64,000 bases of DNA from Longimicrobiales bacterium. Its GTDB lineage: Bacteria > Gemmatimonadota > Gemmatimonadetes > Longimicrobiales > Gaopeijiaceae. Of the stretch, positions 1 through 64,000 are shown piece by piece. The notes under the pieces were generated by a model, which was not told the DNA's origin, did no database searches, and saw only the letters and a list, made by a program, of their open reading frames with translations. Positions within the stretch are counted from its first letter, which is position 1. Every line of letters begins with the position of its first letter. The stretch lies in NCBI GenBank assembly GCA_951828585.1, contig OX639991.1, positions 62,001 to 126,000 of the forward strand, read 5' to 3'. The position numbers and the translations under genes were made by a program.

Positions 1-1
1 T

Positions 2-124
2 GGAAGACTCGAGATCACGATGACCGAGCGCTTCGGGGCTGTCGAGGCGGAGCTGGCAGCGCAGGCGGCGAGAATGGAGCTGCTGCTGGAGGGGCTCGAC
101 ATCACTGTGACCCCCCGGAAGTAG
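2..124 (+). CDS. C-terminal fragment of an unidentified protein
   Basis: An open frame enters from the left edge and stops at TAG 122-124, leaving 40 codons. The visible part is rich in Glu, Ala and Leu (for example ERFGAVEAELAAQAARMELL), which suggests an amphipathic helix or coiled coil, and it ends in TVTPRK. The coding strand is opposite to comEC, whose stop lies only 12 nt further on, so the two genes converge. The fragment is too short to assign to a family, and its reality rests only on frame openness and composition. Confidence 0.4.
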   Translation, partial: GRLEITMTERFGAVEAELAAQAARMELLLEGLDITVTPRK

Positions 125-135
125 CGCGTCGCCAC

Positions 136-2412
136 CTACCGCCGAGACCCCTTCACCGTCACCGTCCCGTCCTTGCGCGCCGTGAGGGTGACCGTTCCAT
201 GCAGGTCGGTGCGGTAGACGCGCGTGCCCGCACGCTCCAGCCGGGCCAGCACGGCCGGGTCGGGGTGGCCGTAGCGGTTGCGGGCGCCGACCGAGATGAG
301 GGCGTAACCGGGCGATGTGGCCCGCACGAAGGCCTCCGAGGTCGAGGTGCGGCTGCCGTGATGCCCCACCTTGAGCGCGGTGACGCGGCCCTGGCCGAGG
401 AGGCGGTCCTCGATGGCGGCGTCGGCGTCGCCGGTCAGCAGGGCCGAGAACTCGCCGTACGTGACGCGCAGCACGACGGACCAGGCGTTGGGGTCGGGGT
501 GGGCGGGGGAATGGGTGGATGGGCCGCCGGGGCCGGGGCTGAGGACCTCGAAGTCGACGCCGTCGAGGGTCCAGGCGTCGCCGGCGACGGCGCGGCGCCA
601 TGGAATGTCGGCGCGGCGGGCCTCTTCGGCGCCCAGCATGTGGCCGCTCTGGCCGACGCTGAAGCCGGGACCGAGGACCGCGCCGGTCCGGACGTTGCGG
701 AGCACGGCCGCGAGTCCCCCCGCGTGGTCCTCGTCGGGGTGGGAGAGGATGACGGCCTCCAGACGGCGGGCGCCCTGGCCGTGCAGATACGGCACCACCC
801 TCGTGAGGCCCGCGTCGGAGCCGCCGAAGCCGCGCGGCCCCGCGTCCACGAGGAGCCAGCGGCCGCGCGGGGTGCGGAGCGCGATCGCGTCGCCCTGCCC
901 GACGTCGATGGCCACGATGTGGAGCGCGCCCCTTCCCGCCAGCGACAACGCCGCCTGGCCGGCCCACAGCACCGCGAAGGCCGAGAGCGCCGAGACGGTG
1001 GCGCGCACCGCCGGGCGGGTGCGCCACTGGGCGCCGGTGGCGAGCAGGAGCGGCAGGAGCGCCCCCGTGGTGAGGAGCGCGGCTTCGCGGGGCGTGACCT
1101 GCGCCACCGTTCCGGGCAGGTCGCCCAGCGCGGCCGCCACCGATGTGACGGTGTGCAGCAGTCCCTCGGCGCCCGCCCCGACGATCGCGGCGCCGGGAAT
1201 GTGCAGCATGTCCATGACTATCGTGAGGATCACGCCGGGCACCGCGGCGGCCACCAGCGGGGTGAGCACGAGGGAGGAGGGGAGGGAGAGGAGGGGGATC
1301 TGGCCGAAGTGGTAGGCGAGGACGGGCGCGGTGAAGACCGAGGCGCCCAGCCCGGCCGCCACGGGTGATGCGATCCAGGCGCGGCCGCGGTGGGCGGGCC
1401 AGTGCCGCAAGATCCAGCGGGTCATGACGAGGATGCCGGCCGTGCCCGCCACGGTGAGCTGGAAGCCGGCGCCGGCCACGACCGAGGGGCGGAGCAGCGC
1501 GAGCATCAGCATGGAGAGGCCGAGGGCGCCCAGCGCGCGGGCGGGGGTCTGGCGCAGGCGTCCGAGCACAAAGGCGCTGGTCATCCAGGCGGCGCGCGTG
1601 GCCGAGGTGGGGGCGCCGATGAGGAGGACGTAGGCCCAGACGCCGGTCGCCATGGCGGCGGCGCGGGTGCGGGGGGGGCGGCCGGCCAGCGCGATGAGCC
1701 CGCCGAGCAGCGCCGCGATCACGCCGACGTGAAATCCGGAGATCGAGAGGAGATGGGCGCTTCCCGAGCGCGCGAAGGCGTCCCAGAGCTCGCGGGGGAT
1801 GCCGTCGCGCTCGGCCAGCACCAGCGCCGAGGCCACCCCGGCCTGCGCGCCGAGCCTGCGGTCGAGAGCCAGGGCGGCGCGTCCCCGGATGGCCGATCGG
1901 ACGCGGTCGGTCCAGGGCACGGGGTCCGCGTGGCCTTCGAGTTCCTCAACCGACGACGCGCTCAGGTAGACCGTCACCGAGCCGTCGGGGCGTTCGGAGC
2001 GGAACCAGCGCCCTTCCACCGTCACCGGGCGGGCCTCGGGCGGCGCTCCCGCGCGGGAGTAGACCCGGACCGGGGCCCCGCATCCCCCGTCCCCCCCCGA
2101 AGTCACCCGCAGCGAGGACGCCCCTTCGGCGCTGGACCGGATGAAGTACCCCGTCACCGACGTTTCGGCACCATCCCTGACGGATGCGTTGCAGGCCTCG
2201 CGGGCACGGTGGTCGGCCGTCCCCCACGCCAGCCCCGCCACGAAGCACACAAGCAGCGATATGGCACGGCTGCGCGGGCCGCGCCATAGCAGAATGGGAA
2301 CCGCCAGGACCAGGAGTGTGAGGAGGGTTCGGTCGAACCCGAGGGCCGTGCTGGCCGCCGCGCCCGCGGCGAAACCGGTGGCCGTCCACAGAATCGGGGG
2401 CGCGCCCCTCAC
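136..2412 (-). CDS. comEC: ComEC/Rec2-type DNA uptake channel
   Basis: This 758-residue inner-membrane protein would pass single-stranded DNA into the cytoplasm during natural transformation. The N-terminal hydrophobic region (about 1-65) is followed by a soluble OB-like section (about 70-165), then the polytopic Competence domain with the hallmark LLSISGFHVG at about 220-229. The C-terminal metallo-beta-lactamase-like domain starts near residue 497 (VAIDVGQGDAI), with SHPDEDH at about 557-563 and VGHHGS near 682. Length and domain order are those of full ComEC. The start is a GTG that shares GTGA with the stop of the small lapA-like gene, so translation is probably coupled. Other competence genes are not visible here, so active transformation is an inference. 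Confidence 0.93.
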   Translation of the reverse strand: MRGAPPILWTATGFAAGAAASTALGFDRTLLTLLVLAVPILLWRGPRSRAISLLVCFVAGLAWGTADHRAREACNASVRDGAETSVTGYFIRSSAEGASSLRVTSGGDGGCGAPVRVYSRAGAPPEARPVTVEGRWFRSERPDGSVTVYLSASSVEELEGHADPVPWTDRVRSAIRGRAALALDRRLGAQAGVASALVLAERDGIPRELWDAFARSGSAHLLSISGFHVGVIAALLGGLIALAGRPPRTRAAAMATGVWAYVLLIGAPTSATRAAWMTSAFVLGRLRQTPARALGALGLSMLMLALLRPSVVAGAGFQLTVAGTAGILVMTRWILRHWPAHRGRAWIASPVAAGLGASVFTAPVLAYHFGQIPLLSLPSSLVLTPLVAAAVPGVILTIVMDMLHIPGAAIVGAGAEGLLHTVTSVAAALGDLPGTVAQVTPREAALLTTGALLPLLLATGAQWRTRPAVRATVSALSAFAVLWAGQAALSLAGRGALHIVAIDVGQGDAIALRTPRGRWLLVDAGPRGFGGSDAGLTRVVPYLHGQGARRLEAVILSHPDEDHAGGLAAVLRNVRTGAVLGPGFSVGQSGHMLGAEEARRADIPWRRAVAGDAWTLDGVDFEVLSPGPGGPSTHSPAHPDPNAWSVVLRVTYGEFSALLTGDADAAIEDRLLGQGRVTALKVGHHGSRTSTSEAFVRATSPGYALISVGARNRYGHPDPAVLARLERAGTRVYRTDLHGTVTLTARKDGTVTVKGSRR

Positions 2413-2717
2413 TCCAGTCGCATGTCTCCCTGCCCGTGTTCATCGTAAGTCCGGCGGGCCGAACGCTCCGCCAGGCTGTCCCGTTCCTGCCGCTCGCGGA
2501 GCAGCCGCCGCACCTTGAGGTCGGCGTTGAGTCCCGCCGCCAGCACCACGCCCATGCCCACCACCATGCCGCCGAACGCCACAAAGGTGACGGGAACGCG
2601 GCTCAAGGTGAAGAGGCCCAGATTGATGCTGACGAATCGCCCCGAGTTTCCCATGGCGAAGAGCACGCCCAGCACCAGGACCACCACCAGCGCCAACCAC
2701 ATGGCGAAACGGCGCAT
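2409..2717 (-). CDS. LapA-domain (DUF1049) small membrane protein
   Basis: A protein of about 102 residues with two hydrophobic segments (FAMWLALVVVLVLGVLFAM and VTFVAFGGMVVGMGVVLAA), a central FVSINLGLFTLSRVPV strand region and a charged tail (LKVRRLLRERQERDSL), the architecture of LapA/DUF1049 proteins linked to lipopolysaccharide assembly. An ATG at 2753 in the same frame would overlap miaB by 32 nt. I prefer the ATG at 2717, because GGAGG lies 9 nt upstream and the gene then begins 4 nt after the miaB stop. Its own stop overlaps the comEC GTG. The function is inferred from topology and family resemblance only. Confidence 0.8.
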   Translation of the reverse strand: MRRFAMWLALVVVLVLGVLFAMGNSGRFVSINLGLFTLSRVPVTFVAFGGMVVGMGVVLAAGLNADLKVRRLLRERQERDSLAERSARRTYDEHGQGDMRLE

Positions 2718-2721
2718 CCGG

Positions 2722-4152
2722 TCAGGCCTCCGGCGACGTTGGGGAGGACGCAACCTTCTCGCCGCCAGGGCGTTGGGCGATGAAGGTGGGCCCCGTGGTG
2801 TCGATGAGGCGCACCGTAAGGTAGCTGCCGATTTCGGTGCGCGTCCCCGGAACCACCACGGCCTTGTTGCGCCGGGTGCGGCCGAGCACCATGCCGAAGG
2901 ACTTGGCCGGACGCTCGACCAGGATCTCCTCCACCCGGCCCACCTCGTCCTGGTTGATCTCGGCCTGCACGAACCGGGTCGCCCCGATGAGCCGGTTCAG
3001 ACGGTCGCGGGCAACGTCTTCCGGTACGAACCACTCCCTGGGGAACCGGGTCGCGGGCGTGCCGGGGCGCTCGCTGTACCGATAGGTGAACGCCTCGTCG
3101 AAGCGGATCTCGGACAGGAAGCTGATCGTCTGCTCGAAGTCGTCGTCGGTCTCGCCGGGGAAGGCCGCGATGACGTCGGTGGAGAGCGCCACGTCGGGGA
3201 CTCCCGCGCGCAGCATTGCGACCTTCTCCCTGAAGATCTCCTTCGTGTAGCGGCGAACCATGCGCTTCAGCACCGCGTTGCTCCCGGACTGGAGCGGCAG
3301 GTGGAACTGCTCACAGACGGCGGGCTCGGTGGCCATGACCTCGACCAGCTCCCCGGTGACGTCGACGGGATGCGGCGAGGTGAAGCGCACGCGGCGGATG
3401 CCGTCGACCCGGGCCACGCCCCGCAGTAGACGCGCGAAGGACCAGTCTCCGTAACGGTACGAGTTGACGGTCTGCCCCAGAAGGGTGACTTCGGTGATTC
3501 CATCGTCGGCGAGGCCCCGGATTTCGGCGATCACGTCGTCGGGATCGCGGTTCTTTTCCGGCCCCCGCACGTACGGCACGATGCAGAAGGTGCAGCGGTG
3601 GTTGCAGCCCCGCTGGACCGGGACCCAGGCGGTCACGCGCGAGCGCCGGCGCTGCTCCAGACCCAGGTAGTTCTCGTCGAGCGAGAGGTCCAGCACCGAA
3701 AGACGCCTGCCGGGGCGGCCGGGGCGCGGCACCACCTCCTCCAGCACCCGGCCCAGGTGGCGGTAGCCGTCCGGTCCCATGACCAGGTCCACGGCGCGCA
3801 CATTGCCGAGCAGCGATTCCCCCATGCGCTGGGCCATGCACCCCGTGACCCCGAGCACCATCCAGGGGCGCTCGCGCCGGAGGCCGCTGAGCTGGCCGAT
3901 GCGTCCCAGCACCCGTTCCTCGGCGTTCTCGCGGATCGCGCAGGTGTTGACCAGGATGACGTCGGCCTCCTCGGGCGCACCCGCGATCTCGTACCCCTCC
4001 TTCACGAGCACGCCCTCCATGAGTTCGCCGTCGGCGATGTTCATCTGGCAGCCGTAGGTCTCGACGTAGGCGCGCTTCCCGCGGTCGTCGTGCGCGGGCG
4101 CACCGCCACCGCCGTGTCGGGCGTTCGGTGCGGATGTCGGTTTCTTGTCCAT
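2722..4152 (-). CDS. miaB: tRNA-2-methylthio-N6-dimethylallyladenosine synthase MiaB
   Basis: A radical-SAM methylthiotransferase that adds the 2-methylthio group to i6A37 of tRNAs reading UNN codons. The N-terminal MTTase domain has the three cluster cysteines C35 (ETYGCQMN), C71 (NTCAIREN) and C105 (TGCMAQR). The radical SAM cluster motif is C183-x3-C187-x2-C190 in RGCNHRCTFCIVPY, and a TRAM domain closes the protein (PAKSFGMVLGRTRRNKAVVV). At 476 residues it is of normal length, with a 25-residue low-complexity N-terminal extension. It lies 24 nt downstream of mtaB, its paralogue acting on t6A37, so both tRNA-37 methylthiolations are encoded side by side. Confidence 0.96.
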   Translation of the reverse strand: MDKKPTSAPNARHGGGGAPAHDDRGKRAYVETYGCQMNIADGELMEGVLVKEGYEIAGAPEEADVILVNTCAIRENAEERVLGRIGQLSGLRRERPWMVLGVTGCMAQRMGESLLGNVRAVDLVMGPDGYRHLGRVLEEVVPRPGRPGRRLSVLDLSLDENYLGLEQRRRSRVTAWVPVQRGCNHRCTFCIVPYVRGPEKNRDPDDVIAEIRGLADDGITEVTLLGQTVNSYRYGDWSFARLLRGVARVDGIRRVRFTSPHPVDVTGELVEVMATEPAVCEQFHLPLQSGSNAVLKRMVRRYTKEIFREKVAMLRAGVPDVALSTDVIAAFPGETDDDFEQTISFLSEIRFDEAFTYRYSERPGTPATRFPREWFVPEDVARDRLNRLIGATRFVQAEINQDEVGRVEEILVERPAKSFGMVLGRTRRNKAVVVPGTRTEIGSYLTVRLIDTTGPTFIAQRPGGEKVASSPTSPEA

Positions 4153-4176
4153 TCGCGTCCCCAGGAACAGGCGTCC

Positions 4177-5493
4177 TTAATTCAGGGTGTGCGAGGTGGC
4201 CGCGTCAATGCGAACACCGGTCCCGTCGCCTGACAGACGACCCCGGTGCAGGACCAGCGGATCCGGCGTACGCGCCGATTTCACCGCGACGCGCAGGTAA
4301 TCGCCGGTCAGTGCGGTTCCTCCCGTCCCCTCCATCACCACCTCCACTTCCGCTCCTCCCCGGCGGCGGGCGTAGCGCGCGCCCTTCTCCCCGGCCAGGG
4401 CTCTGAGTTCTCGCCCGCGCTCGCGCGACACGCGTTGGGGGACCGGACCGGAAAGACCGGCCGCCACCGTGCCGTCACGCGGCGAGTACGGGAAGACGTG
4501 AAGGTAGGTGAAGGGCAGTTCCTCGACAAGCGAGAGGGTGCGCGCGTGGTCGCCGGAAGTCTCGCCCGGGAAGCCCGTGATGATGTCGGCGCCCAGCCCG
4601 ATGGAGCCTACCGCGTCGGCGATCTCGAAGGCGCGGCGGCGGTACTGTTCGCGGGTGTGCCAGCGCCTCATGCGGCGCAGCACCGGATCGGCGCCGCTCT
4701 GAAGCGGCATGTGAAGGTGGGGAGCCAGCCGCCCCCCCGAGGTGGACAGGAGATCGATCATGGGGTCGTCGATCTCGGTGGCTTCGATGCTGCCCAGGCG
4801 GAAGCGCGGACCCGGGACCTCGTTCAGGAGGCGGCGGACCAGGGCGGTGAGCGAGCCGCGCGGGTCGAGATCGCGGCCGTAATGACCGATGTGCACGCCC
4901 GTGACGACCAGTTCGGGGTGACTGCGGGCCAGCGCGCGGGCTTCGGCCACCACGCGGTCCGGGTGTCGGCTGCGGCTCCGTCCCCGCGCCAGCCGGGTGG
5001 CGCAGAAGGCGCACTTGCGGTCGCAGCCGTCCTGGACCTTGAGCCAACCGCGGGTGGCGCCGGCGCGGCGCCTGAGCACCTCGGCGCCCACGCCCTCCAT
5101 GTGGGTGCGTTCGAGTGCGGCGCGGGATCCCAACTGCACGAGCCGGCCGGGTCCCAGCGCGCGGGAGGCGGCGGCCAGCACCTCGGCCGGGTCGTGCCCC
5201 TCGACGACCGCGGACACCCCGTCCATGGCCCGGTACTCGCGGGCGCGAAGCACGGCGGAGCATCCGGCCACCACAATCTCCGCGCCCGGGTTGCGGCGCC
5301 TGGCCCGGCGGATGTAGCGGCGGGCGTCGGCGTCGGCCCGGTTGGTGACGGTGCAGGTGTTGATCACGCACAGGTCGGCGTCATCGAGGGGCGCGGGGTG
5401 GCCGGTGGCGAGTCCCCCCTCGAGGCGTTGGCGCATGCGTTCCGTGTCGTACTGGTTCGCCTTGCAGCCGAAGGTCCTGTAGTGGACGCGCAC
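4177..5493 (-). CDS. mtaB: MtaB, threonylcarbamoyladenosine tRNA methylthiotransferase
   Basis: A radical-SAM enzyme converting t6A37 to ms2t6A37 in ANN-decoding tRNAs. MTTase cysteines are C10 (RTFGCKANQYD), C47 (NTCTVTNRADADARR, typical of MtaB and not MiaB) and C78. The SAM cluster motif is C157-x3-C161-x2-C164 in DGCDRKCAFC. The frame stays open upstream through two copies of a repeat element to 5826, which would give a 549-residue protein, but that N-terminus is translated repeat. GTG at 5493 (VRVHYRTFGCK) gives 438 residues, the usual size. No clear Shine-Dalgarno precedes this GTG, so the exact start remains uncertain. Confidence 0.93.
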   Translation of the reverse strand: MRVHYRTFGCKANQYDTERMRQRLEGGLATGHPAPLDDADLCVINTCTVTNRADADARRYIRRARRRNPGAEIVVAGCSAVLRAREYRAMDGVSAVVEGHDPAEVLAAASRALGPGRLVQLGSRAALERTHMEGVGAEVLRRRAGATRGWLKVQDGCDRKCAFCATRLARGRSRSRHPDRVVAEARALARSHPELVVTGVHIGHYGRDLDPRGSLTALVRRLLNEVPGPRFRLGSIEATEIDDPMIDLLSTSGGRLAPHLHMPLQSGADPVLRRMRRWHTREQYRRRAFEIADAVGSIGLGADIITGFPGETSGDHARTLSLVEELPFTYLHVFPYSPRDGTVAAGLSGPVPQRVSRERGRELRALAGEKGARYARRRGGAEVEVVMEGTGGTALTGDYLRVAVKSARTPDPLVLHRGRLSGDGTGVRIDAATSHTLN

Positions 5494-5523
5494 GGAACGG
5501 GGGTCGGAGGCGCCGCGGCCTAG

Positions 5524-5692
5524 CAGCCCGTGGACAAAGCCGCCCGAGCACCGAGAGCGGCGAGGCGCCGGGCTGGCAAGGCGCGACGAGAGGGGAATAG
5601 CAGGGCTATTCGCCCGAGGAGCAACGCAGAGCGAAGCGGTCCAGCCCGGATGCACCGCCGCTCGAATGCCGGGGGGGGTTGTCCGCGGGCTG
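5524..5692. mobile_element. Short inverted-repeat element, copy A (MITE-like)
   Basis: A 169-bp non-coding element. Its ends CAGCCCGTGGACAA (from 5524) and TTGTCCGCGGGCTG (to 5692) are inverted repeats with one mismatch. An internal hairpin GAATAGC-AGG-GCTATTC lies at 5595-5611. Copy B follows after 2 bp, and a third copy is at 32438-32606. The outer borders of the A+B pair are flanked by the direct repeat GCCTAG (5518-5523 and 5864-5869). No transposase is encoded, so mobilisation in trans would be needed. The minus-strand frame is open through the element, which artificially lengthens the mtaB frame. Confidence 0.8.
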
Positions 5693-5694
5693 CC

Positions 5695-5864
5695 CAGCCC
5701 GTGGACAAAGCCGCCCGAGCACCGAGAGCGGCGAGGCGCCGGGCTGGCAAGGCGCGACGAGAGGGGAATAGCAGGGCTATTCGCCCGAGGAGCAACGCAG
5801 AGCGAAGCGGTCCAGCGCGGATGCATCGCCGCTCGAATGCCGGGGGGATTCTATCCACGGACTG
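5695..5864. mobile_element. Short inverted-repeat element, copy B (MITE-like)
   Basis: A second, nearly identical copy at a 171-bp period from copy A, starting CAGCCCGTGGACAA and ending TATCCACGGACTG, so the right end has diverged a little more. The internal hairpin GAATAGC-AGG-GCTATTC is the same as in copy A. The right border abuts the stop codon of the outer-membrane protein gene (TAG, complement of 5866-5868), which falls in the flanking GCCTAG repeat. Head-to-tail arrangement of A and B could come from insertion next to an existing copy or from duplication of one copy. Confidence 0.8.
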
Positions 5865-5865
5865 C

Positions 5866-7071
5866 CTAGAACCGGGAGATGCCGACGGTGACGGTGGCCC
5901 GCCAGAAACGCTCATCCAGGGGGGCGCTCCAGCGGCTGCCCCTTTCGAAGGCCAGGTCCATCCATCCCAGGCGGTTGTCCTCGGTTTCGACCAGGTTGAG
6001 ACCCACTCCCAACGACCAGATCGACTCCACGGGATCCTCGGATTCGAACCGGAAGGGGGGCGTGAGGCGCCGGTAGCCGAAACGCACCGGCAGACTGCGG
6101 GATTGGCCGTCGATGACGTGCCATTCCACACCCGCGCCATAGCTCCACCTGCGGTCACTCGTCACGCCCGCCAGGAATCCATCCGATGCGGCCCAGTCCT
6201 GGTAGGCCCCGGAAACACTCAGGGCGAGACGTGGAGACAGACGGCCGGTCGCACCGGCCGAGATGCGCAACGGTACGGAGTAGTGCCCCTCGCCGGGGGC
6301 ATCGTCCCGCGGAAGCTCCCTGAGGGTACCGGACCACTCCGCCGCCCCCGCAAGATGGATCAGGGGGTGGGGATCGAGATTGAAACCGGCCGATACGAGA
6401 TACCCGCTGTAGTTCCAGGCATACTGTTCACGGAAGGAATACACCTCCCCGCCGACGGCAAGGGAATCGAGCTCGCGGTCGAACACACGTTCAAGCTGCC
6501 CGAGGTAGGAGCCCGCCGACACGCCGAGCGACAGACTCGAACCGATCCGCTGCGCCCATCCCAGACGGAGCACTGAGGTTCCACCGTCGTTCCGGTAATT
6601 GTCCTCGACCTCGACTTCGACCTCGTTCAGGATGACGGTGGAATGGCGTTTGGCCACCCAGCGCTGCTCCAGATGACCGGAGAGGGTCGCGGTGACGACG
6701 CCGCCCGCCGACCGCACCGGATACCCGATCCCCAGCAGCGGCAAGCGGGTGGTGCGGCTGGTTCCCGACTGGTCGTCCACGTCGAAACTGCCCCAGCTCG
6801 GCTGCATGGTGACGCCAAAGGTAGGCCAGAGGAGCCGGGCGGACGCAGCTGGGTCGGTGCCTGAAATCTCCACCCGGGCCAGACCGATCCCGAGGTTGCC
6901 CAGGGCGGTGGAGCGCGCATCCAGCGCATGGATGGGGACGCCGAGCGCGCGAAAACCCAGGAACGACTGCGCAGAGGCCGGGGCCGCGGCCGCCAGGACC
7001 GGGAGGAGGGCCGCCGCGAGCCGCGCCGCAACCGGGAATGCCGTGGTACCGCCGCCGTGTGCACTGCTCAT
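5866..7071 (-). CDS. Outer-membrane beta-barrel protein, PorV/FadL-like
   Basis: A 401-residue protein with an N-terminal signal peptide (LAAALLPVLAAAAPASAQS), an early RALGVPIHALDARSTALGN segment like the conserved N-terminus of PorV-type barrels, many alternating amphipathic strands, and a terminal Phe (GISRF), the usual outer-membrane barrel signature. The ligand is unknown. Its ATG overlaps the stop of the preceding lipoprotein gene as ATGA, suggesting the two envelope proteins are made together. The stop codon lies inside the flanking repeat of the inverted-repeat pair, so the insertion ended exactly at the gene's 3' end. Confidence 0.75.
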   Translation of the reverse strand: MSSAHGGGTTAFPVAARLAAALLPVLAAAAPASAQSFLGFRALGVPIHALDARSTALGNLGIGLARVEISGTDPAASARLLWPTFGVTMQPSWGSFDVDDQSGTSRTTRLPLLGIGYPVRSAGGVVTATLSGHLEQRWVAKRHSTVILNEVEVEVEDNYRNDGGTSVLRLGWAQRIGSSLSLGVSAGSYLGQLERVFDRELDSLAVGGEVYSFREQYAWNYSGYLVSAGFNLDPHPLIHLAGAAEWSGTLRELPRDDAPGEGHYSVPLRISAGATGRLSPRLALSVSGAYQDWAASDGFLAGVTSDRRWSYGAGVEWHVIDGQSRSLPVRFGYRRLTPPFRFESEDPVESIWSLGVGLNLVETEDNRLGWMDLAFERGSRWSAPLDERFWRATVTVGISRF

Positions 7072-8423
7072 GTTTCATCGCCAAGCGAGAAGTTCAGAAC
7101 GATCCGCAACGTAGGCGCGGCCAGCGATGTCGGCCCGTCGAAGGACATGTACTCCACCGACAGCGGCTCGAAGGCGGAGAGGACGGCGATGGTCTTTGAG
7201 ACCGGGTCTCCGTCAACCGTCTCGCCGCGCAGAAGATCACGTACGAGTCCCGTGACGGGAAGCTCGACGATCTCCCCGGCGGGGGCCTGGAACCACACGT
7301 CTGGCACCAGCGTGCCGAACGGTCCCGAGCGGGACGGGCCCAGTGGCGACTTCGGCAGAAAGTCCGGGGCCAGCACCGACCGCAGGTCGAGCGGAAGGGT
7401 GTCCGAAGGCGCGAAGGACCGCACCCCCGGGCGCGTGGTGAAGCGCAGCGCCGCGAAGGATACGTGATCGGCGGTGATCTCGACCGGGCACCCCACAATG
7501 TCGCAGAGTTCGTCCGGCCGGTTGAGGACCGAGGGAATATCGAGCTCCATGACCGTTCGCCAGGCGGGCACCCCCCCCACCCGCAGCGTCTTCAGGGGAG
7601 GGCGGGGCACGGGAGCGAATATGAAGGTCCGGTTCTCGGTGCTGGAGGGCACCTGGACGATGGTGTCCGGATTGACGCTCGGTATGGTCTCGAGCCGAAG
7701 CAGCCCCGCGACCACCCGGAGGCGGACGCCCGGCGTGGTCGAGCTGACGAGAACACCCCGGCTGTAGTCGGTGGTGTCCGCCCAGGCGGCGATCCGGGCG
7801 GAGTCGACCCGGATCTTGACGCTGTCACCGGTCTCGGGATCCCAGGTGGAGCTTCCGATCTCCTCGACCGCACCTCCCCCGGGCACCGACCAGAGCTCGC
7901 GGTGGCCGACCGAGTCGATCGCGTACTCCCAGGTGGCGGTCCTGCCATCCCACGGCTCGGTGACGGCCTGCGCGACGATTTCCACGGGTTTGTCGTTGTG
8001 AACGCTCGAGAGGGAGTCGAAGCGCATGACGAGGTGGCCGTGGGTGAAGGTAAGCATGGTGTCCGGCACGTTGGTGCCGGTGGTGTCGAGCACCTGCGCC
8101 GACCTGGGATACCGCCCGAAGCGCAGCAGCGACGAGGCCTCGAGCCCCACCTGGCCGCCACCCCCGCCCTCGCCCCGCGAACCGAAGTCGTGCGCCACGA
8201 AGCCGGCGCCCAGGTCCGACGGCCGCCCGTAGCCGCCGTACACCCTGGCACTACTCGCGAACTCGTCGTACTCCAGGATCACCTCGGTTGCCAGGCCGGA
8301 GCGGACCAGGTCGTCCCGCTCCACGGTGGGCAGGGCCTCCGTGCACGCCCCGGCCGCGGCCAGCAGCGCGACCGCGAGCATGTGGCGGCCAGGCCCGGGC
8401 GGGGTCGGCGTCCGTTCGCTCAT
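7068..8423 (-). CDS. Large secreted lipoprotein of unknown function
   Basis: About 451 residues, beginning with a short basic N-terminus, a hydrophobic core and the lipobox-like AAGAC (Cys about 26), so it should be a lipid-anchored envelope protein. The body has beta-rich, Thr/Val/Asp-rich sequence without a recognised catalytic motif, and an internal run of glycines (EGGGGGQVG). A longer in-frame ATG at 8468 would overlap cdd. The ATG at 8423 leaves a 10-nt gap after cdd and puts the signal peptide in its normal place, so I chose it. The stop overlaps the start of the downstream barrel gene (ATGA), which points to a joint envelope role. Function unknown. Confidence 0.7.
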   Translation of the reverse strand: MSERTPTPPGPGRHMLAVALLAAAGACTEALPTVERDDLVRSGLATEVILEYDEFASSARVYGGYGRPSDLGAGFVAHDFGSRGEGGGGGQVGLEASSLLRFGRYPRSAQVLDTTGTNVPDTMLTFTHGHLVMRFDSLSSVHNDKPVEIVAQAVTEPWDGRTATWEYAIDSVGHRELWSVPGGGAVEEIGSSTWDPETGDSVKIRVDSARIAAWADTTDYSRGVLVSSTTPGVRLRVVAGLLRLETIPSVNPDTIVQVPSSTENRTFIFAPVPRPPLKTLRVGGVPAWRTVMELDIPSVLNRPDELCDIVGCPVEITADHVSFAALRFTTRPGVRSFAPSDTLPLDLRSVLAPDFLPKSPLGPSRSGPFGTLVPDVWFQAPAGEIVELPVTGLVRDLLRGETVDGDPVSKTIAVLSAFEPLSVEYMSFDGPTSLAAPTLRIVLNFSLGDET

Positions 8424-8433
8424 CGGCTTCCCG

Positions 8434-8883
8434 CTACCGTGACCCGGACTCCGCGGCCCCGGCGCCATCGCCGCTCGCCGGACCCATGTCCAGCAACTCC
8501 CGTCCGAAGTGATCGGGGATCAAGTCCTTCAGCTTCCAATGCATCCTCTCTCCGTTTGCTACGCCGTAGACCACCATGTCGGTTCCGAACTCGGCGAGGA
8601 CCTGGCGGCAGCGTCCGCACGGCGCGACGGCCCGCTGTCCCCCGGTGACGACGACCAGTCTGCGGAAGCGCCTTCGGCCCCGCGAGACCGCCGCCGCCAC
8701 CGCATTCTGTTCGGCGCAGATGGTTAGACCGTAGGAGGCGTTCTCAACGTTGCATCCGGTGAAGATCTCTCCGGTGTCCGCTTCGAGGGCGGCCCCGACA
8801 CTGAAGCGCGAATACGGCGCGTACGAGTACACGAGCATCTCGCGGGCCAGCGCGACCAGCCGATCGAGCGGCAAGGGATCCAT
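8434..8883 (-). CDS. cdd: Cytidine deaminase
   Basis: A 149-residue zinc enzyme that deaminates cytidine and deoxycytidine in pyrimidine salvage. The zinc site is complete: C56 with catalytic E58 in TICAEQNA, and C89/C92 in APCGRCRQ. The substrate region FSVGAALE and the GCNVENASYG loop are typical of the small homotetrameric form. The ATG overlaps the alr stop as TGATG, so expression is coupled to alanine racemase. A much longer open frame continues upstream in this frame, but it only runs antisense to mazG and through low-complexity DNA and has no deaminase homology. Confidence 0.95.
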   Translation of the reverse strand: MDPLPLDRLVALAREMLVYSYAPYSRFSVGAALEADTGEIFTGCNVENASYGLTICAEQNAVAAAVSRGRRRFRRLVVVTGGQRAVAPCGRCRQVLAEFGTDMVVYGVANGERMHWKLKDLIPDHFGRELLDMGPASGDGAGAAESGSR

Positions 8884-10133
8884 CAGCTCTCCATCCGTAT
8901 TCTGGGCAACCTTCGCGAGAGTCCGGTGAGGACCTCGTGCCCGATTGTGTCCGCCAGCTCCGCCACCTCCTCCAACGTCAGTTCGGTTTTTCCATCTCGC
9001 CCGAGAAAGGTAACGACATCGCCGGACGATGTGCTTCCGGAGACTCTTACCACCGTCGTGTCCATGGAGATCCGTCCCACAACCGGGACCCTGTGCCCGC
9101 CCGCGAGCCCCCATCCCCGGTTGCCCAGCGTTCGCGGCAGCCCGTCGCCGTACCCTATGCCCACGGCGGCCCACCTTTCCGGCCCCTTCGACCGGTAGGT
9201 GGCGCCGTACCCCACGGTGGCGCCGCCGGGCACGTCGCGCACCAAGACGACCCGGGCCCTGATGGCGACGGCCGTCTCCGGCGGCTCCGTGCCGTGCCCC
9301 GCGGATCCGCCGTAGAGGCAGATCCCCGGGCGGACCGCGTTGGCGGTTTGTGACGGGAGGCGGAGGGTGCCCGCGCTGTTGGCGCAGTGGAGGAGGGTGC
9401 CGGGGCCGATGCCGTCGGCGGTGCGGACGAAGTCGTCGAAGCGCTGGATCTGGCGGCGGGCGCTGGCGAGGTCGGGTGCGTCGGCGGAGTGGAGGTGGGT
9501 GAAGATGCCGAAGAGGTGGAGGTTGCGGGAGGCGGCGCGGCGGACGTGGGGCCACCAGGGGCGGGGGGTGGGGGTGGGGAAGCCGGGGGGGGTGGGGGTG
9601 GGCGAGGGGGGGTGGGGGGAGTTGGGTGGGGTGGCCGCCGGGTCGGGGGTGGGGGCGGTGTCGGGGGCGGTGGGACTGGCGAGGGAGAAGCCCGCCCGGC
9701 CCATTCCGGTGTCGATCTCGATCTGGAAGGGGAGTGGGGGGGCGGGGGGCGGGGTGTCGGCGGCGAGGCGCGTGAGGGCGGTGAGGGCCGGCAGGTCGGA
9801 GATGGTGGGGATGAGGTGGGCGGCGATGGCGCGGGGGAGGTCCGATGGGGGGACCGGGCAGCATACCATGACGGGTTCGCGCACGCCGAGAGCGCGTAGT
9901 TCGAGGCCCTCGTCGACGGTGGCTACGCCGTAGCCGAACGGGCGTTCCCGAGCGAGCGCCGCGACGACGTTCTTGACCCCGAGGCCGTACCCGTCGCACT
10001 TCACCATCGCGATGATCTTCACGTTTGGCCCGACGTGGTCCCGCACGCGCGCCAGGTTGCGGCCGATGGCGCCGGTGTCCACCTCGACCCAGGCACGGTG
10101 GCGGGGGTGGGGGTGGGGGGGCGTGGGCGGCAT
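8883..10133 (-). CDS. alr: Alanine racemase with a proline-rich insert
   Basis: A PLP enzyme that makes D-alanine for peptidoglycan. The PLP lysine is K45 in AMVKCDGYGLG, and the C-terminal barrel carries the catalytic tyrosine region VGYGATYRSKG and the VGRISMDTTVV motif. At 416 residues it is longer than the usual 360-390, because a Pro/Thr/Ser-rich stretch of about 40 residues (around 155-195, PTPDPAATPPNSPHPPSPTP) lies between FQIEIDTGMGRAGFS and HLFGIFTHLHSADA. This part is encoded by G-rich low-complexity DNA (9540-9770). The insert splits the PLP barrel in a surface region and probably leaves activity intact. The N-terminus is also Pro/His-rich. Confidence 0.93.
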   Translation of the reverse strand: MPPTPPHPHPRHRAWVEVDTGAIGRNLARVRDHVGPNVKIIAMVKCDGYGLGVKNVVAALARERPFGYGVATVDEGLELRALGVREPVMVCCPVPPSDLPRAIAAHLIPTISDLPALTALTRLAADTPPPAPPLPFQIEIDTGMGRAGFSLASPTAPDTAPTPDPAATPPNSPHPPSPTPTPPGFPTPTPRPWWPHVRRAASRNLHLFGIFTHLHSADAPDLASARRQIQRFDDFVRTADGIGPGTLLHCANSAGTLRLPSQTANAVRPGICLYGGSAGHGTEPPETAVAIRARVVLVRDVPGGATVGYGATYRSKGPERWAAVGIGYGDGLPRTLGNRGWGLAGGHRVPVVGRISMDTTVVRVSGSTSSGDVVTFLGRDGKTELTLEEVAELADTIGHEVLTGLSRRLPRIRMES

Positions 10134-10184
10134 GGGAGGGTTGCGGTGCGGGTGGGGGGGACGGTGATCTGGGTTGGGCCGGAG

Positions 10185-10285
10185 GCGTTGGCTCGGGTGG
10201 CGTCGGGGCGTTGGCTCGGGTGGTGTTGGGGCGTTGGCTCGGGTGGCGTTGGGGCGGGGACTCGGATGGCGTCGGGGCGTTGACC
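10185..10285. repeat. 23-bp tandem repeat between alr and mazG
   Basis: Four units with an exact 23-bp period begin at 10185, 10208, 10231 and 10254, followed by a partial fifth (GCGTTGACC at 10277). Units start GCGTTGGCTCGGGTGG and differ by a few substitutions, the fourth most. The period is not a multiple of three, no gene covers it, and there are no spacers, so this is a minisatellite and not a CRISPR array. It lies in the divergent region between alr and the mazG-like gene and so within their 5' regions. Confidence 0.85.
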
Positions 10286-10366
10286 TGGCGCCGGCCGGGG
10301 CCGAGGATGCGGTTGGGGTGGGCGGGGTGACGGAGCGCGATAAACGTTACAGCCAAAGGACTGTCG

Positions 10367-10843
10367 GTGCACGAGACCGAGACCGAGCGGGACCGGGACG
10401 CCCTGGCGAGGGCCTTCGACGTGCAGCACCGGGCCAGCCTGGTGGGATTCGACTGGAGCGAACCGGGTGGCGCGCTGGAAAAGGTGAGGGAGGAGGCGGA
10501 GGAGGTGGCCGCGCTGATTGGGGGGAGGGGTGGCGGAGGAGGTGGGGAACCTGGTGGAGACCCGGGGGCGCGAATGGGGACGGGGTCGGGGGGCGGGCGG
10601 GAATCGCGTGTGGCGGAGGAGGTGGGGGATCTGCTCTTCGCCGTGGTGAATCTGGCGCGGCTCGCAGGTGTGGACCCCGCGGCCGCGTTGTCGCGGGCGA
10701 CAGCCAAGTTCGAGGGGCGGTTCCAGGAGGTGCGGCGGCTGGCGGAGGAGCGGGGGCTGCCGATGCCGGGGACGCCGCTGGGGCCGCTGGACCGATTGTG
10801 GGACGAAGTGAAGGGGCAGGGGAAAGGCCGCCAGGACCTCTGA
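10367..10843 (+). CDS. MazG-type nucleotide pyrophosphohydrolase (single domain)
   Basis: A 158-residue protein of the all-alpha NTP pyrophosphohydrolase family that hydrolyses (d)NTPs to monophosphate and pyrophosphate. Visible motifs are VGFDWSEPGGALEKVREEAEEVAAL (metal-binding EExxE helix) and RVAEEVGDLLFAVVNLARLAGVDP (second E..ExxD helix), then ALSRATAKFEGRF. Only the C-terminal-type MazG domain is present; classical MazG has two and about 260 residues. A Gly-rich linker of about 30 residues separates the two helices. The start is GTG at 10367, with AAAGGA 6 nt upstream. It diverges from alr and ends just before a region of transposase debris. Confidence 0.85.
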   Translation: MHETETERDRDALARAFDVQHRASLVGFDWSEPGGALEKVREEAEEVAALIGGRGGGGGGEPGGDPGARMGTGSGGGRESRVAEEVGDLLFAVVNLARLAGVDPAAALSRATAKFEGRFQEVRRLAEERGLPMPGTPLGPLDRLWDEVKGQGKGRQDL

Positions 10844-10909
10844 ACTAGCCAGGATTGCTGGCCAGATTGGCCCCGAGGGACTGATCCTGGCCAGAAAATC
10901 AGGCCAAAT

Positions 10910-11047
10910 TCAGGCGGGAATGAGGTCCTTGTCGCTGCCTGGCCGCGCGCCGGGCCGACGCGTGACCTTGACGTGCTTGTGGGTGCTGTCGTTGTCGACG
11001 ACGAGCTGGAGATCCAAACCGGAGAGCGTTACCCGAACAAATACCGA
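10910..11047 (-). pseudogene. Remnant of an IS630-type DDE transposase
   Basis: The minus strand reads VRVTLSGLDLQLVVDNDSTH followed by KHVKVTRRPG up to a TGA at 10910-10912. The LVVDNxxTHKHxxV pattern matches the segment around the second catalytic aspartate of IS630/Tc1-type DDE transposases (typically LVxDNxxTHKxxxV). Nothing upstream or downstream continues the domain, so only about 45 codons survive. The neighbouring DNA (10850-10905) has several TGGCCAG repeats and an 8-bp inverted repeat GCCAGGAT/ATCCTGGC that may be scars of the same element. The assignment rests on one short motif. Confidence 0.5.
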
Positions 11048-11111
11048 ACTATGGTGTATAAGGAGGTGAGACCGTAACCAACCACACCAAAGACTCCGGA
11101 ACGAGACCCCA

Positions 11112-12593
11112 ATGTCCTCCGACAATACCGCCATCGCCCCACTCCACCCCGCCCCCTTCATCCCCGCCCCACCCCAGCCCAACCCCGGCGACGACCTTCG
11201 CCACACCGCCGACACCGGCACGAACGTCCCCGCGGACGATCCTCTCGGCGACCGGATCGCCGCGCTCTGCGCCCACATCAACGCCGCCACCTACCGGCTC
11301 CTCACCCTGCTCCGGGCTTACGACGAAGAAGGACTCTGGCAAGGCTGCCGCTCCTGCGCCCACTGGCTCTCCTGGCGCACCGGCATCTCGCTCGGGCCCG
11401 CCCGCGAGAAGGTCCGCGTGGCCCACTGCCTCCCCTCCCTGCCCCTCATCTCGGCCGCCCTCGCAAAGAGCGAAATCTCCTACTCCAAGGTGCGGGCCTT
11501 GACCCGCATCGCCACCGCGGACAACGAAGCCGAACTCCTGACCTTCGCCGACCACGGCACCACCGCCCACGTCGAGCGTCTGGTCCGGGAGTGGCGCCGC
11601 CTCGACCGGGGCGACGACGACCAGGCCGAACGGGCCGACCGCCGGAGCCTCTCACTCCACCTCGCCGAAGACGGCAACTACGAGATCCGCGGCCGTCTCA
11701 GCCCGGAGGTGGGCGCGTTGCTGCTCAAGGCGCTCGAGACTACCGAAGACAAGCTCTTCCGCGAGCAGCGCGCCGCCGGAACCGAGCACGAGGCCACGTC
11801 CGCGCAGCGCCGCGCCGACGCCTTCGGCCTCTGGCTGGAAGAACGCCTCCAGCCGCGGGTCCAGCTGGTCGTGCACTCCTTCGAGGGGGCGGCCATGGAA
11901 GCGCCCTCCCTGGTCACCGAAGAGGGCTCGCGCGTTTCAGCTGAAACGTCTTCGCGGCTCTGCTGCGATGCGGAGGTCGTGCCCATTGCGCGGGGAGCCG
12001 ACGGCTCGGTGCTCGATGTCGGACGGCGGCAGCGGACCGCGGGCTGGCGGCTGCGTAAGGCGCTCGATGGCCGCGATGGAGGATGCCGCTTCCCCGGATG
12101 CGGATCGCGCCTGCGCACCCACGCGCACCACATCACCCACTGGGCCCACGGCGGAGAGACGGCCATGGACAACCTGGTGCTGCTCTGCCCCTTCCATCAC
12201 CGCACGGTGCACGAAGGTGGCTGGCGGGTCGAGATGAACGAGCGAGGAGTGCCGAACTTCTTCAATCCACTGGGCGTTCGCATGCCCGTGGCTCCCGAGC
12301 CACCGGACATCGGCGACCTGGTCCCTGAGGATGCCTCGGCGCAACCACCGGCAGGCGCCTTGGCAGCCGCTCCGGCACCCACTCCGCAGGTACCCTTGCC
12401 GGACGCTTCGGCACCCACCTCACCGGACTTCGGCCTCGCCCGCTGGCATGGCCGGGCCGGCATCGGCCCCTGGACGGGAACCACGCGATGGCAGGGCGAA
12501 CGCATCGACTGGGGGTGGGCCATGGTGTGCCTCTGGGGGGACGGGGGGGGTGGCAGCGCCGACGACCGGGCGGTGTCGGCCACCGATCAGTAG
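11112..12593 (+). CDS. DUF222 / HNH endonuclease-like protein (13E12 family)
   Basis: A 493-residue protein with an N-terminal helical DUF222 domain (about 45-300; includes CAHWLSWRTGISLGPAREKV and LSYSKVRALTRIAT-like segments) and a C-terminal HNH motif at about 323-370: CRFPGCG, HAHHITHWAHGG, NLVLLCPFHHRTVHEGGW. This is the 13E12/REP-type HNH family, common as multicopy genes in high-GC bacteria. The last 120 residues are Pro/Ala-rich and end in a Trp/Gly-rich tail. The HNH residues look intact, so nuclease activity is possible; the biological role of the family is not settled. It overlaps the convergent dehydrogenase gene by 7 nt. Confidence 0.85.
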   Translation: MSSDNTAIAPLHPAPFIPAPPQPNPGDDLRHTADTGTNVPADDPLGDRIAALCAHINAATYRLLTLLRAYDEEGLWQGCRSCAHWLSWRTGISLGPAREKVRVAHCLPSLPLISAALAKSEISYSKVRALTRIATADNEAELLTFADHGTTAHVERLVREWRRLDRGDDDQAERADRRSLSLHLAEDGNYEIRGRLSPEVGALLLKALETTEDKLFREQRAAGTEHEATSAQRRADAFGLWLEERLQPRVQLVVHSFEGAAMEAPSLVTEEGSRVSAETSSRLCCDAEVVPIARGADGSVLDVGRRQRTAGWRLRKALDGRDGGCRFPGCGSRLRTHAHHITHWAHGGETAMDNLVLLCPFHHRTVHEGGWRVEMNERGVPNFFNPLGVRMPVAPEPPDIGDLVPEDASAQPPAGALAAAPAPTPQVPLPDASAPTSPDFGLARWHGRAGIGPWTGTTRWQGERIDWGWAMVCLWGDGGGGSADDRAVSATDQ

Positions 12594-13597
12594 CCGGCCG
12601 TCTTGTCGACCAGGTTGCGCAACGCCTCGCCGCGGACGAAGCGGCCGATGTTGTCGGTGATGAGGTCGGTCTCGCGGTCCCAGAAGCGCCGGGTGGTGGC
12701 GGAGACGTGGGGGGTCAGGAGGACATTGGGGTGTGCGTAGAAGGGGTGGCCGGGGGGGAGGGGTTCCGTGTGGAAGACATCGAGGCCGGCGCCGCGGAGG
12801 GGGCCGGAGTCGAGGGCGTCGAGGAGCGCGGTTTCGTCGACCAGCCGCCCGCGCGCGACATTAATAAGAACAGAACCCGGTTTCATGGCGAAGAGGCGCT
12901 GCCGGGTCATGAGTCCCCGGGTCAGCGGCGTTTCGGGGACGGCGAGGACCAGATAGTCGGCCTGGGCGATGACCCGGTCGAGGCCCTCCGCGGCGGACAC
13001 CTCCCCCACACCACCCCCCCGCCGCACCGCCACCACCCCACACCCCAGCGCGGCCACCCTGCGCGCCACCGCCCTCCCAATCCCCCCATACCCCACAATT
13101 CCCACCATCGACCCCCCCAGCTCTGTGACCGGCGCGTCCGCCGCCCAGTACTCCGGCGCGCTCCACCGCCCCTCCCGCTGCGCCCGCACCGCCACGTCCA
13201 GGCCGCGGGCGAAGTGCAGCATCATGGCCAGCACGGTTTCCGACATCGGCGCCGCGTGGATCCCCGCCGAGTTGGTGAAGAGAACGTCCCGTTCCAGCAT
13301 CTCGGGGCCCAGCGACGACCCCACGCCAGCCGCGCCCGAGTGCACCCACTCCAGTCCCGGCGCCGAGGTCAGCACCTCCGGGGGGATCCCGTAGCCCATG
13401 TAGACGCGCGCGTCGGCGACCGCCTCGAGGAGTTCGGGCGGGGCGCGCTGGACGCCGTCGCCGGATCCGTCGGCGGGGGTCTCCATGAACTGGACGGTCC
13501 AGTCGGCGGGGACGGCCGACAGGATGGCCGCGCGGGACCGGTCGGGGAGCGCCCAGATGGGCCGCCGGTCCATGAGGTCGATGACGAGGGTGGCCAT
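12587..13597 (-). CDS. D-isomer-specific 2-hydroxyacid dehydrogenase
   Basis: A 336-residue NAD(P)-dependent reductase of the 2-hydroxyacid dehydrogenase family. The Rossmann motif is GIVGYGGIGRAVARRVAALG (about 163-182). The catalytic set is present: Arg in NVARGRLVDE, Glu in DVFHTEPLP and His in LLTPHVSATT. The substrate domain carries HSGAAGVGSSL, resembling phosphoglycerate/hydroxypyruvate-reductase-like members, but the substrate cannot be read from sequence. It lies 27 nt downstream of asnS on the same strand, so it may be cotranscribed; its tail converges on the HNH gene. Confidence 0.88.
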   Translation of the reverse strand: MATLVIDLMDRRPIWALPDRSRAAILSAVPADWTVQFMETPADGSGDGVQRAPPELLEAVADARVYMGYGIPPEVLTSAPGLEWVHSGAAGVGSSLGPEMLERDVLFTNSAGIHAAPMSETVLAMMLHFARGLDVAVRAQREGRWSAPEYWAADAPVTELGGSMVGIVGYGGIGRAVARRVAALGCGVVAVRRGGGVGEVSAAEGLDRVIAQADYLVLAVPETPLTRGLMTRQRLFAMKPGSVLINVARGRLVDETALLDALDSGPLRGAGLDVFHTEPLPPGHPFYAHPNVLLTPHVSATTRRFWDRETDLITDNIGRFVRGEALRNLVDKTAGY

Positions 13598-13624
13598 CGT
13601 GGGGGTGTCAGGGGGTGGGGCGAC

Positions 13625-14914
13625 TCACGGCGAGAGCCGGTTGATCAGGCGCGGGAATGGGACCAGTTCGCGGATGTGCGGCCGTCCCGTGATCCATCCC
13701 ACCGTCCGTTCGAGGCCGAGGCCGAAACCGGAGTGCGGGAAGGTCCCGTAGCGGCGCAGGTCGAGGTACCAGTTGTACGCCTCCTCGGGCAGATCCTCCT
13801 CGCGGATCCGGGCCAGCAGGCGGTCCAGGTCGTCTTCGCGCTGGCTGCCGCCGATGATCTCGCCGGCGCCTTCGGGCGCCAGCAGGTCGTTGCAGAGCAC
13901 GGTGCGCGGGTCGTCGGGGTTCTCCTTCATGTAGAAGGCCTTCGCGCCCTTCGGGTAGTTGTATACGAAGACGGGCCGGTCGAACCAGCTCGAGATCGTG
14001 GTCTCCTCGACGGCGCCCAGGTCGCGTCCCCATTCAAAGGCGCGGCCCTCGTCGTTGAGCCGCTCGACCGCCTCGCTGTAGCTGATGCGGGGGAAGGGAG
14101 GCTTCACCGTTTCGAGGCGGACCGGGTCGCGCTCGAGGAGTTCCAGTTCGGGTCCGCAGCGCTCCACCGCGCGCGCCACGATGGAGCAGACGAAGTCCTC
14201 CTGCAGGTCCATGTTGTCGTTCGAATCGTTGAAGGCCACCTCGGGCTCGATCATCCAGAATTCGGTGAGGTGGCGGCGCGTCTTGGACTTTTCGGCCCGG
14301 AAGGTCGGCCCGAAGCAGTAGACCTTGCGGAAGGCGGGGCAGGCGCACTCGGCGTAGAGCTGGCCGGTCTGCGCCAGGAAGGCGCGCTCGCCGAAGTAGT
14401 CGGTCTCGAAGAGCGTGCCCGCGGACTCGCCGATCGAACCCGTCAGGATGGGGGTGTCGATGCGTACGAAGTCGCGTTCGTAGAAGAAGTCGTGGATCGC
14501 CTGCTCGACCTCGGCGCGGACGCGCAGGCCCGCGCGCTGCAAGCTGGATCGCAGCCAGAGGTGACGGTGGTCGAGGAGGAATTCGACGCCGTGCTCCTTG
14601 GGCTGGATGGGGTACTCTTCGCTGGCGCCGATGAGTGCGACCGACGACACGGTCAGCTCGTGTCCGCCTGGGGCGCGGGGGTCGGGGCGTACGACGCCGG
14701 TGAGAGCGACGCAGGCCTCCTGGGTGAGCGAGGTGGCGAGCTCCCAGACGTCGGTGGGGAGCTGGGATTTGACGAGGACGCCCTGGACCGTGCCGGTGCC
14801 GTCGCGGAGCACCAGGAAGGCGACGCGCGCGTGGACGCGGACGGCGGCGATCCAGCCGGTGACGGTGACGGTTTCGTCGGCGTGGCGGGGGAGGTTTCGG
14901 ACGAGGTATGACAT
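13625..14914 (-). CDS. asnS: Asparaginyl-tRNA synthetase
   Basis: A class IIb synthetase of 429 residues charging tRNA-Asn. An N-terminal OB anticodon-binding fold (about 1-100, TVTGWIAAVRVHARVAFLVLRD) precedes the catalytic core with motif 2 FRAEKSKTRRHLTEFWMIEPE and motif 3 GFGLGLERTVGWITG, ending HIRELVPFPRLINRLSP. The KSKTRRHL form resembles Thermus-type AsnS more than the E. coli form. An AspS2-like identity was considered, but the overall motif set favours AsnS. The ATG at 14914 is preceded on the coding strand by C-rich DNA without a strong Shine-Dalgarno. Confidence 0.9.
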   Translation of the reverse strand: MSYLVRNLPRHADETVTVTGWIAAVRVHARVAFLVLRDGTGTVQGVLVKSQLPTDVWELATSLTQEACVALTGVVRPDPRAPGGHELTVSSVALIGASEEYPIQPKEHGVEFLLDHRHLWLRSSLQRAGLRVRAEVEQAIHDFFYERDFVRIDTPILTGSIGESAGTLFETDYFGERAFLAQTGQLYAECACPAFRKVYCFGPTFRAEKSKTRRHLTEFWMIEPEVAFNDSNDNMDLQEDFVCSIVARAVERCGPELELLERDPVRLETVKPPFPRISYSEAVERLNDEGRAFEWGRDLGAVEETTISSWFDRPVFVYNYPKGAKAFYMKENPDDPRTVLCNDLLAPEGAGEIIGGSQREDDLDRLLARIREEDLPEEAYNWYLDLRRYGTFPHSGFGLGLERTVGWITGRPHIRELVPFPRLINRLSP

Positions 14915-15453
14915 GGGGGGGTTGGGTGGGGTGGGGCGGGTGGTGGGTAGGGGCGGGGGGGGCTAATGATCGCGTGGTTTGGCGAGTGCGACAACCGATG
15001 GGGGGCATCGATAGTCATCTCTGGTTGTCATGTTGGAAACTGTGATTGACATGTGGGAGGGGCGAACGGGGGGGTGGGGATGACGCGCGAATGGGTCACC
15101 AGGCCATCCGACTCGATCCTGGGGCCTGCCGGGGCCTTTGGGGGGCATCCTGGTGACGATCCCGGACGTTGTGAGAGCACCGATTTCAAACTGTACATAG
15201 TCGGATCGGCCTGTGAACCGGCGACTTGGGACGGCGATGTCAGGATCGGCCGGTGAGGATCTCGTCCTCCACGAAGGCGCGCATGACGCGGTCCTTCTCT
15301 TCGCAGTTGTTCATGGATACGCATGGTTGCCGGCGCGAGCGAGTGCGTCGATATTCGGCACAAGACTGCAAGACCTGCAGGTCAGACCCGCTACAGCGGT
15401 GATCGCCGCGAGGATCCATGGTTTGGATCCAGCTACCGGTTGGAGGCGCCGGA
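14915..15453. other. Intergenic region between divergent asnS and membrane gene
   Basis: A 539-bp region with no convincing gene. From 14915 to 14975 it is extremely G-rich on the plus strand. At 15041-15052 is TGTGATTGACAT, similar to the motif at 51581 and 58625, on the side where an asnS promoter would be expected. The rest is moderately GC-rich and carries only short frames without coding character. Confidence 0.4.
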
Positions 15454-16098
15454 GTGAGGCACCTCTCGGACGTGCGGCCGGGATGGCTGGTGGCCAGCGG
15501 ACTTGGAGGAGCCGCAGGGGCCGCCTTGTTCGACCCCATCAGTACGGCCGTGAGCAGCGCTTTGGGTGTATTCCCGGCCTCTGCGATGGTCTTCATCGTG
15601 GGCGGAATGCTACTCGGGATCGGAGCCGGACAGGGGGTCGTTCTGCGGCGGATCTCGTGGACCCGATCCCTCCTGCTGGCGGAGATGTCGGGCACCGCCC
15701 TGGGAGTGGTCGCGGGCGTAGCAGCGTTGGCGGTGTTTCGAGGCGTTGCCGGTCCGGGTACAGTGGTGGCGCTGGTGGTTTCCAGTGGTTGGGCTGCTTT
15801 CGCAACCACTCAATGGCTCGTCCTGCGTGGACGGGTCACCTGGGCCCGGCAGTGGGCCCTCGCCAGTGCGACCGGACTGGCTGCCGGTCTCCTGATTGCT
15901 GGTATCTTCACATACTTTTTCGGACATCTGATCGGGGGTGTGCTCGGGACACGGTTCGGAGAGGTCGGCGTGGCTCTCTTCAGAGCCATACAGGGTGTCG
16001 CCCTGGGGATTGTGTACGGCGGCATCACCGGGTGCGTGAGCATCCAGTGGGGGTCGGACCACCCGGGAGGGTCGGATCCACCGGTGGAAGTCGGATAG
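15454..16098 (+). CDS. Polytopic membrane protein of unknown function
   Basis: About 214 residues with roughly five to six hydrophobic segments, for example LVASGLGGAAGAALF, ASAMVFIVGGMLLGIGAGQG, LGVVAGVAALAVF, VVALVVSSGWAAFATTQW, ATGLAAGLLIAGIFTYFF and a Gly-rich last segment. No catalytic motif is seen. GTG at 15454 has GGAGG 7 nt upstream and is my choice; an ATG at 15418 in the same frame has a weaker GAGG only 4 nt away and would add 12 residues. The tail (QWGSDHPGGSDPPVEVG) is soluble. Not assigned to a family. Confidence 0.65.
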   Translation: MRHLSDVRPGWLVASGLGGAAGAALFDPISTAVSSALGVFPASAMVFIVGGMLLGIGAGQGVVLRRISWTRSLLLAEMSGTALGVVAGVAALAVFRGVAGPGTVVALVVSSGWAAFATTQWLVLRGRVTWARQWALASATGLAAGLLIAGIFTYFFGHLIGGVLGTRFGEVGVALFRAIQGVALGIVYGGITGCVSIQWGSDHPGGSDPPVEVG

Positions 16099-16221
16099 CT
16101 CAGCCCTGAGGGTGCCGGACCACCGCCCACCCACCGCCGCGGCAAATCAAGGGACACCGGCATGCTCGGATGGGACGCCTGATCGCCCCGGGGCGGATTC
16201 GGGCCTCCAGGCTGCCCGTCC
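16099..16221. other. Convergent intergenic spacer with small palindromes
   Basis: Between the membrane gene and convergent recG. Directly after the TAG lies CTCAGCCCTGAG (16099-16110), and CGCCCCGGGGCG lies near 16184-16195. Neither is followed by a T-run on either strand, so they could aid bidirectional termination but do not form a classical intrinsic terminator. Confidence 0.3.
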
Positions 16222-18369
16222 TCACCCCACCCCGAACAGCTTCAGCCGCTCCCCGTACCGGCGCTCCAGCACCAGCCGCACCAGCGCGTTTTCCTCCCTG
16301 GCCAACTCGGGATCCGCGTCTACAATCCCCCGCGCCCGCTCCCGGGCCGGACCCACCAGATCACCGTGCACCAGGATGTCGGCAAAGCGCAGCCCTGTCC
16401 CGTGCCCATGCTGCTCGGCGCCGAAGAAGTCGCCCTGGCCGCGAATCCTCAAATCGGCCGCGGCGATCTCGAAACCGTCGTTGGTGCGGGCGAAGACGTC
16501 GAGGCGCTCGCGGGCGGCCGAACCCCCCCCACCCTCCCCCGCCCCGCCCGGGATCACCACGCAGAGGCCGCCCCGGTCCCCCCGCCCCACCCTGCCCCGC
16601 AGCTGGTGCAGCTGCGACAGCCCGAACCGCTCCGCGTTCTCGATCACCATCACCGTCGCGCCCTCCACGTCGATCCCCACCTCGATGACCGTCGTGGCCA
16701 CCAGCACCTGGATCCCGCCCGCCAGAAACGCGCGCATGATGCGGTCCTTCTCGTCGGCCGGCATGCGGCCATGCAGGAGCGCGACCTCGCGTCCGGCGAA
16801 CTCGTCGCCGCGCAGCCGTTCGTACTCGGTCTCGGCCGCGCGCAGCTCCGCCTTCTCCGACTCCTCGATGACCGGGTAGACGACGTAGGCCTGCTCACCC
16901 CGGTCGAGCCGCCGCGCGACTTCGCGAAACACCTTCTCGCGCTTGTCCGGCCCCGCCAGACGGGTAACCACGGGACGCCGCCCGGTCGGCAGCTCGTCGA
17001 TCATGCTGATGTCGAGGTCGCCGTGCAGCGCCATGGCCAACGACCGCGGGATCGGGGTGGCCGACATGACCAGCACGTCGGGGGCCGGGTCGCGCTCGGC
17101 CAGGGCCAGCCGCTGGTGGACCCCGAAGCGGTGCTGCTCGTCGACCACCACCAGGCCGAGCGCGTCGAATTCGACCCCCTCCTGGATGAGGGCGTGTGTG
17201 CCGATCACCACTCGGGCCTCGCCGCCGGCCACGCGCGCCCGGGCATCTTCGCGCCGCCGTCCCGTCGCCGACCCGGTCAGGATCTCGACCCCGCAGGGCA
17301 TCCCCGCCAGGAACTCGCGAATGCGCGCGGCGTGCTGCTCCGCGAGAATCTCCGTGGGCGCCATGAGCGCGGCCTGATACCCCCCCTCGACCGCCAGCAG
17401 CATGGCGAAGAGCGCCACCAGCGTCTTCCCGCAGCCGACGTCGCCCTGCAGCATCCGGTTCATGCGGTGGGGCGAGGCCATGTCGGCGTAGATCTCGCGC
17501 AGCACGCTCACCTGCGCGCCGGTCAGGGTGAAGGGGAGGCTGTCGTGGAGCGCGCGAATGAGTTCGTTGGTGCGCTGGAATGCGATTCCGGGACGCTCGC
17601 GCGTCGCATGGTAGCGGACGCGCGCCTGCAGGAGCTGCAGGTAGAAGAGTTCGTCGTAGGCGAGACGGCGTTTGGCCGCGTCGACACGGTCGACGGAGGG
17701 GGGGCGGTGGAGGGTGGACAGCGCGTCCGCGAGGTCGCGGAGGCCGAGGGCGCGGCGGGTGGCGGGCGTGAGGTGGTCTTCGTCGCCGACGTGCCGCAGC
17801 AGCCACTCCAGGTTGAGCGAGATGACGCGCCGGAAGATCCACTGGGGGAGGTCCTCGGATGCGGGATAGGTGACGAAGATGGTGGGGGTGGTTGTAGGGG
17901 TGGCAGATATGGATGTATGGGTGCCGCTGGTGGCCTGGTCGGGGCCGGCCGCCGGCGCCCGCTGCAGCACCGTGTGTTCGCGGGGCTGGATCTGCCTGCC
18001 GTGGAAGAACTTCACCGGGCCGGTCACCAGGATGCGGTCGCCCACGCGCAGGGTGCGGTCCAGCCACGGCTGACCCGGCCAGGCGCAGGTCAGGATGCCG
18101 GTCTCGTCCTGCAACACGGCCTGGAAGATGCGCAGCCCCGAGCGCGTTGGGACGATGCCCTTGCTCTTCACCTTGCCCACGGCGGTCAGGTCCATCCCGA
18201 CTTCGACCCGTGCCAGGGGGGTGATGGTCGACGCGTCGTCGTAGCGCCTCGGGACGTGATAGAGGAGGTCGCGGGCGCACAGGATCCCCATTCGCTGGAA
18301 CGCCTCCGCCCTGCGGGGCCCGACGCCCTTCAGGAACTGGACGGGCTTGTCGAGCTGGGTGAGGCTCAT
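16222..18369 (-). CDS. recG: ATP-dependent DNA helicase RecG
   Basis: A branch-migrating helicase of 715 residues that remodels stalled forks and Holliday junctions. The N-terminus has a helix-hairpin-like VQFLKGVGPRRAEAFQRMGI, then the wedge OB domain (VGKVKSKGIVPTRS). Helicase motif I is GDVGCGKT near residue 306, motif II is the DEQH form (VVDEQHRFGVHQR) near 410, motif III MSATPIPRSLAM, and motif VI HQLRGRVGRGDRGG. A Thr/Ser-rich low-complexity insertion (HTSISATPTTTPTIF) sits in the OB region. The ATG is shared with the ftsY stop (ATGA). The frame is open further upstream, but that part is ftsY in another frame. Confidence 0.96.
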   Translation of the reverse strand: MSLTQLDKPVQFLKGVGPRRAEAFQRMGILCARDLLYHVPRRYDDASTITPLARVEVGMDLTAVGKVKSKGIVPTRSGLRIFQAVLQDETGILTCAWPGQPWLDRTLRVGDRILVTGPVKFFHGRQIQPREHTVLQRAPAAGPDQATSGTHTSISATPTTTPTIFVTYPASEDLPQWIFRRVISLNLEWLLRHVGDEDHLTPATRRALGLRDLADALSTLHRPPSVDRVDAAKRRLAYDELFYLQLLQARVRYHATRERPGIAFQRTNELIRALHDSLPFTLTGAQVSVLREIYADMASPHRMNRMLQGDVGCGKTLVALFAMLLAVEGGYQAALMAPTEILAEQHAARIREFLAGMPCGVEILTGSATGRRREDARARVAGGEARVVIGTHALIQEGVEFDALGLVVVDEQHRFGVHQRLALAERDPAPDVLVMSATPIPRSLAMALHGDLDISMIDELPTGRRPVVTRLAGPDKREKVFREVARRLDRGEQAYVVYPVIEESEKAELRAAETEYERLRGDEFAGREVALLHGRMPADEKDRIMRAFLAGGIQVLVATTVIEVGIDVEGATVMVIENAERFGLSQLHQLRGRVGRGDRGGLCVVIPGGAGEGGGGSAARERLDVFARTNDGFEIAAADLRIRGQGDFFGAEQHGHGTGLRFADILVHGDLVGPARERARGIVDADPELAREENALVRLVLERRYGERLKLFGVG

Positions 18370-19253
18370 GGTGCCGCTAAAACCGCTTGGACGAAATCGT
18401 CCGGATCGAAGGGCTCGAGGTCCTCGACGCCCTCGCCCACACCCACCAGGCGCACCGGGATCCCCAGCTCCTCGCGCAGCGCCACCACGATGCCGCCCCG
18501 CGCGGTCGAGTCCATCTTGGCGAGCACGATCCCGGTGACGGTCGCGAACTTCGAGAACTCGCGCGCCTGCACCAGGCCGTTCTGGCCAACGGTCGCGTCC
18601 AGGACGAGCAGGGTTTCGTGGGGGGCGCCGTCGTGCCGCTGGCGAATCACCCGCTCGACCTTGGCGAGCTGCTTCATGAGGTTGCCGTGTGTGTGGAGGC
18701 GGCCGGCCGTATCGACCAACACCACGTCCGTGCCCCGGGCGGTGGCCGCGCTCAAGGCGTCGTACGCCACGGCGGCCGGATCCCCACCCGGCTTCCCCCG
18801 CACGAAACCGGCCCCCGCCCGCTCCGCCCACCGCTCGAGCTGCCGGGTCGCGCCCGCCCGGTAGGTGTCGGCCGCAGCCACGATCACACTCCGGCCCCCG
18901 GCCACCAGACGGTGCGCGATCTTCCCCACCGTGGTGGTCTTGCCGACCCCGTTGACGCCCACCACCAGGTACACGGTCGGGGCCGCACCGGCCACCGCCA
19001 GTCCACCCTCCGCGTCACCCTGGAAGACCGCCCGTATCGATTCGGCCAACACCCGCCGCAGCCCCTCCTCGTCCCCCACCCCTTCCCCCCGCGCCGCCTC
19101 CTCGACCGCCTCCACGAAGCGCTTGCTCGCCTGGACCCCGAAGTCGGCGGTGATCAGACGCTCCTCGAGATCCTCGAGCGCAGCGGCGTCGACCTTCGGG
19201 AAAGATCGCGGGATGATCCGCGCGACGGCTCGCCGCCAGAGGCTCCCTCTCAC
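18366..19253 (-). CDS. ftsY: Signal recognition particle receptor FtsY
   Basis: A 295-residue SRP GTPase that docks ribosome-SRP complexes at the membrane. The short helical N domain (about 1-85) precedes the G domain with P-loop GVNGVGKTT (99-107), the insertion-box segment VIVAAADTYRAGATRQLERWAERAG, DTAGRLHTH and the TKMDSTARGG-type motif (AKMDSTARGGIVVAL). The acidic A domain found in E. coli is absent, as in many bacteria. The start is a GTG at 19253 that forms GTGA with the stop of the upstream gene; a longer frame in this register has no FtsY homology. Confidence 0.96.
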   Translation of the reverse strand: MRGSLWRRAVARIIPRSFPKVDAAALEDLEERLITADFGVQASKRFVEAVEEAARGEGVGDEEGLRRVLAESIRAVFQGDAEGGLAVAGAAPTVYLVVGVNGVGKTTTVGKIAHRLVAGGRSVIVAAADTYRAGATRQLERWAERAGAGFVRGKPGGDPAAVAYDALSAATARGTDVVLVDTAGRLHTHGNLMKQLAKVERVIRQRHDGAPHETLLVLDATVGQNGLVQAREFSKFATVTGIVLAKMDSTARGGIVVALREELGIPVRLVGVGEGVEDLEPFDPDDFVQAVLAAP

Positions 19254-21190
19254 CGAAGTCCGGCCCGCCGCCGACCCACCCATTCGCAGCACAGCGCCGC
19301 CAGGATGACAAGGTAGAGCAGAGGCCAGGTGCGCAGCGGCCGGCCGCCTTCGAACGAAGCGCCACCCGGGGCGGCCCGCACGGTCAGCTTCGCCGGATCG
19401 AGGGCGCGGTGCAGCATGTCGCCGCTGTAGGACGTGACCTCGAAATCGCCGCGGGTGGTGTCGGTGGCGGCCACCGTGTAGCCGTACCGGCCGGGAACCA
19501 GCGGGGGACTGGTGAAGAAGCCCTGCGCGGGAATCGCCACCGCCGAGTCCAGGACGACGGTCCCGGACCAATCGCTGACCGTGAGCGCCACCTCCTCGCC
19601 CTCGTAGCCGCCGCCCCGCCAGCGCAAGGCCACCCCGCGGGGCAGCATGGCCCCGATCGGCCGGACGCCGGGACCGGCGCCGAGCGGCTCGTCGGCCATG
19701 AGCCAGCCGCCAACCGCGGCCCACAGGCGGCGGTATTGCTCGCGGGGCTCACCGTCCCGAAAGGCCCAGCGCCAGAAGCCGCGGGCCAGCACCACCGCCG
19801 CCCGGCGGCGACCCTGCTGCCGGAGCACGAGCGCCGTCTCCGCGTCTCCCGCCCCTCCCAGGCGGACGTGCAGCGCCGATCCACCCTCCTCGTCGGCCAA
19901 TGGGAGGATGCCGGTCAGCGGCGGCAACCCGCCGGATGCGAACCGTCCGGCCTCTCCGGCAATGGGCGACGGCGGGGGGTCGTCCAGGTACCACTCGCCG
20001 GGCAGCGGACCGCCGGTGGCGACGCCCGCCATGGCCGCCCCGGCGCCGTCGCGGGCGAAGAGCAGGAGCCTGCGGGTGCGCGCGGTGGCCGGTTCGAGGA
20101 GCTCCACGGCCGCGGCGTCCACGCCCATGGCGACCACGATGCCGGCTCGTCGCAGCAGGCGCCGCAGGACATCGCCGTCGATCGGCCCGGCGCCACCTCC
20201 GGCCGGGACGTCCATGGGCTGAAAGCGGTCGGTTCCGGTGCGCAGAAACCCCCGTACGGGCAGTCCGGTGACCTGGTCGAGGGCGGGAAGCAAAAAGCGC
20301 GGTTCCCAGTCCGGGGCGAAGGAAACCAGCAGCACCCCGGTCTCTTCCGGGTCGATCTCCACGATCGCGGCCCGCTCGTCGTCCAGCGGGAAGGCGTCAG
20401 GGTGCTCGATGCGGGCCGTGACCCTGTGTTCCCCGGGCCCCAAAGCGGCCGCGGCGCCCAGGTTGAAGTTAGCCGTGGCGATCCCGCCGCCGGGCGCGGC
20501 CACGCGCAGGGCCGTGTGGGCCCGGCCGTCCACCGCGACTGCCACGGTGACGGAATCGGTGTCCGCCGTGCCCTCGACCTCGATGGATCCGCGCACGGTT
20601 TCGCCGCGCTCGGCCGAGGCCGGAAGAACCAGGCGGGCGAGTGCGAGGTTCGCGGCCGCGCGGGGCAGCGAGTCGACGTCGAGGCTGACACCCAGACGAC
20701 GTGCGATGGCGGTGGCCGCGACGGGGTCGGCCACGCGGCCGTCGGTCACCAGGGTGATTTGGCGGGCCCCCGCCTCGGCCGCGACCCGCACCGCGTTCGC
20801 CAGCACCGACTCCGCCCCGTCCGGTGCGGCTGCGTCCAGCGAGCCGGGGTCCCACGCGGCTGTCGCGGGACCGGCCACGAGAAGGCGTACGCCATCGCCA
20901 GCCAGCGCTTGCGCGCGCTCCACCGCCACCTCCCAGAGCGGAGTCCCATCCGCGGTGCCGGCCGACATGGACGCGCTCGCATCCAGAATCACAAACCGCG
21001 CGGGGGGGGCACCTGCCGGCGTGGTCGGGATCATCGGATTCCAGATGATCGCCACTACGCCGGCGACCGTCACAACGCGGGCCGCTAACAGTAGGGGCCG
21101 GCTCCGCACCGTGAATTCCCGTCGGTAGTAGACCCAGCCGCAGAAGCCTCCGGCCGCGAGGAGCAGGAGAAGCGCGGGTACCGGCGACAT
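19250..21190 (-). CDS. Membrane protein with von Willebrand factor A-like domain
   Basis: A 646-residue protein with two N-terminal transmembrane segments (about 4-20 and 33-51), an extracytoplasmic vWA-like domain starting at ARFVILDASASMS with the MIDAS-type DxSxS at D70-S74, long beta-rich regions, and a C-terminal membrane helix (LLYLVILAALCCEWV). This layout is that of BatA/BatB-related or glutamine-amidotransferase-like membrane proteins found in aerotolerance-type operons. No MoxR partner lies nearby. Its stop overlaps ftsY (GTGA), placing it at the end of the division cluster. The function is unknown; a role in envelope integrity is only a guess. Confidence 0.72.
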   Translation of the reverse strand: MSPVPALLLLLAAGGFCGWVYYRREFTVRSRPLLLAARVVTVAGVVAIIWNPMIPTTPAGAPPARFVILDASASMSAGTADGTPLWEVAVERAQALAGDGVRLLVAGPATAAWDPGSLDAAAPDGAESVLANAVRVAAEAGARQITLVTDGRVADPVAATAIARRLGVSLDVDSLPRAAANLALARLVLPASAERGETVRGSIEVEGTADTDSVTVAVAVDGRAHTALRVAAPGGGIATANFNLGAAAALGPGEHRVTARIEHPDAFPLDDERAAIVEIDPEETGVLLVSFAPDWEPRFLLPALDQVTGLPVRGFLRTGTDRFQPMDVPAGGGAGPIDGDVLRRLLRRAGIVVAMGVDAAAVELLEPATARTRRLLLFARDGAGAAMAGVATGGPLPGEWYLDDPPPSPIAGEAGRFASGGLPPLTGILPLADEEGGSALHVRLGGAGDAETALVLRQQGRRRAAVVLARGFWRWAFRDGEPREQYRRLWAAVGGWLMADEPLGAGPGVRPIGAMLPRGVALRWRGGGYEGEEVALTVSDWSGTVVLDSAVAIPAQGFFTSPPLVPGRYGYTVAATDTTRGDFEVTSYSGDMLHRALDPAKLTVRAAPGGASFEGGRPLRTWPLLYLVILAALCCEWVGRRRAGLR

Positions 21191-21254
21191 GGATCGGGAG
21201 GGAGTGGGGAGAAGGAGTTGTTCGATGGCCGGTCCGCCAGGGCGGCCGGTGGGT

Positions 21255-22553
21255 TCAGCGGCCTCCGCCGTTCAGGCCGGTGGCCGCCTGCTGTACCCGG
21301 AATGTCTCGGGACCGATGAGGCGGAGCAACAGGTCCAGGCGTTTGTCACGCTCCCGCCGCCACCTCTCCCGGTCGGCGGACGGAACGGGATCGCCCGCGG
21401 GCAGGTCGACCGCGAGCGGATCGATCGGCCGTCCACCCTGGTGCATTTCGTAGTGGAGATGGGGACCGGTAGCCATGCCCGTCATCCCCACATACCCAAT
21501 GACCTGGCCCTGGGCAACGCTCGAAGCGACCGCGGTGCCGCTCGCCCATGCCCTGAGGTGCGCGTAGCGGGTCAGGTAGCCGTTGGCGTGGCGCACGTCG
21601 ATGAACCGGCCATAGCTGTCGCTCACCTCCCTCCTGGCAATCACGCCCTTTCCGGTGGCCTCGACGGGAGAGCCGGAATCGGCCGCGTAGTCTACTCCCC
21701 TATGGGCACGCCAGGTGCGCAGGATGGGATGGAAGCGCCGGTTGGTGAAGCGCGACGAGATGTAGGCCAGCCGCAGCGGTTTCTTGAGAAAGGCGCGCCG
21801 CACGGACTGCCCCTCCAGGTCGTACCAGTCGCCGGAGTCGTCGCCCTCCGGCCTGAACCAGATGGCGTACAGTGACCGGCCCCGGTTGACGAGTTCGGCC
21901 GCCAGGAGCCGGCCGGTGCGCATGCTGCCGTCGGGTCGCCGTTCCCGCTCGAAGGCGAACCGGAAGGAGTCGCCCACCCTCAGTTGGCGGGAAAAGTCGA
22001 TCTGCCACTGGAAGACCCGGTCGAGACGCGCCACGACCCGGTCCCGGTCCGCCGAAGGCGCCGATTCGAGTTCGGCCAGGCTGACCACGGCAGTCCAGAG
22101 ACTGCTCCGGATCTCCCCCGCGGCGAGGAGCGTGTCGGTCGTGGTGGCGATGGTGACGGTGGAAGACCGCCAGCCGCCGCCCGCGCGTTCAAGGTGGACG
22201 GTGCGGTCGCGGTCGAGGCCGACTTCGACCCGGGCGAGGCGTTCGGGGTCCCCACGCCAGCGCATGTGAACCTCGGTCCCGGATCGTATGCGCCGGGGAT
22301 TGGCCTGTTCGCCGAATGCGAGGAGAAGATTATGGTGGTCCGAGGGCTCCAGCCCCCTGGCCCACAGGATCTGCCCGAAGGTGGTACCCGAAGCGATCTC
22401 GTGCACTTCGACCCGCTCCGGAACGCGGGCGTGCACCGCGTCCAGCAGGCCGGCCTCCGGCGTACGGTCGCACGCACCCAGCCCAAGGGCAACGACGAGC
22501 GCCCCGGCCGCGCGCGAGGCGACCGGGGGTGCAAAGCCCGTCCATGGGGACAC
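21255..22553 (-). CDS. M23 family metallopeptidase (LytM-type), lipoprotein
   Basis: A 432-residue envelope protein with a lipobox-like LGLGAC (Cys 28), a LysM/OapA-like region (EIASGTTFGQILWARGL), a beta-rich middle, and a C-terminal M23 domain with zinc motifs HRGVDYAA, a YGRFIDVRHANGYLTRYAHLRAW core and HLHYE. This is the MepM/NlpD-type architecture of peptidoglycan endopeptidases and amidase activators. All zinc ligands appear intact, so it is probably catalytic. It lies 23 nt downstream of ftsZ and on the same strand, which suggests a role in septal peptidoglycan splitting. Confidence 0.88.
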   Translation of the reverse strand: MSPWTGFAPPVASRAAGALVVALGLGACDRTPEAGLLDAVHARVPERVEVHEIASGTTFGQILWARGLEPSDHHNLLLAFGEQANPRRIRSGTEVHMRWRGDPERLARVEVGLDRDRTVHLERAGGGWRSSTVTIATTTDTLLAAGEIRSSLWTAVVSLAELESAPSADRDRVVARLDRVFQWQIDFSRQLRVGDSFRFAFERERRPDGSMRTGRLLAAELVNRGRSLYAIWFRPEGDDSGDWYDLEGQSVRRAFLKKPLRLAYISSRFTNRRFHPILRTWRAHRGVDYAADSGSPVEATGKGVIARREVSDSYGRFIDVRHANGYLTRYAHLRAWASGTAVASSVAQGQVIGYVGMTGMATGPHLHYEMHQGGRPIDPLAVDLPAGDPVPSADRERWRRERDKRLDLLLRLIGPETFRVQQAATGLNGGGR

Positions 22554-22576
22554 CCTCTCCCCGCGGCGGCGTTTCC

Positions 22577-23926
22577 TCAGGCTTCCAACCTCTTGATGAA
22601 TGTGGGCAGCTCAAGCTCCCTGGAGTCCATGACCTCGGAGTGGCCCCGGTGGCTGCCGCCCAGCGACGGGCGCGCGACCGAACCTCCCATGGGGCGCGAG
22701 GAACGGCTCGTGTCCATGTTCGCCCGGCGGCCATCCATGCCCATGCGGCTGCCCGCGGCGGCACGTGGTGTCTCCATGTTGGACCCGTGGAGGGGCTGTT
22801 GCGTTGGCGCGCCTGCTGCGAACTGCCGGTGTTCACCCCTGTTTGCGCGCTGCCCGATGGTCGGCGTCTGCACCGGGTCGACCCGCCCGCCGCCCACCGC
22901 GCGCAGACCCGCCTGCTGATGCCTGGCCGCACCGAATACGGGCTGGATGACGGCTTCTTCCTCCGGTTCTTCCTCGAAGCCGGTCGCGATGAGGGTGACT
23001 CTGAGTTCGCCGTCCATGGACGAATCGTGCACGGCGCCGAAGATGATCTCGGCCTCGTCGCCCACCTCGTCCTGGATCATGGTCGAAATCCCGGTCACTT
23101 CGTCGATGGTGAGGTCCGAGCCACCGGTGATGTTGATCAGCACGCCCTGCGCACCCCGGATCGAGACGTTGTCCAGGAGCGGAGACGTGACGGCGTCGCG
23201 GGCCGCCTTGAGGGCGCGGTTTTCGCCGCGGCCCACTCCGGTGCCCATCAGCGCGGCGCCGCACGAGGACATGATCGTGCGCACGTCGGCGAAGTCGACG
23301 TTGACCTCGCCGCTGACCCGGATCAGGTCGCTGATCCCCTGGGTGGCCTGGAGGAGCACCTCGTCGGCCTTCTTGAGTGCGTCCCGGAAGGAGGTGCCCT
23401 TGCCGACAACCGAAAGGAGGTGCTCGTTCGGCACCACGATCATGGTGTCGACGGTGCGGGCCAGCTCCTCCAGCCCCTGCTCCGCCTGGCGAAGTCGCTT
23501 CTTGCCCTCGAAACGGAAGGGGCGCGTGACCACCGCAATCACGAGTGCACCGAGTTCCATGGCCATCTCGCCGATGACCGGGGCGGCGCCGGTACCGGTG
23601 CCTCCGCCCATGCCGGCGGTGATGAAGACCAGATCGGCCCCCTCGATCGTGCTACGCACTTCATCGGCGTCTTCGGAGATGGCCTGGCGGCCGATTCCCG
23701 GCCGCGCGCCGGCGCCCAGACCCTGGGTGAGCCGCTTGCCGAGCTGGATGGCGGTCGGGGCCTTCGAAGCGGCGAGCGCCTGGGCATCGGTGTTGGCCGA
23801 GATGAATTCGACGCCTTCCAGCTTCTCGTCGATCATCCGGTTGACCGCGTTGCCGCCGGCGCCTCCCACGCCGATGACACGCATCAGGGCCCGGTTTCTC
23901 GGGGCTTCGTCGAGTTCGAAAATCAT
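22577..23926 (-). CDS. ftsZ: Cell division protein FtsZ
   Basis: The tubulin-like GTPase of the Z ring, 449 residues from the chosen start. The N-terminal nucleotide-binding part has VIGVGGAGGNAVNRM and the signature GGGTGTG at 107-113; the T7-loop part is NVDFADVRTIM. A Gly/Arg/Gln-rich linker of roughly 110 residues leads to the conserved C-terminal peptide (ELELPTFIKRLEA), which binds FtsA. An in-frame ATG at 23980 would add 18 residues; ATG at 23926 is chosen because AAAGGAG lies 8 nt upstream and MIFELDEAP fits the family start. A palindrome precedes the Shine-Dalgarno. Confidence 0.98.
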   Translation of the reverse strand: MIFELDEAPRNRALMRVIGVGGAGGNAVNRMIDEKLEGVEFISANTDAQALAASKAPTAIQLGKRLTQGLGAGARPGIGRQAISEDADEVRSTIEGADLVFITAGMGGGTGTGAAPVIGEMAMELGALVIAVVTRPFRFEGKKRLRQAEQGLEELARTVDTMIVVPNEHLLSVVGKGTSFRDALKKADEVLLQATQGISDLIRVSGEVNVDFADVRTIMSSCGAALMGTGVGRGENRALKAARDAVTSPLLDNVSIRGAQGVLINITGGSDLTIDEVTGISTMIQDEVGDEAEIIFGAVHDSSMDGELRVTLIATGFEEEPEEEAVIQPVFGAARHQQAGLRAVGGGRVDPVQTPTIGQRANRGEHRQFAAGAPTQQPLHGSNMETPRAAAGSRMGMDGRRANMDTSRSSRPMGGSVARPSLGGSHRGHSEVMDSRELELPTFIKRLEA

Positions 23927-23944
23927 GGTCTCATCTCCTTTGTT

Positions 23945-23958
23945 GGGACCTGGGTCCC
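23945..23958 (-). promoter_or_regulatory. Palindrome upstream of ftsZ
   Basis: GGGACC-TG-GGTCCC is a perfect 6-bp inverted repeat lying in the 66-nt ftsA-ftsZ gap, a few bases upstream of the AAAGGAG Shine-Dalgarno. This is one of the few junctions in the cluster that is not a stop-start overlap. In RNA it could form a hairpin next to the ribosome site or mark a processing point; as DNA it could be an operator. Function inferred only. Confidence 0.35.
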
Positions 23959-23992
23959 GTGGGTAATCCGCAGTCTGCATCCGTGTTCGAAA

Positions 23993-25219
23993 TCAGAAGA
24001 ACTCCTTGAGCCACGCCCCCATCCTGGTGACCATTCCCGACGCCACCGTGGAAACGCCGCCTCCCGTATCCATGAAGTAGTCCGCCCCGTGGAGGGCCAG
24101 CCCCGCCGCCGTGGCGTACCCGGGCCCGTCCACCACGTCCATGAGCCCCGAGAGGCCCTCTCCCGGCACCCCGATCCGCACCGGCGCCCCGAATGACTTC
24201 TTGGCCACCGCGAGGATCCCCGGCGTCACCGCCACCCCTCCCGTGATCACGACGCCCGCGCCCATCGACACCTGCGGAAAGACATCCTGAAGCCTCCGGT
24301 TGATCCGCCGGAACATGTTCTCCAGGCGCTCCTCGACGAGCCCCTCCACCATGCCGCGCGAAACCTCGCGACGGCTTCCGTTCGTGCGCGGAAGCTCCAC
24401 CAGCTCGTCCGGGTCGAGGCCGCGGGCGTGCGCGGCCCCGTGCAGTTCCTTGATCCTGCGCGCCTCGGCAAAAGGGACCGAGAGTCCCCGGATCAGGTCG
24501 CTGGTGATCGCGTTCCCCCCGAACGGGAGCACTTCGAGGTGGCGGATCCTTCCTTCGTAGTGAACCGAAAAACCGGTGGTGGCACCGCCCATGTCCACCA
24601 TGGCCACGCCCAGTTCGCGTTCGTCCTCGGCCAGCACCGCGCGCGAGGCCGCGATCGGTTCCAGCACCGTGTCCTGGACCCGGTACCCCGCCCTCTCCAC
24701 CCCGCGCACGATGTTGCCCACCACCGCCGAGCAGCCCGTCACCAGGTAGAGTTCGGTCTCAAGGCGCGTGCCCGACATGCCGACCGGGTCCTTGATGCCC
24801 CCCTGGTTGTCGACGAAGTAGTTTTGCGGAATGGCGTGCAGCAGTTCCCGGTCCCTGATCACCGGCACGGCCCGCGCCACCGCGTGCACCCGCTTCACGT
24901 CGCTGGAAACGATCTCGCGCGCGGCCACCGCCACCACGCCCACCGACCGATTGGCGTCGACGTGTTCGCCCGAGACCCCGACGTAGACCCGGTCGACGCG
25001 CATTCCCGCCATCAGCTCGGCCTCCTGGAGCGCGCGGCGGGCGGTGTCCGTCGCGGCCTCGAGGTCGGTCACCTGGTCCTTGCGCACCCCGTCGGTGGGC
25101 GTGCGCCCGACGCCCAGCACCTTGACCTCGGGGCGGTGGAATTCCCGCACGCATTCGCCAATGACGGCCCGGGTGTAGGTGGACCCGATGTCGAGGCCGG
25201 TCACCAGAATCGATTTCAT
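23993..25219 (-). CDS. ftsA: Cell division protein FtsA
   Basis: An actin-fold ATPase that tethers FtsZ to the membrane, 408 residues. It has the phosphate-1 motif VTGLDIGSTYTRAVI, the 1C subdomain region (AVIGECVREFHRPEVKVLGVGRTP), phosphate-2 VAMVDMGGATTGFSV and adenosine motif VVITGGVAVTPGI. The C-terminus ends MGAWLKEFF, an amphipathic membrane-targeting helix. The ATG overlaps the ftsQ stop (ATGA) and has GGAGG 9 nt upstream. The frame is open further 5', but that stretch is ftsQ in another register. Confidence 0.97.
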   Translation of the reverse strand: MKSILVTGLDIGSTYTRAVIGECVREFHRPEVKVLGVGRTPTDGVRKDQVTDLEAATDTARRALQEAELMAGMRVDRVYVGVSGEHVDANRSVGVVAVAAREIVSSDVKRVHAVARAVPVIRDRELLHAIPQNYFVDNQGGIKDPVGMSGTRLETELYLVTGCSAVVGNIVRGVERAGYRVQDTVLEPIAASRAVLAEDERELGVAMVDMGGATTGFSVHYEGRIRHLEVLPFGGNAITSDLIRGLSVPFAEARRIKELHGAAHARGLDPDELVELPRTNGSRREVSRGMVEGLVEERLENMFRRINRRLQDVFPQVSMGAGVVITGGVAVTPGILAVAKKSFGAPVRIGVPGEGLSGLMDVVDGPGYATAAGLALHGADYFMDTGGGVSTVASGMVTRMGAWLKEFF

Positions 25220-26100
25220 CCTCCCACACCTCCCTCCGCGGCGGGCAACGCCGCGGTTCGTACCACCACCTGGTCCGCAAAACGGAGGTCGATCTCCCGG
25301 AGACCGCGGTCCGGCATCCTCTTGTACGCGTCGTTGATGGCAATGACCGCATCGCGCAACCGCCGCTGCGAGATGGGGGGGCGGTACCGGACCCTGAGCC
25401 CCGAGTCGCCGAGCAGGAGCGTGGCTTCCCGGTCCCCCAGGCGGGCCTCCGAGAGGACCGCGAAGACTTCGGGCGCCGCCTCGGCCACACGCGCCATGTC
25501 CCGCGCCAGCATGCGCATCCCCCACGAAGCCGACGCCAGCGAGGTGACCACGCGCAGAACGGGCAGATCGAGGAGGGGGTCGGCGGGGTCCAGGGGGAGC
25601 ACGTTGCCTTTTCGGTCCACCGCCACGACCACCGGCGACGCGACCAAGCCGACCGGGACGGCCTCCTCGACCCTGATCACGAGCGTCGAGGGCAACGCGC
25701 GCTCGACGCCGGCCGACTCCACCAGGGGATGATCCTCGAGACGTGCCGCCATGCGCGCCCGGTCTTCCCACACCGAGACGGCTCCCGTCACGCCCGCCGC
25801 GGCCCGCACCTCATCCTGCGTGAGGTAGCCGGTCCCCTCCACCTCGACCTGATCGACCCGAAAGACCGGGAGCCGTTTCCCGAAATGGACACCCCCCCAG
25901 ACCGCGCATACCGCGACGCCCGCCAACACGGCCACCAGTGTCCCACGGCGCGCCAGCCTCTGCGCGGTCGAGCGGCGCGCTGCCAGACGGCGCGAATCGA
26001 GGGGGTGCACGGGCAGATCCCGGTGCGGCCAACGGCGGCGGAACCGGCGCCCGCCTTCCGCGCTGGAGCGCGGCGGTGCGACATCCTGCCACATGGTCAT
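25216..26100 (-). CDS. ftsQ: Cell division protein FtsQ
   Basis: A 294-residue bitopic divisome protein that links FtsL/FtsB and FtsI/FtsW to the septum. A basic cytoplasmic N-terminus of about 52 residues is followed by one transmembrane helix (about 53-71), a POTRA domain (about 79-147; FRVDQVEVEGTGYLTQDEV) and the FtsQ beta domain (VVVAVDRKGNVLPLDPA). The start MTMW at 26100 shares ATGA with the murC stop; a second ATG two codons later is also possible. murB and ddl, which often sit between murC and ftsQ, are absent here. Confidence 0.93.
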   Translation of the reverse strand: MTMWQDVAPPRSSAEGGRRFRRRWPHRDLPVHPLDSRRLAARRSTAQRLARRGTLVAVLAGVAVCAVWGGVHFGKRLPVFRVDQVEVEGTGYLTQDEVRAAAGVTGAVSVWEDRARMAARLEDHPLVESAGVERALPSTLVIRVEEAVPVGLVASPVVVAVDRKGNVLPLDPADPLLDLPVLRVVTSLASASWGMRMLARDMARVAEAAPEVFAVLSEARLGDREATLLLGDSGLRVRYRPPISQRRLRDAVIAINDAYKRMPDRGLREIDLRFADQVVVRTAALPAAEGGVGG

Positions 26101-27518
26101 GCCGCCTCCTCCCCGCTCCCGTCCCGCGCCCGCAGACGGGCCAGTATGTCGGGTCCGGCGCACTCGATCGAACCGGCCCCCATGACCAGACAAACGTCTC
26201 CGGGCGACAGTTCCTCGCTGACCGCGTCCGCGAGCGTAGCGAAGTCGGCGTGGTAGGTCACCCGCTCCCGGGCGCCGGGTACCGCACTCGCCACCAGCTC
26301 GCCGGTCACGCTGGGAAGCGGGGTCTCGCGGGCGGGGTACACGTCCGTCACCCACACCGCGTCCGCCGCGCCGAGCGCGCCGCCGAACTCGCGGTGGAAG
26401 TCGCGGGTGCGGGTGAAGAGGTGGGGCTGGAAGACCGCGACCAGGCGCCGCCGCGGATTCGCTCCGCGCGCCGCCGCCAGCGTGGCCTCGATCTCGGTGG
26501 GATGGTGCGCGTAGTCGTCGATGACCTTCACCCCGGCCGCGCATCCCAGGAACTCGTAGCGGCGGCAAACTCCCCGGTAGGCGGCCAGCCCGGCGCGGAT
26601 CGCCTCCCACCCCGCCCCGAACGAGCGCCCCACGCCGGCTGCGGCCAACGCGTTGAGCACATTGTGGCGTCCCGGGCCCCGCACGCTCACCTCGATCGCG
26701 CGCCGGCCGTTCTCGTATAGCGCGAAGGTGCTTCCGCGCGTGTGCACGTTGATGCGGGCCGCGCGCAACTGCGCCCCCGCGCCGGTACCGTAGCCGCGGG
26801 TCCGCCGCCCGGCCTCGACCCCGAGACGGGCCGCGCCGGGGTCGTCGTTGCAGACCCACAGGGTGCCCTTCTCGTCAAGACGGTCGAGGAAACCGGAGAA
26901 GGCGGCCCGGACTCCGTTCAGGTCCCCGTAGATGTCCAGATGGTCGGCCTCCACATTGGTGATGACCGCCACTTCGGGAGAGAGCTCATGGAAGGAGCGG
27001 TCGTATTCGTCCGCCTCGACCACGAACACATCCGAGCCGCCCGGGCGCAGGTTCCCGCCCCACCCCATGACCTCGCCGCCCACCACACCCGTCGGATCGA
27101 TGCCGGCGTGCTCCAGGACGTGGGTCGCCATGGCGGTGGTGGTGGTCTTCCCGTGCGTCCCGGCCACGCCGACGACGCGTCCGGCGCCCACCCACTCACC
27201 GAGGGCGCGGGCCCGCTTGGTGACGGGGATGCCCCGCGTCCGGGCCGCCGCCAGTTCGGGGTGATTGGAGGAAACCGCCGACGTCGCGACCACCGCCACG
27301 GCCGACTCCACGTGCGTGGGATCGTGGCCCCGGCTGAAACCCAGGCCGAGGCGCGCAAGGCGGTCGGCCGCACGGCCCGCCTCCAGGTCGCACCCGGTCA
27401 CGCTGCCCCCGGAGCGGAGCACCATCTCGGCCAGCGGCGCCATCCCCGCGCCGGAGACGCCGACGAAGTGCACGACGCCCTGGGCCGCGAGGGAACGGAG
27501 ACCGGCGGGCGCGCTCAT
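26097..27518 (-). CDS. murC: UDP-N-acetylmuramate--L-alanine ligase
   Basis: A cytoplasmic ATP-dependent ligase adding L-Ala to UDP-MurNAc, 473 residues. The N-terminal UDP-binding Rossmann motif is VHFVGVSGAGMAPLAE. The ATP P-loop is GTHGKTT at 120-126, followed by VVEADEYDRSF and ITNVEADHLDIY, which are specific to MurC. The C-terminal domain has IDDYAHHPTEIEATL and VAVFQPHLFTRT. The residue set is complete. Its ATG overlaps the murG stop and its stop overlaps the ftsQ start, so translation is coupled both sides. Confidence 0.97.
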   Translation of the reverse strand: MSAPAGLRSLAAQGVVHFVGVSGAGMAPLAEMVLRSGGSVTGCDLEAGRAADRLARLGLGFSRGHDPTHVESAVAVVATSAVSSNHPELAAARTRGIPVTKRARALGEWVGAGRVVGVAGTHGKTTTTAMATHVLEHAGIDPTGVVGGEVMGWGGNLRPGGSDVFVVEADEYDRSFHELSPEVAVITNVEADHLDIYGDLNGVRAAFSGFLDRLDEKGTLWVCNDDPGAARLGVEAGRRTRGYGTGAGAQLRAARINVHTRGSTFALYENGRRAIEVSVRGPGRHNVLNALAAAGVGRSFGAGWEAIRAGLAAYRGVCRRYEFLGCAAGVKVIDDYAHHPTEIEATLAAARGANPRRRLVAVFQPHLFTRTRDFHREFGGALGAADAVWVTDVYPARETPLPSVTGELVASAVPGARERVTYHADFATLADAVSEELSPGDVCLVMGAGSIECAGPDILARLRARDGSGEEAA

Positions 27519-28723
27519 GAAGTGGGTCCCGCAGGCCGGGGACGGAGCAGCGCGGCGATGGCGGCCGCGACTTCGCGGGCGGCATCGGGGCGGGCACGCT
27601 TCCGGGTGGCCTCCGACATGATGGCAAGCAGGCCGGGGGTGTCGAGGAGGCGCCGCACCTCGCTCCAGAGACGGTCACCGCTCAGGTCGGCGCCGGCAAC
27701 GTCCCGTTCGGGGAGGTGGACCGCGGTCCCGGCCGCCTCGAGGGCGCGGGCGTTCGCGCTCTGATGGTCGTCGGCGGCGGTCGGCAGCGGTACCAGGATC
27801 GCGGGCAGACCCCACGCCAGGAACTCGGAGGTGGCCATGGCCCCGGCGCGTGAAACGACCAGATCGGCCGCCGCCAGTGCCTGGTACATGCGCTCGCCCT
27901 CCAGGTAGGGGACGATCGCGAAGCAGTGGCGCGGCACTCCGGCCAAGGCCGACTGTACCGAGTCGTAGTGGGTGCGTCCGGTCACCCATAAGACGAATAC
28001 GCCATCGCTCGGCATATCGTCTTGCAGTATCTCGATCGTTGCCCGATTCATCTTATGCGCGCCCTGGCTCCCCCCCACCACAAGCACCAGACGTCCCTCG
28101 ACGGGCACGCCCAACGCGCGCCGGGCGGCAGCACAGCCCCGCTGCGCAACCGGTGGAAGGGGGCGGATGGGGTTGCCGGAGTGCAGCACCCGCTCGCGGG
28201 CGCGACCGGGAAGTCCCGCCGCCGCCTCCGGATACGCCAGGTGGATCTGACGCGCCCAGCGCGCCAGGAGACGGGTGGTCTTGCCGGGATGCCGGTTCTG
28301 CTCCTGCAGCACGACCGGAAGTCCCAGCAGTCTGCCCGCGATTCCGGCCGGGGCGGCCACGTAGCCCCCGGTTAGGACCACCGCGGCCGCGCCGCGCCGC
28401 CGGAAGTCGGGAATCAGACGCAGCACCGCGCGCGCCAGCAGCCACAGTGCCCGCGCATTGGCGGCGACGGACCGGAAAAGACCCGCCAGTCCGTTCGGCC
28501 CGCCGCCGCGCTGGCGAATCGCCCCCAGGGGGTTCTGCAGCCCCGCCACCGGCAACAGCCGATACGGGTAGCCCAGCCCGGGCAACTCGGCGGCCTCGAT
28601 ACGCCCTTCGGTGCCCACGAAGTAGGGCTGCACCTCGGGCATCTCGCCCATGAGCGCCTCGGCGATGTTGCGGGCCGGGTGAAAGTGCCCCGCGGTTCCG
28701 CCTCCGGAGAAGACCACCATCAT
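27515..28723 (-). CDS. murG: Undecaprenyl-PP-MurNAc-pentapeptide GlcNAc transferase MurG
   Basis: A peripheral GT28 glycosyltransferase of 402 residues that converts lipid I to lipid II. The first glycine-rich loop is VFSGGGTAGHFHPA near the N-terminus, the second VVLTGGYVAAPAGIAG. The UDP-GlcNAc site includes LQEQNRHPGKTTRLLA and VVGGSQGAHKMNR, then VVSRAGAMATSEF and LVPLPTAADDHQSANA. It is about 40 residues longer than E. coli MurG. Two ATG codons are consecutive at the start; the first (28723) overlaps the ftsW stop as ATGA. Confidence 0.96.
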   Translation of the reverse strand: MMVVFSGGGTAGHFHPARNIAEALMGEMPEVQPYFVGTEGRIEAAELPGLGYPYRLLPVAGLQNPLGAIRQRGGGPNGLAGLFRSVAANARALWLLARAVLRLIPDFRRRGAAAVVLTGGYVAAPAGIAGRLLGLPVVLQEQNRHPGKTTRLLARWARQIHLAYPEAAAGLPGRARERVLHSGNPIRPLPPVAQRGCAAARRALGVPVEGRLVLVVGGSQGAHKMNRATIEILQDDMPSDGVFVLWVTGRTHYDSVQSALAGVPRHCFAIVPYLEGERMYQALAAADLVVSRAGAMATSEFLAWGLPAILVPLPTAADDHQSANARALEAAGTAVHLPERDVAGADLSGDRLWSEVRRLLDTPGLLAIMSEATRKRARPDAAREVAAAIAALLRPRPAGPTS

Positions 28724-29946
28724 GCCTCTCCTCCGGGGGCCTCGCGCGCTACGGCCAGCAACATTCCCACGGCCGCGAGCATGACCACCAGGTTGGTTCG
28801 GCCGAAGGAGATGAACGGCAGAGAGAGTCCCGTCGCGGGAAAGACCCCCAGCCCCACGCCGATGTGGAGGAAGGCCTGCAGCCCGATCAGCGACACGATC
28901 CCCACCGCGAGCAGCTGACTGAAGAGGTTGCGTGCCTGGCGCGCGATCCGGAATCCCACAACGATCAGCGCCAGAAAGCACAGGATGACGGCCACCGCGC
29001 CCGCGAACCCCCACTCCTCGCCGATCATGGCGAAGATGAAGTCGTTGTGCGCCTCCGGCAGGAACCCGAACTTCTGGCGCCCCTCGCCGAAACCAACCCC
29101 GGTCACGCCGCCGGAACCGAGCGCCACAAGACTCTGGTAGGTCTGGAAGACGGGCCCGTCGGAGGCGGTGCCCGGATCGAGCAGCAGGGACTTCCACCGG
29201 GCCCCGCGGTATCCCGACACCAGCACGGACCCCGCCAGCGGGATGAGCAACAGGCCCAGAAACACGAAGTGGCCGATGCGGGCGCCGCCCGCGAAGACCA
29301 TGGTCATTCCGGTGGCGGTGATCAGACACGCGGTCGACAGGTCGGGTTCCAGCAGGATCGGCAGCAGGACCAGACCCCAGCCGACCAGGAACGGGGCCAG
29401 TCCGCGCCGGAGGCTTCGCAGGTATTCGCGTTTGCGAACCAGCATCGCGGCCGTCCACGCGACGACCGCCAGCTTGGCCAGGTCGGACGGCTGGACCGTC
29501 ACCCCGACGCGCAGCCATCTCCGGGCGCCGTTGACCTCGGGCGCGATGGCGTGTGTGAAGGGAAGAATGACGACGATCAGCAGGGCCAGCGAGCCCAGCA
29601 TCAGGTGGGGCGCGAAGCGCTGCCAGTAGCCGGTCGGGACGCGGGCGCAGACGAACATGGCCAGGAGCCCGATCAGCACGCCGGTCGCCTGTCGTCCGAC
29701 GTAGTGGTAGTGAGGCAGCTCGACCCGCTGCGCCATCACCGAGCTCGCGCTGTGAAGGGTGAGGAGGCCGAAGAGGAGGAGAGTGCCGATGAGGGCGACG
29801 ATGATCATGGGTTCCCAGCCGTGCCCGAGTCCGGTGGCGGGAAGCGAAAAGCGGGACTTGGGGGCAACGTCCAGCGTCCAGGCAAGAGAGCGCCCCTGGT
29901 TCCGGAGATTCCAGGGGGCGACCTGCCGTCGCAGCCGGGTGTTCAC
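28720..29946 (-). CDS. ftsW: Septal peptidoglycan polymerase FtsW
   Basis: A SEDS-family lipid II glycosyltransferase of 408 residues with about ten transmembrane segments. Recognised motifs are HSASSVMA, the catalytic-loop region GARRWLRVGVTVQPSDLAKLAVV, PDLSTACLI, FGFLPEAHNDFIFAMIGEEWGF and the C-terminal GLSLPFISFGRTNLV. The start is GTG at 29946 (VNTRLRRQ), forming GTGA with the murD stop; a longer frame exists only by reading into murD. It precedes murG and would work with FtsI from the same cluster. Confidence 0.96.
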   Translation of the reverse strand: MNTRLRRQVAPWNLRNQGRSLAWTLDVAPKSRFSLPATGLGHGWEPMIIVALIGTLLLFGLLTLHSASSVMAQRVELPHYHYVGRQATGVLIGLLAMFVCARVPTGYWQRFAPHLMLGSLALLIVVILPFTHAIAPEVNGARRWLRVGVTVQPSDLAKLAVVAWTAAMLVRKREYLRSLRRGLAPFLVGWGLVLLPILLEPDLSTACLITATGMTMVFAGGARIGHFVFLGLLLIPLAGSVLVSGYRGARWKSLLLDPGTASDGPVFQTYQSLVALGSGGVTGVGFGEGRQKFGFLPEAHNDFIFAMIGEEWGFAGAVAVILCFLALIVVGFRIARQARNLFSQLLAVGIVSLIGLQAFLHIGVGLGVFPATGLSLPFISFGRTNLVVMLAAVGMLLAVAREAPGGEA

Positions 29947-31334
29947 CGTCCGCCTCCCGGCGCCAGGGTGCGGAAGGCGTCGCCCCGGGCTTGGTAGTTC
30001 GCGAACATGTCGAAGCTGGAACACGCCGGCGCGAGCAGGACCGTATCGCCCGGCCGCGCCGCCGCCCGGCCCGCGGCCACCACCTCCTCGAAGTCGCCCT
30101 CGATACGCCTCACCACCACCCCGCCCCCCACGGCCGCTCCGATCTCCGCCCCCGCCCTCGCGCCCGCGGACCCGTAGACCACCACGGTGTGGACCCGCCC
30201 CCTCGTCGCGGGTACCAGGCCACCGAAGTCCTCGCCCTTGTCGGTCCCGCCCACCAGCATCACGATGGGGCCGTCCAGGCTTGCGAGCGCGCTCGCCGCG
30301 GCGGCCACGTTCGTCGCCTTGGAGTCGTTCACCCAGAGGACCCCGCCGAAGGTACCCACGGGTTCGAGCCGGTGGGGCAGCGGTGGGAAGGAGCGGAGCG
30401 CGGCCGGGGCGGTGGCGCTGCCCCCCCCCGAGGCGGCCGCGGCCAGGAGTGCGGCCAGGGCGTTGGCGAGGTTGTGGCGGCCCAGAAGCCGTACGTCGCA
30501 GGAGGCCGCCACCCGGCGCGGCCCGTCGCGGTCGCCGCAGTCTAGCATCAGGTCGCCGCCCGACAGGAACGCGCCCGGCGTCTGGGTTGTTTCGGTCGAG
30601 AAGGCCAGGTGCGTACCCGGCACGCCCCCGGCCATCGCCAGCACGGCGGGGTCGTCGCCGTTGACGACCCAGGTGGTGTTCCCGTCGCCGGCCTCGAAGA
30701 GGCGCCGCTTGTCGCGGTGGTAGTCCGCCACCGTGGCGTAGCGGTCCATGTGGTCGACACCCAGGTTCGTCATGACGCCCACGTCCGGGGTCAGGTCCCG
30801 GATGTCCGCCAGCTGGAACGACGACAGCTCCAGCACGATCCGGTCCGCCGCGGGGTCCGTGGCGGCGAGGGTGGACGCGGGCGGCCCCAGGCCCCCCCCG
30901 ATGTTCCCCCCCAGGGCCACGTCCACGCCCGCCTCGCGCAGGAGGTGGGCGCAGAGCGCCGCGGTGGTGGTCTTCCCGTTCGTGCCGGTCACGATCGTCA
31001 GTGGACTCGAGATGAACCGGCAGGCGAACTCAGGCTCCGATACCCAAGCGACACCCCGTGCGCGAAGGGCGGCGAGAACCGGTGCGCGGGGCGGGATTCC
31101 CGGGCTGACGACGACGGTGTCCGCCGAGGCGATGGCCTCGATGTCGTGCCCGCCCAGCCGGACCTCGGCACCGAGGTCTCGCAGGGCGGTTCCACGAGCT
31201 GCAACTGGGTCCTCGCTGTTCGCATCCGTGACATGAACTTTCGCTCCTTTCAGAAGGGCCAGCCGGGCCGCGGCGTCTCCGCTGGCGCCCAACCCGATCA
31301 CGGCGACCTTGTTTGTGTCTCTCTCTTCCTTCAC
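29943..31334 (-). CDS. murD: UDP-N-acetylmuramoylalanine--D-glutamate ligase
   Basis: The second Mur ligase, adding D-Glu, 463 residues. The N-terminal domain has VAVIGLGASGDAAARL, the P-loop is GTNGKTT at 117-123, followed by GNIGGGL, LELSSFQLADI and NLGVDHMDRY. The C-terminal domain has WVNDSKATNVAAAASAL and LAPACSSFDMFANYQARGDAF, all diagnostic of MurD. The start is GTG at 31334, overlapping the mraY stop. The frame remains open far into mraY in another register and should not be used to extend it. Confidence 0.97.
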   Translation of the reverse strand: MKEERDTNKVAVIGLGASGDAAARLALLKGAKVHVTDANSEDPVAARGTALRDLGAEVRLGGHDIEAIASADTVVVSPGIPPRAPVLAALRARGVAWVSEPEFACRFISSPLTIVTGTNGKTTTAALCAHLLREAGVDVALGGNIGGGLGPPASTLAATDPAADRIVLELSSFQLADIRDLTPDVGVMTNLGVDHMDRYATVADYHRDKRRLFEAGDGNTTWVVNGDDPAVLAMAGGVPGTHLAFSTETTQTPGAFLSGGDLMLDCGDRDGPRRVAASCDVRLLGRHNLANALAALLAAAASGGGSATAPAALRSFPPLPHRLEPVGTFGGVLWVNDSKATNVAAAASALASLDGPIVMLVGGTDKGEDFGGLVPATRGRVHTVVVYGSAGARAGAEIGAAVGGGVVVRRIEGDFEEVVAAGRAAARPGDTVLLAPACSSFDMFANYQARGDAFRTLAPGGGR

Positions 31335-32434
31335 CTGAGCTTGAGGGTGGCGAAGCCGACCATCGCGCAGAGGATTCCCAGGATCCAGAACCGTACCACG
31401 ACCTGCTCGTTCTTCCATCCAACCATCTGGAAGTGGTGGTGGATGGGGGCACATCTGAAGACGCGCCGGCCTTCGCCGTAGCGCCATTTCGTGTATTTGA
31501 AGTACCGCCGCTGGATGATCACCGAGGCCGCCTCGGCCGCGAAGACGCCGCCCACGGCCAGCAGCAGCAGCTCGGCCTTGAGCAGCACGGCCATGGCGCC
31601 CAGGGCGCCGCCGAGCGCGAGCGACCCCGTGTCGCCCATGATCACCTGGGCGGGCTGCGCGTTGTACCACAGAAACCCCAGCGCGGCGCCGGTGATCGCG
31701 GCGGCGAAGACTGCCAGCTCCCCGGCGCCGGGCAGGTAGAACAGTCCCAGATAGGCTGAGGTGTCCACCCGCCCGATCACGTAGGCGAAGACCCCGAAGG
31801 CGCCCGTGGCGATCGCCGCCAGTCCGGGCGCGAGGCCATCGAGGCCGTCGGTCATGTTGACCGAGTGGGTTGCCCCGTTGAGCACCACCGTGACCCACAG
31901 CAAGTAGGCCGGCGCGGTGAAGACCAGCTGCCACTCGTCGAAGACGGGCAGGTTGGTGGTCGTGGCACCGACCGCGGATGCGGGGGCCTTCAGCACCAGG
32001 AACAGTCCCAATGCCAGTCCCAGACCGAGCGACCCGGCCCACTTGTAGCGCTCGACCAGGCCCTTGGGGGTGCGGCGCACCACCTTCAGGTAGTCGTCGA
32101 GGAATCCCAGCGACCCCATCCAGAGCATGACCACCAGGGCGATCACGGTGTAGGAGTTCGCCAGCTCCGCCCACAGCAGCGTCGAGAGCGTGGCCACACC
32201 GACGATCAACAGCCCCCCCATGTTGGCCTTGGCTCCGTTCCTGTCGTGGTGCCCGTTCCTCCCGGGGACATCGACGATGTCTCGGCGCTTGAGCCAGGCG
32301 ATCACGCGGCGGCCGAGCAGCAGCGTCAGCACCAGCGAAGTCGCCATCGCCCCGGCAGACCGCACGGTGATGTAGTTGAAGAGGTTGAAGACGATGTGCA
32401 GGTCTTCGAGCCTGGGGAGCAGGTGGTAGAGCAT
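31331..32434 (-). CDS. mraY: Phospho-MurNAc-pentapeptide transferase MraY
   Basis: A polytopic transferase of 367 residues that makes lipid I from UDP-MurNAc-pentapeptide and undecaprenyl phosphate. It has NGHHDRNGAKANMGGLLIV with a shortened form of the usual K-x-GTPTMGG loop, the catalytic region NGATHSVNMTDGLDGLAPG, LGFLWYNAQPAQVIMGDTGSLALGG and the PIHHHFQMVGWKNEQVVVRFW motif. The ATG at 32434 (MLYHLLPRLEDLH) is inside the GCATCAG repeat flanking an inserted element. The frame continues upstream through that element and could mis-extend the protein by 89 residues. Confidence 0.96.
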   Translation of the reverse strand: MLYHLLPRLEDLHIVFNLFNYITVRSAGAMATSLVLTLLLGRRVIAWLKRRDIVDVPGRNGHHDRNGAKANMGGLLIVGVATLSTLLWAELANSYTVIALVVMLWMGSLGFLDDYLKVVRRTPKGLVERYKWAGSLGLGLALGLFLVLKAPASAVGATTTNLPVFDEWQLVFTAPAYLLWVTVVLNGATHSVNMTDGLDGLAPGLAAIATGAFGVFAYVIGRVDTSAYLGLFYLPGAGELAVFAAAITGAALGFLWYNAQPAQVIMGDTGSLALGGALGAMAVLLKAELLLLAVGGVFAAEAASVIIQRRYFKYTKWRYGEGRRVFRCAPIHHHFQMVGWKNEQVVVRFWILGILCAMVGFATLKLR

Positions 32435-32437
32435 CAG

Positions 32438-32606
32438 CAGTCCGTGGACGAGTCCGCCCGAGCACGGAGAGCGGTGAGGCGCCGGGCTGGCAAGGCGCGA
32501 CGAGAGGTGAATAGCACCGCTATTCGCCCGAGGAGCAACGCAGAGCGAAGCGGTCCAGCCCGGATGCACCGCCGCTCGAATGCCGGGGGGATCTTGTTCG
32601 CGAGCT
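32438..32606. mobile_element. Short inverted-repeat element, copy C, between murF and mraY
   Basis: A 169-bp copy of the element at 5524-5864, equal in length, with ends CAGTCCGTGGACGAG and CTTGTTCGCGAGCT as degenerate inverted repeats. The central hairpin is GAATAGC-ACC-GCTATTC: the stem is conserved while the loop differs from copies A and B. It is flanked by the 7-bp direct repeat GCATCAG (32431-32437 and 32607-32613). On the coding strand this is CTGATGC; the left copy supplies the mraY ATG and the right copy the murF TGA. Removing the element and one repeat restores a TGATG overlap. Confidence 0.85.
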
Positions 32607-32609
32607 GCA

Positions 32610-33983
32610 TCAGGTACTCCCTTCCCCAAAGGAGGACTCCAGCACCGGAATGAGCCGCTCGAGACGGACGCCGCGCGATGCCTTGAGGAGGACCGCGTCA
32701 CCGGGCTCGATCATGCGCGGGAGGAGACGGGCCAGCTCGTGCGGATCCTCGACCCGGTCGATGCGGTCGTCCGCGACGCCCTGGGCCGCCCGAGCGAAGG
32801 CGCCGGTCAGGATGATCCGGTCGAGGTCGGTGCACAGCACCTCCGCCAGCGTCTCGCGGTGGATGGCGGCGGACCGTTCCCCGAGCTCGAGCATGGTCCC
32901 CAGCACGGCCACCCGCCGACCCGGCGCCTCCATGGCCATCAGGGTGCAGGCAGCGGCCGCAACCCCGGCGGCGTTGGCGTTGTAGCAGTCCACCAGCAGG
33001 GTCAGGCCGCCCACGCCGCGGACCTCGCCGCGCATGGCGCGCGCCCGCACCGCCGAGACCCCCGCCGCCGCTTCCTTCTCGTCGACGTGCAACTCACGGG
33101 CGACGGCCAGCGCGAGCAGCGCGTTGTAGACGTTGTGCGCACCGGGGATCCCGAGCGACACCGGCTCGCCCTGCCAGGTGAAGGCGTAGGAGCCGTCATG
33201 GCGGCAGCTGACGTCGTGGGGCTGGAGGTCGGCGTCCGCAAGGTCGGTCCAGCCGCAAATCCTGGCGCCCGGGTGGATCGTGCGGGCTTCGTGCACCAGT
33301 TCGGCGGGATCGTCGCCGACCACCGCCGTGCCTCTGCCGCCGAGCGCGCGCACCAGATCCAGCTTCTCGGCGAGTACGCCGCGCAGATCCGCCAGCCGCT
33401 CGGTGTGAGTCTCCGAAACGGTGGTGACCACCGCCACCGTGGGGCGCGCGATCCGGGCCAGCTCCGCGATCTCCCCGGGCTCGTTGGTCCCCATCTCCAG
33501 CACCAGGGTTGTGGTGTGGTCCGGCATCGAGAGGATGGTCCTGGGAACGCCCACCCGGTTGTTGTAGTTGGCCATCGTGCCGTGGGCCTGATGGCTCGCC
33601 GACACGGTGCCCAGAGTCATGTCCTTGACCGTCGTCTTGCCCGACGAGCCGGTGATCCCGACCACGGGAATATCCGCCTGTTCGCGCCGATGCAGCGCCA
33701 GGTCGCCGAGCGCGGTGAGGGTGTCGGGGACGCGATAGACCGGGACCGCGCAGTCGCCCGGATCCCGATGCGACACCACCGCCCCACACCCCGCCGCGAC
33801 CGCCTGCGGCACAAAGGCGTGGCCGTCGAAGCGTTCCCCCTCGAGCGCGACGAAGACGTCGCCGGGACCCAGGGTGCGCGTATCGGTGGAGATGTCGCGA
33901 TAGAGGCGAGCGGGATCGCCGCCGGGCAGCCCCAGGGCGCGCCGCACCGACGCGTCGCTCCAGCGGAAGGTGGCCGCGCTCAT
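32610..33983 (-). CDS. murF: UDP-MurNAc-tripeptide--D-alanyl-D-alanine ligase
   Basis: Adds D-Ala-D-Ala to complete the UDP-MurNAc-pentapeptide; 457 residues. The N-terminal domain has STDTRTLGPGDVFVALEGERFDG, the P-loop is TGSSGKTT (111-118), then ANYNNRVGVPRTIL, LEMGTNEPGEIAEL and the C-terminal DCYNANAAGVAAA, all MurF hallmarks. Its ATG overlaps the murE stop (ATGA). The TGA stop lies in the repeat flanking an inserted inverted-repeat element, so coupling to mraY has been lost or altered. No ddl is encoded nearby, so D-Ala-D-Ala must come from elsewhere. Confidence 0.97.
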   Translation of the reverse strand: MSAATFRWSDASVRRALGLPGGDPARLYRDISTDTRTLGPGDVFVALEGERFDGHAFVPQAVAAGCGAVVSHRDPGDCAVPVYRVPDTLTALGDLALHRREQADIPVVGITGSSGKTTVKDMTLGTVSASHQAHGTMANYNNRVGVPRTILSMPDHTTTLVLEMGTNEPGEIAELARIARPTVAVVTTVSETHTERLADLRGVLAEKLDLVRALGGRGTAVVGDDPAELVHEARTIHPGARICGWTDLADADLQPHDVSCRHDGSYAFTWQGEPVSLGIPGAHNVYNALLALAVARELHVDEKEAAAGVSAVRARAMRGEVRGVGGLTLLVDCYNANAAGVAAAACTLMAMEAPGRRVAVLGTMLELGERSAAIHRETLAEVLCTDLDRIILTGAFARAAQGVADDRIDRVEDPHELARLLPRMIEPGDAVLLKASRGVRLERLIPVLESSFGEGST

Positions 33984-35461
33984 TCGACCCCCCGCGTTTC
34001 CAGGTGGTCGAGCACGATGCGGCGCTCGTCGAAGGGCCGCTTCACGGTGCCCACCACCTGGTAGGTCTCGTGACCCTTCCCGGCCAGCAGCACCGTGTCG
34101 CCGGGGGCCGCCGCCTCCAGAGCGCGGTGGATGGCCTCCTGCCGGTCCACGATCTCCACCGAGTCGCACCCGTAGACGCCCGCGGACACCTGCGCGACGA
34201 TGGTCGCCGAGTCCTCGGTGCGCGGGTTGTCCGAGGTGACGACCGCGAGGTCCGCGTACCGCGCGACCGCGGCGCCCATGGCGGGGCGCTTGGCGGGGTC
34301 GCGGTCCCCGCCCGCGCCGAAGACCACGATGAGGCGGCCGGACACGAGGGGTCGCATCGCGGCAAGCACCTTTTCGAGGGCGTCCGGCGTGTGGGCGAAA
34401 TCGATCAGCACCTGAAAGGGCTCCCGCACCACGAACTCCAGCCGGCCCGCGACCGGAGCCGCCCCGCCCAACCCGTCGGCGACATCTTCGAGCCCGTGGC
34501 CGAGCACCAGCGCACACGCGGCCGCGCAGAGCGCATTGGAGACGTTGAAGGCGCCCGGCAGCGGCAGCGAAACCGGTATGGTGCGGCCGTTCCATGCGAG
34601 GTGGAAGTACGACCCCCGCACGGACATGCGCAGGTCGAGGGCACGGAGCATGGCCGGACCGAGCCCGTAGGTGATGACGGGTCCACGCGGCCGGAGCGCA
34701 TTCCATGCGGGGTCGTCGGCGTTGATCACCGCGGTGCACCCCGTCTTGCCGAGTTCGAGCAGGCGCGCCTTCGCGGCCAGGTAGCGATCGACGGTCCCGT
34801 GATAGTCCAGGTGGTCGCGCGTGAGGTTGGTGAAAGCGGCCACGTCGAAGCGGAGGCCATCCAGACGGAACTGGTCCAGCGCGTGCGACGAGCTCTCGAG
34901 GACGACCCGGGAAACACCCGCGCGCACCAGCGAGGAGAGCCAGCCGGACAGCTGCACCGGGCCGGGTGTCGTCAGTCCTTCGGTCCCCTCCTGGACGCGT
35001 CCGTCGGGGCCTGTCACGCCCAGCGTGCCGATCGCCGCGGTGGGCGCCTGGTGCGCGAGCAGGCCGCGCAGCAGCAGGGCGGTCGTGGTCTTGCCGTTGG
35101 TTCCCGTGACGCCGACCGTGTCGAGGTTGCGCCAGGGAGATCCCGCCACGAAGCCGGAGGCGACGGCCGCGGCCAGACGGGCGTTGTCGACCTGGATCTG
35201 GGGCAGCGGCGCACCCGGTACGGGCCTCTCCACGATCGCCGCCGCAGCCCCGGCGGCCGCAGCCCCGGCCACGTACTCGTGCGCGTCGTGGACGGCGCCG
35301 GACCAGGCCACGAAGAGGTCGCCCGGCGCGACCCGGCGGGAATCCTGCTGAACGCCCGCGACCCTCACCCCTTCCACGGCGCCGTCTGCCGGAATCACGG
35401 GCCCGACGGCGACTCCTGCACCCTCCAGCGCGGCCACCACCTGGGACACGGACACGGTCAC
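33980..35461 (-). CDS. murE: UDP-MurNAc-L-Ala-D-Glu--meso-diaminopimelate ligase
   Basis: The third Mur ligase, 493 residues. N-terminal domain QQDSRRVAPGDLFVAWSG, P-loop GTNGKTT (120-126), LESSSHALDQFRLDGL and NLTRDHLDYHGT are canonical. The C-terminal substrate motif reads SDNPRTED near residue 410; DNPR is the signature for meso-diaminopimelate over lysine, so the peptidoglycan should be of A1-gamma type. The GTG start overlaps the ftsI stop as GTGA, and the stop overlaps murF. Confidence 0.97.
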   Translation of the reverse strand: MTVSVSQVVAALEGAGVAVGPVIPADGAVEGVRVAGVQQDSRRVAPGDLFVAWSGAVHDAHEYVAGAAAAGAAAAIVERPVPGAPLPQIQVDNARLAAAVASGFVAGSPWRNLDTVGVTGTNGKTTTALLLRGLLAHQAPTAAIGTLGVTGPDGRVQEGTEGLTTPGPVQLSGWLSSLVRAGVSRVVLESSSHALDQFRLDGLRFDVAAFTNLTRDHLDYHGTVDRYLAAKARLLELGKTGCTAVINADDPAWNALRPRGPVITYGLGPAMLRALDLRMSVRGSYFHLAWNGRTIPVSLPLPGAFNVSNALCAAACALVLGHGLEDVADGLGGAAPVAGRLEFVVREPFQVLIDFAHTPDALEKVLAAMRPLVSGRLIVVFGAGGDRDPAKRPAMGAAVARYADLAVVTSDNPRTEDSATIVAQVSAGVYGCDSVEIVDRQEAIHRALEAAAPGDTVLLAGKGHETYQVVGTVKRPFDERRIVLDHLETRGVE

Positions 35462-37482
35462 CCTCCCCGCCCCGGTGCTTCGGGCGCGTCCGCCGGAACA
35501 ACTAAAGTAGCCTCCCGCGTGAGCACCCGGATCGTGTCACCGACAGCGATCGCGACGCCAGCCCCGGGAAGGGTCGCGCGCACCATCCCGCCCCCCTCGA
35601 GCCGAACCCGCAGTCCGAGCTTGTGGAGTCTGCGTAGAGCCACCCTGACGGACGCGCCTTCCAGCACGGGGACCGTCATCGCCCCGGCGTAGCCTTCAGG
35701 GGCCGGGGAGGCGGGCCAGGCGTCCAGCGGCGCGTCATCGATCGCGGCCGCGAAGCGCACCAGGGGAGCGGGGGAGGCTGGGGGGGGCACGTGACGGGCC
35801 GCGAGCGCCAGGGCCTTCCGGTCGATGGGAGCCTGGCGCGCCGAGAGGAGGGTCTCGAGCGTCGCGCGGGTCACGGGAGCCGCCGTTTCGCCGCCGTAGT
35901 AGACAGCTTGGGGACGGTCCAGCCTGACGAAGAAGAGCAGTTGCGGATCGTCGGCGGGAAAGATGGCTCCGAAGGAGGCGAAATAGGCGCCCTTAGCGTG
36001 CTCGTAGCGCCCGTCCGCCCCCGTGGCGCGCGTCGTCCCGCTCTTTCCGGCCAACCGGAACGTCGACATGCGGGCGCGCGTTCCGGTGCCCTCCTCCACC
36101 ACATCCACCAGCACCGGCGTCAGCGCCTCCGCAACCGACGGCGGCACCGCGCGGCGCACCGGGCGCGGCCGACCCAGTCGAACGGGCGTCCCGTCATGGT
36201 CGCGTACCTCCCGAATGAGGGTGGGCTCCATGAGCAACCCGTCGTTGGCGAGCGCGCCGAAGGCCATCGCCATCTGAACCGGTGTGACCGACAGCTCATA
36301 GCCAAAGGACAGCGAATGGGACGACATCGGGGTCCAGTGCTCCGGCCGCCGCAGAACGCCCGATGCCTCGCCCGGGAGCGGAATGCCCGTCGGGGTCCCG
36401 AAGCCGAAGTCGCGGAGGCTCGTGTACTGCTGCCCGCTGGACATGAGGCTGGCGAACTTGGCGATACCGACGTTCGACGATTCCCTGATTACCTCGTGAA
36501 GCGTCAGCCAGCCGCCGCCGCCGATGTCACTGATCAGGCGTCCCTCGGTCCGCCAGGAGCCGTCACCGGTGTCCACCGAGTCCGAGAGCAACGCGACTCC
36601 GTAGCGCAACAGCGCCGCCGTGGTGAAGGGCTTGATCGTGGAGCCCGGTTCGTACGTGGTATTGACGGCCGACAGAGCGGCGTTCGAGCCGTCCACCACC
36701 GAGGTCAACGCCAGGATCTCGCCCGTGCCGGGATCGGTGATCACCATGTCGCCACCCCTCGCGCCGGTCGAGTCGATGGCCGCGACCAGCATCTCCTCGG
36801 CGATCGCCTGCAGATCCTGGTCGATCGTCAGGACCACGTCCCGGCCCGCGACCGGGGGCTGGACGACCACGACCTGTCCAGGAACCACCCGGCCACGACT
36901 GTCGCGCACTACGATCTCCCTTCCGTTCCGTCCGGCCAACACCGAATCCATGGACTGCTCGATCCCTCCCCTGCCGACGCCATCCCGCACCACACCAAGC
37001 AAGCCCCGGGCCAAACCGTCACGGGGGTACAGACGGCTCGGTTCATCCTCCAGGTAGACTCCCTTGAGGCCTCGCAGCCCTTCGACCTGGGTCATGGAGT
37101 ACCGGCCCGGGACAACGTTCCACGAGTCGGTCCCGGCGGACACGCGCCGCGCCGTGGCCGGGCGAACGCCAAGATGCTCCACGAGCCCGGAGACGACTGC
37201 CTCGCGGTCCACGATCTCTCGCGGTGCGATCCCGACCGCGGCTCGCATGTGGCTGACGGCCAACTCACCCCCGTTGCGGTCGAGGATCCGTCCACGCGCC
37301 GGCGGCACTACCCTGCTCTTCTCGTGCTGTGCGAGTGCCTCGGCCGCCCAGGCGGCGCGCTCGACGAGCTGGACCTCGGCGGCGCGTGCGATCAAGACCG
37401 CCGCCACCAGGAGCCACGACACCAGCAGGAGCCTGCGCCGCAGGCGAAGTGCTCTCTCACGGGGTTCGCGCAGACCGGTCAT
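35458..37482 (-). CDS. ftsI: Septal penicillin-binding protein 3 (FtsI) with C-terminal PASTA domain
   Basis: A class B transpeptidase of 674 residues for septal crosslinking. A single membrane anchor (about 18-35) leads to the dimerisation domain (PARGRILDRNGGELA) and the transpeptidase domain with S281-T-I-K284, SSN at 335-337 and K480-S-G. The region after about 610 (MTVPVLEGASVRVALRRLHK) resembles one PASTA repeat, more typical of Gram-positive PBP2x/SpoVD than of E. coli FtsI. ATG at 37482 overlaps the ftsL stop, which fixes the start against a longer in-frame option. Confidence 0.95.
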   Translation of the reverse strand: MTGLREPRERALRLRRRLLLVSWLLVAAVLIARAAEVQLVERAAWAAEALAQHEKSRVVPPARGRILDRNGGELAVSHMRAAVGIAPREIVDREAVVSGLVEHLGVRPATARRVSAGTDSWNVVPGRYSMTQVEGLRGLKGVYLEDEPSRLYPRDGLARGLLGVVRDGVGRGGIEQSMDSVLAGRNGREIVVRDSRGRVVPGQVVVVQPPVAGRDVVLTIDQDLQAIAEEMLVAAIDSTGARGGDMVITDPGTGEILALTSVVDGSNAALSAVNTTYEPGSTIKPFTTAALLRYGVALLSDSVDTGDGSWRTEGRLISDIGGGGWLTLHEVIRESSNVGIAKFASLMSSGQQYTSLRDFGFGTPTGIPLPGEASGVLRRPEHWTPMSSHSLSFGYELSVTPVQMAMAFGALANDGLLMEPTLIREVRDHDGTPVRLGRPRPVRRAVPPSVAEALTPVLVDVVEEGTGTRARMSTFRLAGKSGTTRATGADGRYEHAKGAYFASFGAIFPADDPQLLFFVRLDRPQAVYYGGETAAPVTRATLETLLSARQAPIDRKALALAARHVPPPASPAPLVRFAAAIDDAPLDAWPASPAPEGYAGAMTVPVLEGASVRVALRRLHKLGLRVRLEGGGMVRATLPGAGVAIAVGDTIRVLTREATLVVPADAPEAPGRGG

Positions 37483-37763
37483 TGCGATCCTCCCGACGTG
37501 AACACCAGTTCCTCTTCGCGGGGGGGACGGAGTCCCAGGCGCCGGCCCGCCTCGGCGACCACCCACGGGCGCTGCTCCAGGCCGAGGAGGTCGCGGGCCA
37601 GCTCCTCCCGCTCATCGGCGGCGACGGCCAGTTCGCGCGACAGGCGGCCCATCTCCTCCATCGTTTCCCGCGTGGTGGACTGCCGCCACGCCACCACCGT
37701 CAGCGCGGCCGCGTACAGCGTCAGCATCAGAACGACCCGGCCCATCCTGGCCCTGGCGGTCAT
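37479..37763 (-). CDS. ftsL: Cell division protein FtsL
   Basis: A 94-residue bitopic protein: short basic N-terminus, one transmembrane helix (about 8-25, GRVVLMLTLYAAALTVVAW), then a heptad-like coiled coil (TMEEMGRLSRELAVAADEREELARDLLGLE) and a RLGLRPPREEELVF tail, the typical FtsL/FtsB shape. Sequence conservation in this family is low, so the call leans on its place between rsmH and ftsI. It overlaps both neighbours by ATGA. It would form the FtsQLB scaffold. Confidence 0.88.
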   Translation of the reverse strand: MTARARMGRVVLMLTLYAAALTVVAWRQSTTRETMEEMGRLSRELAVAADEREELARDLLGLEQRPWVVAEAGRRLGLRPPREEELVFTSGGSQ

Positions 37764-38686
37764 GTCGCGCGTCTCCAGGCCCGGAGCCGTGCGGGCCGCG
37801 CCCTGGGGTTGGCCGCGATCTCGTCCTCTCCGGGCGCGACGGGCTTCCGGGTGACGACCGCTCCCAGCGCCTGAAGCTCCGCGACGCGCACCGGCAACCG
37901 GCGCGGCAGCCCGCGGGACGGATCGCTCCAATCCCGAAAGGCCCGCTTCACCAGGCGGTCTTCGACGGAGTGATAGGCGATGATGACGAAGGTGGCGCCC
38001 GGACGGAGCGCGTCGCGGATGGCGGGGAGGCCTTCGTCGAGCGCTTCGATTTCTCCGTTCACGCGGATTCGGAGGGCCTGGAAGAGACGCGCCTTTTCGG
38101 CGTGGCCGGCCCGGCGGCCGAGCACCGCCTCGAGGACGGCCACGAGGTCGTCGCTGGTCCGCAGAGGGCTGGCCGCGCGGCGCCGGGCTACCCGCGCGGC
38201 GAGGGCGGCCGCGCGGGGTGCCTCTCCCGCCCTGAACGCCGCCAGGAGCTCGGCCCTGGTCGCCGACGAGAGGAATGCGGCCGCGGTGAACTCCTCCCCC
38301 GTATCCATCCTCATGTCGAGGGCGGCCCCGCGGCGCATGGTGAACCCGCGCTCGTCGGTGTCCAGCTGGTGGGAGCTCACGCCGAGATCCAGCAACGCCC
38401 CCGCCAGCCCCTCAGCGCGGACTTCAGCGTCCTCTCCCGCGTCCCGGAAGGAGATGTGCGCGAAGCGGACCCGGTCCCCGAAGGGAGCCAGGCGCGCGCG
38501 CGCCGCCGCCAAGGCCTCCCGGTCGCGGTCCACGGCCAGGAGGCGGCACTCCGGACAGCGCGCCAGCAGCGCGGCGCCGTGCCCCCCTCCACCAATCGTC
38601 CCATCCAGATAGAGCCCCGCCTCGCCCAGGAGTTGCTCCATGACCTGTTCCACGAGGACAGCGCGATGGTATGCGGGGCCGTTCAT
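37760..38686 (-). CDS. rsmH: 16S rRNA (cytosine1402-N4)-methyltransferase RsmH
   Basis: A SAM-dependent methyltransferase of 308 residues that modifies C1402 in the ribosomal P site. The SAM loop is DGTIGGGGHGAALL (about 28-41), followed by LLAVDRDREAL, LLDLGVSSHQLDTDERGFTMRRGAALDMRMD and the C-terminal VIIAYHSVEDRLVKRAFRDW, all diagnostic. ATG at 38686 follows a G-rich Shine-Dalgarno and leaves an 11-nt gap to mraZ; an in-frame start at 38779 would overlap mraZ. Confidence 0.97.
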   Translation of the reverse strand: MNGPAYHRAVLVEQVMEQLLGEAGLYLDGTIGGGGHGAALLARCPECRLLAVDRDREALAAARARLAPFGDRVRFAHISFRDAGEDAEVRAEGLAGALLDLGVSSHQLDTDERGFTMRRGAALDMRMDTGEEFTAAAFLSSATRAELLAAFRAGEAPRAAALAARVARRRAASPLRTSDDLVAVLEAVLGRRAGHAEKARLFQALRIRVNGEIEALDEGLPAIRDALRPGATFVIIAYHSVEDRLVKRAFRDWSDPSRGLPRRLPVRVAELQALGAVVTRKPVAPGEDEIAANPRARPARLRAWRRAT

Positions 38687-38697
38687 GGGGTCCCCCC

Positions 38698-39129
38698 TTA
38701 ACCGAAGATCTGGGCAGCGAAGCGGTCGTCTTCCGGGTCCGGCTCTCGCAGGTCTTCCTCGAAGCGGGCCGGGTTCCACAGTTCGATGCGGTCCAGGGCC
38801 CCCACGAAAAGGACGGTGCCCCCCAGACCGGCCTGCTCCCCGAGCCAGGCGGGAATGCGGATCCGTCCGTGATTGTCCGGTTCCACCTCTACAGCGCTGG
38901 ACGTGATGCGTCTCAGATAGGCACCGCCGTCCCTCTGCGCTCTCCGGTGGCTCAATAGGTTCTTCCTGATGTCGGCCCAGGTCTCCTGGGGGAACAGGTC
39001 AAGGTGGCTGTCCTGCCATTGCAGCAGGACGAGGGGTTTTTCGGACACAACTCGGCGGAATGCGGAGGGCAGGCTGACGCGGCCCTTCGCATCGATCTGG
39101 TATTCGTGACGGCCAAGTAGTCCGGGCAT
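38698..39129 (-). CDS. mraZ: Transcriptional regulator MraZ
   Basis: A 143-residue protein with two SpoVT/AbrB-like swapped-hairpin domains: GRHEYQIDAKGRVSLPSAFRR near the N-terminus and VEPDNHGRIRIPAWLGEQAGL near 80-105. It is the first gene of the division and cell-wall cluster and is known in other bacteria to repress this operon by binding TGGGN direct repeats. Just such boxes lie directly upstream here, supporting autoregulation. Confidence 0.95.
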   Translation of the reverse strand: MPGLLGRHEYQIDAKGRVSLPSAFRRVVSEKPLVLLQWQDSHLDLFPQETWADIRKNLLSHRRAQRDGGAYLRRITSSAVEVEPDNHGRIRIPAWLGEQAGLGGTVLFVGALDRIELWNPARFEEDLREPDPEDDRFAAQIFG

Positions 39130-39139
39130 GGTAGTTTAT

Positions 39140-39205
39140 CCCATTTTTTCCCACTGCTCCCCACTTTAATACACCTTGCCCCACTCCGCAACCCACCATG
39201 TCCCA
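39140..39205 (-). promoter_or_regulatory. MraZ-binding boxes (TGGG direct repeats) upstream of mraZ
   Basis: On the coding strand TGGG occurs at (complement) 39140-39143, 39150-39153 and 39160-39163, an exact 10-bp period, and again at 39180-39183, 39192-39195 and 39202-39205. Spaced TGGGN repeats are the known MraZ operator. The two clusters flank an AT-rich GTATTAAAG that may hold the -10 region, with TTGCGG 17 bp upstream of TAAAGT as a possible -35. Six boxes is more than the usual three to four. Confidence 0.75.
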
Positions 39206-39306
39206 CTATGCCATCGGATGGGACGAGTAGCGCCAAGGTCACGGTTCGATGTTGGCACGGTGCGGCGTGCAGCCGGGTGCAGTCGGGAAGCACGGGGAGA
39301 ACGGGC

Positions 39307-39352
39307 AAAAAAAAAGGAGCGCCGCGGGGTTTCGGGAACCCCGCGGCGCTCC
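39307..39352 (-). terminator. Strong intrinsic terminator after the TPR gene
   Basis: A perfect 16-bp stem (39316-39331 pairing with 39337-39352, GGAGCGCCGCGGGGTT on the plus strand) with a 5-nt loop is bordered on the left by nine A residues (39307-39315). Read on the minus strand it is a GC hairpin followed by nine U, so it ends transcripts of the TPR gene (39391-41142) and insulates the mraZ promoter just downstream. Confidence 0.92.
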
Positions 39353-39390
39353 GTCAGCCGATCGCCGCTATCCAGCGACGGCCGACCCGT

Positions 39391-41142
39391 CTAACGCCCC
39401 CGCCGAATGATCGTTTCCTGAATCTCGATGAACTGGACGACACCGTCACGCATGCCCCGGAAGCTATTCTGCGTCTGCTCCGGGGCTCCGGCCACCCAGT
39501 CGACCACATGGGGATTCGCCAGCAGACGCTGGACCTCCTTGAACTTGTGCAGTGTCAACTGGGCGCTCTCGAGGTTCTGCGGCTTCTCCTCCGCATATCC
39601 GATCTGGTAGAGGCACAGCGCCTGGTAGAATTCCAACTGCCCGAGGACCCTCGCCGAAAGTTCGGCCTCGAAGGTCTTGGCCATGTCGATCAGGCGAAGC
39701 GCATACTCGTAGTTCTTGGGCCGGATGCCCTCGTTTCCCGCCCTCGCCATAAACATGTTGGCGATGACATCGGCCGGCTGCTCGCCCTTCTCGACGGCCT
39801 CTATAAGCACCGGCAGGGCTTCGTCTTCGCGCCCGACCGCGAGCAGCCACTGCCCCTGCGTGGCCTTGAGGTTGGGGTAGTTGGGATCGCGGGCTTCCGC
39901 CTCGTCCAGGGCGAGCAGCGCCTCGTCCACCCGGCCGAGCCGGTTGAGGATGTTGCCCTTGAGATACCAGAGCCTGGTTTCCTCGCCGTGAGTGTCGAGC
40001 ACCTGGTCGGCCAGTTCCACGGCCCGGTCCAGCTGGTTCATCACATAGAGGGCGCTGATCATCTGGTAAAGATGATCGCCGTCCATCTCCGCACCGAGAA
40101 CCGCGTAGGTCTTCCGGTAGGAATCCGACCCCAGCTGGTACAACACCCCCGCCTCCGCCGACAGGGGCTGGCCCTCCTCCTGCATGGCCTTTCCGGCCGC
40201 AATGGCGAACGAGGCGTGCTGGAGCAGCAAGTCGGTGTTGTCGGGTTCGAGCCGGAGACCCTCCTCCACGAGGATCATCGCCCCTTCGGGGTCACCCGCC
40301 TGGGCCTGTTCGTAGGCGATCCGCATCCGGATGTTCGCGTCGCCCGGATTCAGCTGAAGATAGGCGTTGTTGTGCGCACGTCCCTCATCCACGCGGCCTA
40401 GGGTAGTGGCCAGCCAGCCGGCCAACCGAAGCCCGTCCTCGCTCAGGGGATCGAGTTCGATGACCTTGAGAACCTCGGCGTGTGCCTCTTCAAGCCGGTC
40501 GGTCCTGCGGTAGACCTGGGCGAGGATGAGGCGAACCTGGCTGTCGTCCGGCGCCTGTTCGAGCACCCGCTTGCAGTTCCTCTCGGCGCTCTCCCATTCG
40601 CCCGTTTTGTAGTAATCGTCGCAGTTGACGGTATCGCGAAGCCGCTGAATGAACTGCCCGAACAACCGCGCGATCTCCTGGGCGGCGGCCTTCTCCTGGT
40701 CCTTGGGCCAGGTCTTGTCCGGTATTTCGAGGGGGGCAGCACTCGATGTCGCGAACTGGACCCCGGTCAGGGTGAAGGTCTTCGCCTGCTTGTCCTCGGT
40801 GTACTCTCCACAGAAGACGATGTTGGCGCGGAGCTGGCGGGAAAGCTGCAGCGACCGGGTGCAATCCAGCTCATCCATGTCGAGGTCGTACTTCTTGGCC
40901 GTGTTCCTGATCTCCTTCTCCTCGACAGCCTGATGGGTGCCGAGATCATTGATGAGATCGCGCAGCTCCTTGGCGAGGTCCTTCCCGAAGTCGTCGTTGG
41001 CACCATTCCTGGGAACCAGGTTGGTGACCATCACCTTGCGGCGCTCGGCAACCTGTCCGCTTGCCGGGACCGTCCACAGCGGCCCGAGCATCACGGCAAG
41101 CGCTCCAGCTCCCAAGATCCCGATACGCAGCCAACTCCTCAT
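39391..41142 (-). CDS. Secreted tetratricopeptide-repeat protein
   Basis: A 583-residue protein with an N-terminal signal peptide (about 1-30, ending PASGQ), a soluble region rich in Asp/Lys (about 35-170; RKVMVTNLVPRNGANDDFGKDLAKELRDLI, possibly binding another envelope component), and several TPR units from about 185 on, for example YYKTGEWESAERNCKRVLEQAPDD and YRRTDRLEEAHAEVLKVIELDP. It is likely periplasmic. GGAG lies 9 nt before the ATG. It stands alone, with its own terminator, just upstream of the division cluster. Partner unknown. Confidence 0.75.
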   Translation of the reverse strand: MRSWLRIGILGAGALAVMLGPLWTVPASGQVAERRKVMVTNLVPRNGANDDFGKDLAKELRDLINDLGTHQAVEEKEIRNTAKKYDLDMDELDCTRSLQLSRQLRANIVFCGEYTEDKQAKTFTLTGVQFATSSAAPLEIPDKTWPKDQEKAAAQEIARLFGQFIQRLRDTVNCDDYYKTGEWESAERNCKRVLEQAPDDSQVRLILAQVYRRTDRLEEAHAEVLKVIELDPLSEDGLRLAGWLATTLGRVDEGRAHNNAYLQLNPGDANIRMRIAYEQAQAGDPEGAMILVEEGLRLEPDNTDLLLQHASFAIAAGKAMQEEGQPLSAEAGVLYQLGSDSYRKTYAVLGAEMDGDHLYQMISALYVMNQLDRAVELADQVLDTHGEETRLWYLKGNILNRLGRVDEALLALDEAEARDPNYPNLKATQGQWLLAVGREDEALPVLIEAVEKGEQPADVIANMFMARAGNEGIRPKNYEYALRLIDMAKTFEAELSARVLGQLEFYQALCLYQIGYAEEKPQNLESAQLTLHKFKEVQRLLANPHVVDWVAGAPEQTQNSFRGMRDGVVQFIEIQETIIRRGR

Positions 41143-41498
41143 GTTACTCTTCTCCGTTTAGGTTCCCCTGAACTGTCCATACGTCGCCCTCAGACGCGGT
41201 ACCGCGCGCCCGGGCAGACAAGCTCCAATCATAGGGCCGTCACCTCGGGTGTCGCCAGTTCCACGAAATCTATCTGGGAGATCACGTAATGTACGGATCG
41301 CTATTCCGTCAAGGTCAACCTGGGAGCGCAGGGGCCGGATTCTTTCCGAAGCGTGCGAATCCAACGCCCGCGGCGTCGCCGAGGGTGGTCGAGATCCCGC
41401 TTCCGGCCACGGCTTCGGGCGGACCGGAAGTGGATCCATATTTGCATACTACCGTGAGAACGATAAAAAGGTCCGCTTCTCCTGGAAAGGCCGTCCAC
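41143..41498. other. Upstream region of the TPR gene
   Basis: No gene is visible in about 360 bp. On the minus strand TTGACG (complement of 41307-41312) and TACGTG (41283-41288) are 18 bp apart and could be the promoter of the TPR gene, giving a 5' leader of about 135 nt. A rather AT-rich patch is at 41438-41475. Short frames on the plus strand have no coding character. Confidence 0.3.
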
Positions 41499-41528
41499 GT
41501 CAGATCCACGTCAGATCCTGTCAGATCC
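41499..41528. repeat. Three phased GTCAGATCC direct repeats
   Basis: GTCAGATCC starts at 41499, 41510 and 41520, that is at 11- and 10-bp steps, about one helical turn each. The array lies downstream of mobAB and upstream of the TPR gene and overlaps the end of a possible small ORF. It could be an operator array or a chance slippage duplication. Confidence 0.5.
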
Positions 41529-41651
41529 TAGATGTTGATGCCGCGCGCGGACGATCGTCCGCAGCACCCCCAACCAGAAGAGCACCGTTGCCGCCGGGAA
41601 GGCCAGTGAGCCGTTCACGGGCCCCGCCCACGAAGCGAAGCCGGACCACAT
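41511..41651 (-). CDS. Possible small membrane protein downstream of mobAB
   Basis: In the same frame as mobAB but after its TGA, the minus strand encodes 46 residues from ATG 41651: MWSGFASWAGPVNG, then a hydrophobic stretch SLAFPAATVLFWLGVLRTIV and a basic tail RARHQH. The Trp/Phe/Leu-rich composition looks like one transmembrane helix with positive-inside end and is unlike the usual antisense noise. There is no clear Shine-Dalgarno, and the open frame continues upstream to the mobAB stop. It could instead be the eroded 3' end of a longer gene. Low certainty. Confidence 0.3.
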   Translation of the reverse strand: MWSGFASWAGPVNGSLAFPAATVLFWLGVLRTIVRARHQHLGSDRI

Positions 41652-41711
41652 GTGCACACCCAGGACCAGGCGGTCGAGCCAGGCGGCCGGAGGCGGTTGG
41701 CACGGGGCCGG

Positions 41712-42788
41712 TCACAGCAGAGCCGCCTCCACGAGGTCTGCGACGCGGGCGGGCGTGTCGGGAGCGTCGGGATCGAGGAACGGCACGGACCATGGCAGGT
41801 CCGGACGGTCCGTCACGGCCGCGATCGCCCCCGCGGCCCGCGCCCGCACCGGATCCAGCACCGGTTCAGGTTGCGCCCCCGCGCGGAAGATCTCGACCTT
41901 CGGCACGGGGGCCTGGCGAAAGCCCTCGGCCACCACGATCTCCGCGTCGGCGAGGTGGCGCGTCAGCAGCAGATCGAGGAACGGCTCCCCTTCCGGACCC
42001 CAGTCGCCCATGAGCACGAACTCCTCCGGACCGACCAGGAGGACGCGTTCGGCGCGGCCCTCGTGCCGGTGCCGCCAGGAATCGGTCCCGCGTGTGTCGA
42101 GGCGGAAGCGGTGGCCGTGCTTGACCGACATGACGCGGCGGCCGCGCCGCGCAAGTTCGGCGATCAGGTTGACCGCCAGCGTGGTCTTGCCGGAGTTCTT
42201 GTTTCCGATGATGGAGACGGCCGGCGGCGGCAGGTCGGCGGGCCGGTTCACGCTGCGAAACGAGCTGACGGGAAGCCCCGTGTCGACCACCAGCGGGTCG
42301 AGCGAACGGGCGAAGGGTCCCGCTTCCAGCTTTCTCCGGCTCAGCGCCTCGGCGAGCGGCGCCATGGTTTGCACCGGATAGATTCCGCACAGGGGATTGA
42401 ATCCCCACGGCGGTCCGGCTTCGGCGAGCGACACGCGGCCGTGCTCGCGCCATGCGTCCGCCAGGAGACGGAGCGCCCCCGTTTCCACCCACGGCATGTC
42501 CACGGCGAGCACCAGCACCGCCGCGTGCCCGTCGCGCAACGAGCGGTCCAGCGCCGCGTCGACGCCCCCCAGCGGGCCCATCAGGCGCAGGCGGTCGGGG
42601 AGGGTCTCCAGTTGCACCGTCCGCGCGACTCCGGGGTGGTTGACAATGGCCACCACGTCGTCGCACACCTCCCCCAACCGCCCCGCCGCCACCTTCCACA
42701 GCGGCGCGCCGTGCAATCGGGCCAGCGTCTTCGGCGAACCGAAGCGACGGCTGCCACCCCCGGCCAGGATCGCACCCAGCAGACTCAT
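41712..42788 (-). CDS. MobA-MobB fusion, molybdenum cofactor guanylylation
   Basis: A 358-residue fusion. Residues 1-185 are MobA-like (GAILAGGGSRRFGSPK, LVLAVDMPW, GFNPLCGIYP), the GTP:molybdopterin guanylyltransferase; residues 190-358 are MobB-like with P-loop GNKNSGKTT (195-203) and VSVKHGHRF-type and VVAEGFRQAPVPKVEIFR motifs. Together they make the bis-MGD cofactor for formate dehydrogenase. In MobA the usual LAGG-x-SxRMG-x-DK is slightly altered (FGSPK). The ATG overlaps the fdhD stop (ATGA), and fdhA/fdhB lie divergently 1 kb away, so the job is clear from context. Confidence 0.9.
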   Translation of the reverse strand: MSLLGAILAGGGSRRFGSPKTLARLHGAPLWKVAAGRLGEVCDDVVAIVNHPGVARTVQLETLPDRLRLMGPLGGVDAALDRSLRDGHAAVLVLAVDMPWVETGALRLLADAWREHGRVSLAEAGPPWGFNPLCGIYPVQTMAPLAEALSRRKLEAGPFARSLDPLVVDTGLPVSSFRSVNRPADLPPPAVSIIGNKNSGKTTLAVNLIAELARRGRRVMSVKHGHRFRLDTRGTDSWRHRHEGRAERVLLVGPEEFVLMGDWGPEGEPFLDLLLTRHLADAEIVVAEGFRQAPVPKVEIFRAGAQPEPVLDPVRARAAGAIAAVTDRPDLPWSVPFLDPDAPDTPARVADLVEAALL

Positions 42789-43651
42789 GCCTTCCCCCCC
42801 GCCCCGGTGATCCTCTCACCTCCGGCGTACACGTTGTAGCCGCCCCGGTTCGCAAACCCGGCCAGGGTCATGTTGAAGCGGCGCGCGAAGGTCACCGCCA
42901 GACTCGAGGGCGCCCCCACGGCGACCACCATCGGAAACCCCGCCATGGCGGCCTTCTGCAGGATCTCGAACGATGAGCGGCCGGAAACGACCAGTCCGAA
43001 CCCGGAGCCGGGCAGCGCGCGGGACAGCACCAGGGTGCCGATCACCTTGTCGACCGCGTTGTGGCGGCCCACGTCCTCGCGCACCACCGTCACCTCCCCG
43101 GCCGCATCGAATAGCCCCGCCGCATGGATACCGCCCGTCCGGTCGAAGACGCGTTGCGCGACGCGAAGCTTGCCCGGCAACGCGCGCACGTCGCGCTCGG
43201 CCACCGCCAGCGTCCCCTTGGCGACCGGAGCGCACCCCATCACCTCCACCGCCTCGAGCGAGGCCTTGCCACACACTCCGCACGACGAAGTCACGTAGAA
43301 GTTGCGGGTCAGGCTCGATGAGTCGAAGGCGGCCGGGTCCCGGAGCGACGCGGTCACCACGTTGTATTCCTGGGGCTCCACGGACCGGCAGTAGCGCACA
43401 TCGCCGAACGCGCCCGGGTCGGTCACCACGCCCTCGGTGAAAAGGAATCCGGCCGCCAGCTCGAAATCGTCTCCCGGCGTCCGCATCGTGACCGACACCG
43501 GGTGTTCGCGCACGCCGCCCCCGTCCGGCACCTCCAGCCGTACCTCGAGCGGCTCCTCGACGGCTACGCTGTCGCCCCGGGTCGCGAAGCGCCCGTTCCG
43601 CATGCGGCCGACGCGGACCTTCGCTGCTCGTCTCCGGCCCGCCATGGTCAT
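42785..43651 (-). CDS. fdhD: Formate dehydrogenase accessory sulfurtransferase FdhD
   Basis: A 288-residue protein that transfers sulfur from a cysteine desulfurase to the molybdenum cofactor of formate dehydrogenase. The sulfur-shuttling cysteines are C124 and C127 in TSSCGVCGKA. Also visible are EEPLEVRLE, MRTPGDDFELAAGFLFTEG, GGIHAAGLF, VREDVGRHNAVDKVIG and SGRSSFEILQKAAMAG, all family signatures. ATG 43651 has GGGAGGAG about 6 nt upstream; a much longer open frame upstream has no homology. It is the first gene of an operon with mobAB, divergent from fdhB-fdhA. Confidence 0.95.
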   Translation of the reverse strand: MTMAGRRRAAKVRVGRMRNGRFATRGDSVAVEEPLEVRLEVPDGGGVREHPVSVTMRTPGDDFELAAGFLFTEGVVTDPGAFGDVRYCRSVEPQEYNVVTASLRDPAAFDSSSLTRNFYVTSSCGVCGKASLEAVEVMGCAPVAKGTLAVAERDVRALPGKLRVAQRVFDRTGGIHAAGLFDAAGEVTVVREDVGRHNAVDKVIGTLVLSRALPGSGFGLVVSGRSSFEILQKAAMAGFPMVVAVGAPSSLAVTFARRFNMTLAGFANRGGYNVYAGGERITGAGGKA

Positions 43652-43853
43652 CGAGGTCTCCTCCCGCTCCGGTGTCGCCAGGTGTTCGCACCCCGTATAA
43701 TGCATCCCCCGCGCTTCCATGGCGAAGCTGGTGCGGCCGGGAAAGACACGATGGCGGGCGCGTTGAGGAAAAACAACATATGTTTGTGGCCCGCCAGTCC
43801 CAACAGGCTCGGCCGACCCCACCCCACCCTTCACCCCAAACCTCCGGCACGGG
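43652..43853. promoter_or_regulatory. Divergent fdhD / fdhB control region
   Basis: A 202-bp region between the two formate operons. An AT-rich patch holds the perfect palindrome AACATATGTT (43775-43784), within GAGGAAAAACAACATATGTT, strikingly AT-rich for this genome. It could be an operator for a dimeric regulator acting on both operons. No certain -35/-10 pair was identified on either strand. Confidence 0.4.
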
Positions 43854-45560
43854 ATGCCCACGGCGACCAACGACGAACTCCTCGCGCGCTGGAAGGACAA
43901 GCCCGCCCCCCTCCTCCCCCTCCTCCACGCCCTGCACGAACGCGACGGGTATCTCTCGGAGGAGGCCCTGCGCGCCGTCTCGGCGGGACTCCGCATCCCC
44001 ATCGCCGACCTTTTCGGCACGGTCACCTTCTACCACCACTTCTCGCGGGACGCCGACGGGCTCGACCGGCCCCGCGTCTGCGACGGCCCCGTGTGCGGCA
44101 TGCGGGGCGCCGATGTGCTCATGGCGAGCCTGCGCGCCGCCGGACACGACGTCCAGGCCATGCCCTGCCCCGGCCGCTGCGACCAGCCGGTTCCGGTGAT
44201 ACATCGGGGCACGGTGCTGACCGGACGGACCGCGAGCACGCTGGAGAGCGGGCCTTCGCCTCTGCCACCACCACCGCCTAACGGGTTGGAGGAGTGCGTC
44301 TTCGCGGGGATCCGGCGGTCTGGACGGGCCACGCTCGCGGGGTACCGGAGCCACGGCGGTTACGAGGCGCTGACCCGGGCGGTCAACGGGATGACTTCGG
44401 GCGAGGTGATAGACATGATCGACGCGAGCGGGCTGGCGGGGCGGGGGGGCGCGGGATTCTCGACCGGGCGGAAATGGCGGGCGGTGGCGGAGGCGGCGGG
44501 AGGGCCGAAGACTATCGTCTGCAACGCCGACGAGGGCGAGCCCGGGTGCTTCAAGGACCGCCTGCTGATGGACCACGACCCCCACGGGACGATCGAGGGG
44601 ATGGCGCTGGCGGCGTACGCGGCGGGAGCGGTGCGCGGGTTCATCTACCTGCGCTACGAGTACCCGGAGACCTTCGACATTCTGGAGGGCGCGATCGCCG
44701 AGGCGGAGGCGGCGGGGCTGCTGGGGGACGGGATTCTGGGCACGGACTTCTCCTTCCGCCTGATGGTGCGCCGCGGCGCCGGCGCCTACATATGCGGCGA
44801 GGAGACGTCGCTGCTGAACTCGCTGGAGGGCAAACATCCCTTCCCCCGCAACCGCCCCCCCTTCCCCGTCACGCACGGCTACGAGAACCTGCCCACCGTC
44901 GTGAACAACGTGGAAACCCTCGCCTCCGCGCCCCCGATCATCGTGCACGGCGCGGACTGGTACCAGGGTCTCGGCCGCGGCGACCACGCCGGCACCAAGG
45001 TGATCAGCCTCTCCGGCGACATCGCGCGGCCGGGCAACTACGAAGTCCCCATCGGGCTTCCCCTGCGGGAACTTCTGCACGACTGGGCCGGCGGCCCACC
45101 CCCCGGACGCACCGTCCAGGCCGTCACCATGGCGGGCCTCTCGGGCGGCTTCCTGGCCGGCGCCGACCTGGACGTCACCCTCGACGAGCCCTCCATCCGC
45201 TCGAAGAACAGCTTCCTGGGCGCGGGCGGGATCATGGTCTTTGACGACTCCCGCGACATGATCGCGGTAACCCGCGAGTCGATGGAGTTCTTCGCTGAGG
45301 AGTCGTGTGGGAAGTGCTTCCCCTGCCGCATCGGAACCCAGCGGCTGGTGGAGCGGTTGGAGGGTAGGGGACCTGCAACGGTCGACGCATGGGTGGACGA
45401 AGTGATCGACCTGAACGAGGTCATGAAGAAGACGAGCGCGTGCGGACTGGGCCAGGCAGCCCCCCTGTTGACCGAGAGTCTGATCCGGTACTTTCCCGAC
45501 CGCATTCGGAAACATGTGGCGGACCACGGCGATGGCCGCGGGCCGGCAACGAAAGGCTGA
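43854..45560 (+). CDS. fdhB: NAD-dependent formate dehydrogenase, flavoprotein (beta) subunit
   Basis: A 568-residue fusion of NuoE-like and NuoF-like modules. The N-terminal thioredoxin-like [2Fe-2S] part has C76-x4-C81 and C105-x3-C109. The NuoF part has the FMN/NADH motif GRGGAGFSTGRKW (196-208) and RRGAGAYICGEETSLLNSLEG, and near 484-490 the [4Fe-4S] motif ESCGKCFPCRIGT. It passes electrons from FdhA to NAD+. Such NuoEF fusions with a NuoG-like FdhA are typical of cytoplasmic NAD-dependent enzymes (FdsB relatives). fdhA follows after 5 nt. The gene symbol follows function; fdsB would be equally apt. Confidence 0.93.
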   Translation: MPTATNDELLARWKDKPAPLLPLLHALHERDGYLSEEALRAVSAGLRIPIADLFGTVTFYHHFSRDADGLDRPRVCDGPVCGMRGADVLMASLRAAGHDVQAMPCPGRCDQPVPVIHRGTVLTGRTASTLESGPSPLPPPPPNGLEECVFAGIRRSGRATLAGYRSHGGYEALTRAVNGMTSGEVIDMIDASGLAGRGGAGFSTGRKWRAVAEAAGGPKTIVCNADEGEPGCFKDRLLMDHDPHGTIEGMALAAYAAGAVRGFIYLRYEYPETFDILEGAIAEAEAAGLLGDGILGTDFSFRLMVRRGAGAYICGEETSLLNSLEGKHPFPRNRPPFPVTHGYENLPTVVNNVETLASAPPIIVHGADWYQGLGRGDHAGTKVISLSGDIARPGNYEVPIGLPLRELLHDWAGGPPPGRTVQAVTMAGLSGGFLAGADLDVTLDEPSIRSKNSFLGAGGIMVFDDSRDMIAVTRESMEFFAEESCGKCFPCRIGTQRLVERLEGRGPATVDAWVDEVIDLNEVMKKTSACGLGQAAPLLTESLIRYFPDRIRKHVADHGDGRGPATKG

Positions 45561-45565
45561 CGACG

Positions 45566-48358
45566 ATGAAGCGCAACGGTAGCCCGTCGAAGAACGGCAA
45601 GGGCGTCCGGCTCACCATGACGCTGGACGGGGAGAAGGTCACGTTCACCCGCGGCGAGACGGTCTACGAGGTCGCGGAGCGGAACCGCAAGGAGATTCCG
45701 ACCCTCTGCTACGACCCCCGGCTTGAGCCCTTTGGGGGATGCCGCCTCTGCGTGGTGGAGCTGGAAGGGGCGCGTAACCCGGTGGCGTCGTGCACGATGG
45801 AGGCGCAGCCCGGGATGGAGGTGCGCACCCGCACCGCCGCCCTCGAGGTCCAGCGCCGCATCCTCATGGAGATGGTGGCCTCGGAGAACCGCGACTTGGA
45901 TGTCGACCCCATGCACGGCTACGCGAGCCAGGAGATGGCCGAACTGCTCGACCGCTACGACGCCCGCACGGGCCGCTTCGAGGGCGCGCTTTCGGGCCAC
46001 AGCCGCGACGACGACGACAACCCCTTCATCAAGCGCGACTACGACAACTGCATCTCCTGCTACCGCTGCGTGCGCGTCTGCGCCGAACAGGAGGGCGACT
46101 ACGCGATCTCGATCATGAACCGGGGCTTCGACACGCAGATCACCACCGAGTTCGGCGGACTGCTCAAGGACTCCGCGTGCACCTTCTGTGGGCAGTGCAT
46201 CCAGACGTGTCCAACGGGCGCATTGGGTGACCTCAAGGCGCTGGCCAACCGCGAGGTCCCCGGCGAAACGGAGACCACCCGCACCATCTGCCCGTACTGC
46301 GGCGTGGGCTGCTCGGTCGACGTCATGACGCGCGGCGAGAAGATCATCGGCGTCCTCCCCGCCATGGACGGCCCCGCCAACGAGGGGTCCCTCTGCGTGA
46401 AGGGCCAGTTCGCCTTCGACTTCGTGGGGCATCCGGATCGCCTGGCCACCCCCTTCATCCGCGAAGAGAAATCCGGCCAGCTCCGCCCCGCCTCCTGGGA
46501 CGAGGCGCTGGACTTCGCCGCGGGCAAGCTGAGCAAGGTCGTGAAGGACCACGGCCGCCGCGCCGTCTACGGAATCGCCTCCGGACGCGCGCCCCACGAG
46601 GCCGCCTACATGATGCAGCGCTTCATCCGGGCGGGATTGGGGACGAATCACATCGACAACTGCAGCCGTGCCTGACACGCTCCCACAGTCGCCGGTCTGG
46701 CGGCAACCATCGGTAGAGGCGCCATGTCGAACCCGCTCGCGGACATGGACAAGCCGGATGTGATCTTCTGCATCGGCACCAACATGACCGAATGCCACCC
46801 CGTGGCGGCCACGCGGCTCAAGCGGGCGCTCGCGCGCGGCGCGAAGATGATCGTCGCGGACCCGCGGCGGATCGGGCTGGCCGAGATCGCCGATGTTCAC
46901 CTGCCGATTCGCGTGGGGTCGGACGTGTCGCTTCTGCTGGCAATGGCCCATGTGATCGCGCGCGAGGGGCTGGTGAACCAGGCGTTCATCGACGAGCGCA
47001 CGGCCCACGGCGAAGACTTCCTGAAGCATGTCGAGCCCTACACCCCCGAGTGGGCATCCGAGATCTGCGAGTGCGACCCCGGGGACATCGAGAAGGCCGC
47101 GCTGCTCTACGGCGTGGCCGACCGGGGCGCCATCTACTACACGGTGGGGATCACCGAGCACATCTGCGGCGTCGACAACGTCCAGAGCCTCTGCAACCTG
47201 GCGCTTATGACCGGCAACCTGGGCCGCGAGGGAACGGGCGTGAACCCCATGCGCGGCCAGAACAACATCCAGGGGGCGGGCGATGCGGGCGCGCTCCCGA
47301 ACAACTATCCCGGCTTCCAGAAGGTGATCGAACCCGCCCACCAGGAGAAGTTCCACAAGGCCTACGGACGCAAGGTCGACCTCGAGACGGGGATGACCAA
47401 GGTGACCGCTCTGGACCTCTGCGGCGACGGAATCCACGCCATGATGATCAACGGCGAGAACACCCTGGTCACCGACCCGGACCGACACCACTGCGAGCAC
47501 GCGCTGAAGAGCCTCGACTGCCTGGTGGTGATCGACATCTTCATGACCGAGACGGCCAAGGTGGCCGACGTGGTCTTCCCGGCTACGGCGTGGGCCGAGA
47601 CCGACGGTGTCTGCACCAACACCGAGCGGCGCGTCCAGCGCCTGCGCGCGGCGGTCCCGCCACCGGGCGACGCGAAGCCGGACTGGTGGATCGTGTCGCG
47701 GCTCGCTCAGCGAATGGGCTGGAAGGGCTTTGAGTTCGAGTCGGCCAAGGAGGTCTTCAACGAGCTGTGTTCCCTGTCACCCATTTACGCGGGACTGGAC
47801 TGGGACCGGATCGACCGGGGCGAGTACCAGTGGCCCGTGCCGGAAGAAGGGCACCCGGGGACGCCGCGGCTGCACGAGGAGCGCTTCGAGAACGGCCGCG
47901 GGATCTTCAAGATGCTCAAGTACCGGGATCCCGAAGAGACGCTGTCGGACGAGTATCCGATGTGGCTCACGACCGGGCGCCGGCTGCCGCAGTACCATAC
48001 GCGGACGCAGACGGGGCGGTCGGACGGGATCGACTACCTGCTCTCGGAGGAGACGCTCGAGGTGCACCCGGAGGATATCGTGCGGCTGGGGCTGGAGGAC
48101 GGGGGGTGGGCAGAGATGAGCAACCCGCGCGGGTGCCTGCACGTGAAGGTGCGGGCGACGACGAAATCGCCGAAGGGGACCGTTTTTGCTTCGTTCGCGT
48201 TTGAGGATGTTCCGGTGAATGTGTTGACGGGGGGAGGGTATGATCCGGTGACGCAGACGGCGGCGTTGAAGGCTTGTCCGGTGGCGTTGAAGGCGGTGGG
48301 GGCGCCGCCGGCGGTGGGGGGGGCGGGGGGGCCTTTGGTGGGGCTCGGGCGGGTGTAG
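45566..48358 (+). CDS. fdhA: Selenocysteine-containing formate dehydrogenase, alpha subunit
   Basis: A 930-residue molybdo/tungsto-enzyme that oxidises formate to CO2. Clusters in order: [2Fe-2S] C48, C59, C62, C76; 2x[4Fe-4S] C162/165/168/172 and C205/208/211/215; the MopB [4Fe-4S] C242/245/249/277. Codon 370 is TGA (46673-46675) in NHIDNCSRA-U-HAPTVAGLA, exactly where family members have Cys or Sec followed by the conserved His; the same frame continues through TIGRGAMSNPLADMDKPD to 48358. A SECIS-like hairpin follows the UGA. Read without recoding, the gene appears as two ORFs (45566-46675 and 46724-48358). Ends in a Gly/Ala/Pro-rich tail. Forms an operon with fdhB. Confidence 0.93.
46676..46712 (+). 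promoter_or_regulatory. Bacterial SECIS element for UGA recoding in fdhA
   Basis: Just after UGA 46673-46675, bases 46688-46693 (GTCGCC) pair with 46699-46704 (GGCGGC) as a 6-bp stem including one U-G, closing a five-base loop GGTCT (46694-46698). The loop sequence and its distance of 18 nt from the UGA equal those of the E. coli fdhF SECIS bound by SelB. The element lies within the coding sequence and encodes TVAGLAA. Confidence 0.85.
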
Positions 48359-48361
48359 CCA

Positions 48362-49576
48362 ATGGCGGAGGACAGGCGGCTGCTGAGGCGGGTGGTCCTG
48401 CGCAACTACAAGAGCATCGCGGCGTGCGACGTGTCGCCAGCTCAGTTGACTTTCCTGGTTGGCTCCAACGGTTCGGGAAAGAGCAACTTTCTCGACGCAC
48501 TCAGGTTCCTGTCCGACTCGCTCAGGCACTCGCTGGATCATGCGCTGCGCGACCGGGGCGGGATCAACGAGGTCAGGCGACGGTCCAGCGGCCACCCCAC
48601 GCACTTCGGCATGCGAGTGGAGTTCGACGTCGGCATGGCCACGGGCCACTACGCCTTCACGGTGTCCGCCAAGCAGGGGGGCAGCTACGGGCTCAAGGAA
48701 GAGGAGTGCGTGGTTCTGCCGAAGGATGACGGCCCGGCGCAGTACTACCGGGTGTCTTCAGGGAAGGTCAGGAGCAGCGTTTCGACCTTCCCTGCGGTTT
48801 CACCCCGTCGGCTGGCCCTTGTGAGCGCGTCAGGACTGCCTGCGTTCCGCCCGGTCTACGACGCATTCTCACGAGCCGGATTCTACAACCTGAACCCCGC
48901 CGCCATCCGGACCATGCAGTCGCCCGACCCCGGCGACCTCATGAATCGCGACGGCAGCAACGTCGCAAGCGTACTGGACCGAATCGCGCAGCGGTCTCCG
49001 GAAGCGAAGAAGATGATCGAGGAGTACCTGGGGAAGGTCGTTCCCGGCATCACCGGAGTGGATCGGAAGGCCGTTGGCCCTGTCGAGACTCTGGAGTTTC
49101 GGCAGCGTGTCACCGGGGCGCAGCACCCATGGCGCTTCTACGCCAGCAGCATGTCCGATGGCACGCTGCGGACCGTCGGTTTGCTTGTGGCCCTATTTCA
49201 GACGAACGGTAGCCGTATCAGCGGGCGGTCGCTTGTCGGAGTCGAGGAACCGGAGGTGGCGCTCCACCCGGCCGCTGCGGGGATTCTTGTGGACGCCCTG
49301 AGCGACGCAGCAGAAGTGAGGCAGATCCTCGTGACAAGTCACAGCGCCGACCTGTTGGACGAAGAGGACATCGGCGGCGTTTCCGTGCTGGCCGTCGTGT
49401 CCGACGACGGAATCACGCGGATCGGGCCGCTGGACGAGGTAGGGGCATCCGTCCTCAGGGACCACCTGTACACCGCGGGCGAACTGTTGAGAATGGACAA
49501 GCTGGAGCCGGACTCAAGCCTTTCCAGGCCAAGAATCCGCCAGAGCGATCTCTTTGGCCGCCGCAACGGCCCGTAA
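48362..49576 (+). CDS. AAA family (AAA_21/OLD-like) ATPase
   Basis: A 404-residue ABC/SMC-type ATPase. It opens with VVLRNYKSIAACDVSPAQLTFLVG and Walker A GSNGSGKSN (34-42), a helical insertion (about 70-230), the signature-like SSMSDGTLRTVGLLVAL, Walker B RSLVGVEEPEVALHPAAAG and the switch His in LVTSHSADLLDEED. This is the RecF/OLD-type AAA_21 class. The stop TAA overlaps the ATG of the DUF4276 gene (TAATG). ATPase + DUF4276 pairs resemble OLD nucleases split into two polypeptides and are thought to act in phage or plasmid defence. It starts 4 nt after fdhA but has no evident link to formate. Confidence 0.85.
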   Translation: MAEDRRLLRRVVLRNYKSIAACDVSPAQLTFLVGSNGSGKSNFLDALRFLSDSLRHSLDHALRDRGGINEVRRRSSGHPTHFGMRVEFDVGMATGHYAFTVSAKQGGSYGLKEEECVVLPKDDGPAQYYRVSSGKVRSSVSTFPAVSPRRLALVSASGLPAFRPVYDAFSRAGFYNLNPAAIRTMQSPDPGDLMNRDGSNVASVLDRIAQRSPEAKKMIEEYLGKVVPGITGVDRKAVGPVETLEFRQRVTGAQHPWRFYASSMSDGTLRTVGLLVALFQTNGSRISGRSLVGVEEPEVALHPAAAGILVDALSDAAEVRQILVTSHSADLLDEEDIGGVSVLAVVSDDGITRIGPLDEVGASVLRDHLYTAGELLRMDKLEPDSSLSRPRIRQSDLFGRRNGP

Positions 49577-50160
49577 TGAAGACGGTGGCCGTCGTTGTGG
49601 AGGGTCACGGCGAAGTCCAGGCAGTACCCGTGCTGGTGCGCAGGATCGCAGCGGAGTTGGGCCACGGGGTGAAGGTGCCGAGACCTGTGCGCATCAGGCG
49701 CAACCGGGTGGACCGGGCTGGTGAGTTTGAGAAAGCGGTGGAGCTCGCATCCCGCGACGCAGGCGAAGAAGGATCGATCCTGGTTCTGCTGGACGCCGAC
49801 AGGGATTGTCCCGCGCAGTTGGCCTCGGCGCTTGCAAGCCGTGCCGAAGCGGTCCGACCGGATGGCATGATTCGCGTCGTGCTCGCCAAGGCGGAATTCG
49901 AGTCCTGGTTCCTCGCGGCGGCCGCGTCGATCGGTGGGCGACGTGGCATCTCAGGGTCCGTTGCGTCTCCTGCGGATCCCGAGGCGATCCGCGATGCCAA
50001 GGGGGTTCTCAGCTCCTGGATGCCCAGCAACAGGTCGTACCGGCCCAGCCGGGACCAGGCGGCGCTGGCAGCCGTCTTCGATCTTCGCGCTGCTCGCTCG
50101 GCTCCTTCCTTCGACAAGCTGTGGCGGGACGTCAAGGCGTTGCTGGAGGCCGCACGGTGA
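49576..50160 (+). CDS. DUF4276 family TOPRIM-like protein, partner of the ATPase
   Basis: A 194-residue protein with the DUF4276 pattern: VVVEGHGEVQAVPVLVRRI near the N-terminus (E9, E13), LVLLDADRDCP (D73, D75), and AKAEFESWFLAAA. These acidic positions match a TOPRIM metal-binding fold as in OLD-family nucleases. The C-terminal part (SSWMPSNRSYRPSRDQAALAAVFDL, then SFDKLWRDVKALL) follows the usual family layout. It is translationally coupled to the upstream AAA ATPase by TAATG. Probably a metal-dependent nuclease subunit; this is inferred from family and pairing. Confidence 0.82.
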   Translation: MKTVAVVVEGHGEVQAVPVLVRRIAAELGHGVKVPRPVRIRRNRVDRAGEFEKAVELASRDAGEEGSILVLLDADRDCPAQLASALASRAEAVRPDGMIRVVLAKAEFESWFLAAAASIGGRRGISGSVASPADPEAIRDAKGVLSSWMPSNRSYRPSRDQAALAAVFDLRAARSAPSFDKLWRDVKALLEAAR

Positions 50161-50222
50161 GCCACTACACCAAGGTCGAGGCCCACCTCGCCCACACCGC
50201 GATTCACCCCGAGTTTATTTGA
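50157..50222 (+). CDS. Possible truncated third ORF of the ATPase operon
   Basis: A GTG at 50157 forms GTGA with the DUF4276 stop, the standard coupling in this genome, and opens a frame of only 21 residues (MSHYTKVEAHLAHTAIHPEF, then Ile) before TGA. The MSHYTKV opening is reminiscent of DUF1257-type N-termini (MSHFTKI/V), but too little remains. It may be the stump of a third gene or chance. Confidence 0.25.
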   Translation: MSHYTKVEAHLAHTAIHPEFI

Positions 50223-50321
50223 CTGGAAACCCGCCGAATCGCCTTCGAATCCCGTAAGTCCTTGAATAGCAACGACTTGTTTTCTTGATTGGAAAACGAC
50301 ACCTCCGTCTTTCCGTAGTGT

Positions 50322-50339
50322 CAACCAGAGTTGACAGGC
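50322..50339. promoter_or_regulatory. TGTCAAC-CAGA-GTTGACA palindrome
   Basis: A perfect 7-bp inverted repeat with a 4-bp spacer, lying between the DUF4276 gene and the convergent propeller gene. The half-site TGTCAAC also occurs twice 21 bp apart at 51589-51619 and in the element at 58625. It could be an operator for a dimeric regulator or part of a terminator; no T-run follows. Confidence 0.4.
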
Positions 50340-50378
50340 TGCGGCGGCGTCCGCCGGAATTCCAGCTGGATGGCGCGA

Positions 50379-51548
50379 TCAACCCCCACGCACGATCCGC
50401 AGCTGGACCACGTAGGGCACGTCGAACTCGCCCAACGTCACGCCGGTCACGGTGCCCGCTCCGAATACCGGGCAGGGTTTCTTCTCGATCGGAACCGGCG
50501 AGGCCACGCGGCCCACATAGTACCCACGCTCGTCAAAGACTTCCCAGGCCCGGGTCGCCCCCCCTTCCGTCTCGATCCAGATCCAGCCGTCGGGACTGGT
50601 CCGGATCTGCTCGAGGGCGTGCTTCCATTCCGGCAGCCTGCGCGCGGCGATTCCGGTGGCGGCCGCGATGCTGTCACGCTCCCGCCCTTCCAATCTCGGC
50701 GCCTCGCGGTCCAGCCGCACGGTTCGCAGAGTGTCCCCACCGTACGTCGTCTCATGGATTGCGAAAACGGAGGTATTGGCCTGCCAGATGTTCCCGGCGG
50801 AGTCCACCGTCCAGCGGATGCGCGGCGCATACGGCATCCCGCGCTGCATGGAAATCCGGCTACTCCCCTCGGTGACCTGTTCCGTGGACACCGCGCGCGT
50901 CGGAATCTGCTCCGGCTCCGGAGAATTCGCCAGCGAGTCGAGTCCCGGTCCGGTTCCGTACCTGACGATCCTGTCGAAGCCCGGCAGCCAGAAGTGCAGG
51001 CTTCCTCCGGCATCGACCCACATCGGCCACGGATGGCTGGCCGCCCGACCCAGCCGCAAGGGATGTGTCGCCAGGACGGTTCCGAGGGAGTCGAAGACGG
51101 TGAAGCGTTCACGGATCGAATCGATCACCCACAGGAATCCGGGCGGCTGCCAGGCGATTCCCGCCAGCAAACTGAACTCTCCGGGTCCCTCGCCGGACCG
51201 TCCGATGGTTCTCACGCACTCGCCCCGAGGGGAGAACACCCGGATGTCGCTCCCCTGCGAGTCGGCCACGTAGATCCGGCCGTCGCCGTCCACTGCCAGG
51301 GACATCACCCTGCCGAACGCTTCGCAGGTGTCATCCACCGATCCGATTCGCAACACCTCGACGAGCGTCGGGGCTCCCTGCGGACCCGCCTGGGGAGAAT
51401 CCGGGTTGGATACGACGATCCTCCCGCTTTCGAGGGTGTCCACGCGCACGCGGTCGTTTCGTTCCTGGGCATCGGCCCGGAGGGTCGTCGTCGCGAGGAG
51501 TGTTCCGACGGCGATCGCGGAAATGGCGGTGCGGATGGTGATTCGCAT
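50379..51548 (-). CDS. Secreted six-bladed beta-propeller protein (paralogue 1)
   Basis: A 389-residue exported protein: signal peptide AIAVGTLLATTTLRADAQE, then NHL/6-bladed propeller blades with repeated patterns such as MSLAVDGDGRIYVADSQGSDIRVFSPRGECVRTIGRSGEGPGEF, IAWQPPGFLWVIDSIRERFTVFDSLG and SAGNIWQANTSVFAIHETTYGG. It is probably periplasmic or surface-exposed. The neighbouring gene 51641-52804 is a clear tandem duplicate sharing long identical stretches. AAGGGAG lies 7 nt before the ATG, and a -35/-10 pair lies just upstream. Ligand or function unknown. Confidence 0.8.
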   Translation of the reverse strand: MRITIRTAISAIAVGTLLATTTLRADAQERNDRVRVDTLESGRIVVSNPDSPQAGPQGAPTLVEVLRIGSVDDTCEAFGRVMSLAVDGDGRIYVADSQGSDIRVFSPRGECVRTIGRSGEGPGEFSLLAGIAWQPPGFLWVIDSIRERFTVFDSLGTVLATHPLRLGRAASHPWPMWVDAGGSLHFWLPGFDRIVRYGTGPGLDSLANSPEPEQIPTRAVSTEQVTEGSSRISMQRGMPYAPRIRWTVDSAGNIWQANTSVFAIHETTYGGDTLRTVRLDREAPRLEGRERDSIAAATGIAARRLPEWKHALEQIRTSPDGWIWIETEGGATRAWEVFDERGYYVGRVASPVPIEKKPCPVFGAGTVTGVTLGEFDVPYVVQLRIVRGG

Positions 51549-51578
51549 GCGGGGTCTCCCTTCGGTTCGTGGCCCGCG

Positions 51579-51619
51579 ATTGTAATGTGCAGTTGACAAA
51601 ATGTCTATCGCAGTTGACA
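51579..51619 (-). promoter_or_regulatory. Promoter and duplicated operator-like site of propeller paralogue 1
   Basis: On the minus strand TAGACA (complement of 51602-51607) and TACAAT (51579-51584) are separated by exactly 17 bp, giving a leader of about 24 nt. Two direct repeats of TGTCAACTGC (complement of 51589-51598 and 51610-51619) lie 21 bp apart, two helical turns, one in the spacer and one upstream of the -35. This looks like a repressor-controlled sigma-70-type promoter. The spacer region is shared with 58625-58647. Confidence 0.5.
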
Positions 51620-51640
51620 GATCGAGCTGACGGCTGGGGA

Positions 51641-52804
51641 CTATCCCCCCCGCACGATCCGCAGCTGAACCACGTAGGGCTCGTCCAGTTCCCCCAGGGT
51701 CACCGCGGTCACCGTCCCGGCTCCGAAGACCGGATAGTGCAACGGCACCGGTGGGACCACACGGCCCATGTAGTGTCCGCGCTCGTCGAAGACCTCCCAG
51801 GCCGGGGTCCCTCCCCTTTCCGTCCCGACCCAGACCCATCCGTCGGGGCTGGCGTGAATGCTCTCGATGGCGTACTTCCGCTCCGGAAGCCTGTGCGCGG
51901 CGACTTCAATGGCCGTCGCGATGCTGTCGCGCTCCCGGCCCTCCAGTCTCGGTGCCTCCCGGTCCAGCCGTATGGTGCGCAGAGTGTCTCCGGCGTACGT
52001 CGTCTCGTGGATGGCGAAGGCGGAGGTGTTGGCCTGCCAGATGTTCCCGGCCTGATTCACGGTCCACTGCACTCTCGGCGCATACGGCATCATGAAGTCC
52101 ATGGGCATCCGGATGTCCCCCACATCGATCTCCCGCTTGTAGCTCATCCGCGGATCCGGCGGGATTGCCGGTCGCGGAACGCTCGCCAGAGAGTGGAGTT
52201 CCGGGCCCGTGCCGTACGTTACGATGCTGTCGGGACCTGGCAACCAGACGTGCAGACCGCCTCCGGCATCGACCTGGAGCATCCAGGGTAGGCTGGCCGC
52301 CTGACCCAGCTCCAAGCGGTGCGTGGCAAGCGCGGTTCCGAGGGAGTCGAAGACCGTAGCGCGGCTTCGCAGCCCATCGATCGCCCACAGATACCCGGGT
52401 GGCTGCCACGCGATTCCCACCAGCCAGCCGAATTCGCCGGGTCCTTCGCCGGACCGCCCGAAGGACCTCAGACAATCACCCTCGGGCGTAAACACGCTAA
52501 TCTCGTTCGCCTGCCGGTCCGCGACGTAGATCCGGCCATCGCCGTCCACGGCGAGTGAAAACACCCTGCCAAACGCATCGCAGGTGCCCTCGATCGACCC
52601 GATTCGCAGAACCTCGACGAGCGCTGGCACCCCCTGCGGCCCCGCCTGGGGAGAATCCGGGTTGGATACGACGATCCTTCCGCTTTCCAGGGTGTCCACA
52701 GTCACGCGGTCGCTTCGTTCCTGGGCATCGGCCCCGAGGGTCGTCGTCGCGAGGAGCGTCCCGACGGCGATCGCGGAGATGGTGGCGCGGATGGTGATTC
52801 GCAT
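51641..52804 (-). CDS. Secreted six-bladed beta-propeller protein (paralogue 2)
   Basis: A 387-residue tandem paralogue of the 50379-51548 gene, with near-identical signal peptide (TISAIAVGTLLATTTLGADA), N-terminal VDTLESGRIVVSNPDSPQAG and C-terminal PYVVQLRIVRGG, and divergence concentrated in the middle blades (LPWMLQVDAGGGLHVWLPG, then RMSYKREIDVGDIRMPMD). Signal and ends may be held by selection or recent gene conversion. An in-frame extension to 52990 is not supported; ATG 52804 follows AGGGAGA. Substrate or partner unknown. Confidence 0.8.
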   Translation of the reverse strand: MRITIRATISAIAVGTLLATTTLGADAQERSDRVTVDTLESGRIVVSNPDSPQAGPQGVPALVEVLRIGSIEGTCDAFGRVFSLAVDGDGRIYVADRQANEISVFTPEGDCLRSFGRSGEGPGEFGWLVGIAWQPPGYLWAIDGLRSRATVFDSLGTALATHRLELGQAASLPWMLQVDAGGGLHVWLPGPDSIVTYGTGPELHSLASVPRPAIPPDPRMSYKREIDVGDIRMPMDFMMPYAPRVQWTVNQAGNIWQANTSAFAIHETTYAGDTLRTIRLDREAPRLEGRERDSIATAIEVAAHRLPERKYAIESIHASPDGWVWVGTERGGTPAWEVFDERGHYMGRVVPPVPLHYPVFGAGTVTAVTLGELDEPYVVQLRIVRGG

Positions 52805-52970
52805 GAGGTCTCGTCTCCCTGCTTTCTGTCGCCTGCGGTCCCGGGCCGCGTCACGTCCGAACCCTGCCCGTTTCGACGCCTTCTGGTGGTCTGCCGTTGC
52901 CCGCTGCGACCCCGCGTTGCGGCCGGTCCGGGTCACTGCCGGTGCCCGCGCGCAGGCCCGGCCCTCACCC

Positions 52971-53025
52971 TCATATATCTCCCTCCTCACTTTCCGTATA
53001 TCTTATTGCTCATTTTCTGTATATC
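52971..53025. repeat. Three 23-bp tandem units at the 3' end of the ADP-ribosylglycohydrolase gene
   Basis: On the minus strand GATATACAGAAAATGA (complement of 53010-53025), GATATACGGAAAGTGA (52987-53002) and GATATATGAGGGTGA (52965-52979) begin at a 23-bp period (53025, 53002, 52979). The first copy encodes the last codons and TGA of the gene; the other two lie downstream and are progressively diverged. This may be a slippage duplication of the gene's 3' end. Confidence 0.6.
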
Positions 53026-53780
53026 TCCTCGATCACCGCCACGATATCCCCCGCATCCCCCAGGTACCGCTCCCGCGCAACCACCCTCATCTCGCCCGGA
53101 ATCCCGTGCCGCGCCTCCGCGATCGGGCCCGCGATGGCGGCCACCGTGTCCGAATCGCCGCCGAGCGACACCGCACTCCTGATCGCGTCCTCGAACGAGG
53201 TCGACTCGAGCGCGCAGGTGATCGACTCGGGGACGGTCTCCTGGCAGGTCTCGTTGAAGGCGTAGCCGGGGCGGATCTGGTCCACGGTGCGGGTGAGGTC
53301 GTAGTCGTACTCGGCGGTGAGGGTGGCGCGGATGGTCGCGGGGTCGGCGCCGTTCAGGGCCAGCCAGATGGCGTGGACGGTCGCACGCGCGCCCTTCATG
53401 CCCTCGGGGTGATTGTGGGTGATGGCGGTGACACGGTCGGCGGCCGCGAGGGCGGCGGGTAGGTCGTCCCGGTTGAGGAGCGCGGCGGGCGAGACGCGCA
53501 TGGCCGCGCCGTTGCCGAAGCTGTTGTAGGGCTCGGGAGACTCTTGATACATCCACTGCCCGAACCAGCCCCCGTAGGACATGGCGGGGTGACGGCGGCA
53601 CCACGACTGCAGCGTCGGCGCGGGCGGCCGGTCGTGCAGAAGGATGTCCGCCACCGCGGCCGTGCAGACCGAATCGTCCGTGAAATGGCCCCGCTCGCTG
53701 AAGAACTCGAAGTCTTTCGTCTTGATCCGGTCCCATTCGTACACGGAACCCACGATGTCGCCGATGACTGCGCCCCACAT
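53010..53780 (-). CDS. ADP-ribosylglycohydrolase (DraG/ARH family)
   Basis: A 256-residue hydrolase that removes ADP-ribose from proteins or other targets. It has the two dinuclear-metal motifs: MWGAVIGDIVGSVYEW and FTDDSVCTAAVAD at the N-terminus, and SLGGDSDTVAAIAGPIAEARHG in the C-terminal third, with Asp residues intact. An in-frame extension to 53981 overlaps the fhs 5' end; ATG 53780 with GGAAGGGG about 6 nt upstream is preferred. It diverges from fhs. The target is unknown, and no ADP-ribosyltransferase lies nearby. Confidence 0.88.
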   Translation of the reverse strand: MWGAVIGDIVGSVYEWDRIKTKDFEFFSERGHFTDDSVCTAAVADILLHDRPPAPTLQSWCRRHPAMSYGGWFGQWMYQESPEPYNSFGNGAAMRVSPAALLNRDDLPAALAAADRVTAITHNHPEGMKGARATVHAIWLALNGADPATIRATLTAEYDYDLTRTVDQIRPGYAFNETCQETVPESITCALESTSFEDAIRSAVSLGGDSDTVAAIAGPIAEARHGIPGEMRVVARERYLGDAGDIVAVIEEIYRK

Positions 53781-53916
53781 ATGTTTCCCCTTCCGTCGTT
53801 GTGACCCTGTCGGAACCCTGCCGCGACTTGCCCCGCGGGCCGGTTCCGCGCCAGACTTCGCAGGCCGTTTTTCTCCCGCCTGCCCTTCCCCAACTCCGCT
53901 CCCACCCTGGACACCC

Positions 53917-55584
53917 ATGCTCTCCGACATTGAAATCGCGCAAGCCCACACGATGAAGCCCATCTCCGAGATCGCCGCCACGGCCGGCCTCGGCGAAGAC
54001 GAAATCCTGCAGTACGGACACTACAAGGCGAAGGTCCCCCTTGACGTGGTTCAGGCCCGCCCGGACCGGGGCGCCAAGCTGGTTCTGGTGACCGGGTGCA
54101 GCCCCACGGCCGCCGGCGAGGGCAAGTCCACCATCTCCGTGGGCCTGGCCGACGCGCTCAATCTGCGGGGGCGGAATCCGGTGCTGTGCATCCGGGAGGC
54201 GTCGCTGGGCCCGGTTTTCGGGATCAAGGGCGGGGCGGCGGGCGGGGGCTATTCGCAGGTCGTCCCCATGGAGGACATCAACCTCCACTTCACCGGCGAC
54301 TTCCACGCGATCACATCCGCGCACGCGCTCCTGTCGGCGATGCTCGACAATCACCTCTTCCGGCCCAACAGCACGGGACTGGACCACCGGCGCATCACCT
54401 GGGGGCGCGCCGTCGACATGAACGACCGGGCGCTGCGCGACGTGATCGTCGGGCTGGGCGGGCCCTTCGGCGGGATCCCGCGCGAGGACGGATTCATGAT
54501 CACGGCCGCGTCCGAGGTCATGGCGATCTTCTGCCTGGCGAAGGACCTGCCCGATCTGAAGCGGCGGCTCGGCAACATCATCATCGGGTACACGCGCACA
54601 CGCGAGCCCGTCCGCTGCCGCGACATCGGTGCCCACGAAGCGATGACCGTCCTGATGCGTGACGCGCTGCACCCGAATCTCGTGCAGACGCTGGGCGGCA
54701 CCCCGGCCTTCATCCACGGGGGACCCTTCGCCAACATCGCGCACGGCTGCAACTCGCTGATCGCGACCCGGGCGGGACTCAAGCTGGGGGACATCGTGGT
54801 GACCGAGGCGGGGTTCGGCGCGGACCTGGGGGCCGAGAAGTTCTTCGACATCAAGTGCCGGCTGGGCGGGCTCAGCCCCGACGCGGTCGCGATCGTGTCG
54901 ACGATCCGCGCGCTCAAGATGAACGGGGGCGCGTCGAAGGACTCGCTCGCGAACGAGGACCTGGAGGCGCTGGGGGCGGGGATGGAGAACCTGTACGGAC
55001 ACGTCGAGAACGTGGCGAAGTTCGGGGTTCCGGCGGTGGTGGCGCTGAACCGGTTTGCGAGCGACACGGAGGCGGAGGTGGCCATGGTGCTGGACGGATG
55101 CGCGGCGCGCGGCATCCATGCGGTCGAGGCCGATCCCCACGGCGGGGGCGGTCCCGGGTGCGTGGACCTGGCCGACGCCGTCTGGGAGATCGCGCACAAC
55201 GGCAAGGCCAACTTCCGTCCCCTCTACCCGGACCACATGTCGCTCAAGGAGAAGATCGAGACGGTGGCGACCGAGATCTACGGGGCTTCCGGGGTGGACT
55301 TCCAGCGCGGTGTGACCGCCGAGCTTGAGCGGCTTGAGTCGTGCGGGCTGGCAGACGCGCCGGTGTGCATCGCGAAGACGCAGTACTCGTTCTCGGATGA
55401 CCCCGCGCTGCTGGGAAGGCCGCGCGGATTCCGGATCACGGTGCGGGCGGTCACGCCATCGGCTGGCGCGGGGTTCGTGGTCGTGAAGACCGGGTCGATC
55501 ATGACGATGCCGGGGCTGGCGGCGAAGCCGGCCGCGCTGAACATGACGATCGATGAGGATGGGGTGATTGGGGGGTTGATGTAG
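53917..55584 (+). CDS. fhs: Formate--tetrahydrofolate ligase
   Basis: A 555-residue ATP-dependent ligase making 10-formyl-THF from formate and THF. The P-loop region is GCSPTAAGEGKSTISVGL (family norm TPxGEGKTT); then REASLGPVFGIKGGAAGGGYSQVVPMEDINLHFTGD, DMNDRALRDVIVGLGG, REDGFMITAASEVMAI and the C-terminal TGSIMTMPGLAAKPAA are all diagnostic. ATG 53917 (MLSDIEIAQAH) matches the family start. It sits 6 kb from the formate dehydrogenase operon, so formate has two fates in this cell. Upstream plus-strand frame is antisense to the ADP-ribosylglycohydrolase gene. Confidence 0.97.
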   Translation: MLSDIEIAQAHTMKPISEIAATAGLGEDEILQYGHYKAKVPLDVVQARPDRGAKLVLVTGCSPTAAGEGKSTISVGLADALNLRGRNPVLCIREASLGPVFGIKGGAAGGGYSQVVPMEDINLHFTGDFHAITSAHALLSAMLDNHLFRPNSTGLDHRRITWGRAVDMNDRALRDVIVGLGGPFGGIPREDGFMITAASEVMAIFCLAKDLPDLKRRLGNIIIGYTRTREPVRCRDIGAHEAMTVLMRDALHPNLVQTLGGTPAFIHGGPFANIAHGCNSLIATRAGLKLGDIVVTEAGFGADLGAEKFFDIKCRLGGLSPDAVAIVSTIRALKMNGGASKDSLANEDLEALGAGMENLYGHVENVAKFGVPAVVALNRFASDTEAEVAMVLDGCAARGIHAVEADPHGGGGPGCVDLADAVWEIAHNGKANFRPLYPDHMSLKEKIETVATEIYGASGVDFQRGVTAELERLESCGLADAPVCIAKTQYSFSDDPALLGRPRGFRITVRAVTPSAGAGFVVVKTGSIMTMPGLAAKPAALNMTIDEDGVIGGLM

Positions 55585-55594
55585 GGGGGACGAC

Positions 55595-56440
55595 ATGGAG
55601 AAGCATCAGCCCGGACCAGCCGCGGACGCCGTGAACCGGCAGCAGCAACCCGGGATGAGCGGGGGCGTCCGGTTCGCGAGATGGTTGGCGGCGGTGCTGA
55701 TGATCGCCTACGGCTTCGCCAAGCTGAACAGCTCCCAGTTCACCGTCCTCGATTCGGAGGTCACGAAGCCCATGGGCGAGGTCAGCCGATTCTGGCTGAC
55801 TTGGTACTACTTCGGAGTCTCCACCGTTTACGGCACCGCCATCGCCCTTGTCGAGATCGGCGGCGGGCTGCTGCTCGCCTGGCCACGGACCTCCCTGATC
55901 GGCGCGCTTGTTCTGCTGCCGGTCGTGGCCAACATCATCCTCATGGACATTCTGTTCGGTATCGGCGCCCTGCCGGCCTCGGTTACCGTGTTGATCTGTC
56001 TGCTGGTCATCGTGCGGCCGCAGGCGCGCCGGCTTGCCGACACCGTGTTGCTCGACGTCGAACCATCGCGAATGGCTCGGGCGGTTCGGAGTATCGTCGT
56101 CGCGGCGGTGCTCGCGGGAGCGTGGGGACTCTCGTATTGGGTGGCCAACTACCAGAATCGGTCCCCCACGCCTATCGATGGCGTCTGGTCGGTCGAGGAT
56201 CAGGCCAGCCCGCTCCACCAGGTGTTCTTTGAATACAATCGCGCCTACATGGCCGTGTTCCGGTTCGACGACGGGGACAACGTTCACCACTTCGAAGTCG
56301 GCTCCAACGGTCAGGTGCGCGTGTGGGAGACGTGGCTGGAGAAGGGCCCGCTGATCTATGAGGGGGAGATCGTCGACTCGGGACGGATCGAGTTGCGGTC
56401 GAATGGTGACGGCCCCCGAATCGTACTCGTCAGGGACTAG
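55595..56440 (+). CDS. DoxX-like membrane protein with C-terminal soluble domain
   Basis: A 281-residue protein with five hydrophobic segments: [71 protein letters not shown] and [17 protein letters not shown]. The first four resemble a DoxX four-helix core. The C-terminal about 95 residues ([12 protein letters not shown] and on) form a small beta-rich extracytoplasmic domain with conserved aromatic residues. It follows fhs by 10 nt and may be cotranscribed but is unlikely to be functionally linked. No catalytic motif is evident. Confidence 0.65.
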
Positions 56441-56504
56441 GAAACCGGCAGCTGTTACACCGGAGACGCCATCACCTTGGCCACAACTTGCACATGGAGC
56501 ACGA

Positions 56505-57887
56505 ATGACCAGAGCTCACCACACCGAAAAGGTCGCCATCGCGACCGGATCGCGCATCAATCCACCCCGCAACGCCACCTTGTGCACGATCTGTCTGCTC
56601 TCCTGGGCCGTGCCGTTTCCCCTCACCGCCCAGGCCCCCGTCGTTGAGCTCCCAGCGGAGGATGTCGCGCTTTCCGCCGACTTCGAGGACGTGTTCCGTG
56701 TGGGTGGCGGGGGTGACGATTGGGCGTTGTTCACCTCCGTCACCTCCCTGGCTTTCGACGCTGCCGGCAATCTTCACATCACCGATGTCGGACCAGACCT
56801 CGGCGACGTCATGCGGATTGTGGTTGTCGATTCCCTCGGAGGACTGGTAACGGATTTCGGCCGTGCCGGGGAGGGCCCGGGAGAGTTTCGGGTGGCCACC
56901 TCTGCCGTCACCTTCCGGGATGGGACGATGGTTGTGGCCGACTACGGTCACAAAGCGTACCACGTCTTCCGGCCGGGGGGTGAGCTCGACCGGATGGTTC
57001 GCTTTCCCTCGGAACTGGATCAGGAGGTCTCTGGCGCAAGGATTTGCCTCCTGCGAGCGGCGGCTGGCGAAACGCTGCTTGGCTACCCCAAACGTACGGT
57101 CACGTTTCATGAAGGTGAGACTCCGGAGGGCGGCGTTTTCGCTTCGATACAACAGCGCGAAGGCCCCAGAGTGCTCGAGCGGTTGAGCATCGACGGGAAT
57201 CCCGTCCGCGTTGACGAGATCGTGAGGGCATGGGTTCCGGCGGGAGCCGAGCAGGCGAGTCAGGTGCCAGCCTTTACGCCGAAACTCCTGTTCGATGCCC
57301 TCCCCGATAGTGGGTTCGTGTTCTCCGATTCCACCGGATATGCGATCAGGTTCGCCAATTCCGACGGGACCATCGTCCGGGTGGTGACGAGACCGATCGA
57401 GGCGCGCACGGTCACGGAGGAGATTCGGGAACACTATCGTGAGTTGCGCGTGGCGGAGGTCGAGCGGCGTTTCGCCGACTATCCTCCTGAACTGATGGAC
57501 CAGATGCGCGAAATCATGAACTATGATGACATGCTCAGTAATGCCCGCTCCTACCCGGTCCAGGGGGAAATCCCGGTGATCGACGACCTCGGAACCACCT
57601 GGACGGGTAGCGTCTGGGTGCGGCGCACCCCGGAGGATGGCTACCCCTGGGAGGATCACGTAGCCGGCAGCGTGTTGTCCGGCCTGGCATTCAGCACTTC
57701 CCCGGCTCCCGCGTCGGCCATCGACGTGATCAGTGCGGATGGCCGGTACGTAGGCACCTTCTCCCCACAGAGCGGAGCCATGATGTTCGCGGCCTTCGGA
57801 CCCAACGGGTCGGTCGCTTACGTCGAGAAGGATGAGTTCGATGTACCCGCGGTCGTGGTCAAGCGCCTGCCGCCTGAGGTGAGGTAG
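56505..57887 (+). CDS. Secreted six-bladed beta-propeller protein (third member)
   Basis: A 460-residue protein with a signal peptide ([20 protein letters not shown]) and propeller blades such as [40 protein letters not shown] and [23 protein letters not shown]. The GRxGEGPGEF motif is shared with the two paralogues at 50379-52804, but the rest is divergent, so this is an older relative. A longer in-frame start at 56358 overlaps the DoxX-like gene; ATG 56505 fits the signal peptide. Function unknown; likely a periplasmic sensor or binding protein. Confidence 0.75.
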
Positions 57888-57918
57888 TCGTCGACGGCCA
57901 GAGGAGCAGCGCCACGCG

Positions 57919-58517
57919 TCATTTCCGCCCCGGAATCACGCCGCGTGCCACGTTGATCGCGCCCTCGAACGCCCGCCTCTGAATGCCGGCAAACAGCCGC
58001 ACCAACGGCCGAAGATCCCCGGTATCCCCCGCCTCCAACGCATCGATATAGTCCGCCCGCCCGGCGTCCGTCACCACCAGCGGAAACCACCCCGCCCGGA
58101 TCGTCACCAGCGTCGCCAGAGCCCTGGCCACACGCCCATTCCCGTCCTGAAAAGGATGGATCTGCACGAACCGGTGATGAAGCCAGGCGGCCTCCACCTC
58201 GGGCGGGACTCCCTCCTCCCCATGCTCCCGATGCATCGCCAGCAGCCTGTCCATCTCCGAGGCCACCTGTTCCGGAGGACAGTACTCGTGGACCGAACCG
58301 TCCGGGCGCACGGGGTTGTCTCGATCGCCCACTCGCGCTTCAGGCGCTCGTTGAACTCGACGATGGCGGCCTCAGCGCCAATCCCCTCGCGATTCCGGCG
58401 CCAATCGTCGGCCAACCGCCGGAGACCGGCATCGGCGAGGTCCTGCCAATCGGCGGGGAGATCCTCGATGGGCCGCCAGCGATGGCCCACCGGGACGTTT
58501 CGGGAGTCCTGGGGCAT
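57919..58517 (-). pseudogene. Fic-family gene broken by an internal, out-of-frame deletion
   Basis: From ATG 58517 one frame reads MPQDSRNVPVGHRWRPIEDL to FNERLKREWAIET, the normal N-terminus of a Fic AMPylase-type protein. At about 58312-58325 it runs into a different frame encoding DNPVRPDGSVHEYCPPEQVA, then FVQIHPFQDGNGRVARALAT with the intact Fic motif HPFxDGNGR, to TGA 57919. In intact relatives roughly 100 residues separate these parts, including the [S/T]xxxE[G/N] inhibitory motif that begins at the T of WAIET. So the gene lost about 300 bp and its frame. An internal ATG (58332) could still give a 137-residue fragment. Confidence 0.8.
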
Positions 58518-58621
58518 GTCCACTCGTTCTTTAGGGGAAACCGCTGTGGCAATATAGCAGACCGCTACACGCACGACCGCCGAGAACAGCACGTGCTAGA
58601 AATGGAAACTATACTTTCCAT

Positions 58622-58647
58622 AATGTAATGTGCGATTGACATAACGA
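58622..58647 (-). promoter_or_regulatory. Motif shared with the propeller promoter, upstream of the Fic gene
   Basis: Plus-strand 58625-58647 matches 51581-51603 at 19 of 23 positions; both begin TGTAATGTGC and contain TTGACA. On the minus strand TACATT (complement of 58622-58627) would be a -10 at the same place as TACAAT of the propeller promoter; the -35 is poor. It lies about 105 bp upstream of the Fic pseudogene ATG. A common promoter/operator type or a dispersed short repeat. Confidence 0.45.
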
Positions 58648-58785
58648 CATCCAGAGAGAGCACGGACGGCTGCCGCATCGTGCCAGGCGGCTCATGGGTG
58701 CCCGGGGCTGGCGAAGGACACCGCACTGGCCCAAGTTGTGGCCGCATCGCACCCACCCCTCCTCACGTCCCCCAACCCCTCCCCC

Positions 58786-59043
58786 ATGCCCGACCCCAAC
58801 GCCTACTGGGCCCGCAACCTCCGCTACCTGGCGATCCTGCTGGCGATCTGGTTCGTGGTTTCCTTCGGGTGCGGCATCCTCTTCGCCGACGCGCTCGACA
58901 CGGTGCGGATCCCCGGCACGGGGTTCAAGCTCGGCTTCTGGTTCGCGCAGCAGGGGTCGATCTACGTCTTCGTGGTGCTGATCTTCGTGTACGCGCGCTT
59001 GATGAACCGCCTGGACCGGGAGTACGGGGTGGCGGAGGAATGA
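58786..59043 (+). CDS. DUF4212 small subunit of a sodium:solute symporter
   Basis: An 85-residue protein with two membrane helices (LRYLAILLAIWFVVSFGCGILFA and GSIYVFVVLIFVYARLMNRLD) and the family features YWARNLRY, a conserved central PGTGFKLGFWFAQQGS and RLDREYGV. DUF4212 proteins occur next to a particular class of sodium:solute symporters, here 17 nt downstream, and probably form a complex. The in-frame ATG at 58738 would add 16 Pro-rich residues; ATG 58786 (MPDPNAYW) is chosen. Confidence 0.88.
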   Translation: MPDPNAYWARNLRYLAILLAIWFVVSFGCGILFADALDTVRIPGTGFKLGFWFAQQGSIYVFVVLIFVYARLMNRLDREYGVAEE

Positions 59044-59060
59044 GGGGGCCCCGCTAACCC

Positions 59061-60737
59061 ATGGACGTCCGCCTCTGGACCTTCATCCTGGTCGGCATCT
59101 CCTTCGCCCTCTACATCGGGGTCGCGATCTGGTCGCGGGCCAGCTCCACCAAGGAGTTCTACGTCGCCGGCACCGGGGTGTCGCCGCTCGCGAACGGGAT
59201 GGCCACCGCCGCGGACTGGATGTCGGCGGCGTCGTTCATCTCGATGGCGGGGCTGATTTCGTTCATGGGGTACGACGGGTCCGTCTACCTGATGGGGTGG
59301 ACGGGCGGGTACGTGCTGCTGGCCATGCTGCTGGCCCCGTATCTGCGCAAGTTCGGCGCGTACACGGTGCCGGAGTTCGTGGGGGAGCGCTACTACTCGC
59401 AGGTGGCGCGGGTGGTGGCCGTGGCGTGTGCGATCTTCGTCTCGTTCACCTATGTGAGCGGGCAGATGCGCGGCGTGGGCATCGTCTTCAGCCGCTTCCT
59501 CGAGGTGGACGTCACGTGGGGTGTGGTCATCGGGATGGGGATCGTCTTCTTCTACGCCGTGCTGGGCGGGATGAAGGGGATCACCTACACCCAGGTGGCC
59601 CAGTACTGCGTGCTGATCTTCGCGTACATGGTGCCGGCGATCTTCCTGGCGGTCATGCTGTCGGGGACATTCATCCCGCAGCTCGGATTCGGCGGGGCCG
59701 ACCCGGAGACCGGCGTCTTCCTCCTCGACAAGCTGGACGGGCTGCACCGGGATCTGGGGTTCACCGCCTTTACCGACGGTACCAAATCGATGATCGACGT
59801 GTTCTTCATAACGGCGGCGCTCATGGTGGGGACGGCGGGGTTGCCGCACGTCATCATCCGCTTCTACACGGTTCCCAGGGTGCGGGACGCGCGCGTCTCG
59901 GTGGGCTGGGCGCTTCTGTTCATCGCGATTCTCTACACGACGGCGCCTGCGGTGGCGGTGTTCGCGCGCACCAATTTGCTGGACACGGTGGCCGGGCAGC
60001 CCTATGAGGAAATGCCCGAGTGGTTCAGCAAGTGGGAGGACACGGGTCTCATCACCTTCGAGGACAAGGACGGGGACGGGAACATCCGGTACGTGGGCGA
60101 CGCCGACGCGAACGAGTTGACGATCGACCGGGACATCATGGTGCTCGCCAACCCGGAGATCTCGAGGCTGCCGAACTGGGTGGTGGGGCTGGTGGCGGCG
60201 GGGGGACTGGCGGCGGCGCTGTCGACGGCGGCGGGGCTGCTGCTGGTGATCTCATCCGCAATCAGTCACGACCTGCTGAAACGGGCGCTCAAACCGGACA
60301 TTTCGGAGAGGGGTGAACTGCTGGCGGCGCGGATCAGCGCGGCCTTCGCCGTGGTAGTGGCCGGGCTGCTCGGCATCAACCCGCCGGGATTCGTGGCCCA
60401 GGTGGTGGCCTTCGCCTTCGGGCTGGCCGCCTCGTCCTTCTTCCCCGTGATCATTCTGGGGACTTTCACCCGCACCATGAACCGCGAAGGGGCGATCGCC
60501 GGAATGCTGTCGGGGATTACCTTCACCGCCGCGTACATCATCTATTTCCGTTTCATTAATCCGGCCGCGGACTCGCCGGAGAACTGGTGGTTCGGGATCT
60601 CGCCGGAGGGCATCGGCACGCTGGGGATGCTGCTCAACTTCGCCGTCGCCCTGACCGTGTCGAAGTTCACCCCGGCACCGCCGGCGAGCGTCCGTGAACT
60701 TGTTGATCGTATACGCATGCCCGGAGGCGCCGTGTAA
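59061..60737 (+). CDS. Sodium:solute symporter (VC_2705/ActP-like)
   Basis: A 558-residue SSS-family transporter with about 13 helices. Family motifs include FYVAGTGVSPLANGMATAADWMSAASFISMAG, the second YTVPEFVGERYYS, GGMKGITYTQVAQYC and GTAGLPHVIIRFYTVPRVRDARVSVGW. An inserted soluble loop near residue 320 has EDKDGDGNIRYVGDADANE, an EF-hand-like Asp pattern, so calcium binding is possible. The DUF4212 partner precedes it. Substrate is probably a small monocarboxylate such as acetate, by similarity to this subclass; not shown by sequence. Confidence 0.9.
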   Translation: MDVRLWTFILVGISFALYIGVAIWSRASSTKEFYVAGTGVSPLANGMATAADWMSAASFISMAGLISFMGYDGSVYLMGWTGGYVLLAMLLAPYLRKFGAYTVPEFVGERYYSQVARVVAVACAIFVSFTYVSGQMRGVGIVFSRFLEVDVTWGVVIGMGIVFFYAVLGGMKGITYTQVAQYCVLIFAYMVPAIFLAVMLSGTFIPQLGFGGADPETGVFLLDKLDGLHRDLGFTAFTDGTKSMIDVFFITAALMVGTAGLPHVIIRFYTVPRVRDARVSVGWALLFIAILYTTAPAVAVFARTNLLDTVAGQPYEEMPEWFSKWEDTGLITFEDKDGDGNIRYVGDADANELTIDRDIMVLANPEISRLPNWVVGLVAAGGLAAALSTAAGLLLVISSAISHDLLKRALKPDISERGELLAARISAAFAVVVAGLLGINPPGFVAQVVAFAFGLAASSFFPVIILGTFTRTMNREGAIAGMLSGITFTAAYIIYFRFINPAADSPENWWFGISPEGIGTLGMLLNFAVALTVSKFTPAPPASVRELVDRIRMPGGAV

Positions 60738-60748
60738 GGAGGACCCCC

Positions 60749-61499
60749 ATGAGATTGGTCGTTGCGTTGCGCCGCAAGGCCGCGGCGTGGGTGGTGGGAG
60801 GAGCCTCAGTAGTCGCAGTCCTGCTGGCCGGACCCGGTCCAGCGCTGGCCCAACCCGAGGCCCATTTCCAGTACGGGAGCCACACCAACCCGTTCACCGA
60901 CGAATCGCGCGGAACCGTCATCCTGACCATGCAGCACGCGTCGATGTGGAAGTTCGGCGACAACTTCTTCTTGTGGACTTCATCGACGACGGGGGCGAGG
61001 ACGGTTTCAACGAGAAGGACGCCTACGGTGAGTGGTACCCGAACCTGAGTCTTGGGAAGATCACCGGGAAGGATCTCGCTTTCGGTCCCTTCGCTGATTT
61101 CGGGCTGCTCGCGGGCGTGGCGCTCGGGACGGACGCAAATACCGGTCTGCGTTCCACCTCCGCCACCGAGATGGAGAACGGTTACCGGATGGCCGTCGAG
61201 CTGCTGAACGAGAGGGGCGGGATCCAGGGACGCGGGGTGGAACTCGTGACTGTCAACGACGAGAGCGACCCGGACGTTGCCGTCCGCCACTACCAGGCAT
61301 TCGTCCAGCGCTTCGAAGTGCTGCTCGGCCCCTACAGCAGCCCGGTCACGGCGCCGGTGCTCGACGTGACCGAAGCCGCCGGTATCCCCCTGGTGGCGCC
61401 GTTGGCGGGAACGCCGACGATCTGGACCGACAAGCAGCAAGCGGGGTGCGCGAGGCCGCCAACACATACGGACTGGAGATCGTCCTGGACCAAGCCTAG
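60749..61499 (+). pseudogene. Chimeric pseudogene: Tsx-like barrel joined to a LivJ-like binding protein
   Basis: AAGGAGG lies 6 nt before ATG 60749, which starts a signal peptide (VLLAGPGPALAQPE) and a Tsx-like outer-membrane channel N-terminus (FQYGSHTNPFTDESRGTVIL). At about 60975 one base is missing: the frame shifts from FGDNFF to VDFIDDGGEDGFNEKDAYGE. After GLLAGVALGTDAN (about 61140) the sequence becomes a periplasmic amino-acid-binding protein (Peripla_BP_6) segment: EMENGYRMAVELLNERGGIQ to LVAPLAGTPTIW. A further piece, VREAANTYGLEIVLDQA, lies in a third frame and ends at TAG 61497-61499. So two unrelated genes were joined and eroded by deletions. It follows the symporter stop by 11 nt. 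Confidence 0.8.
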
Positions 61500-61524
61500 C
61501 GCTGCGGCCGTGCCCCGTAGAAAA

Positions 61525-61833
61525 CTACCAGTCCGCGCTGGAGTCTTTCGGGTCGGCTGACGGAAGCGCACCGGTCTTTGCGCGGTCGGTCAGAAGATTC
61601 TCGAGGAACTGCACCTTTTCCTCGAGACGGTGCACTTCGCCTGCCAGGTCCAGATCCGAAGCTGGCCGCGTCCGCTGGTCCCGGAGTCGCATGACCTCGG
61701 CTTCCAGTCTGTTCAGCCGTTCCTTCAGCGGCGTGCCGGCCAGTCCATGGCGAGCAAACAACCATGCGAGCAAGCACCCAAAGCCGGCGGATGTCAAGAT
61801 CATGATGAGGATCAGGATTGGAAGGACTAAAAT
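61525..61833 (-). CDS. Small membrane-anchored coiled-coil protein, possible ATT start
   Basis: A protein of 92 to 102 residues: one N-terminal transmembrane helix (ILVLPILILIMILTSAGFGC, then LLAWLFARHG) and a coiled coil (LKERLNRLEAEVMRLRDQ and GEVHRLEEKVQFLENLLTDRAK). The only in-frame ATG (61803) cuts the helix and has no ribosome site. Ten codons upstream, an ATT at 61833 is preceded by AGGAG at 6 nt, within the stop region of the upstream permease, so I extend to it. Layout is PspB-like, but homology is not established. Confidence 0.6.
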   Translation of the reverse strand: MLVLPILILIMILTSAGFGCLLAWLFARHGLAGTPLKERLNRLEAEVMRLRDQRTRPASDLDLAGEVHRLEEKVQFLENLLTDRAKTGALPSADPKDSSADW

Positions 61834-61842
61834 GGGTGGCTC

Positions 61843-63135
61843 CTATGCGTTGGAATACTTCGCCGTCGCCACCCCCGCCACCCCCAACCCCCCCAGAATC
61901 ACCGCCCCACCCACCGCCAGCCCCGGCTGCGTCCCCACGATGATCCCCAGGATCAGAAGATACAGCACGATCGTCGCTCCCGCCGTCCAGACCCCGCCCG
62001 GCACCCGCAGCGGCCGCTCCAGTTCGGGACGAGTCCGGCGCAGTCGGAAGAAGGCCGACAGCACCATCAGGTCCACCGAGATCGCCACCAGCATCATGAA
62101 CTGAATCAGAAACTCGAGCGCCCCGGTGGAGGCCAGCACGAGAATCACGGTCCCGATCAGCAAGAGGCCCGCGACCGGTGTCCCCCGCGGCGAGATGTAC
62201 CGGAACACTTTCGGCGCCAGTCCCGAGCGGGCCAGCCCGAAGGCAACCCTTGGCATGCCCAGAAAGTTGACATTCCCCGAACTGACCAGGATGAGCAGGC
62301 TGGCCACCACCACGAAGGTCGCGGCGGTGTTCCCGAAGACCCCTTGCACCGCGTCCCGCGCGACGAGCTCCGACCCCGCCATCTCCTGCGGCGTGAGTGC
62401 CGCCAGGTAGGCCGTGTTCACCATCAGGTAGAGGACCGCGACGGCGAGCGCGCCCCCGATCAGGATCCTGGGAAGCGATCGTCCCGGGTCGCGGATCTCC
62501 TCCGCCATCTTGGCCGCGTCCTCCCAGCCGTAGTATGCGAAGGCCACCGACTGGTACGCGAGCGCTAAGCCGAGCAGCGACGCGTGCTGCACGGTGGGCG
62601 GCGCGATCAGACCACTCCCGTCCCCGGCCGCGATCCCCGCGGCCGCGATGGCCGCCAGCACCACCACCTTGATGGCCGTCGTGATGTTCTGGAACGTCGT
62701 CCCGACCTTGAGGCCGCCCAGGTGAAGGATCACGTACCCCGCCACGACCCCCACGGCGAGAAGTCGCACAGACCCGCTCCCCACCAGGATGATGATGTAC
62801 TCGGCGATCGCCACCGCCTTGATCGCGCCGGAGAAGGCCCGGCTGACCAGCAGCTCGGACCACCCCGCGACAAACCCAGCGACGGAGCCGAACGCCTCCT
62901 GCGCGTACACGTACTTCCCCCCCGCTTTCGGCAGTGCGGCCGCCATCTCGGCAAGCACCAGCGTGCTCAGCGCCGCGACCACCCCGCCCAGCACCCACAC
63001 CGACAGGATCAGCCACCCGTTTCCCAGGTACTCCGCGATCAGGCCGGGCGTGCGCAGAATCCCCGCCCCGATCACGATCCCGACGGTGATCGCCAGCCCG
63101 TCGCGAATCCGCAGCACGCGCTTCATTTCGCTCAT
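61843..63135 (-). CDS. APC-superfamily amino acid permease
   Basis: A 430-residue transporter with 12 predicted helices. The first helix carries VGIVIGAGILRTPGLIAE, matching the APC unwound-helix motif GxGI, then ALPKAGGKYVYAQEAFGSVAGFVAGWSELL and AFAYYGWEDAAKMAEEIRDPGRSLPRIL, the characteristic consensus loop after helix 6. Substrate is likely an amino acid and cannot be narrowed. The TPR gene lies 14 nt upstream and the coiled-coil protein 9 nt downstream on the same strand, so the three may form an operon. Confidence 0.92.
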   Translation of the reverse strand: MSEMKRVLRIRDGLAITVGIVIGAGILRTPGLIAEYLGNGWLILSVWVLGGVVAALSTLVLAEMAAALPKAGGKYVYAQEAFGSVAGFVAGWSELLVSRAFSGAIKAVAIAEYIIILVGSGSVRLLAVGVVAGYVILHLGGLKVGTTFQNITTAIKVVVLAAIAAAGIAAGDGSGLIAPPTVQHASLLGLALAYQSVAFAYYGWEDAAKMAEEIRDPGRSLPRILIGGALAVAVLYLMVNTAYLAALTPQEMAGSELVARDAVQGVFGNTAATFVVVASLLILVSSGNVNFLGMPRVAFGLARSGLAPKVFRYISPRGTPVAGLLLIGTVILVLASTGALEFLIQFMMLVAISVDLMVLSAFFRLRRTRPELERPLRVPGGVWTAGATIVLYLLILGIIVGTQPGLAVGGAVILGGLGVAGVATAKYSNA

Positions 63136-63148
63136 CGGTCCGGTCCTT

Positions 63149-64000
63149 TCATTGCGGTTGTCTCCTGGCCGACTCCGCTTCCAGTTGCGCGAGGGTGGCG
63201 CGCGCGGTTTCGTCTCCGGGGGAATACTCCACCGCGAGTCGTCCGTGGGGAAGCGCCTCCTCGATCCGCCCCGCCTGGGCCAGGGCGATCGCCAGGTTCA
63301 GGTGGGCGCGTGAGAACTCCGGGCCAACCGCCACGGCGCGCTCGTAGGACCGGATCGCCGAAGCCAGGTCCCCGCCGCGCAGCTGGACGTTCCCGAGGTT
63401 CAAATACGCCAGCGTCTCGTTGGGATTCAAACTCAGCGCACGCTCGTACTCCCGTATCGCCCCGGCCGCGTCCCCGGCGGCGGCGCGCGTGATCCCCAGG
63501 TCGACGTGTACCGATGGCTGGACGGGGTCTGCAGCGAGGCTCTCGGTGTAGGCCGTAGTCGCCCGCGAATAGTCGCCGCCGTCGTGGTAGAGCGACCCGA
63601 GCGCGCGGAGCACGCCGGCGTCACCGGGAAGCACGGCCCGGGCCCGCAGCAGCAGGCCCTCGGCCGCCTCCATGTCGCCCCCGAGCATCGCGTCCTGCGA
63701 GAGGAAGCCGAGGATCATCGCCCAGCGGCGCCGGACGGCGAGCGATTCACCCGAGGCGGCGCTGCCCGAGGCTTCCGTGGAGTCCGCAACGTGGAGCGTC
63801 GCCAGCGCGAGCGCTCGCACGTCCAGGTCCGAGGTCGCGGCAAGCCGGTTCACCCGTTCGGCAGCGTCGCCGCCGAGGCCCCCACCCGGCCGCACCCACC
63901 CGGCGAGGAATCCGGCCAGTCCCTGGAAACGCGCCATGGCACCGGGCTCGCCAGGGTGCAGGAGCAGGCGGGCGGCCAGCTCCGCCCCGGTGGCGTCGGT
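63149..64000 (-). CDS. Tetratricopeptide-repeat protein, N-terminus outside the window
   Basis: At least 283 residues; the frame stays open to the right edge, beyond an internal ATG at 63937, so the true start is probably outside. TPR units fill the C-terminal half: LGSLYHDGGDYSRATTAYTESLAADPVQPS, LGITRAAAGDAAGAIREYERALSLNPNET, LGNVQLRGGDLASAIRSYERAVAVGPEF and NLAIALAQAGRIEEALPHGRLAVEYSPGD. The visible N-terminal part is Gly/Arg/Leu-rich with no clear domain. It probably mediates protein-protein contacts. Lies 13 nt before the APC permease gene. Confidence 0.75.
   Translation of the reverse strand, partial: TDATGAELAARLLLHPGEPGAMARFQGLAGFLAGWVRPGGGLGGDAAERVNRLAATSDLDVRALALATLHVADSTEASGSAASGESLAVRRRWAMILGFLSQDAMLGGDMEAAEGLLLRARAVLPGDAGVLRALGSLYHDGGDYSRATTAYTESLAADPVQPSVHVDLGITRAAAGDAAGAIREYERALSLNPNETLAYLNLGNVQLRGGDLASAIRSYERAVAVGPEFSRAHLNLAIALAQAGRIEEALPHGRLAVEYSPGDETARATLAQLEAESARRQPQ

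Follow-up and report, generated by a model that had tools for sequence, protein, structure and literature searches.

Structured bacterial MITEs such as Correia/NEMIS, RUP and ERIC are short, non-coding elements with inverted ends that occur in high copy number between genes and fold into a long hairpin. IS1272, of the IS1182 family, reportedly inserts by replacing stem-loops of the target and leaves no duplication (PMC5678879). The pair of repeats at 5524-5864 of the window, the 64,000-nucleotide stretch analysed here (positions 62001-126000 of the home genome, G000, a single contig of 4,472,315 bases), belongs to a MITE family whose copies in this 4.47-Mb genome number on the order of 100, and thereby to a known kind of element. 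Very probably, the family is non-autonomous and mobilised in trans by an IS1182-like DDE transposase, with a duplication of about 4 bp at CTAG, and its copies become landing sites for integrases.

The pair is located about 30 bp from the start of an mtaB-like gene, and its right flank coincides with the end of the neighbouring gene (Table 1). Among the relatives in which both the gene and this neighbour are present, 0 of 18 carry the element; the gap between the two genes measures a few to about 50 bp in relatives, while in the home genome the MITE pair occupies it, and several relatives without the element also have CTAG at the end of the neighbouring gene. The earlier note, made from the sequence of the window, had described a small mobile element present as a tandem pair, with inverted ends and a target duplication, and this description is supported by the genomic copies, their ends and the full transposon found in congeners. 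Some of its details require adjustment. The two copies start 171 bp apart, as described, and are identical at 151 of the first 153 bases; copy A has the 169 bp assigned to both, and copy B has 170 bp. The ends of copy A are inverted with the single mismatch noted there, and those of copy B (CAGCCCGTGGACAA on the left and, read inward, CAGTCCGTGGATAG on the right) contain more mismatches, not fewer. The hairpin GAATAGC/GCTATTC is conserved in all three copies of the window with a variable loop, AGG in copies A and B and ACC in the third. The hexamer GCCTAG reported on both outer sides is present there if the last G of CTG is counted; the real duplicate is CTAG, and on the right it does contain the native stop of the upstream gene. 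The CC between the units recurs in several further arrays of the home genome. A search of the interval 5300-6100 around the pair detected neither a sigma-70-like promoter nor an intrinsic terminator.

Table 1. Coordinates of the elements, their flanks and adjoining genes in the window.
Feature	Positions	Strand	Remarks
mtaB-like methylthiotransferase gene	4177..5493	-	TIGR01579, E 2.1e-101, 340 bits; slightly below the 357-bit cut-off
Left target duplication CCTAG	5519..5523	.	core CTAG 5520-5523; from sequence and single CTAG/TAG in relatives
MITE copy A, short form, 169 bp	5524..5692	+	inverted ends CAGCCCGTGGACAA / TTGTCCGCGGGCTG
Core GCCGGGCTGGCA, copy A	5567..5578	+	integrative elements insert here in other copies
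Apical hairpin GAATAGC-AGG-GCTATTC, copy A	5595..5611	+	helix 5 of covarying fold
CC junction, copy A to copy B	5693..5694	.	from sequence
MITE copy B, short form, 170 bp	5695..5864	+	from sequence and BLAST
Core GCCGGGCTGGCA, copy B	5738..5749	+	from sequence
Apical hairpin, copy B	5766..5782	+	from sequence
Right target duplication CCTAG	5865..5869	.	neighbouring gene natively ends in CTAG 5866-5869 (stop TAG, minus strand)
Neighbouring gene, weak BamG-like match	5866..7071	-	stop codon inside right CTAG
Left duplication CATCAG	32432..32437	.	holds ATG of mraY (minus strand)
Third copy, single, short form	32438..32607	+	from sequence
Right duplication CATCAG	32608..32613	.	holds TGA stop of murF (minus strand)

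The third copy splits the overlapping stop-start of murF and mraY (TGATG) within a cell-wall gene cluster. The element is absent from this site in 20 of 21 relatives, and nearly all of these 20 show the plain overlap of murF stop and mraY start (CTGATG); the congener G007 carries a tandem pair there, through either common descent or a separate insertion. In the home genome, murF keeps its TGA stop and mraY its ATG because the insertion duplicated CATCAG, and nothing was deleted. Both insertion sites of the window are therefore gene junctions with a stop inside the duplicated target, TAG at mtaB and TGA at murF/mraY, as the same note had observed. Other repeats in the window include a 23-bp tandem repeat of about 5 units (10169-10283) and a direct duplication at 50383-52467 with ~1.25 kb periodicity and 76-83% identity, the latter probably representing repeated protein domains or paralogous genes.

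The genome-wide search proposed in the earlier note detected copies by both BLAST and end patterns. The unit has 77 BLAST matches in the home genome, and the end patterns yield 81 left and 87 right matches against 0 for the reversed patterns; a further count gives 211 end matches, where the reversed pattern gives 11. The repeat is far beyond chance. Its terminal inverted repeats, of consensus CAGYCCGTGGAYRAA, are ~15 bp long, and the units (169-170 and ~245 bp) have no coding capacity. Paired ends in the home genome fall into two discrete lengths, with 30 copies of ~170 bp and 31 of ~245 bp, and many other copies have internal deletions that retain both ends and reduce their size to as little as ~50 bp. 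The long form has ~76 additional AT-rich bases that include a stretch, TTGACA-17-TACATC, which we read as promoter-like; judged by its sequence, this segment could drive adjacent genes or bind a regulator. The same 76 bp (A2 columns ~115-190) contain the AT-rich dyads ATGTATACTATACAT, ACATAATGT and ATGTAA..TTACAT. About eight head-to-tail arrays occur (2, 2, 3, 3, 5 copies and so on), joined by CC in most cases, by CCCG in two and by ACAG in one.

Three long-form copies (L057, L061 and L062, at 3906200, 4005600 and 3354700 of the home genome) have a common 40-bp left flank, GGCACATTGCGATGCCGTCGGGAGGGGGCGTCCACTCCA, and are therefore members of a larger repeat. A 3.6-kb stretch with perfect 24-bp ends including CTAG (L244:592-4243, within 3018000-3022800) was considered as an autonomous form; this reading was dropped, as the stretch is a long-form MITE interrupted by another IS-derived segment with CCTGCCTTATTCA ends. 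That segment carries small genes that belong to no known family.

The family was found in 23 of 23 genomes of the genus (Gemmatimonadota) and only sporadically outside it. The database neighbours in which the repeat also occurs are MAGs of Gemmatimonadota/Gemmatimonadetes whose isolate names include RHO, SB06xx, APA and COS; we take these to be sponge metagenomes, possibly 'Ca. Palauibacter'-like. Viral contigs yielded 98 unspecific matches to a 15-mer of the core and 0 to longer patterns; BLAST against plasmids returned no match to the unit, and a literature search by sequence string returned nothing relevant. Rfam gave a single irrelevant match (E 0.59) in 14 kb including the unit, and no curated family fits.

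Among isolated copies in the genus, the consensus is CTAG on both flanks, and insertion duplicates 4 bp. Flanks show direct 4-bp identity in 26 of 116 isolated copies (22%), compared with 8.9 +/- 2.6 expected when the right flanks were re-dealt in 1000 shuffles, of which the largest value was 18. With CTAG excluded, 16 identities remain against 3.65 expected. This excess over the shuffles means that insertion does duplicate 4 bp, even though most copies have lost the repeat or lack it. The two sites of the window have repeats of 5 bp (mtaB) and 6 bp (murF/mraY), not exactly 4. Copies without inverted ends or flanking duplications had been named as evidence against mobility; both features are present, with the identical 4-bp repeat restricted to about a quarter of the isolated copies.

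The same flank-match test rejected inverted instead of direct flanks, since inverted non-CTAG matches number 0 against 2.1 expected. This result also bears on a stem-loop-replacing mode as in IS1272, by which target hairpins at gene ends would be replaced and nothing duplicated. The related transposase family, the gene-end locations and the fact that most flanks are not identical agree with such a mode, but the flanks match as direct repeats, and at murF/mraY stop and start codons survive through a duplication. Replacement is very unlikely as the explanation of the family; it is contradicted at two sites and could apply to some copies with unequal flanks.

The gene-end location follows the target itself. 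The window has 9 CTAG sites where 62 would be expected, a seven-fold depletion, and two of these nine flank the mtaB pair. In 52 of 91 cases (57%), an isolated copy touches the stop codon of an open frame that is 130 codons or longer, compared with 3.6% of random positions, and CTAG sites free of the element touch such a stop in 56% of 108 cases. As copies and element-free sites are equally often at stops, target preference is enough to produce the gene-end location. The earlier note had offered either site preference or selection for harmless sites; the preference for CTAG suffices, and selection is unnecessary to account for the numbers, as element-free CTAG shows the same gene-end bias. This provides a quantitative, testable reason for the stop-codon location, namely that CTAG is depleted inside genes and lies mostly at gene ends. 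Several IS families of the home genome also use a CTAG target; an IS1634-family element, for instance, is found at CTAG adjoining a MITE array (L053:1190-3170, within 201500-209000), with GCTAGC on both sides.

The full transposon that the first reading had suggested looking for exists in congeners. Contig ends in G009 begin with CTAG|CAGCCCGTGGATAAAG and continue into coding sequence, and a 134-bp query taken from them led to complete copies of a ~1.5-kb IS in G001 (three copies), G016, G019, G007 and G015, most of them flanked by CTAG at either end. The IS has the ends CAGYCCGTGGATAAA / TTCTTCCACGGCCTG and encodes a transposase of 448-468 aa with DUF772 (PF05598) and DDE_Tnp_1 (PF01609) domains. 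The best of all NCBIfam models is IS1182 (NF033551, E 4.8e-55), and because its 187 bits are below the model's cut-off of 270 bits, the element is called only IS1182-like. IS and MITE appear to resemble each other only at their ends, over ~23 bp, and the right end of the IS, GTGGAAGAAG, is unlike that of the MITE, GTGGACAAAAT. Of such a transposase, the home genome retains just a fragment at 1,373,971 (58% identity, 78 aa) and no intact copy with these ends. Its own DDE transposases (41 PF01609 matches) were considered as mobilisers; the copies examined have other ends, none of them CAGYCCGTGG.

Palindromic units with a tetranucleotide at each end, tandem pairs and a conserved stem also recall REP/REPIN-type palindromes, which are moved by a RAYT (Y1 HUH transposase) into a tetranucleotide target without duplication. 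Such an origin is extremely unlikely here: the complete home genome has no Y1 transposase (PF01797) in a search that was positive in 5 control genomes, the direct 4-bp duplications at the flanks are significant, and congeners contain an IS of DDE type that shares the ends of the MITE.

The unit as a whole folds into a single long hairpin, with -110.5 kcal/mol and z -8.6 as RNA and z -7.0 as DNA. Standard pairs make up 97.1% of the pair cells across 38 diverged copies. Of the 58 pairs, 21 vary on both sides, compared with 8.2 +/- 1.6 in shuffles that keep the relatedness among copies, so that the strength is not readable as a probability, and with at most 7 when slid. This covariation exceeds what a MITE needs at its ends, and a cruciform or RNA structure may matter for transposition or for the host. 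The fold and its covariation, together with the absence of an intact partner transposase from the home genome, would suit a repeat that is not mobile now, a structured RNA or terminator that spread in the past and is maintained by selection. We regard this as rather unlikely, given that the window insertions are missing from nearly all congeners and that a search around the pair yielded neither terminator-like nor promoter-like sites; present immobility would, in any case, leave the MITE nature of the family unchanged.

According to the MITE explanation, which we prefer, the IS1182-like IS shares its ends and its CTAG target with the gene-free MITE, which its DDE transposase would move in trans, and insertion into a CTAG-like site would duplicate about 4 bp. 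Copies would lodge between genes and leave both neighbours intact because CTAG is rare in the genus and occurs mostly at stop codons. For the arrays, we infer that insertion was repeated beside an existing end, or that a dimer with joined ends formed, and that unequal recombination came afterwards. Tyrosine integrases would then recombine at the GCCGGGCTGGCA core within MITE copies. Several observations count against this explanation: the CC between units is no ordinary target duplication, an identical 4-bp flank survives in just 22% of isolated copies, the repeats at the two sites of the window are 5 and 6 bp long, the transposase of the home genome is just a fragment, the right ends of MITE and IS differ, and the IS1182 score is below its cut-off.

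The last step concerns a 12-bp core, GCCGGGCTGGCA, at unit positions 43-54. In two places of the home genome, a unit is split by 5.1 kb (L084, 2846900-2853100) or 8.1 kb (L085, 2139400-2148300) with the core at both boundaries, and a third element (L262, 1367700-1377700) begins inside a unit and has the core at its far boundary. Each of the three has a tyrosine integrase (PF00589) adjoining one boundary, the integrases being 82-88% mutually identical, and L085 additionally carries genes for MobC and a MobA/VirD2-type relaxase. At L315 and L406, related integrases adjoin half-units; L394 and L399 contain half-units broken at the same point. These insertions suggest that the integrase family uses the core as its attachment site, where it would recombine. 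A limited literature search found no paper on a MITE as an integrase site. We tentatively consider it possible that the MITE is a dispersed, structure-conserved landing pad, whose hairpin is under selection as RNA or cruciform and to whose core the integrase of mobilisable elements evolved; if true, one mobile element provides, throughout the genus, the network of sites into which another inserts.

The MITE explanation thus links a MITE family, its partner IS, a rare-tetranucleotide target and hitch-hiking integrases in an uncultured sponge-type lineage. Compared from general knowledge, it resembles Correia/NEMIS, RUP and ERIC in being short, non-coding, intergenic and abundant, with inverted ends and a long hairpin; it differs in its ends, target and host phylum, in covariation along its whole length and in its internal integrase core. 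With RAYT-mobilised REPINs it has in common palindromic, intergenic and tandem copies, whereas the home genome has no Y1 transposase, the target is duplicated and the partner in congeners is a DDE enzyme. The IS1182 family, including IS1272, is similar in its DUF772 + DDE_Tnp_1 transposase, its small palindromic target and its insertions beside gene ends; the partner IS differs in scoring below the model cut-off and in duplicating ~4 bp (CTAG), where IS1272 reportedly duplicates none (PMC5678879). Finally, the inserted elements are like integrative mobilisable elements in having an integrase beside one att half, a short core repeated at both boundaries and, in L085, a relaxase with MobC, but they attach at a MITE present in many copies, not at a single gene for a tRNA or another product.

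What the first reader, a model, noticed from the sequence alone, without database searches (positions are those of the whole stretch)
48362..50222. Two-gene AAA ATPase + DUF4276 module, possible split OLD-type defence system
Seen: an SMC/AAA_21 ATPase overlaps (TAATG) a small protein with acidic TOPRIM-like positions E9, E13, D73, D75. Established: OLD nucleases fuse the same two activities. Inference: this is a split nuclease. A third GTGA-coupled start (MSHYTKVEA) after DUF4276 opens only 21 codons, hinting at a lost third gene. The module follows fdhA by 4 nt, an unusual place for a defence cassette.
Basis: partly seen in the sequence, partly recalled or inferred. Interest (0 to 1): 0.6.

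Follow-up and report, generated by a model that had tools for sequence, protein, structure and literature searches.

The report
Stand-alone two-gene phage-defence pair
Behind a formate dehydrogenase gene in a Gemmatimonadota bacterium sits a small two-gene module, an ATPase that probably senses infection and a probable nuclease that probably acts on it; it belongs to a kind already listed as candidate phage defence, and its odd location is a spot where cargo genes come and go.

Summary
In detail: an SMC-like ABC ATPase (A, 48362-49576) overlaps a DUF4276 protein (B, 49576-50160). Both match PADLOC's candidate system HEC-01 over full length (A E=3.6e-155, B E=2.3e-70). B's homologues lie directly behind an A homologue in 39 of 39 genome-contig loci; 17 of 39 carry DISARM, type I restriction, Hma or HEC-03 genes, against 0 of 21 control stretches. 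B's model (pLDDT 95.8) matches OLD TOPRIM domains best (Z 9.0, 8.8, 8.8, 8.1), and its conserved E9, E13, D73, D75, E107, E109, K142 fit the OLD two-metal site. So 'split OLD-like nuclease module' is supported; the nearest tested analogue is PARIS, but B is not AriB (DUF4435). The 'lost third gene' is not supported: the 21-codon ORF runs across the cargo border. The odd place is explained: among 19 genus relatives the spot behind fdhA is intact pair (5), pair remnants (3), other cargo (3) or empty (8). Most likely mechanism, inferred: A holds B inactive and releases it on infection; B cleaves nucleic acid, causing abortive infection. New member of a known kind.

The parts
48362..49576 (+). gene A: ABC/SMC-type ATPase, HEC-01A family, 404 aa; probable infection sensor and regulator
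   Evidence: PADLOC PDLC04178 HEC-01A E=3.6e-155 over 4-399; Pfam AAA_21 E=1e-26; model pLDDT 90.9 matching SMC/Rad50 heads and PtuA, Z 19.5-22.5
48461..48484 (+). Walker A of A (codons 34-41, GSNGSGKS)
   Evidence: G34, G39, K40, S41 in 46 of 46 aligned sequences
49154..49171 (+). ABC signature-like motif of A (codons 265-270, SDGTLR)
   Evidence: S265, G267, T268, R270 in 46 of 46; D266 44 D and 2 E; motif name recalled
49232..49255 (+). Walker B region of A (codons 291-298, ending EEPE)
   Evidence: E295, E296, E298 in 46 of 46
49576..50160 (+). gene B: DUF4276 / HEC-01B, 194 aa; probable TOPRIM-type nuclease effector
   Evidence: PADLOC PDLC04196 HEC-01B E=2.3e-70; Pfam DUF4276 E=3e-12; model pLDDT 95.8; best VIA matches are OLD TOPRIM regions, Z 9.0/8.8/8.8/8.1
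49597..49614 (+). B codons 8-13 VEGHGE: E9 and E13 (counterparts of Bp OLD E400, E404)
   Evidence: V8, E9, G10, G12 42 of 42; E13 40 of 42; profile alignment puts E9 on the OLD TOPRIM glutamate
49792..49800 (+). B codons 73-75 DAD (counterpart of the TOPRIM DxD)
   Evidence: D73 41 of 42, D75 33 of 42; aligned to the OLD DxD
49894..49902 (+). B codons 107-109 EFE; E107/E109, proposed metal-B ligands (compare Bp OLD T506, E508)
   Evidence: both 42 of 42; the correspondence is inference from order and spacing
49999..50001 (+). B codon 142, K142; proposed counterpart of the catalytic lysine Bp OLD K562
   Evidence: 42 of 42; the correspondence is inference
50157..50222 (+). 21-codon GTG ORF: judged not a gene; it crosses the cargo/site junction
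   Evidence: no equivalent in four intact genus relatives; shared site sequence resumes at about 50183-50200
50183..50200 (.). approximate right border of the module at the fdhA site
   Evidence: G152, without the pair, matches the window again from 50197 (86% over 237 bp); G052 from 50200, G151 from 50183
48356..48361 (.). left border: fdhA stop codon and 3-base gap
   Evidence: in G152 fdhA is followed by VAEDRRLLRRVVLRNY, the first 16 codons of A, before other cargo
45389..48358 (+). host gene fdhA (formate dehydrogenase alpha, with in-frame TGA at 46673-46675), context only

Best explanation
A and B form a stand-alone HEC-01-type defence module that works like a split OLD nuclease. Shown by computation: A is an SMC/Rad50-head-type ABC ATPase with intact Walker A, signature-like and Walker B motifs; B has a TOPRIM-like fold with a conserved acidic set matching the OLD two-metal site; the pair is a conserved unit, is under purifying selection, and across many phyla often lies within or beside DISARM, type I restriction or Hma genes. 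Inferred, by analogy with PARIS: A assembles and holds B inactive; a phage product or damage signal triggers A with ATP; B is freed or switched on and, with two metal ions, cuts nucleic acid needed by the cell (tRNA as in PARIS, or DNA as in OLD/Gabija), stopping the infection at the cost of the cell. The fdhA neighbourhood is only a tolerated insertion site, perhaps with read-through expression, not a functional partner.
For: HEC-01A and HEC-01B are the best PADLOC families over full length. A lies upstream of B in 39 of 39 loci; gap -4 to +8 nt in 31 of the 35 with both ORFs readable. Defence genes within the flanks in 17 of 39 loci and 0 of 21 control stretches (family names); a gene of the DrmA cluster is next downstream in 7 of 39, and HmaB overlaps B by ATGA in L045. 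B model pLDDT 95.8; four OLD TOPRIM entries rank 1, 2, 3 and 6 with 162-169 residues aligned, while the other 46 listed rows align at most 138, that one being Ts OLD. Profile-profile E=4.5e-4 against 15 OLD TOPRIMs, 29 control families no better than 0.038. Invariant residues follow the OLD site: E400/D455/D457, E404/T506/E508, K562 (passages of PMC6755086). dN/dS 0.06-0.17 for A where computable, 0.13-0.22 for B. PARIS mechanism: PMC12409363, section 1 Introduction.
Against: No antiviral activity has been measured for this copy, and I found no test of HEC-01 itself. Foldseek found no PDB match at E<=0.001 for B, and VIA Z of 8-9 is only a little above the usual background of 7-8. D75 is not invariant (33/42). 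22 of 39 loci show none of the defence genes I searched for. PDB has no relative of B by sequence. Oligomerisation, trigger and substrate are untested.
Confidence: 0.7

Rival explanations
1. The pair is a DNA-targeting restriction-type nuclease (like OLD/Gabija) that attacks invader DNA directly, often serving as an extra nuclease of methylation-based systems, rather than an abortive tRNase.
For: Closest solved folds to B are DNA-cutting OLD TOPRIM regions; homologues sit beside DISARM, type I restriction and Hma genes, which include DNA methylases; passages of PMC12839542 describe TOPRIM/OLD nucleases recruited to BREX loci.
Against: A two-gene arrangement resembles PARIS, whose separate TOPRIM protein is a tRNase (PMC12409363). 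This copy has no methylase next to it and its genome shows no DrmA match, so there is no evident self/non-self mark.
Confidence: 0.3
2. The pair is functionally tied to formate dehydrogenase (maturation or regulation) because it follows fdhA in the same direction.
For: Three-base gap behind fdhA; same position in five genus genomes.
Against: Of 19 genus genomes readable past fdhA, 14 lack an intact pair there. FdhA lies near the pair in only 3 of 39 loci, two of them same-genus. Synonymous divergence of the pair (1.3-2.6 for most pairs) far exceeds that of fdhA and fhs (0.28-0.58), so it does not share their history.
Confidence: 0.03
3. The pair is a toxin-antitoxin-like selfish or decaying element without a present defence role.
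For: Repeated decay at the site: A remnants in G233 and G152, a weak B-tail remnant in G299; B lacking its N-terminal 35 residues with A largely kept in G063 C55.
Against: This copy is intact with all conserved residues; dN/dS well below 1; association with defence genes elsewhere.
Confidence: 0.1

Closest known systems
HEC-01 (PADLOC 'Hma-embedded candidate' 1, HEC-01A/HEC-01B)
   Same: both proteins match its profiles over full length and far better than any other family; same gene order and coupling; HmaB lies directly behind a homologue (L045)
   Different: this copy is not embedded in another defence system but stands alone behind fdhA; its genome shows no DrmA match
PARIS (AriA + AriB)
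   Same: [quoted passage not shown] the likely working analogue (PMC12409363 sections, PMC10568477 passages)
   Different: B is DUF4276, not DUF4435/AriB; no AriB model among the 13 PADLOC families matched by B at E<=1. AriA is matched only through broad ATPase models
OLD proteins (classes 1-3, including Gabija GajA and retron-Eco8 effector)
   Same: TOPRIM fold and metal-site pattern of B; ABC ATPase with similar motifs
   Different: OLDs are one polypeptide; here ATPase and TOPRIM are separate genes, with no GajB-like helicase or reverse transcriptase next to them
RloB (PF13707)
   Same: by eye, a shared F-E-x-W-L motif following the acidic pair (RloB sequences)
   Different: profile comparison with only three RloB sequences is weak (E=0.029), hardly better than the best control (0.038)
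Septu / retron PtuA-PtuB
   Same: A's fold is close to PtuA (Foldseek E about 1e-14; VIA Z about 20-21), another ATPase with a separate nuclease partner
   Different: partner here is TOPRIM-like, not HNH PtuB

Membership tests
HEC-01 (PADLOC candidate system) | HEC-01A ATPase profile match | tested here: met
   PDLC04178 E=3.6e-155, residues 4-399 on profile 5-395/399
HEC-01 (PADLOC candidate system) | HEC-01B (DUF4276) profile match | tested here: met
   PDLC04196 E=2.3e-70, residues 1-191 on profile 1-193/197
HEC-01 (PADLOC candidate system) | the two genes adjacent on one strand | tested here: met
   TAATG overlap
HEC-01 (PADLOC candidate system) | antiviral activity | not testable with these tools
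   PMC12988326 passage says several HECs including HEC-06 were active; HEC-01 is not named there
TOPRIM nucleases of the OLD type | TOPRIM acidic set: glutamate after strand 1 and DxD | tested here: met
   E9 42/42, D73 41/42, D75 33/42; aligned to OLD residues
TOPRIM nucleases of the OLD type | TOPRIM fold | tested here: met
   four OLD TOPRIM entries rank 1, 2, 3 and 6, Z 9.0 to 8.1, 162-169 aligned of 194, rmsd 4.4-4.5; margin over background is modest and Foldseek alone gave nothing at E<=0.001
TOPRIM nucleases of the OLD type | metal-dependent nuclease activity | not testable with these tools
   needs purified protein
OLD protein (classes 1-3) | ATPase and TOPRIM in one polypeptide | tested here: not met
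   two ORFs in different frames
PARIS | AriB effector (DUF4435) | tested here: not met
   no AriB or DUF4435 match for B at E<=1 in PADLOC or Pfam
PARIS | ABC ATPase AriA | tested here: inconclusive
   AriA models match A at E=3.6e-27 (same span as Pfam AAA_21) and 1.2e-17, far below HEC-01A
Gabija | GajB UvrD-like helicase next to the OLD gene | tested here: not met
   next genes are propeller proteins on the other strand
Septu | HNH nuclease PtuB | tested here: not met
   only DUF4276 found in B

The most novel reading that the evidence does not exclude
HEC-01 is a portable guard of methylation-based immunity: inside DISARM, type I restriction and Hma operons it watches for phage proteins that disable restriction and then kills the cell through its TOPRIM nuclease, as PARIS does on sensing Ocr. 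The copy here is a free-standing descendant that keeps the sensor-effector pair and guards the cell alone from a swap site behind fdhA.
Probability: 0.2. Interest if true: 0.65.

Novelty: new member of a known kind. Interest (0 to 1): 0.35.

Why it matters
DUF4276 is still named a domain of unknown function. The evidence here gives it a concrete, testable active site (E9, E13, D73, D75, E107, E109, K142) and a PARIS-like working model, and shows the module recurring inside DISARM, type I restriction and Hma loci as well as alone. It also shows that a spot behind a core metabolic gene can act as a small turnover site for defence-type cargo. If confirmed it would add a second split ATPase-TOPRIM system beside PARIS.

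Tried and rejected
Lost third gene: rejected. The peptide finds nothing better than E=0.5 outside this genome's own loci, its 3' part is site sequence shared with G151, G152 and G052, and no gene family other than A and B recurs across the diverse loci as an adjacent partner: next come lineage-specific propellers and the DISARM DrmA cluster, 9 loci each.

FDH partnership: rejected. Mobile-element carriage: B has 0 relatives in viral contigs, 1 phage record at 35% and 3 Streptomyces plasmid records at 35-39%, so phages and plasmids are not its usual home in these collections. A repeat at the right border: the border sequence occurs once in the genome and once in the window.

DUF4276 has 0 hits in the held paper library. 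HEC-01 as a defence term appears in one of the 5 papers listed, a bare mention in a Desulfovibrio piger paper (PMC12724379 passage). Further paper searches. The source preprint of HEC (Payne et al. 2024, seen only as a reference-list entry in PMC12988326) and the ABC-ATPase survey cited as reference 52 of PMC12839542 were not read, so 'untested' means only that I found no test. One search was badly framed (one term matched inside a drug name) and gave nothing. One search covered a wrong family accession and is irrelevant. One search found helicase, DNA methylase, RhuM/Fic and HATPase domains in 4 of 9 cargo proteins of related sites, and nothing in 5; 9 of 10 further neighbours gave no PADLOC family at 1e-15, one gave a broad ATPase hit; 5 of 10 gave a family (HmaB, HEC-03B, LmuB, MkoA/MkoC partial, PrimPol) and 5 none. 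The radC match is far below its cut-off. DUF4435 gave 2 of 121 phylum genomes, both under the cut-off, so no AriB set could be built for a profile comparison.

Dropped or uneven rows: alignment A1 uses 42 B sequences and A2 46 A sequences, leaving out broken or near-duplicate copies; structure jobs used 35 and 36. G300 (fdhA cut by contig end) and G192, G173, G197 (no close fdhA match) are not among the 19 site genomes. My gene calls come from a simple codon-bias script and miss genes in low-GC loci such as L036; several broken ORFs in MAG contigs may be assembly errors. The defence probes were themselves taken from loci in the counted sets, and L072 stands in both the 13 extra stretches and the 21 controls (no hit). 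For 3 of 10 A pairs dS could not be computed, and dS above 1 is saturated.

Full report
WHAT IS THERE. Gene A (48362-49576, 404 aa) and gene B (49576-50160, 194 aa) overlap as TAATG, 3 bases behind the stop of fdhA. A is AAA_21 (E=1e-26) and B is DUF4276 (E=3e-12) in Pfam. In PADLOC-DB both are best matched, over full length, by one candidate system: HEC-01A E=3.6e-155 and HEC-01B E=2.3e-70.

THE PAIR IS A UNIT. Searching genome contigs with B alone gave 39 loci, in records titled as Gemmatimonadetes, Acidobacteria and Vicinamibacteria, Planctomycetota, Proteobacteria, Actinomycetes and Streptomyces, Chloroflexi and Anaerolineae, Elusimicrobia and others. All 39 have an A homologue directly upstream on the same strand (in L045 and L050 it is cut by the contig end, in L028 and L059 B is broken). 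In the 35 with both ORFs readable the gap is -4 to +8 nt in 31. No third gene family recurs as a partner. In the phylum B-like sequence is found in 14 of 298 genomes.

A IS AN ABC ATPase, B A TOPRIM-LIKE PROTEIN. A's model (pLDDT 90.9) matches SMC/Rad50 heads and PtuA (Foldseek E about 1e-14; the 50 rows listed have VIA Z 19.5-22.5). Walker A, signature-like and Walker B residues checked are conserved in 46 of 46 sequences, apart from D266 (44 D, 2 E). B's model (pLDDT 95.8, 35 sequences) has the order strand, helix, helix, strand, helix, strand, then a helical tail. Foldseek gave no significant PDB match (best E 0.033; PARIS entry 8ux9 rank 16, E 0.11). Re-alignment of Foldseek's top chains ranks OLD TOPRIM regions 1, 2, 3 and 6: 6nk8 Z 9.0 (169 aligned, rmsd 4.5), 6njv 8.8, 6njw 8.8, 6njx 8.1. 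Unrelated folds begin at Z 8.1 but align at most 134 residues; Ts OLD (6p74) is at 6.5 with 138. Independently, a profile comparison of 42 B sequences with 15 OLD TOPRIMs from the same phylum gives E=4.5e-4 and places E9 and the DAD motif on the OLD glutamate and DxD; 29 control families gave E of 0.038 or worse; three RloB sequences gave 0.029.

THE ACTIVE SITE. In Bp OLD metal A is held by E400, D455, D457, metal B by E404, T506, E508, with K562 helping catalysis (passages of PMC6755086); Ts OLD has E377, D431, D433 / D381, S478, E480 / R487 (passages of PMC7049728). B conserves E9 (42/42), E13 (40/42), D73 (41/42), D75 (33/42), E107 and E109 (42/42), K142 (42/42): the same order, and the same spacing within each motif (9/13 and 400/404; 73/75 and 455/457; 107/109 and 506/508). 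The first four correspondences rest on profile and structure alignment; those of E107, E109 and K142 are inference.

DEFENCE CONTEXT OF RELATIVES. PADLOC names neighbours as DrmA, DrmB, DrmC, DrmD, DrmMI, type I MTase, specificity and REase subunits (9 of 10 proteins tested), and HmaB, HEC-03B and others (5 of 10), with 1 of 10 in a third set. In L027, L032 and L033 the pair lies between DrmMI-like and DrmA-like genes, and a gene of the DrmA cluster follows B directly in 7 of 39; G160 shows DrmD, DrmMI, one more gene, A, a broken B, DrmA, DrmB in a row and G292 A, B, DrmA, DrmB, DrmC. This matches the way the HECs were found ('Hma-embedded', passages of PMC12988326) and the recruitment of OLD-ABC/TOPRIM modules to BREX loci described in PMC12839542 (passages).

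WHY BEHIND fdhA. A close fdhA match (E=0) is present in 20 of 23 genus genomes; 19 can be read past its end. Five carry the intact pair (own, G060, G063, G151, G052). Three carry remnants: G152 keeps A's first 16 codons (VAEDRRLLRRVVLRNY), G233 pieces of A, G299 a weak B tail. Three carry other cargo (G239, G097, G138), and eight have only a short spacer before a propeller, ADP-ribosylglycohydrolase or fhs gene. Cargo in related sites includes helicase, DNA methylase and RhuM/Fic domains (4 of 9 proteins with a Pfam match). Synonymous divergence of A and B from relatives is mostly 1.3-2.6 (saturated) against 0.28-0.58 for fdhA and fhs, except G060-G063, where the pair (0.28, 0.39) is closer than fhs (0.52). 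dN/dS is 0.06-0.17 for A (7 of 10 pairs computable) and 0.13-0.22 for B. GC3 is 0.81 and 0.76 against 0.90 and 0.92. So the pair looks functional and exchanged among lineages at a fixed spot, not co-evolving with formate metabolism.

THE THIRD ORF. It exists (50157-50222), but G152, which lacks the pair, matches the window again from 50197 (86% over 237 bp), and G151 and G052 from 50183 and 50200. The ORF therefore runs from cargo into site sequence and is a chance frame.

HOW IT LIKELY WORKS. PARIS is the best-tested analogue: AriA hexamers hold AriB until a trigger such as Ocr frees it to cut tRNA (PMC12409363, Introduction; two-metal cleavage, section on mechanism). PMC10568477 (passages) notes PARIS as a proposed class 4 OLD with separate genes. 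The present pair has the same division of labour with a different TOPRIM family. Whether its substrate is tRNA or DNA is open.

VERDICT. The finding is sound and largely correctly read, but it is a member of an already listed candidate family; what is added is the active-site assignment, the embedding in DISARM and type I loci seen from this subfamily, and the turnover site.

Noticed in passing
window 45389-48358, TGA at 46673-46675: fdhA is a probable selenoprotein: in-frame TGA in ...NCSRA-U-HAPTVAGL..., an Rfam SECIS_3 match just there (E=2.4e-5, below its gathering score), and a SelB over its cut-off in the genome (318 bits). Simple MFE folding of 50 nt was not better than shuffles.
   Followed up: partly
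own genome C1:888685, 628796, 3588481 (L017, L018, L020): Three further DUF4276 genes, each next to a distant relative of A at 24-29% identity; the one at 628796 has an in-frame TGA.
   Followed up: partly
L074 (own genome C1:3579001-3599000): The DUF4276 pair at 3588481 lies near two near-identical transposase-like gene pairs.
   Followed up: no
interval between fdhA and fhs in genus genomes, e.g. L105, L108, L112, L115, L117: A variable site with other cargo: a conserved 100-aa protein of no Pfam family, a 156-aa protein, helicase fragments, DNA methylase, RhuM/Fic.
   Followed up: partly
L071 / L028 (G063 C55): B lacks its first 35 residues (so E9 and E13) while A is largely kept; on this contig the NuoEF-like and FdhA N-terminal parts are only 70-73% identical although the FdhA C-terminal part is 91%: mosaic or mixed assembly.
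   Followed up: no
L027, L032, L033, L066, L069: HEC-01 pairs embedded inside DISARM operons just before DrmA, in several phyla.
   Followed up: partly
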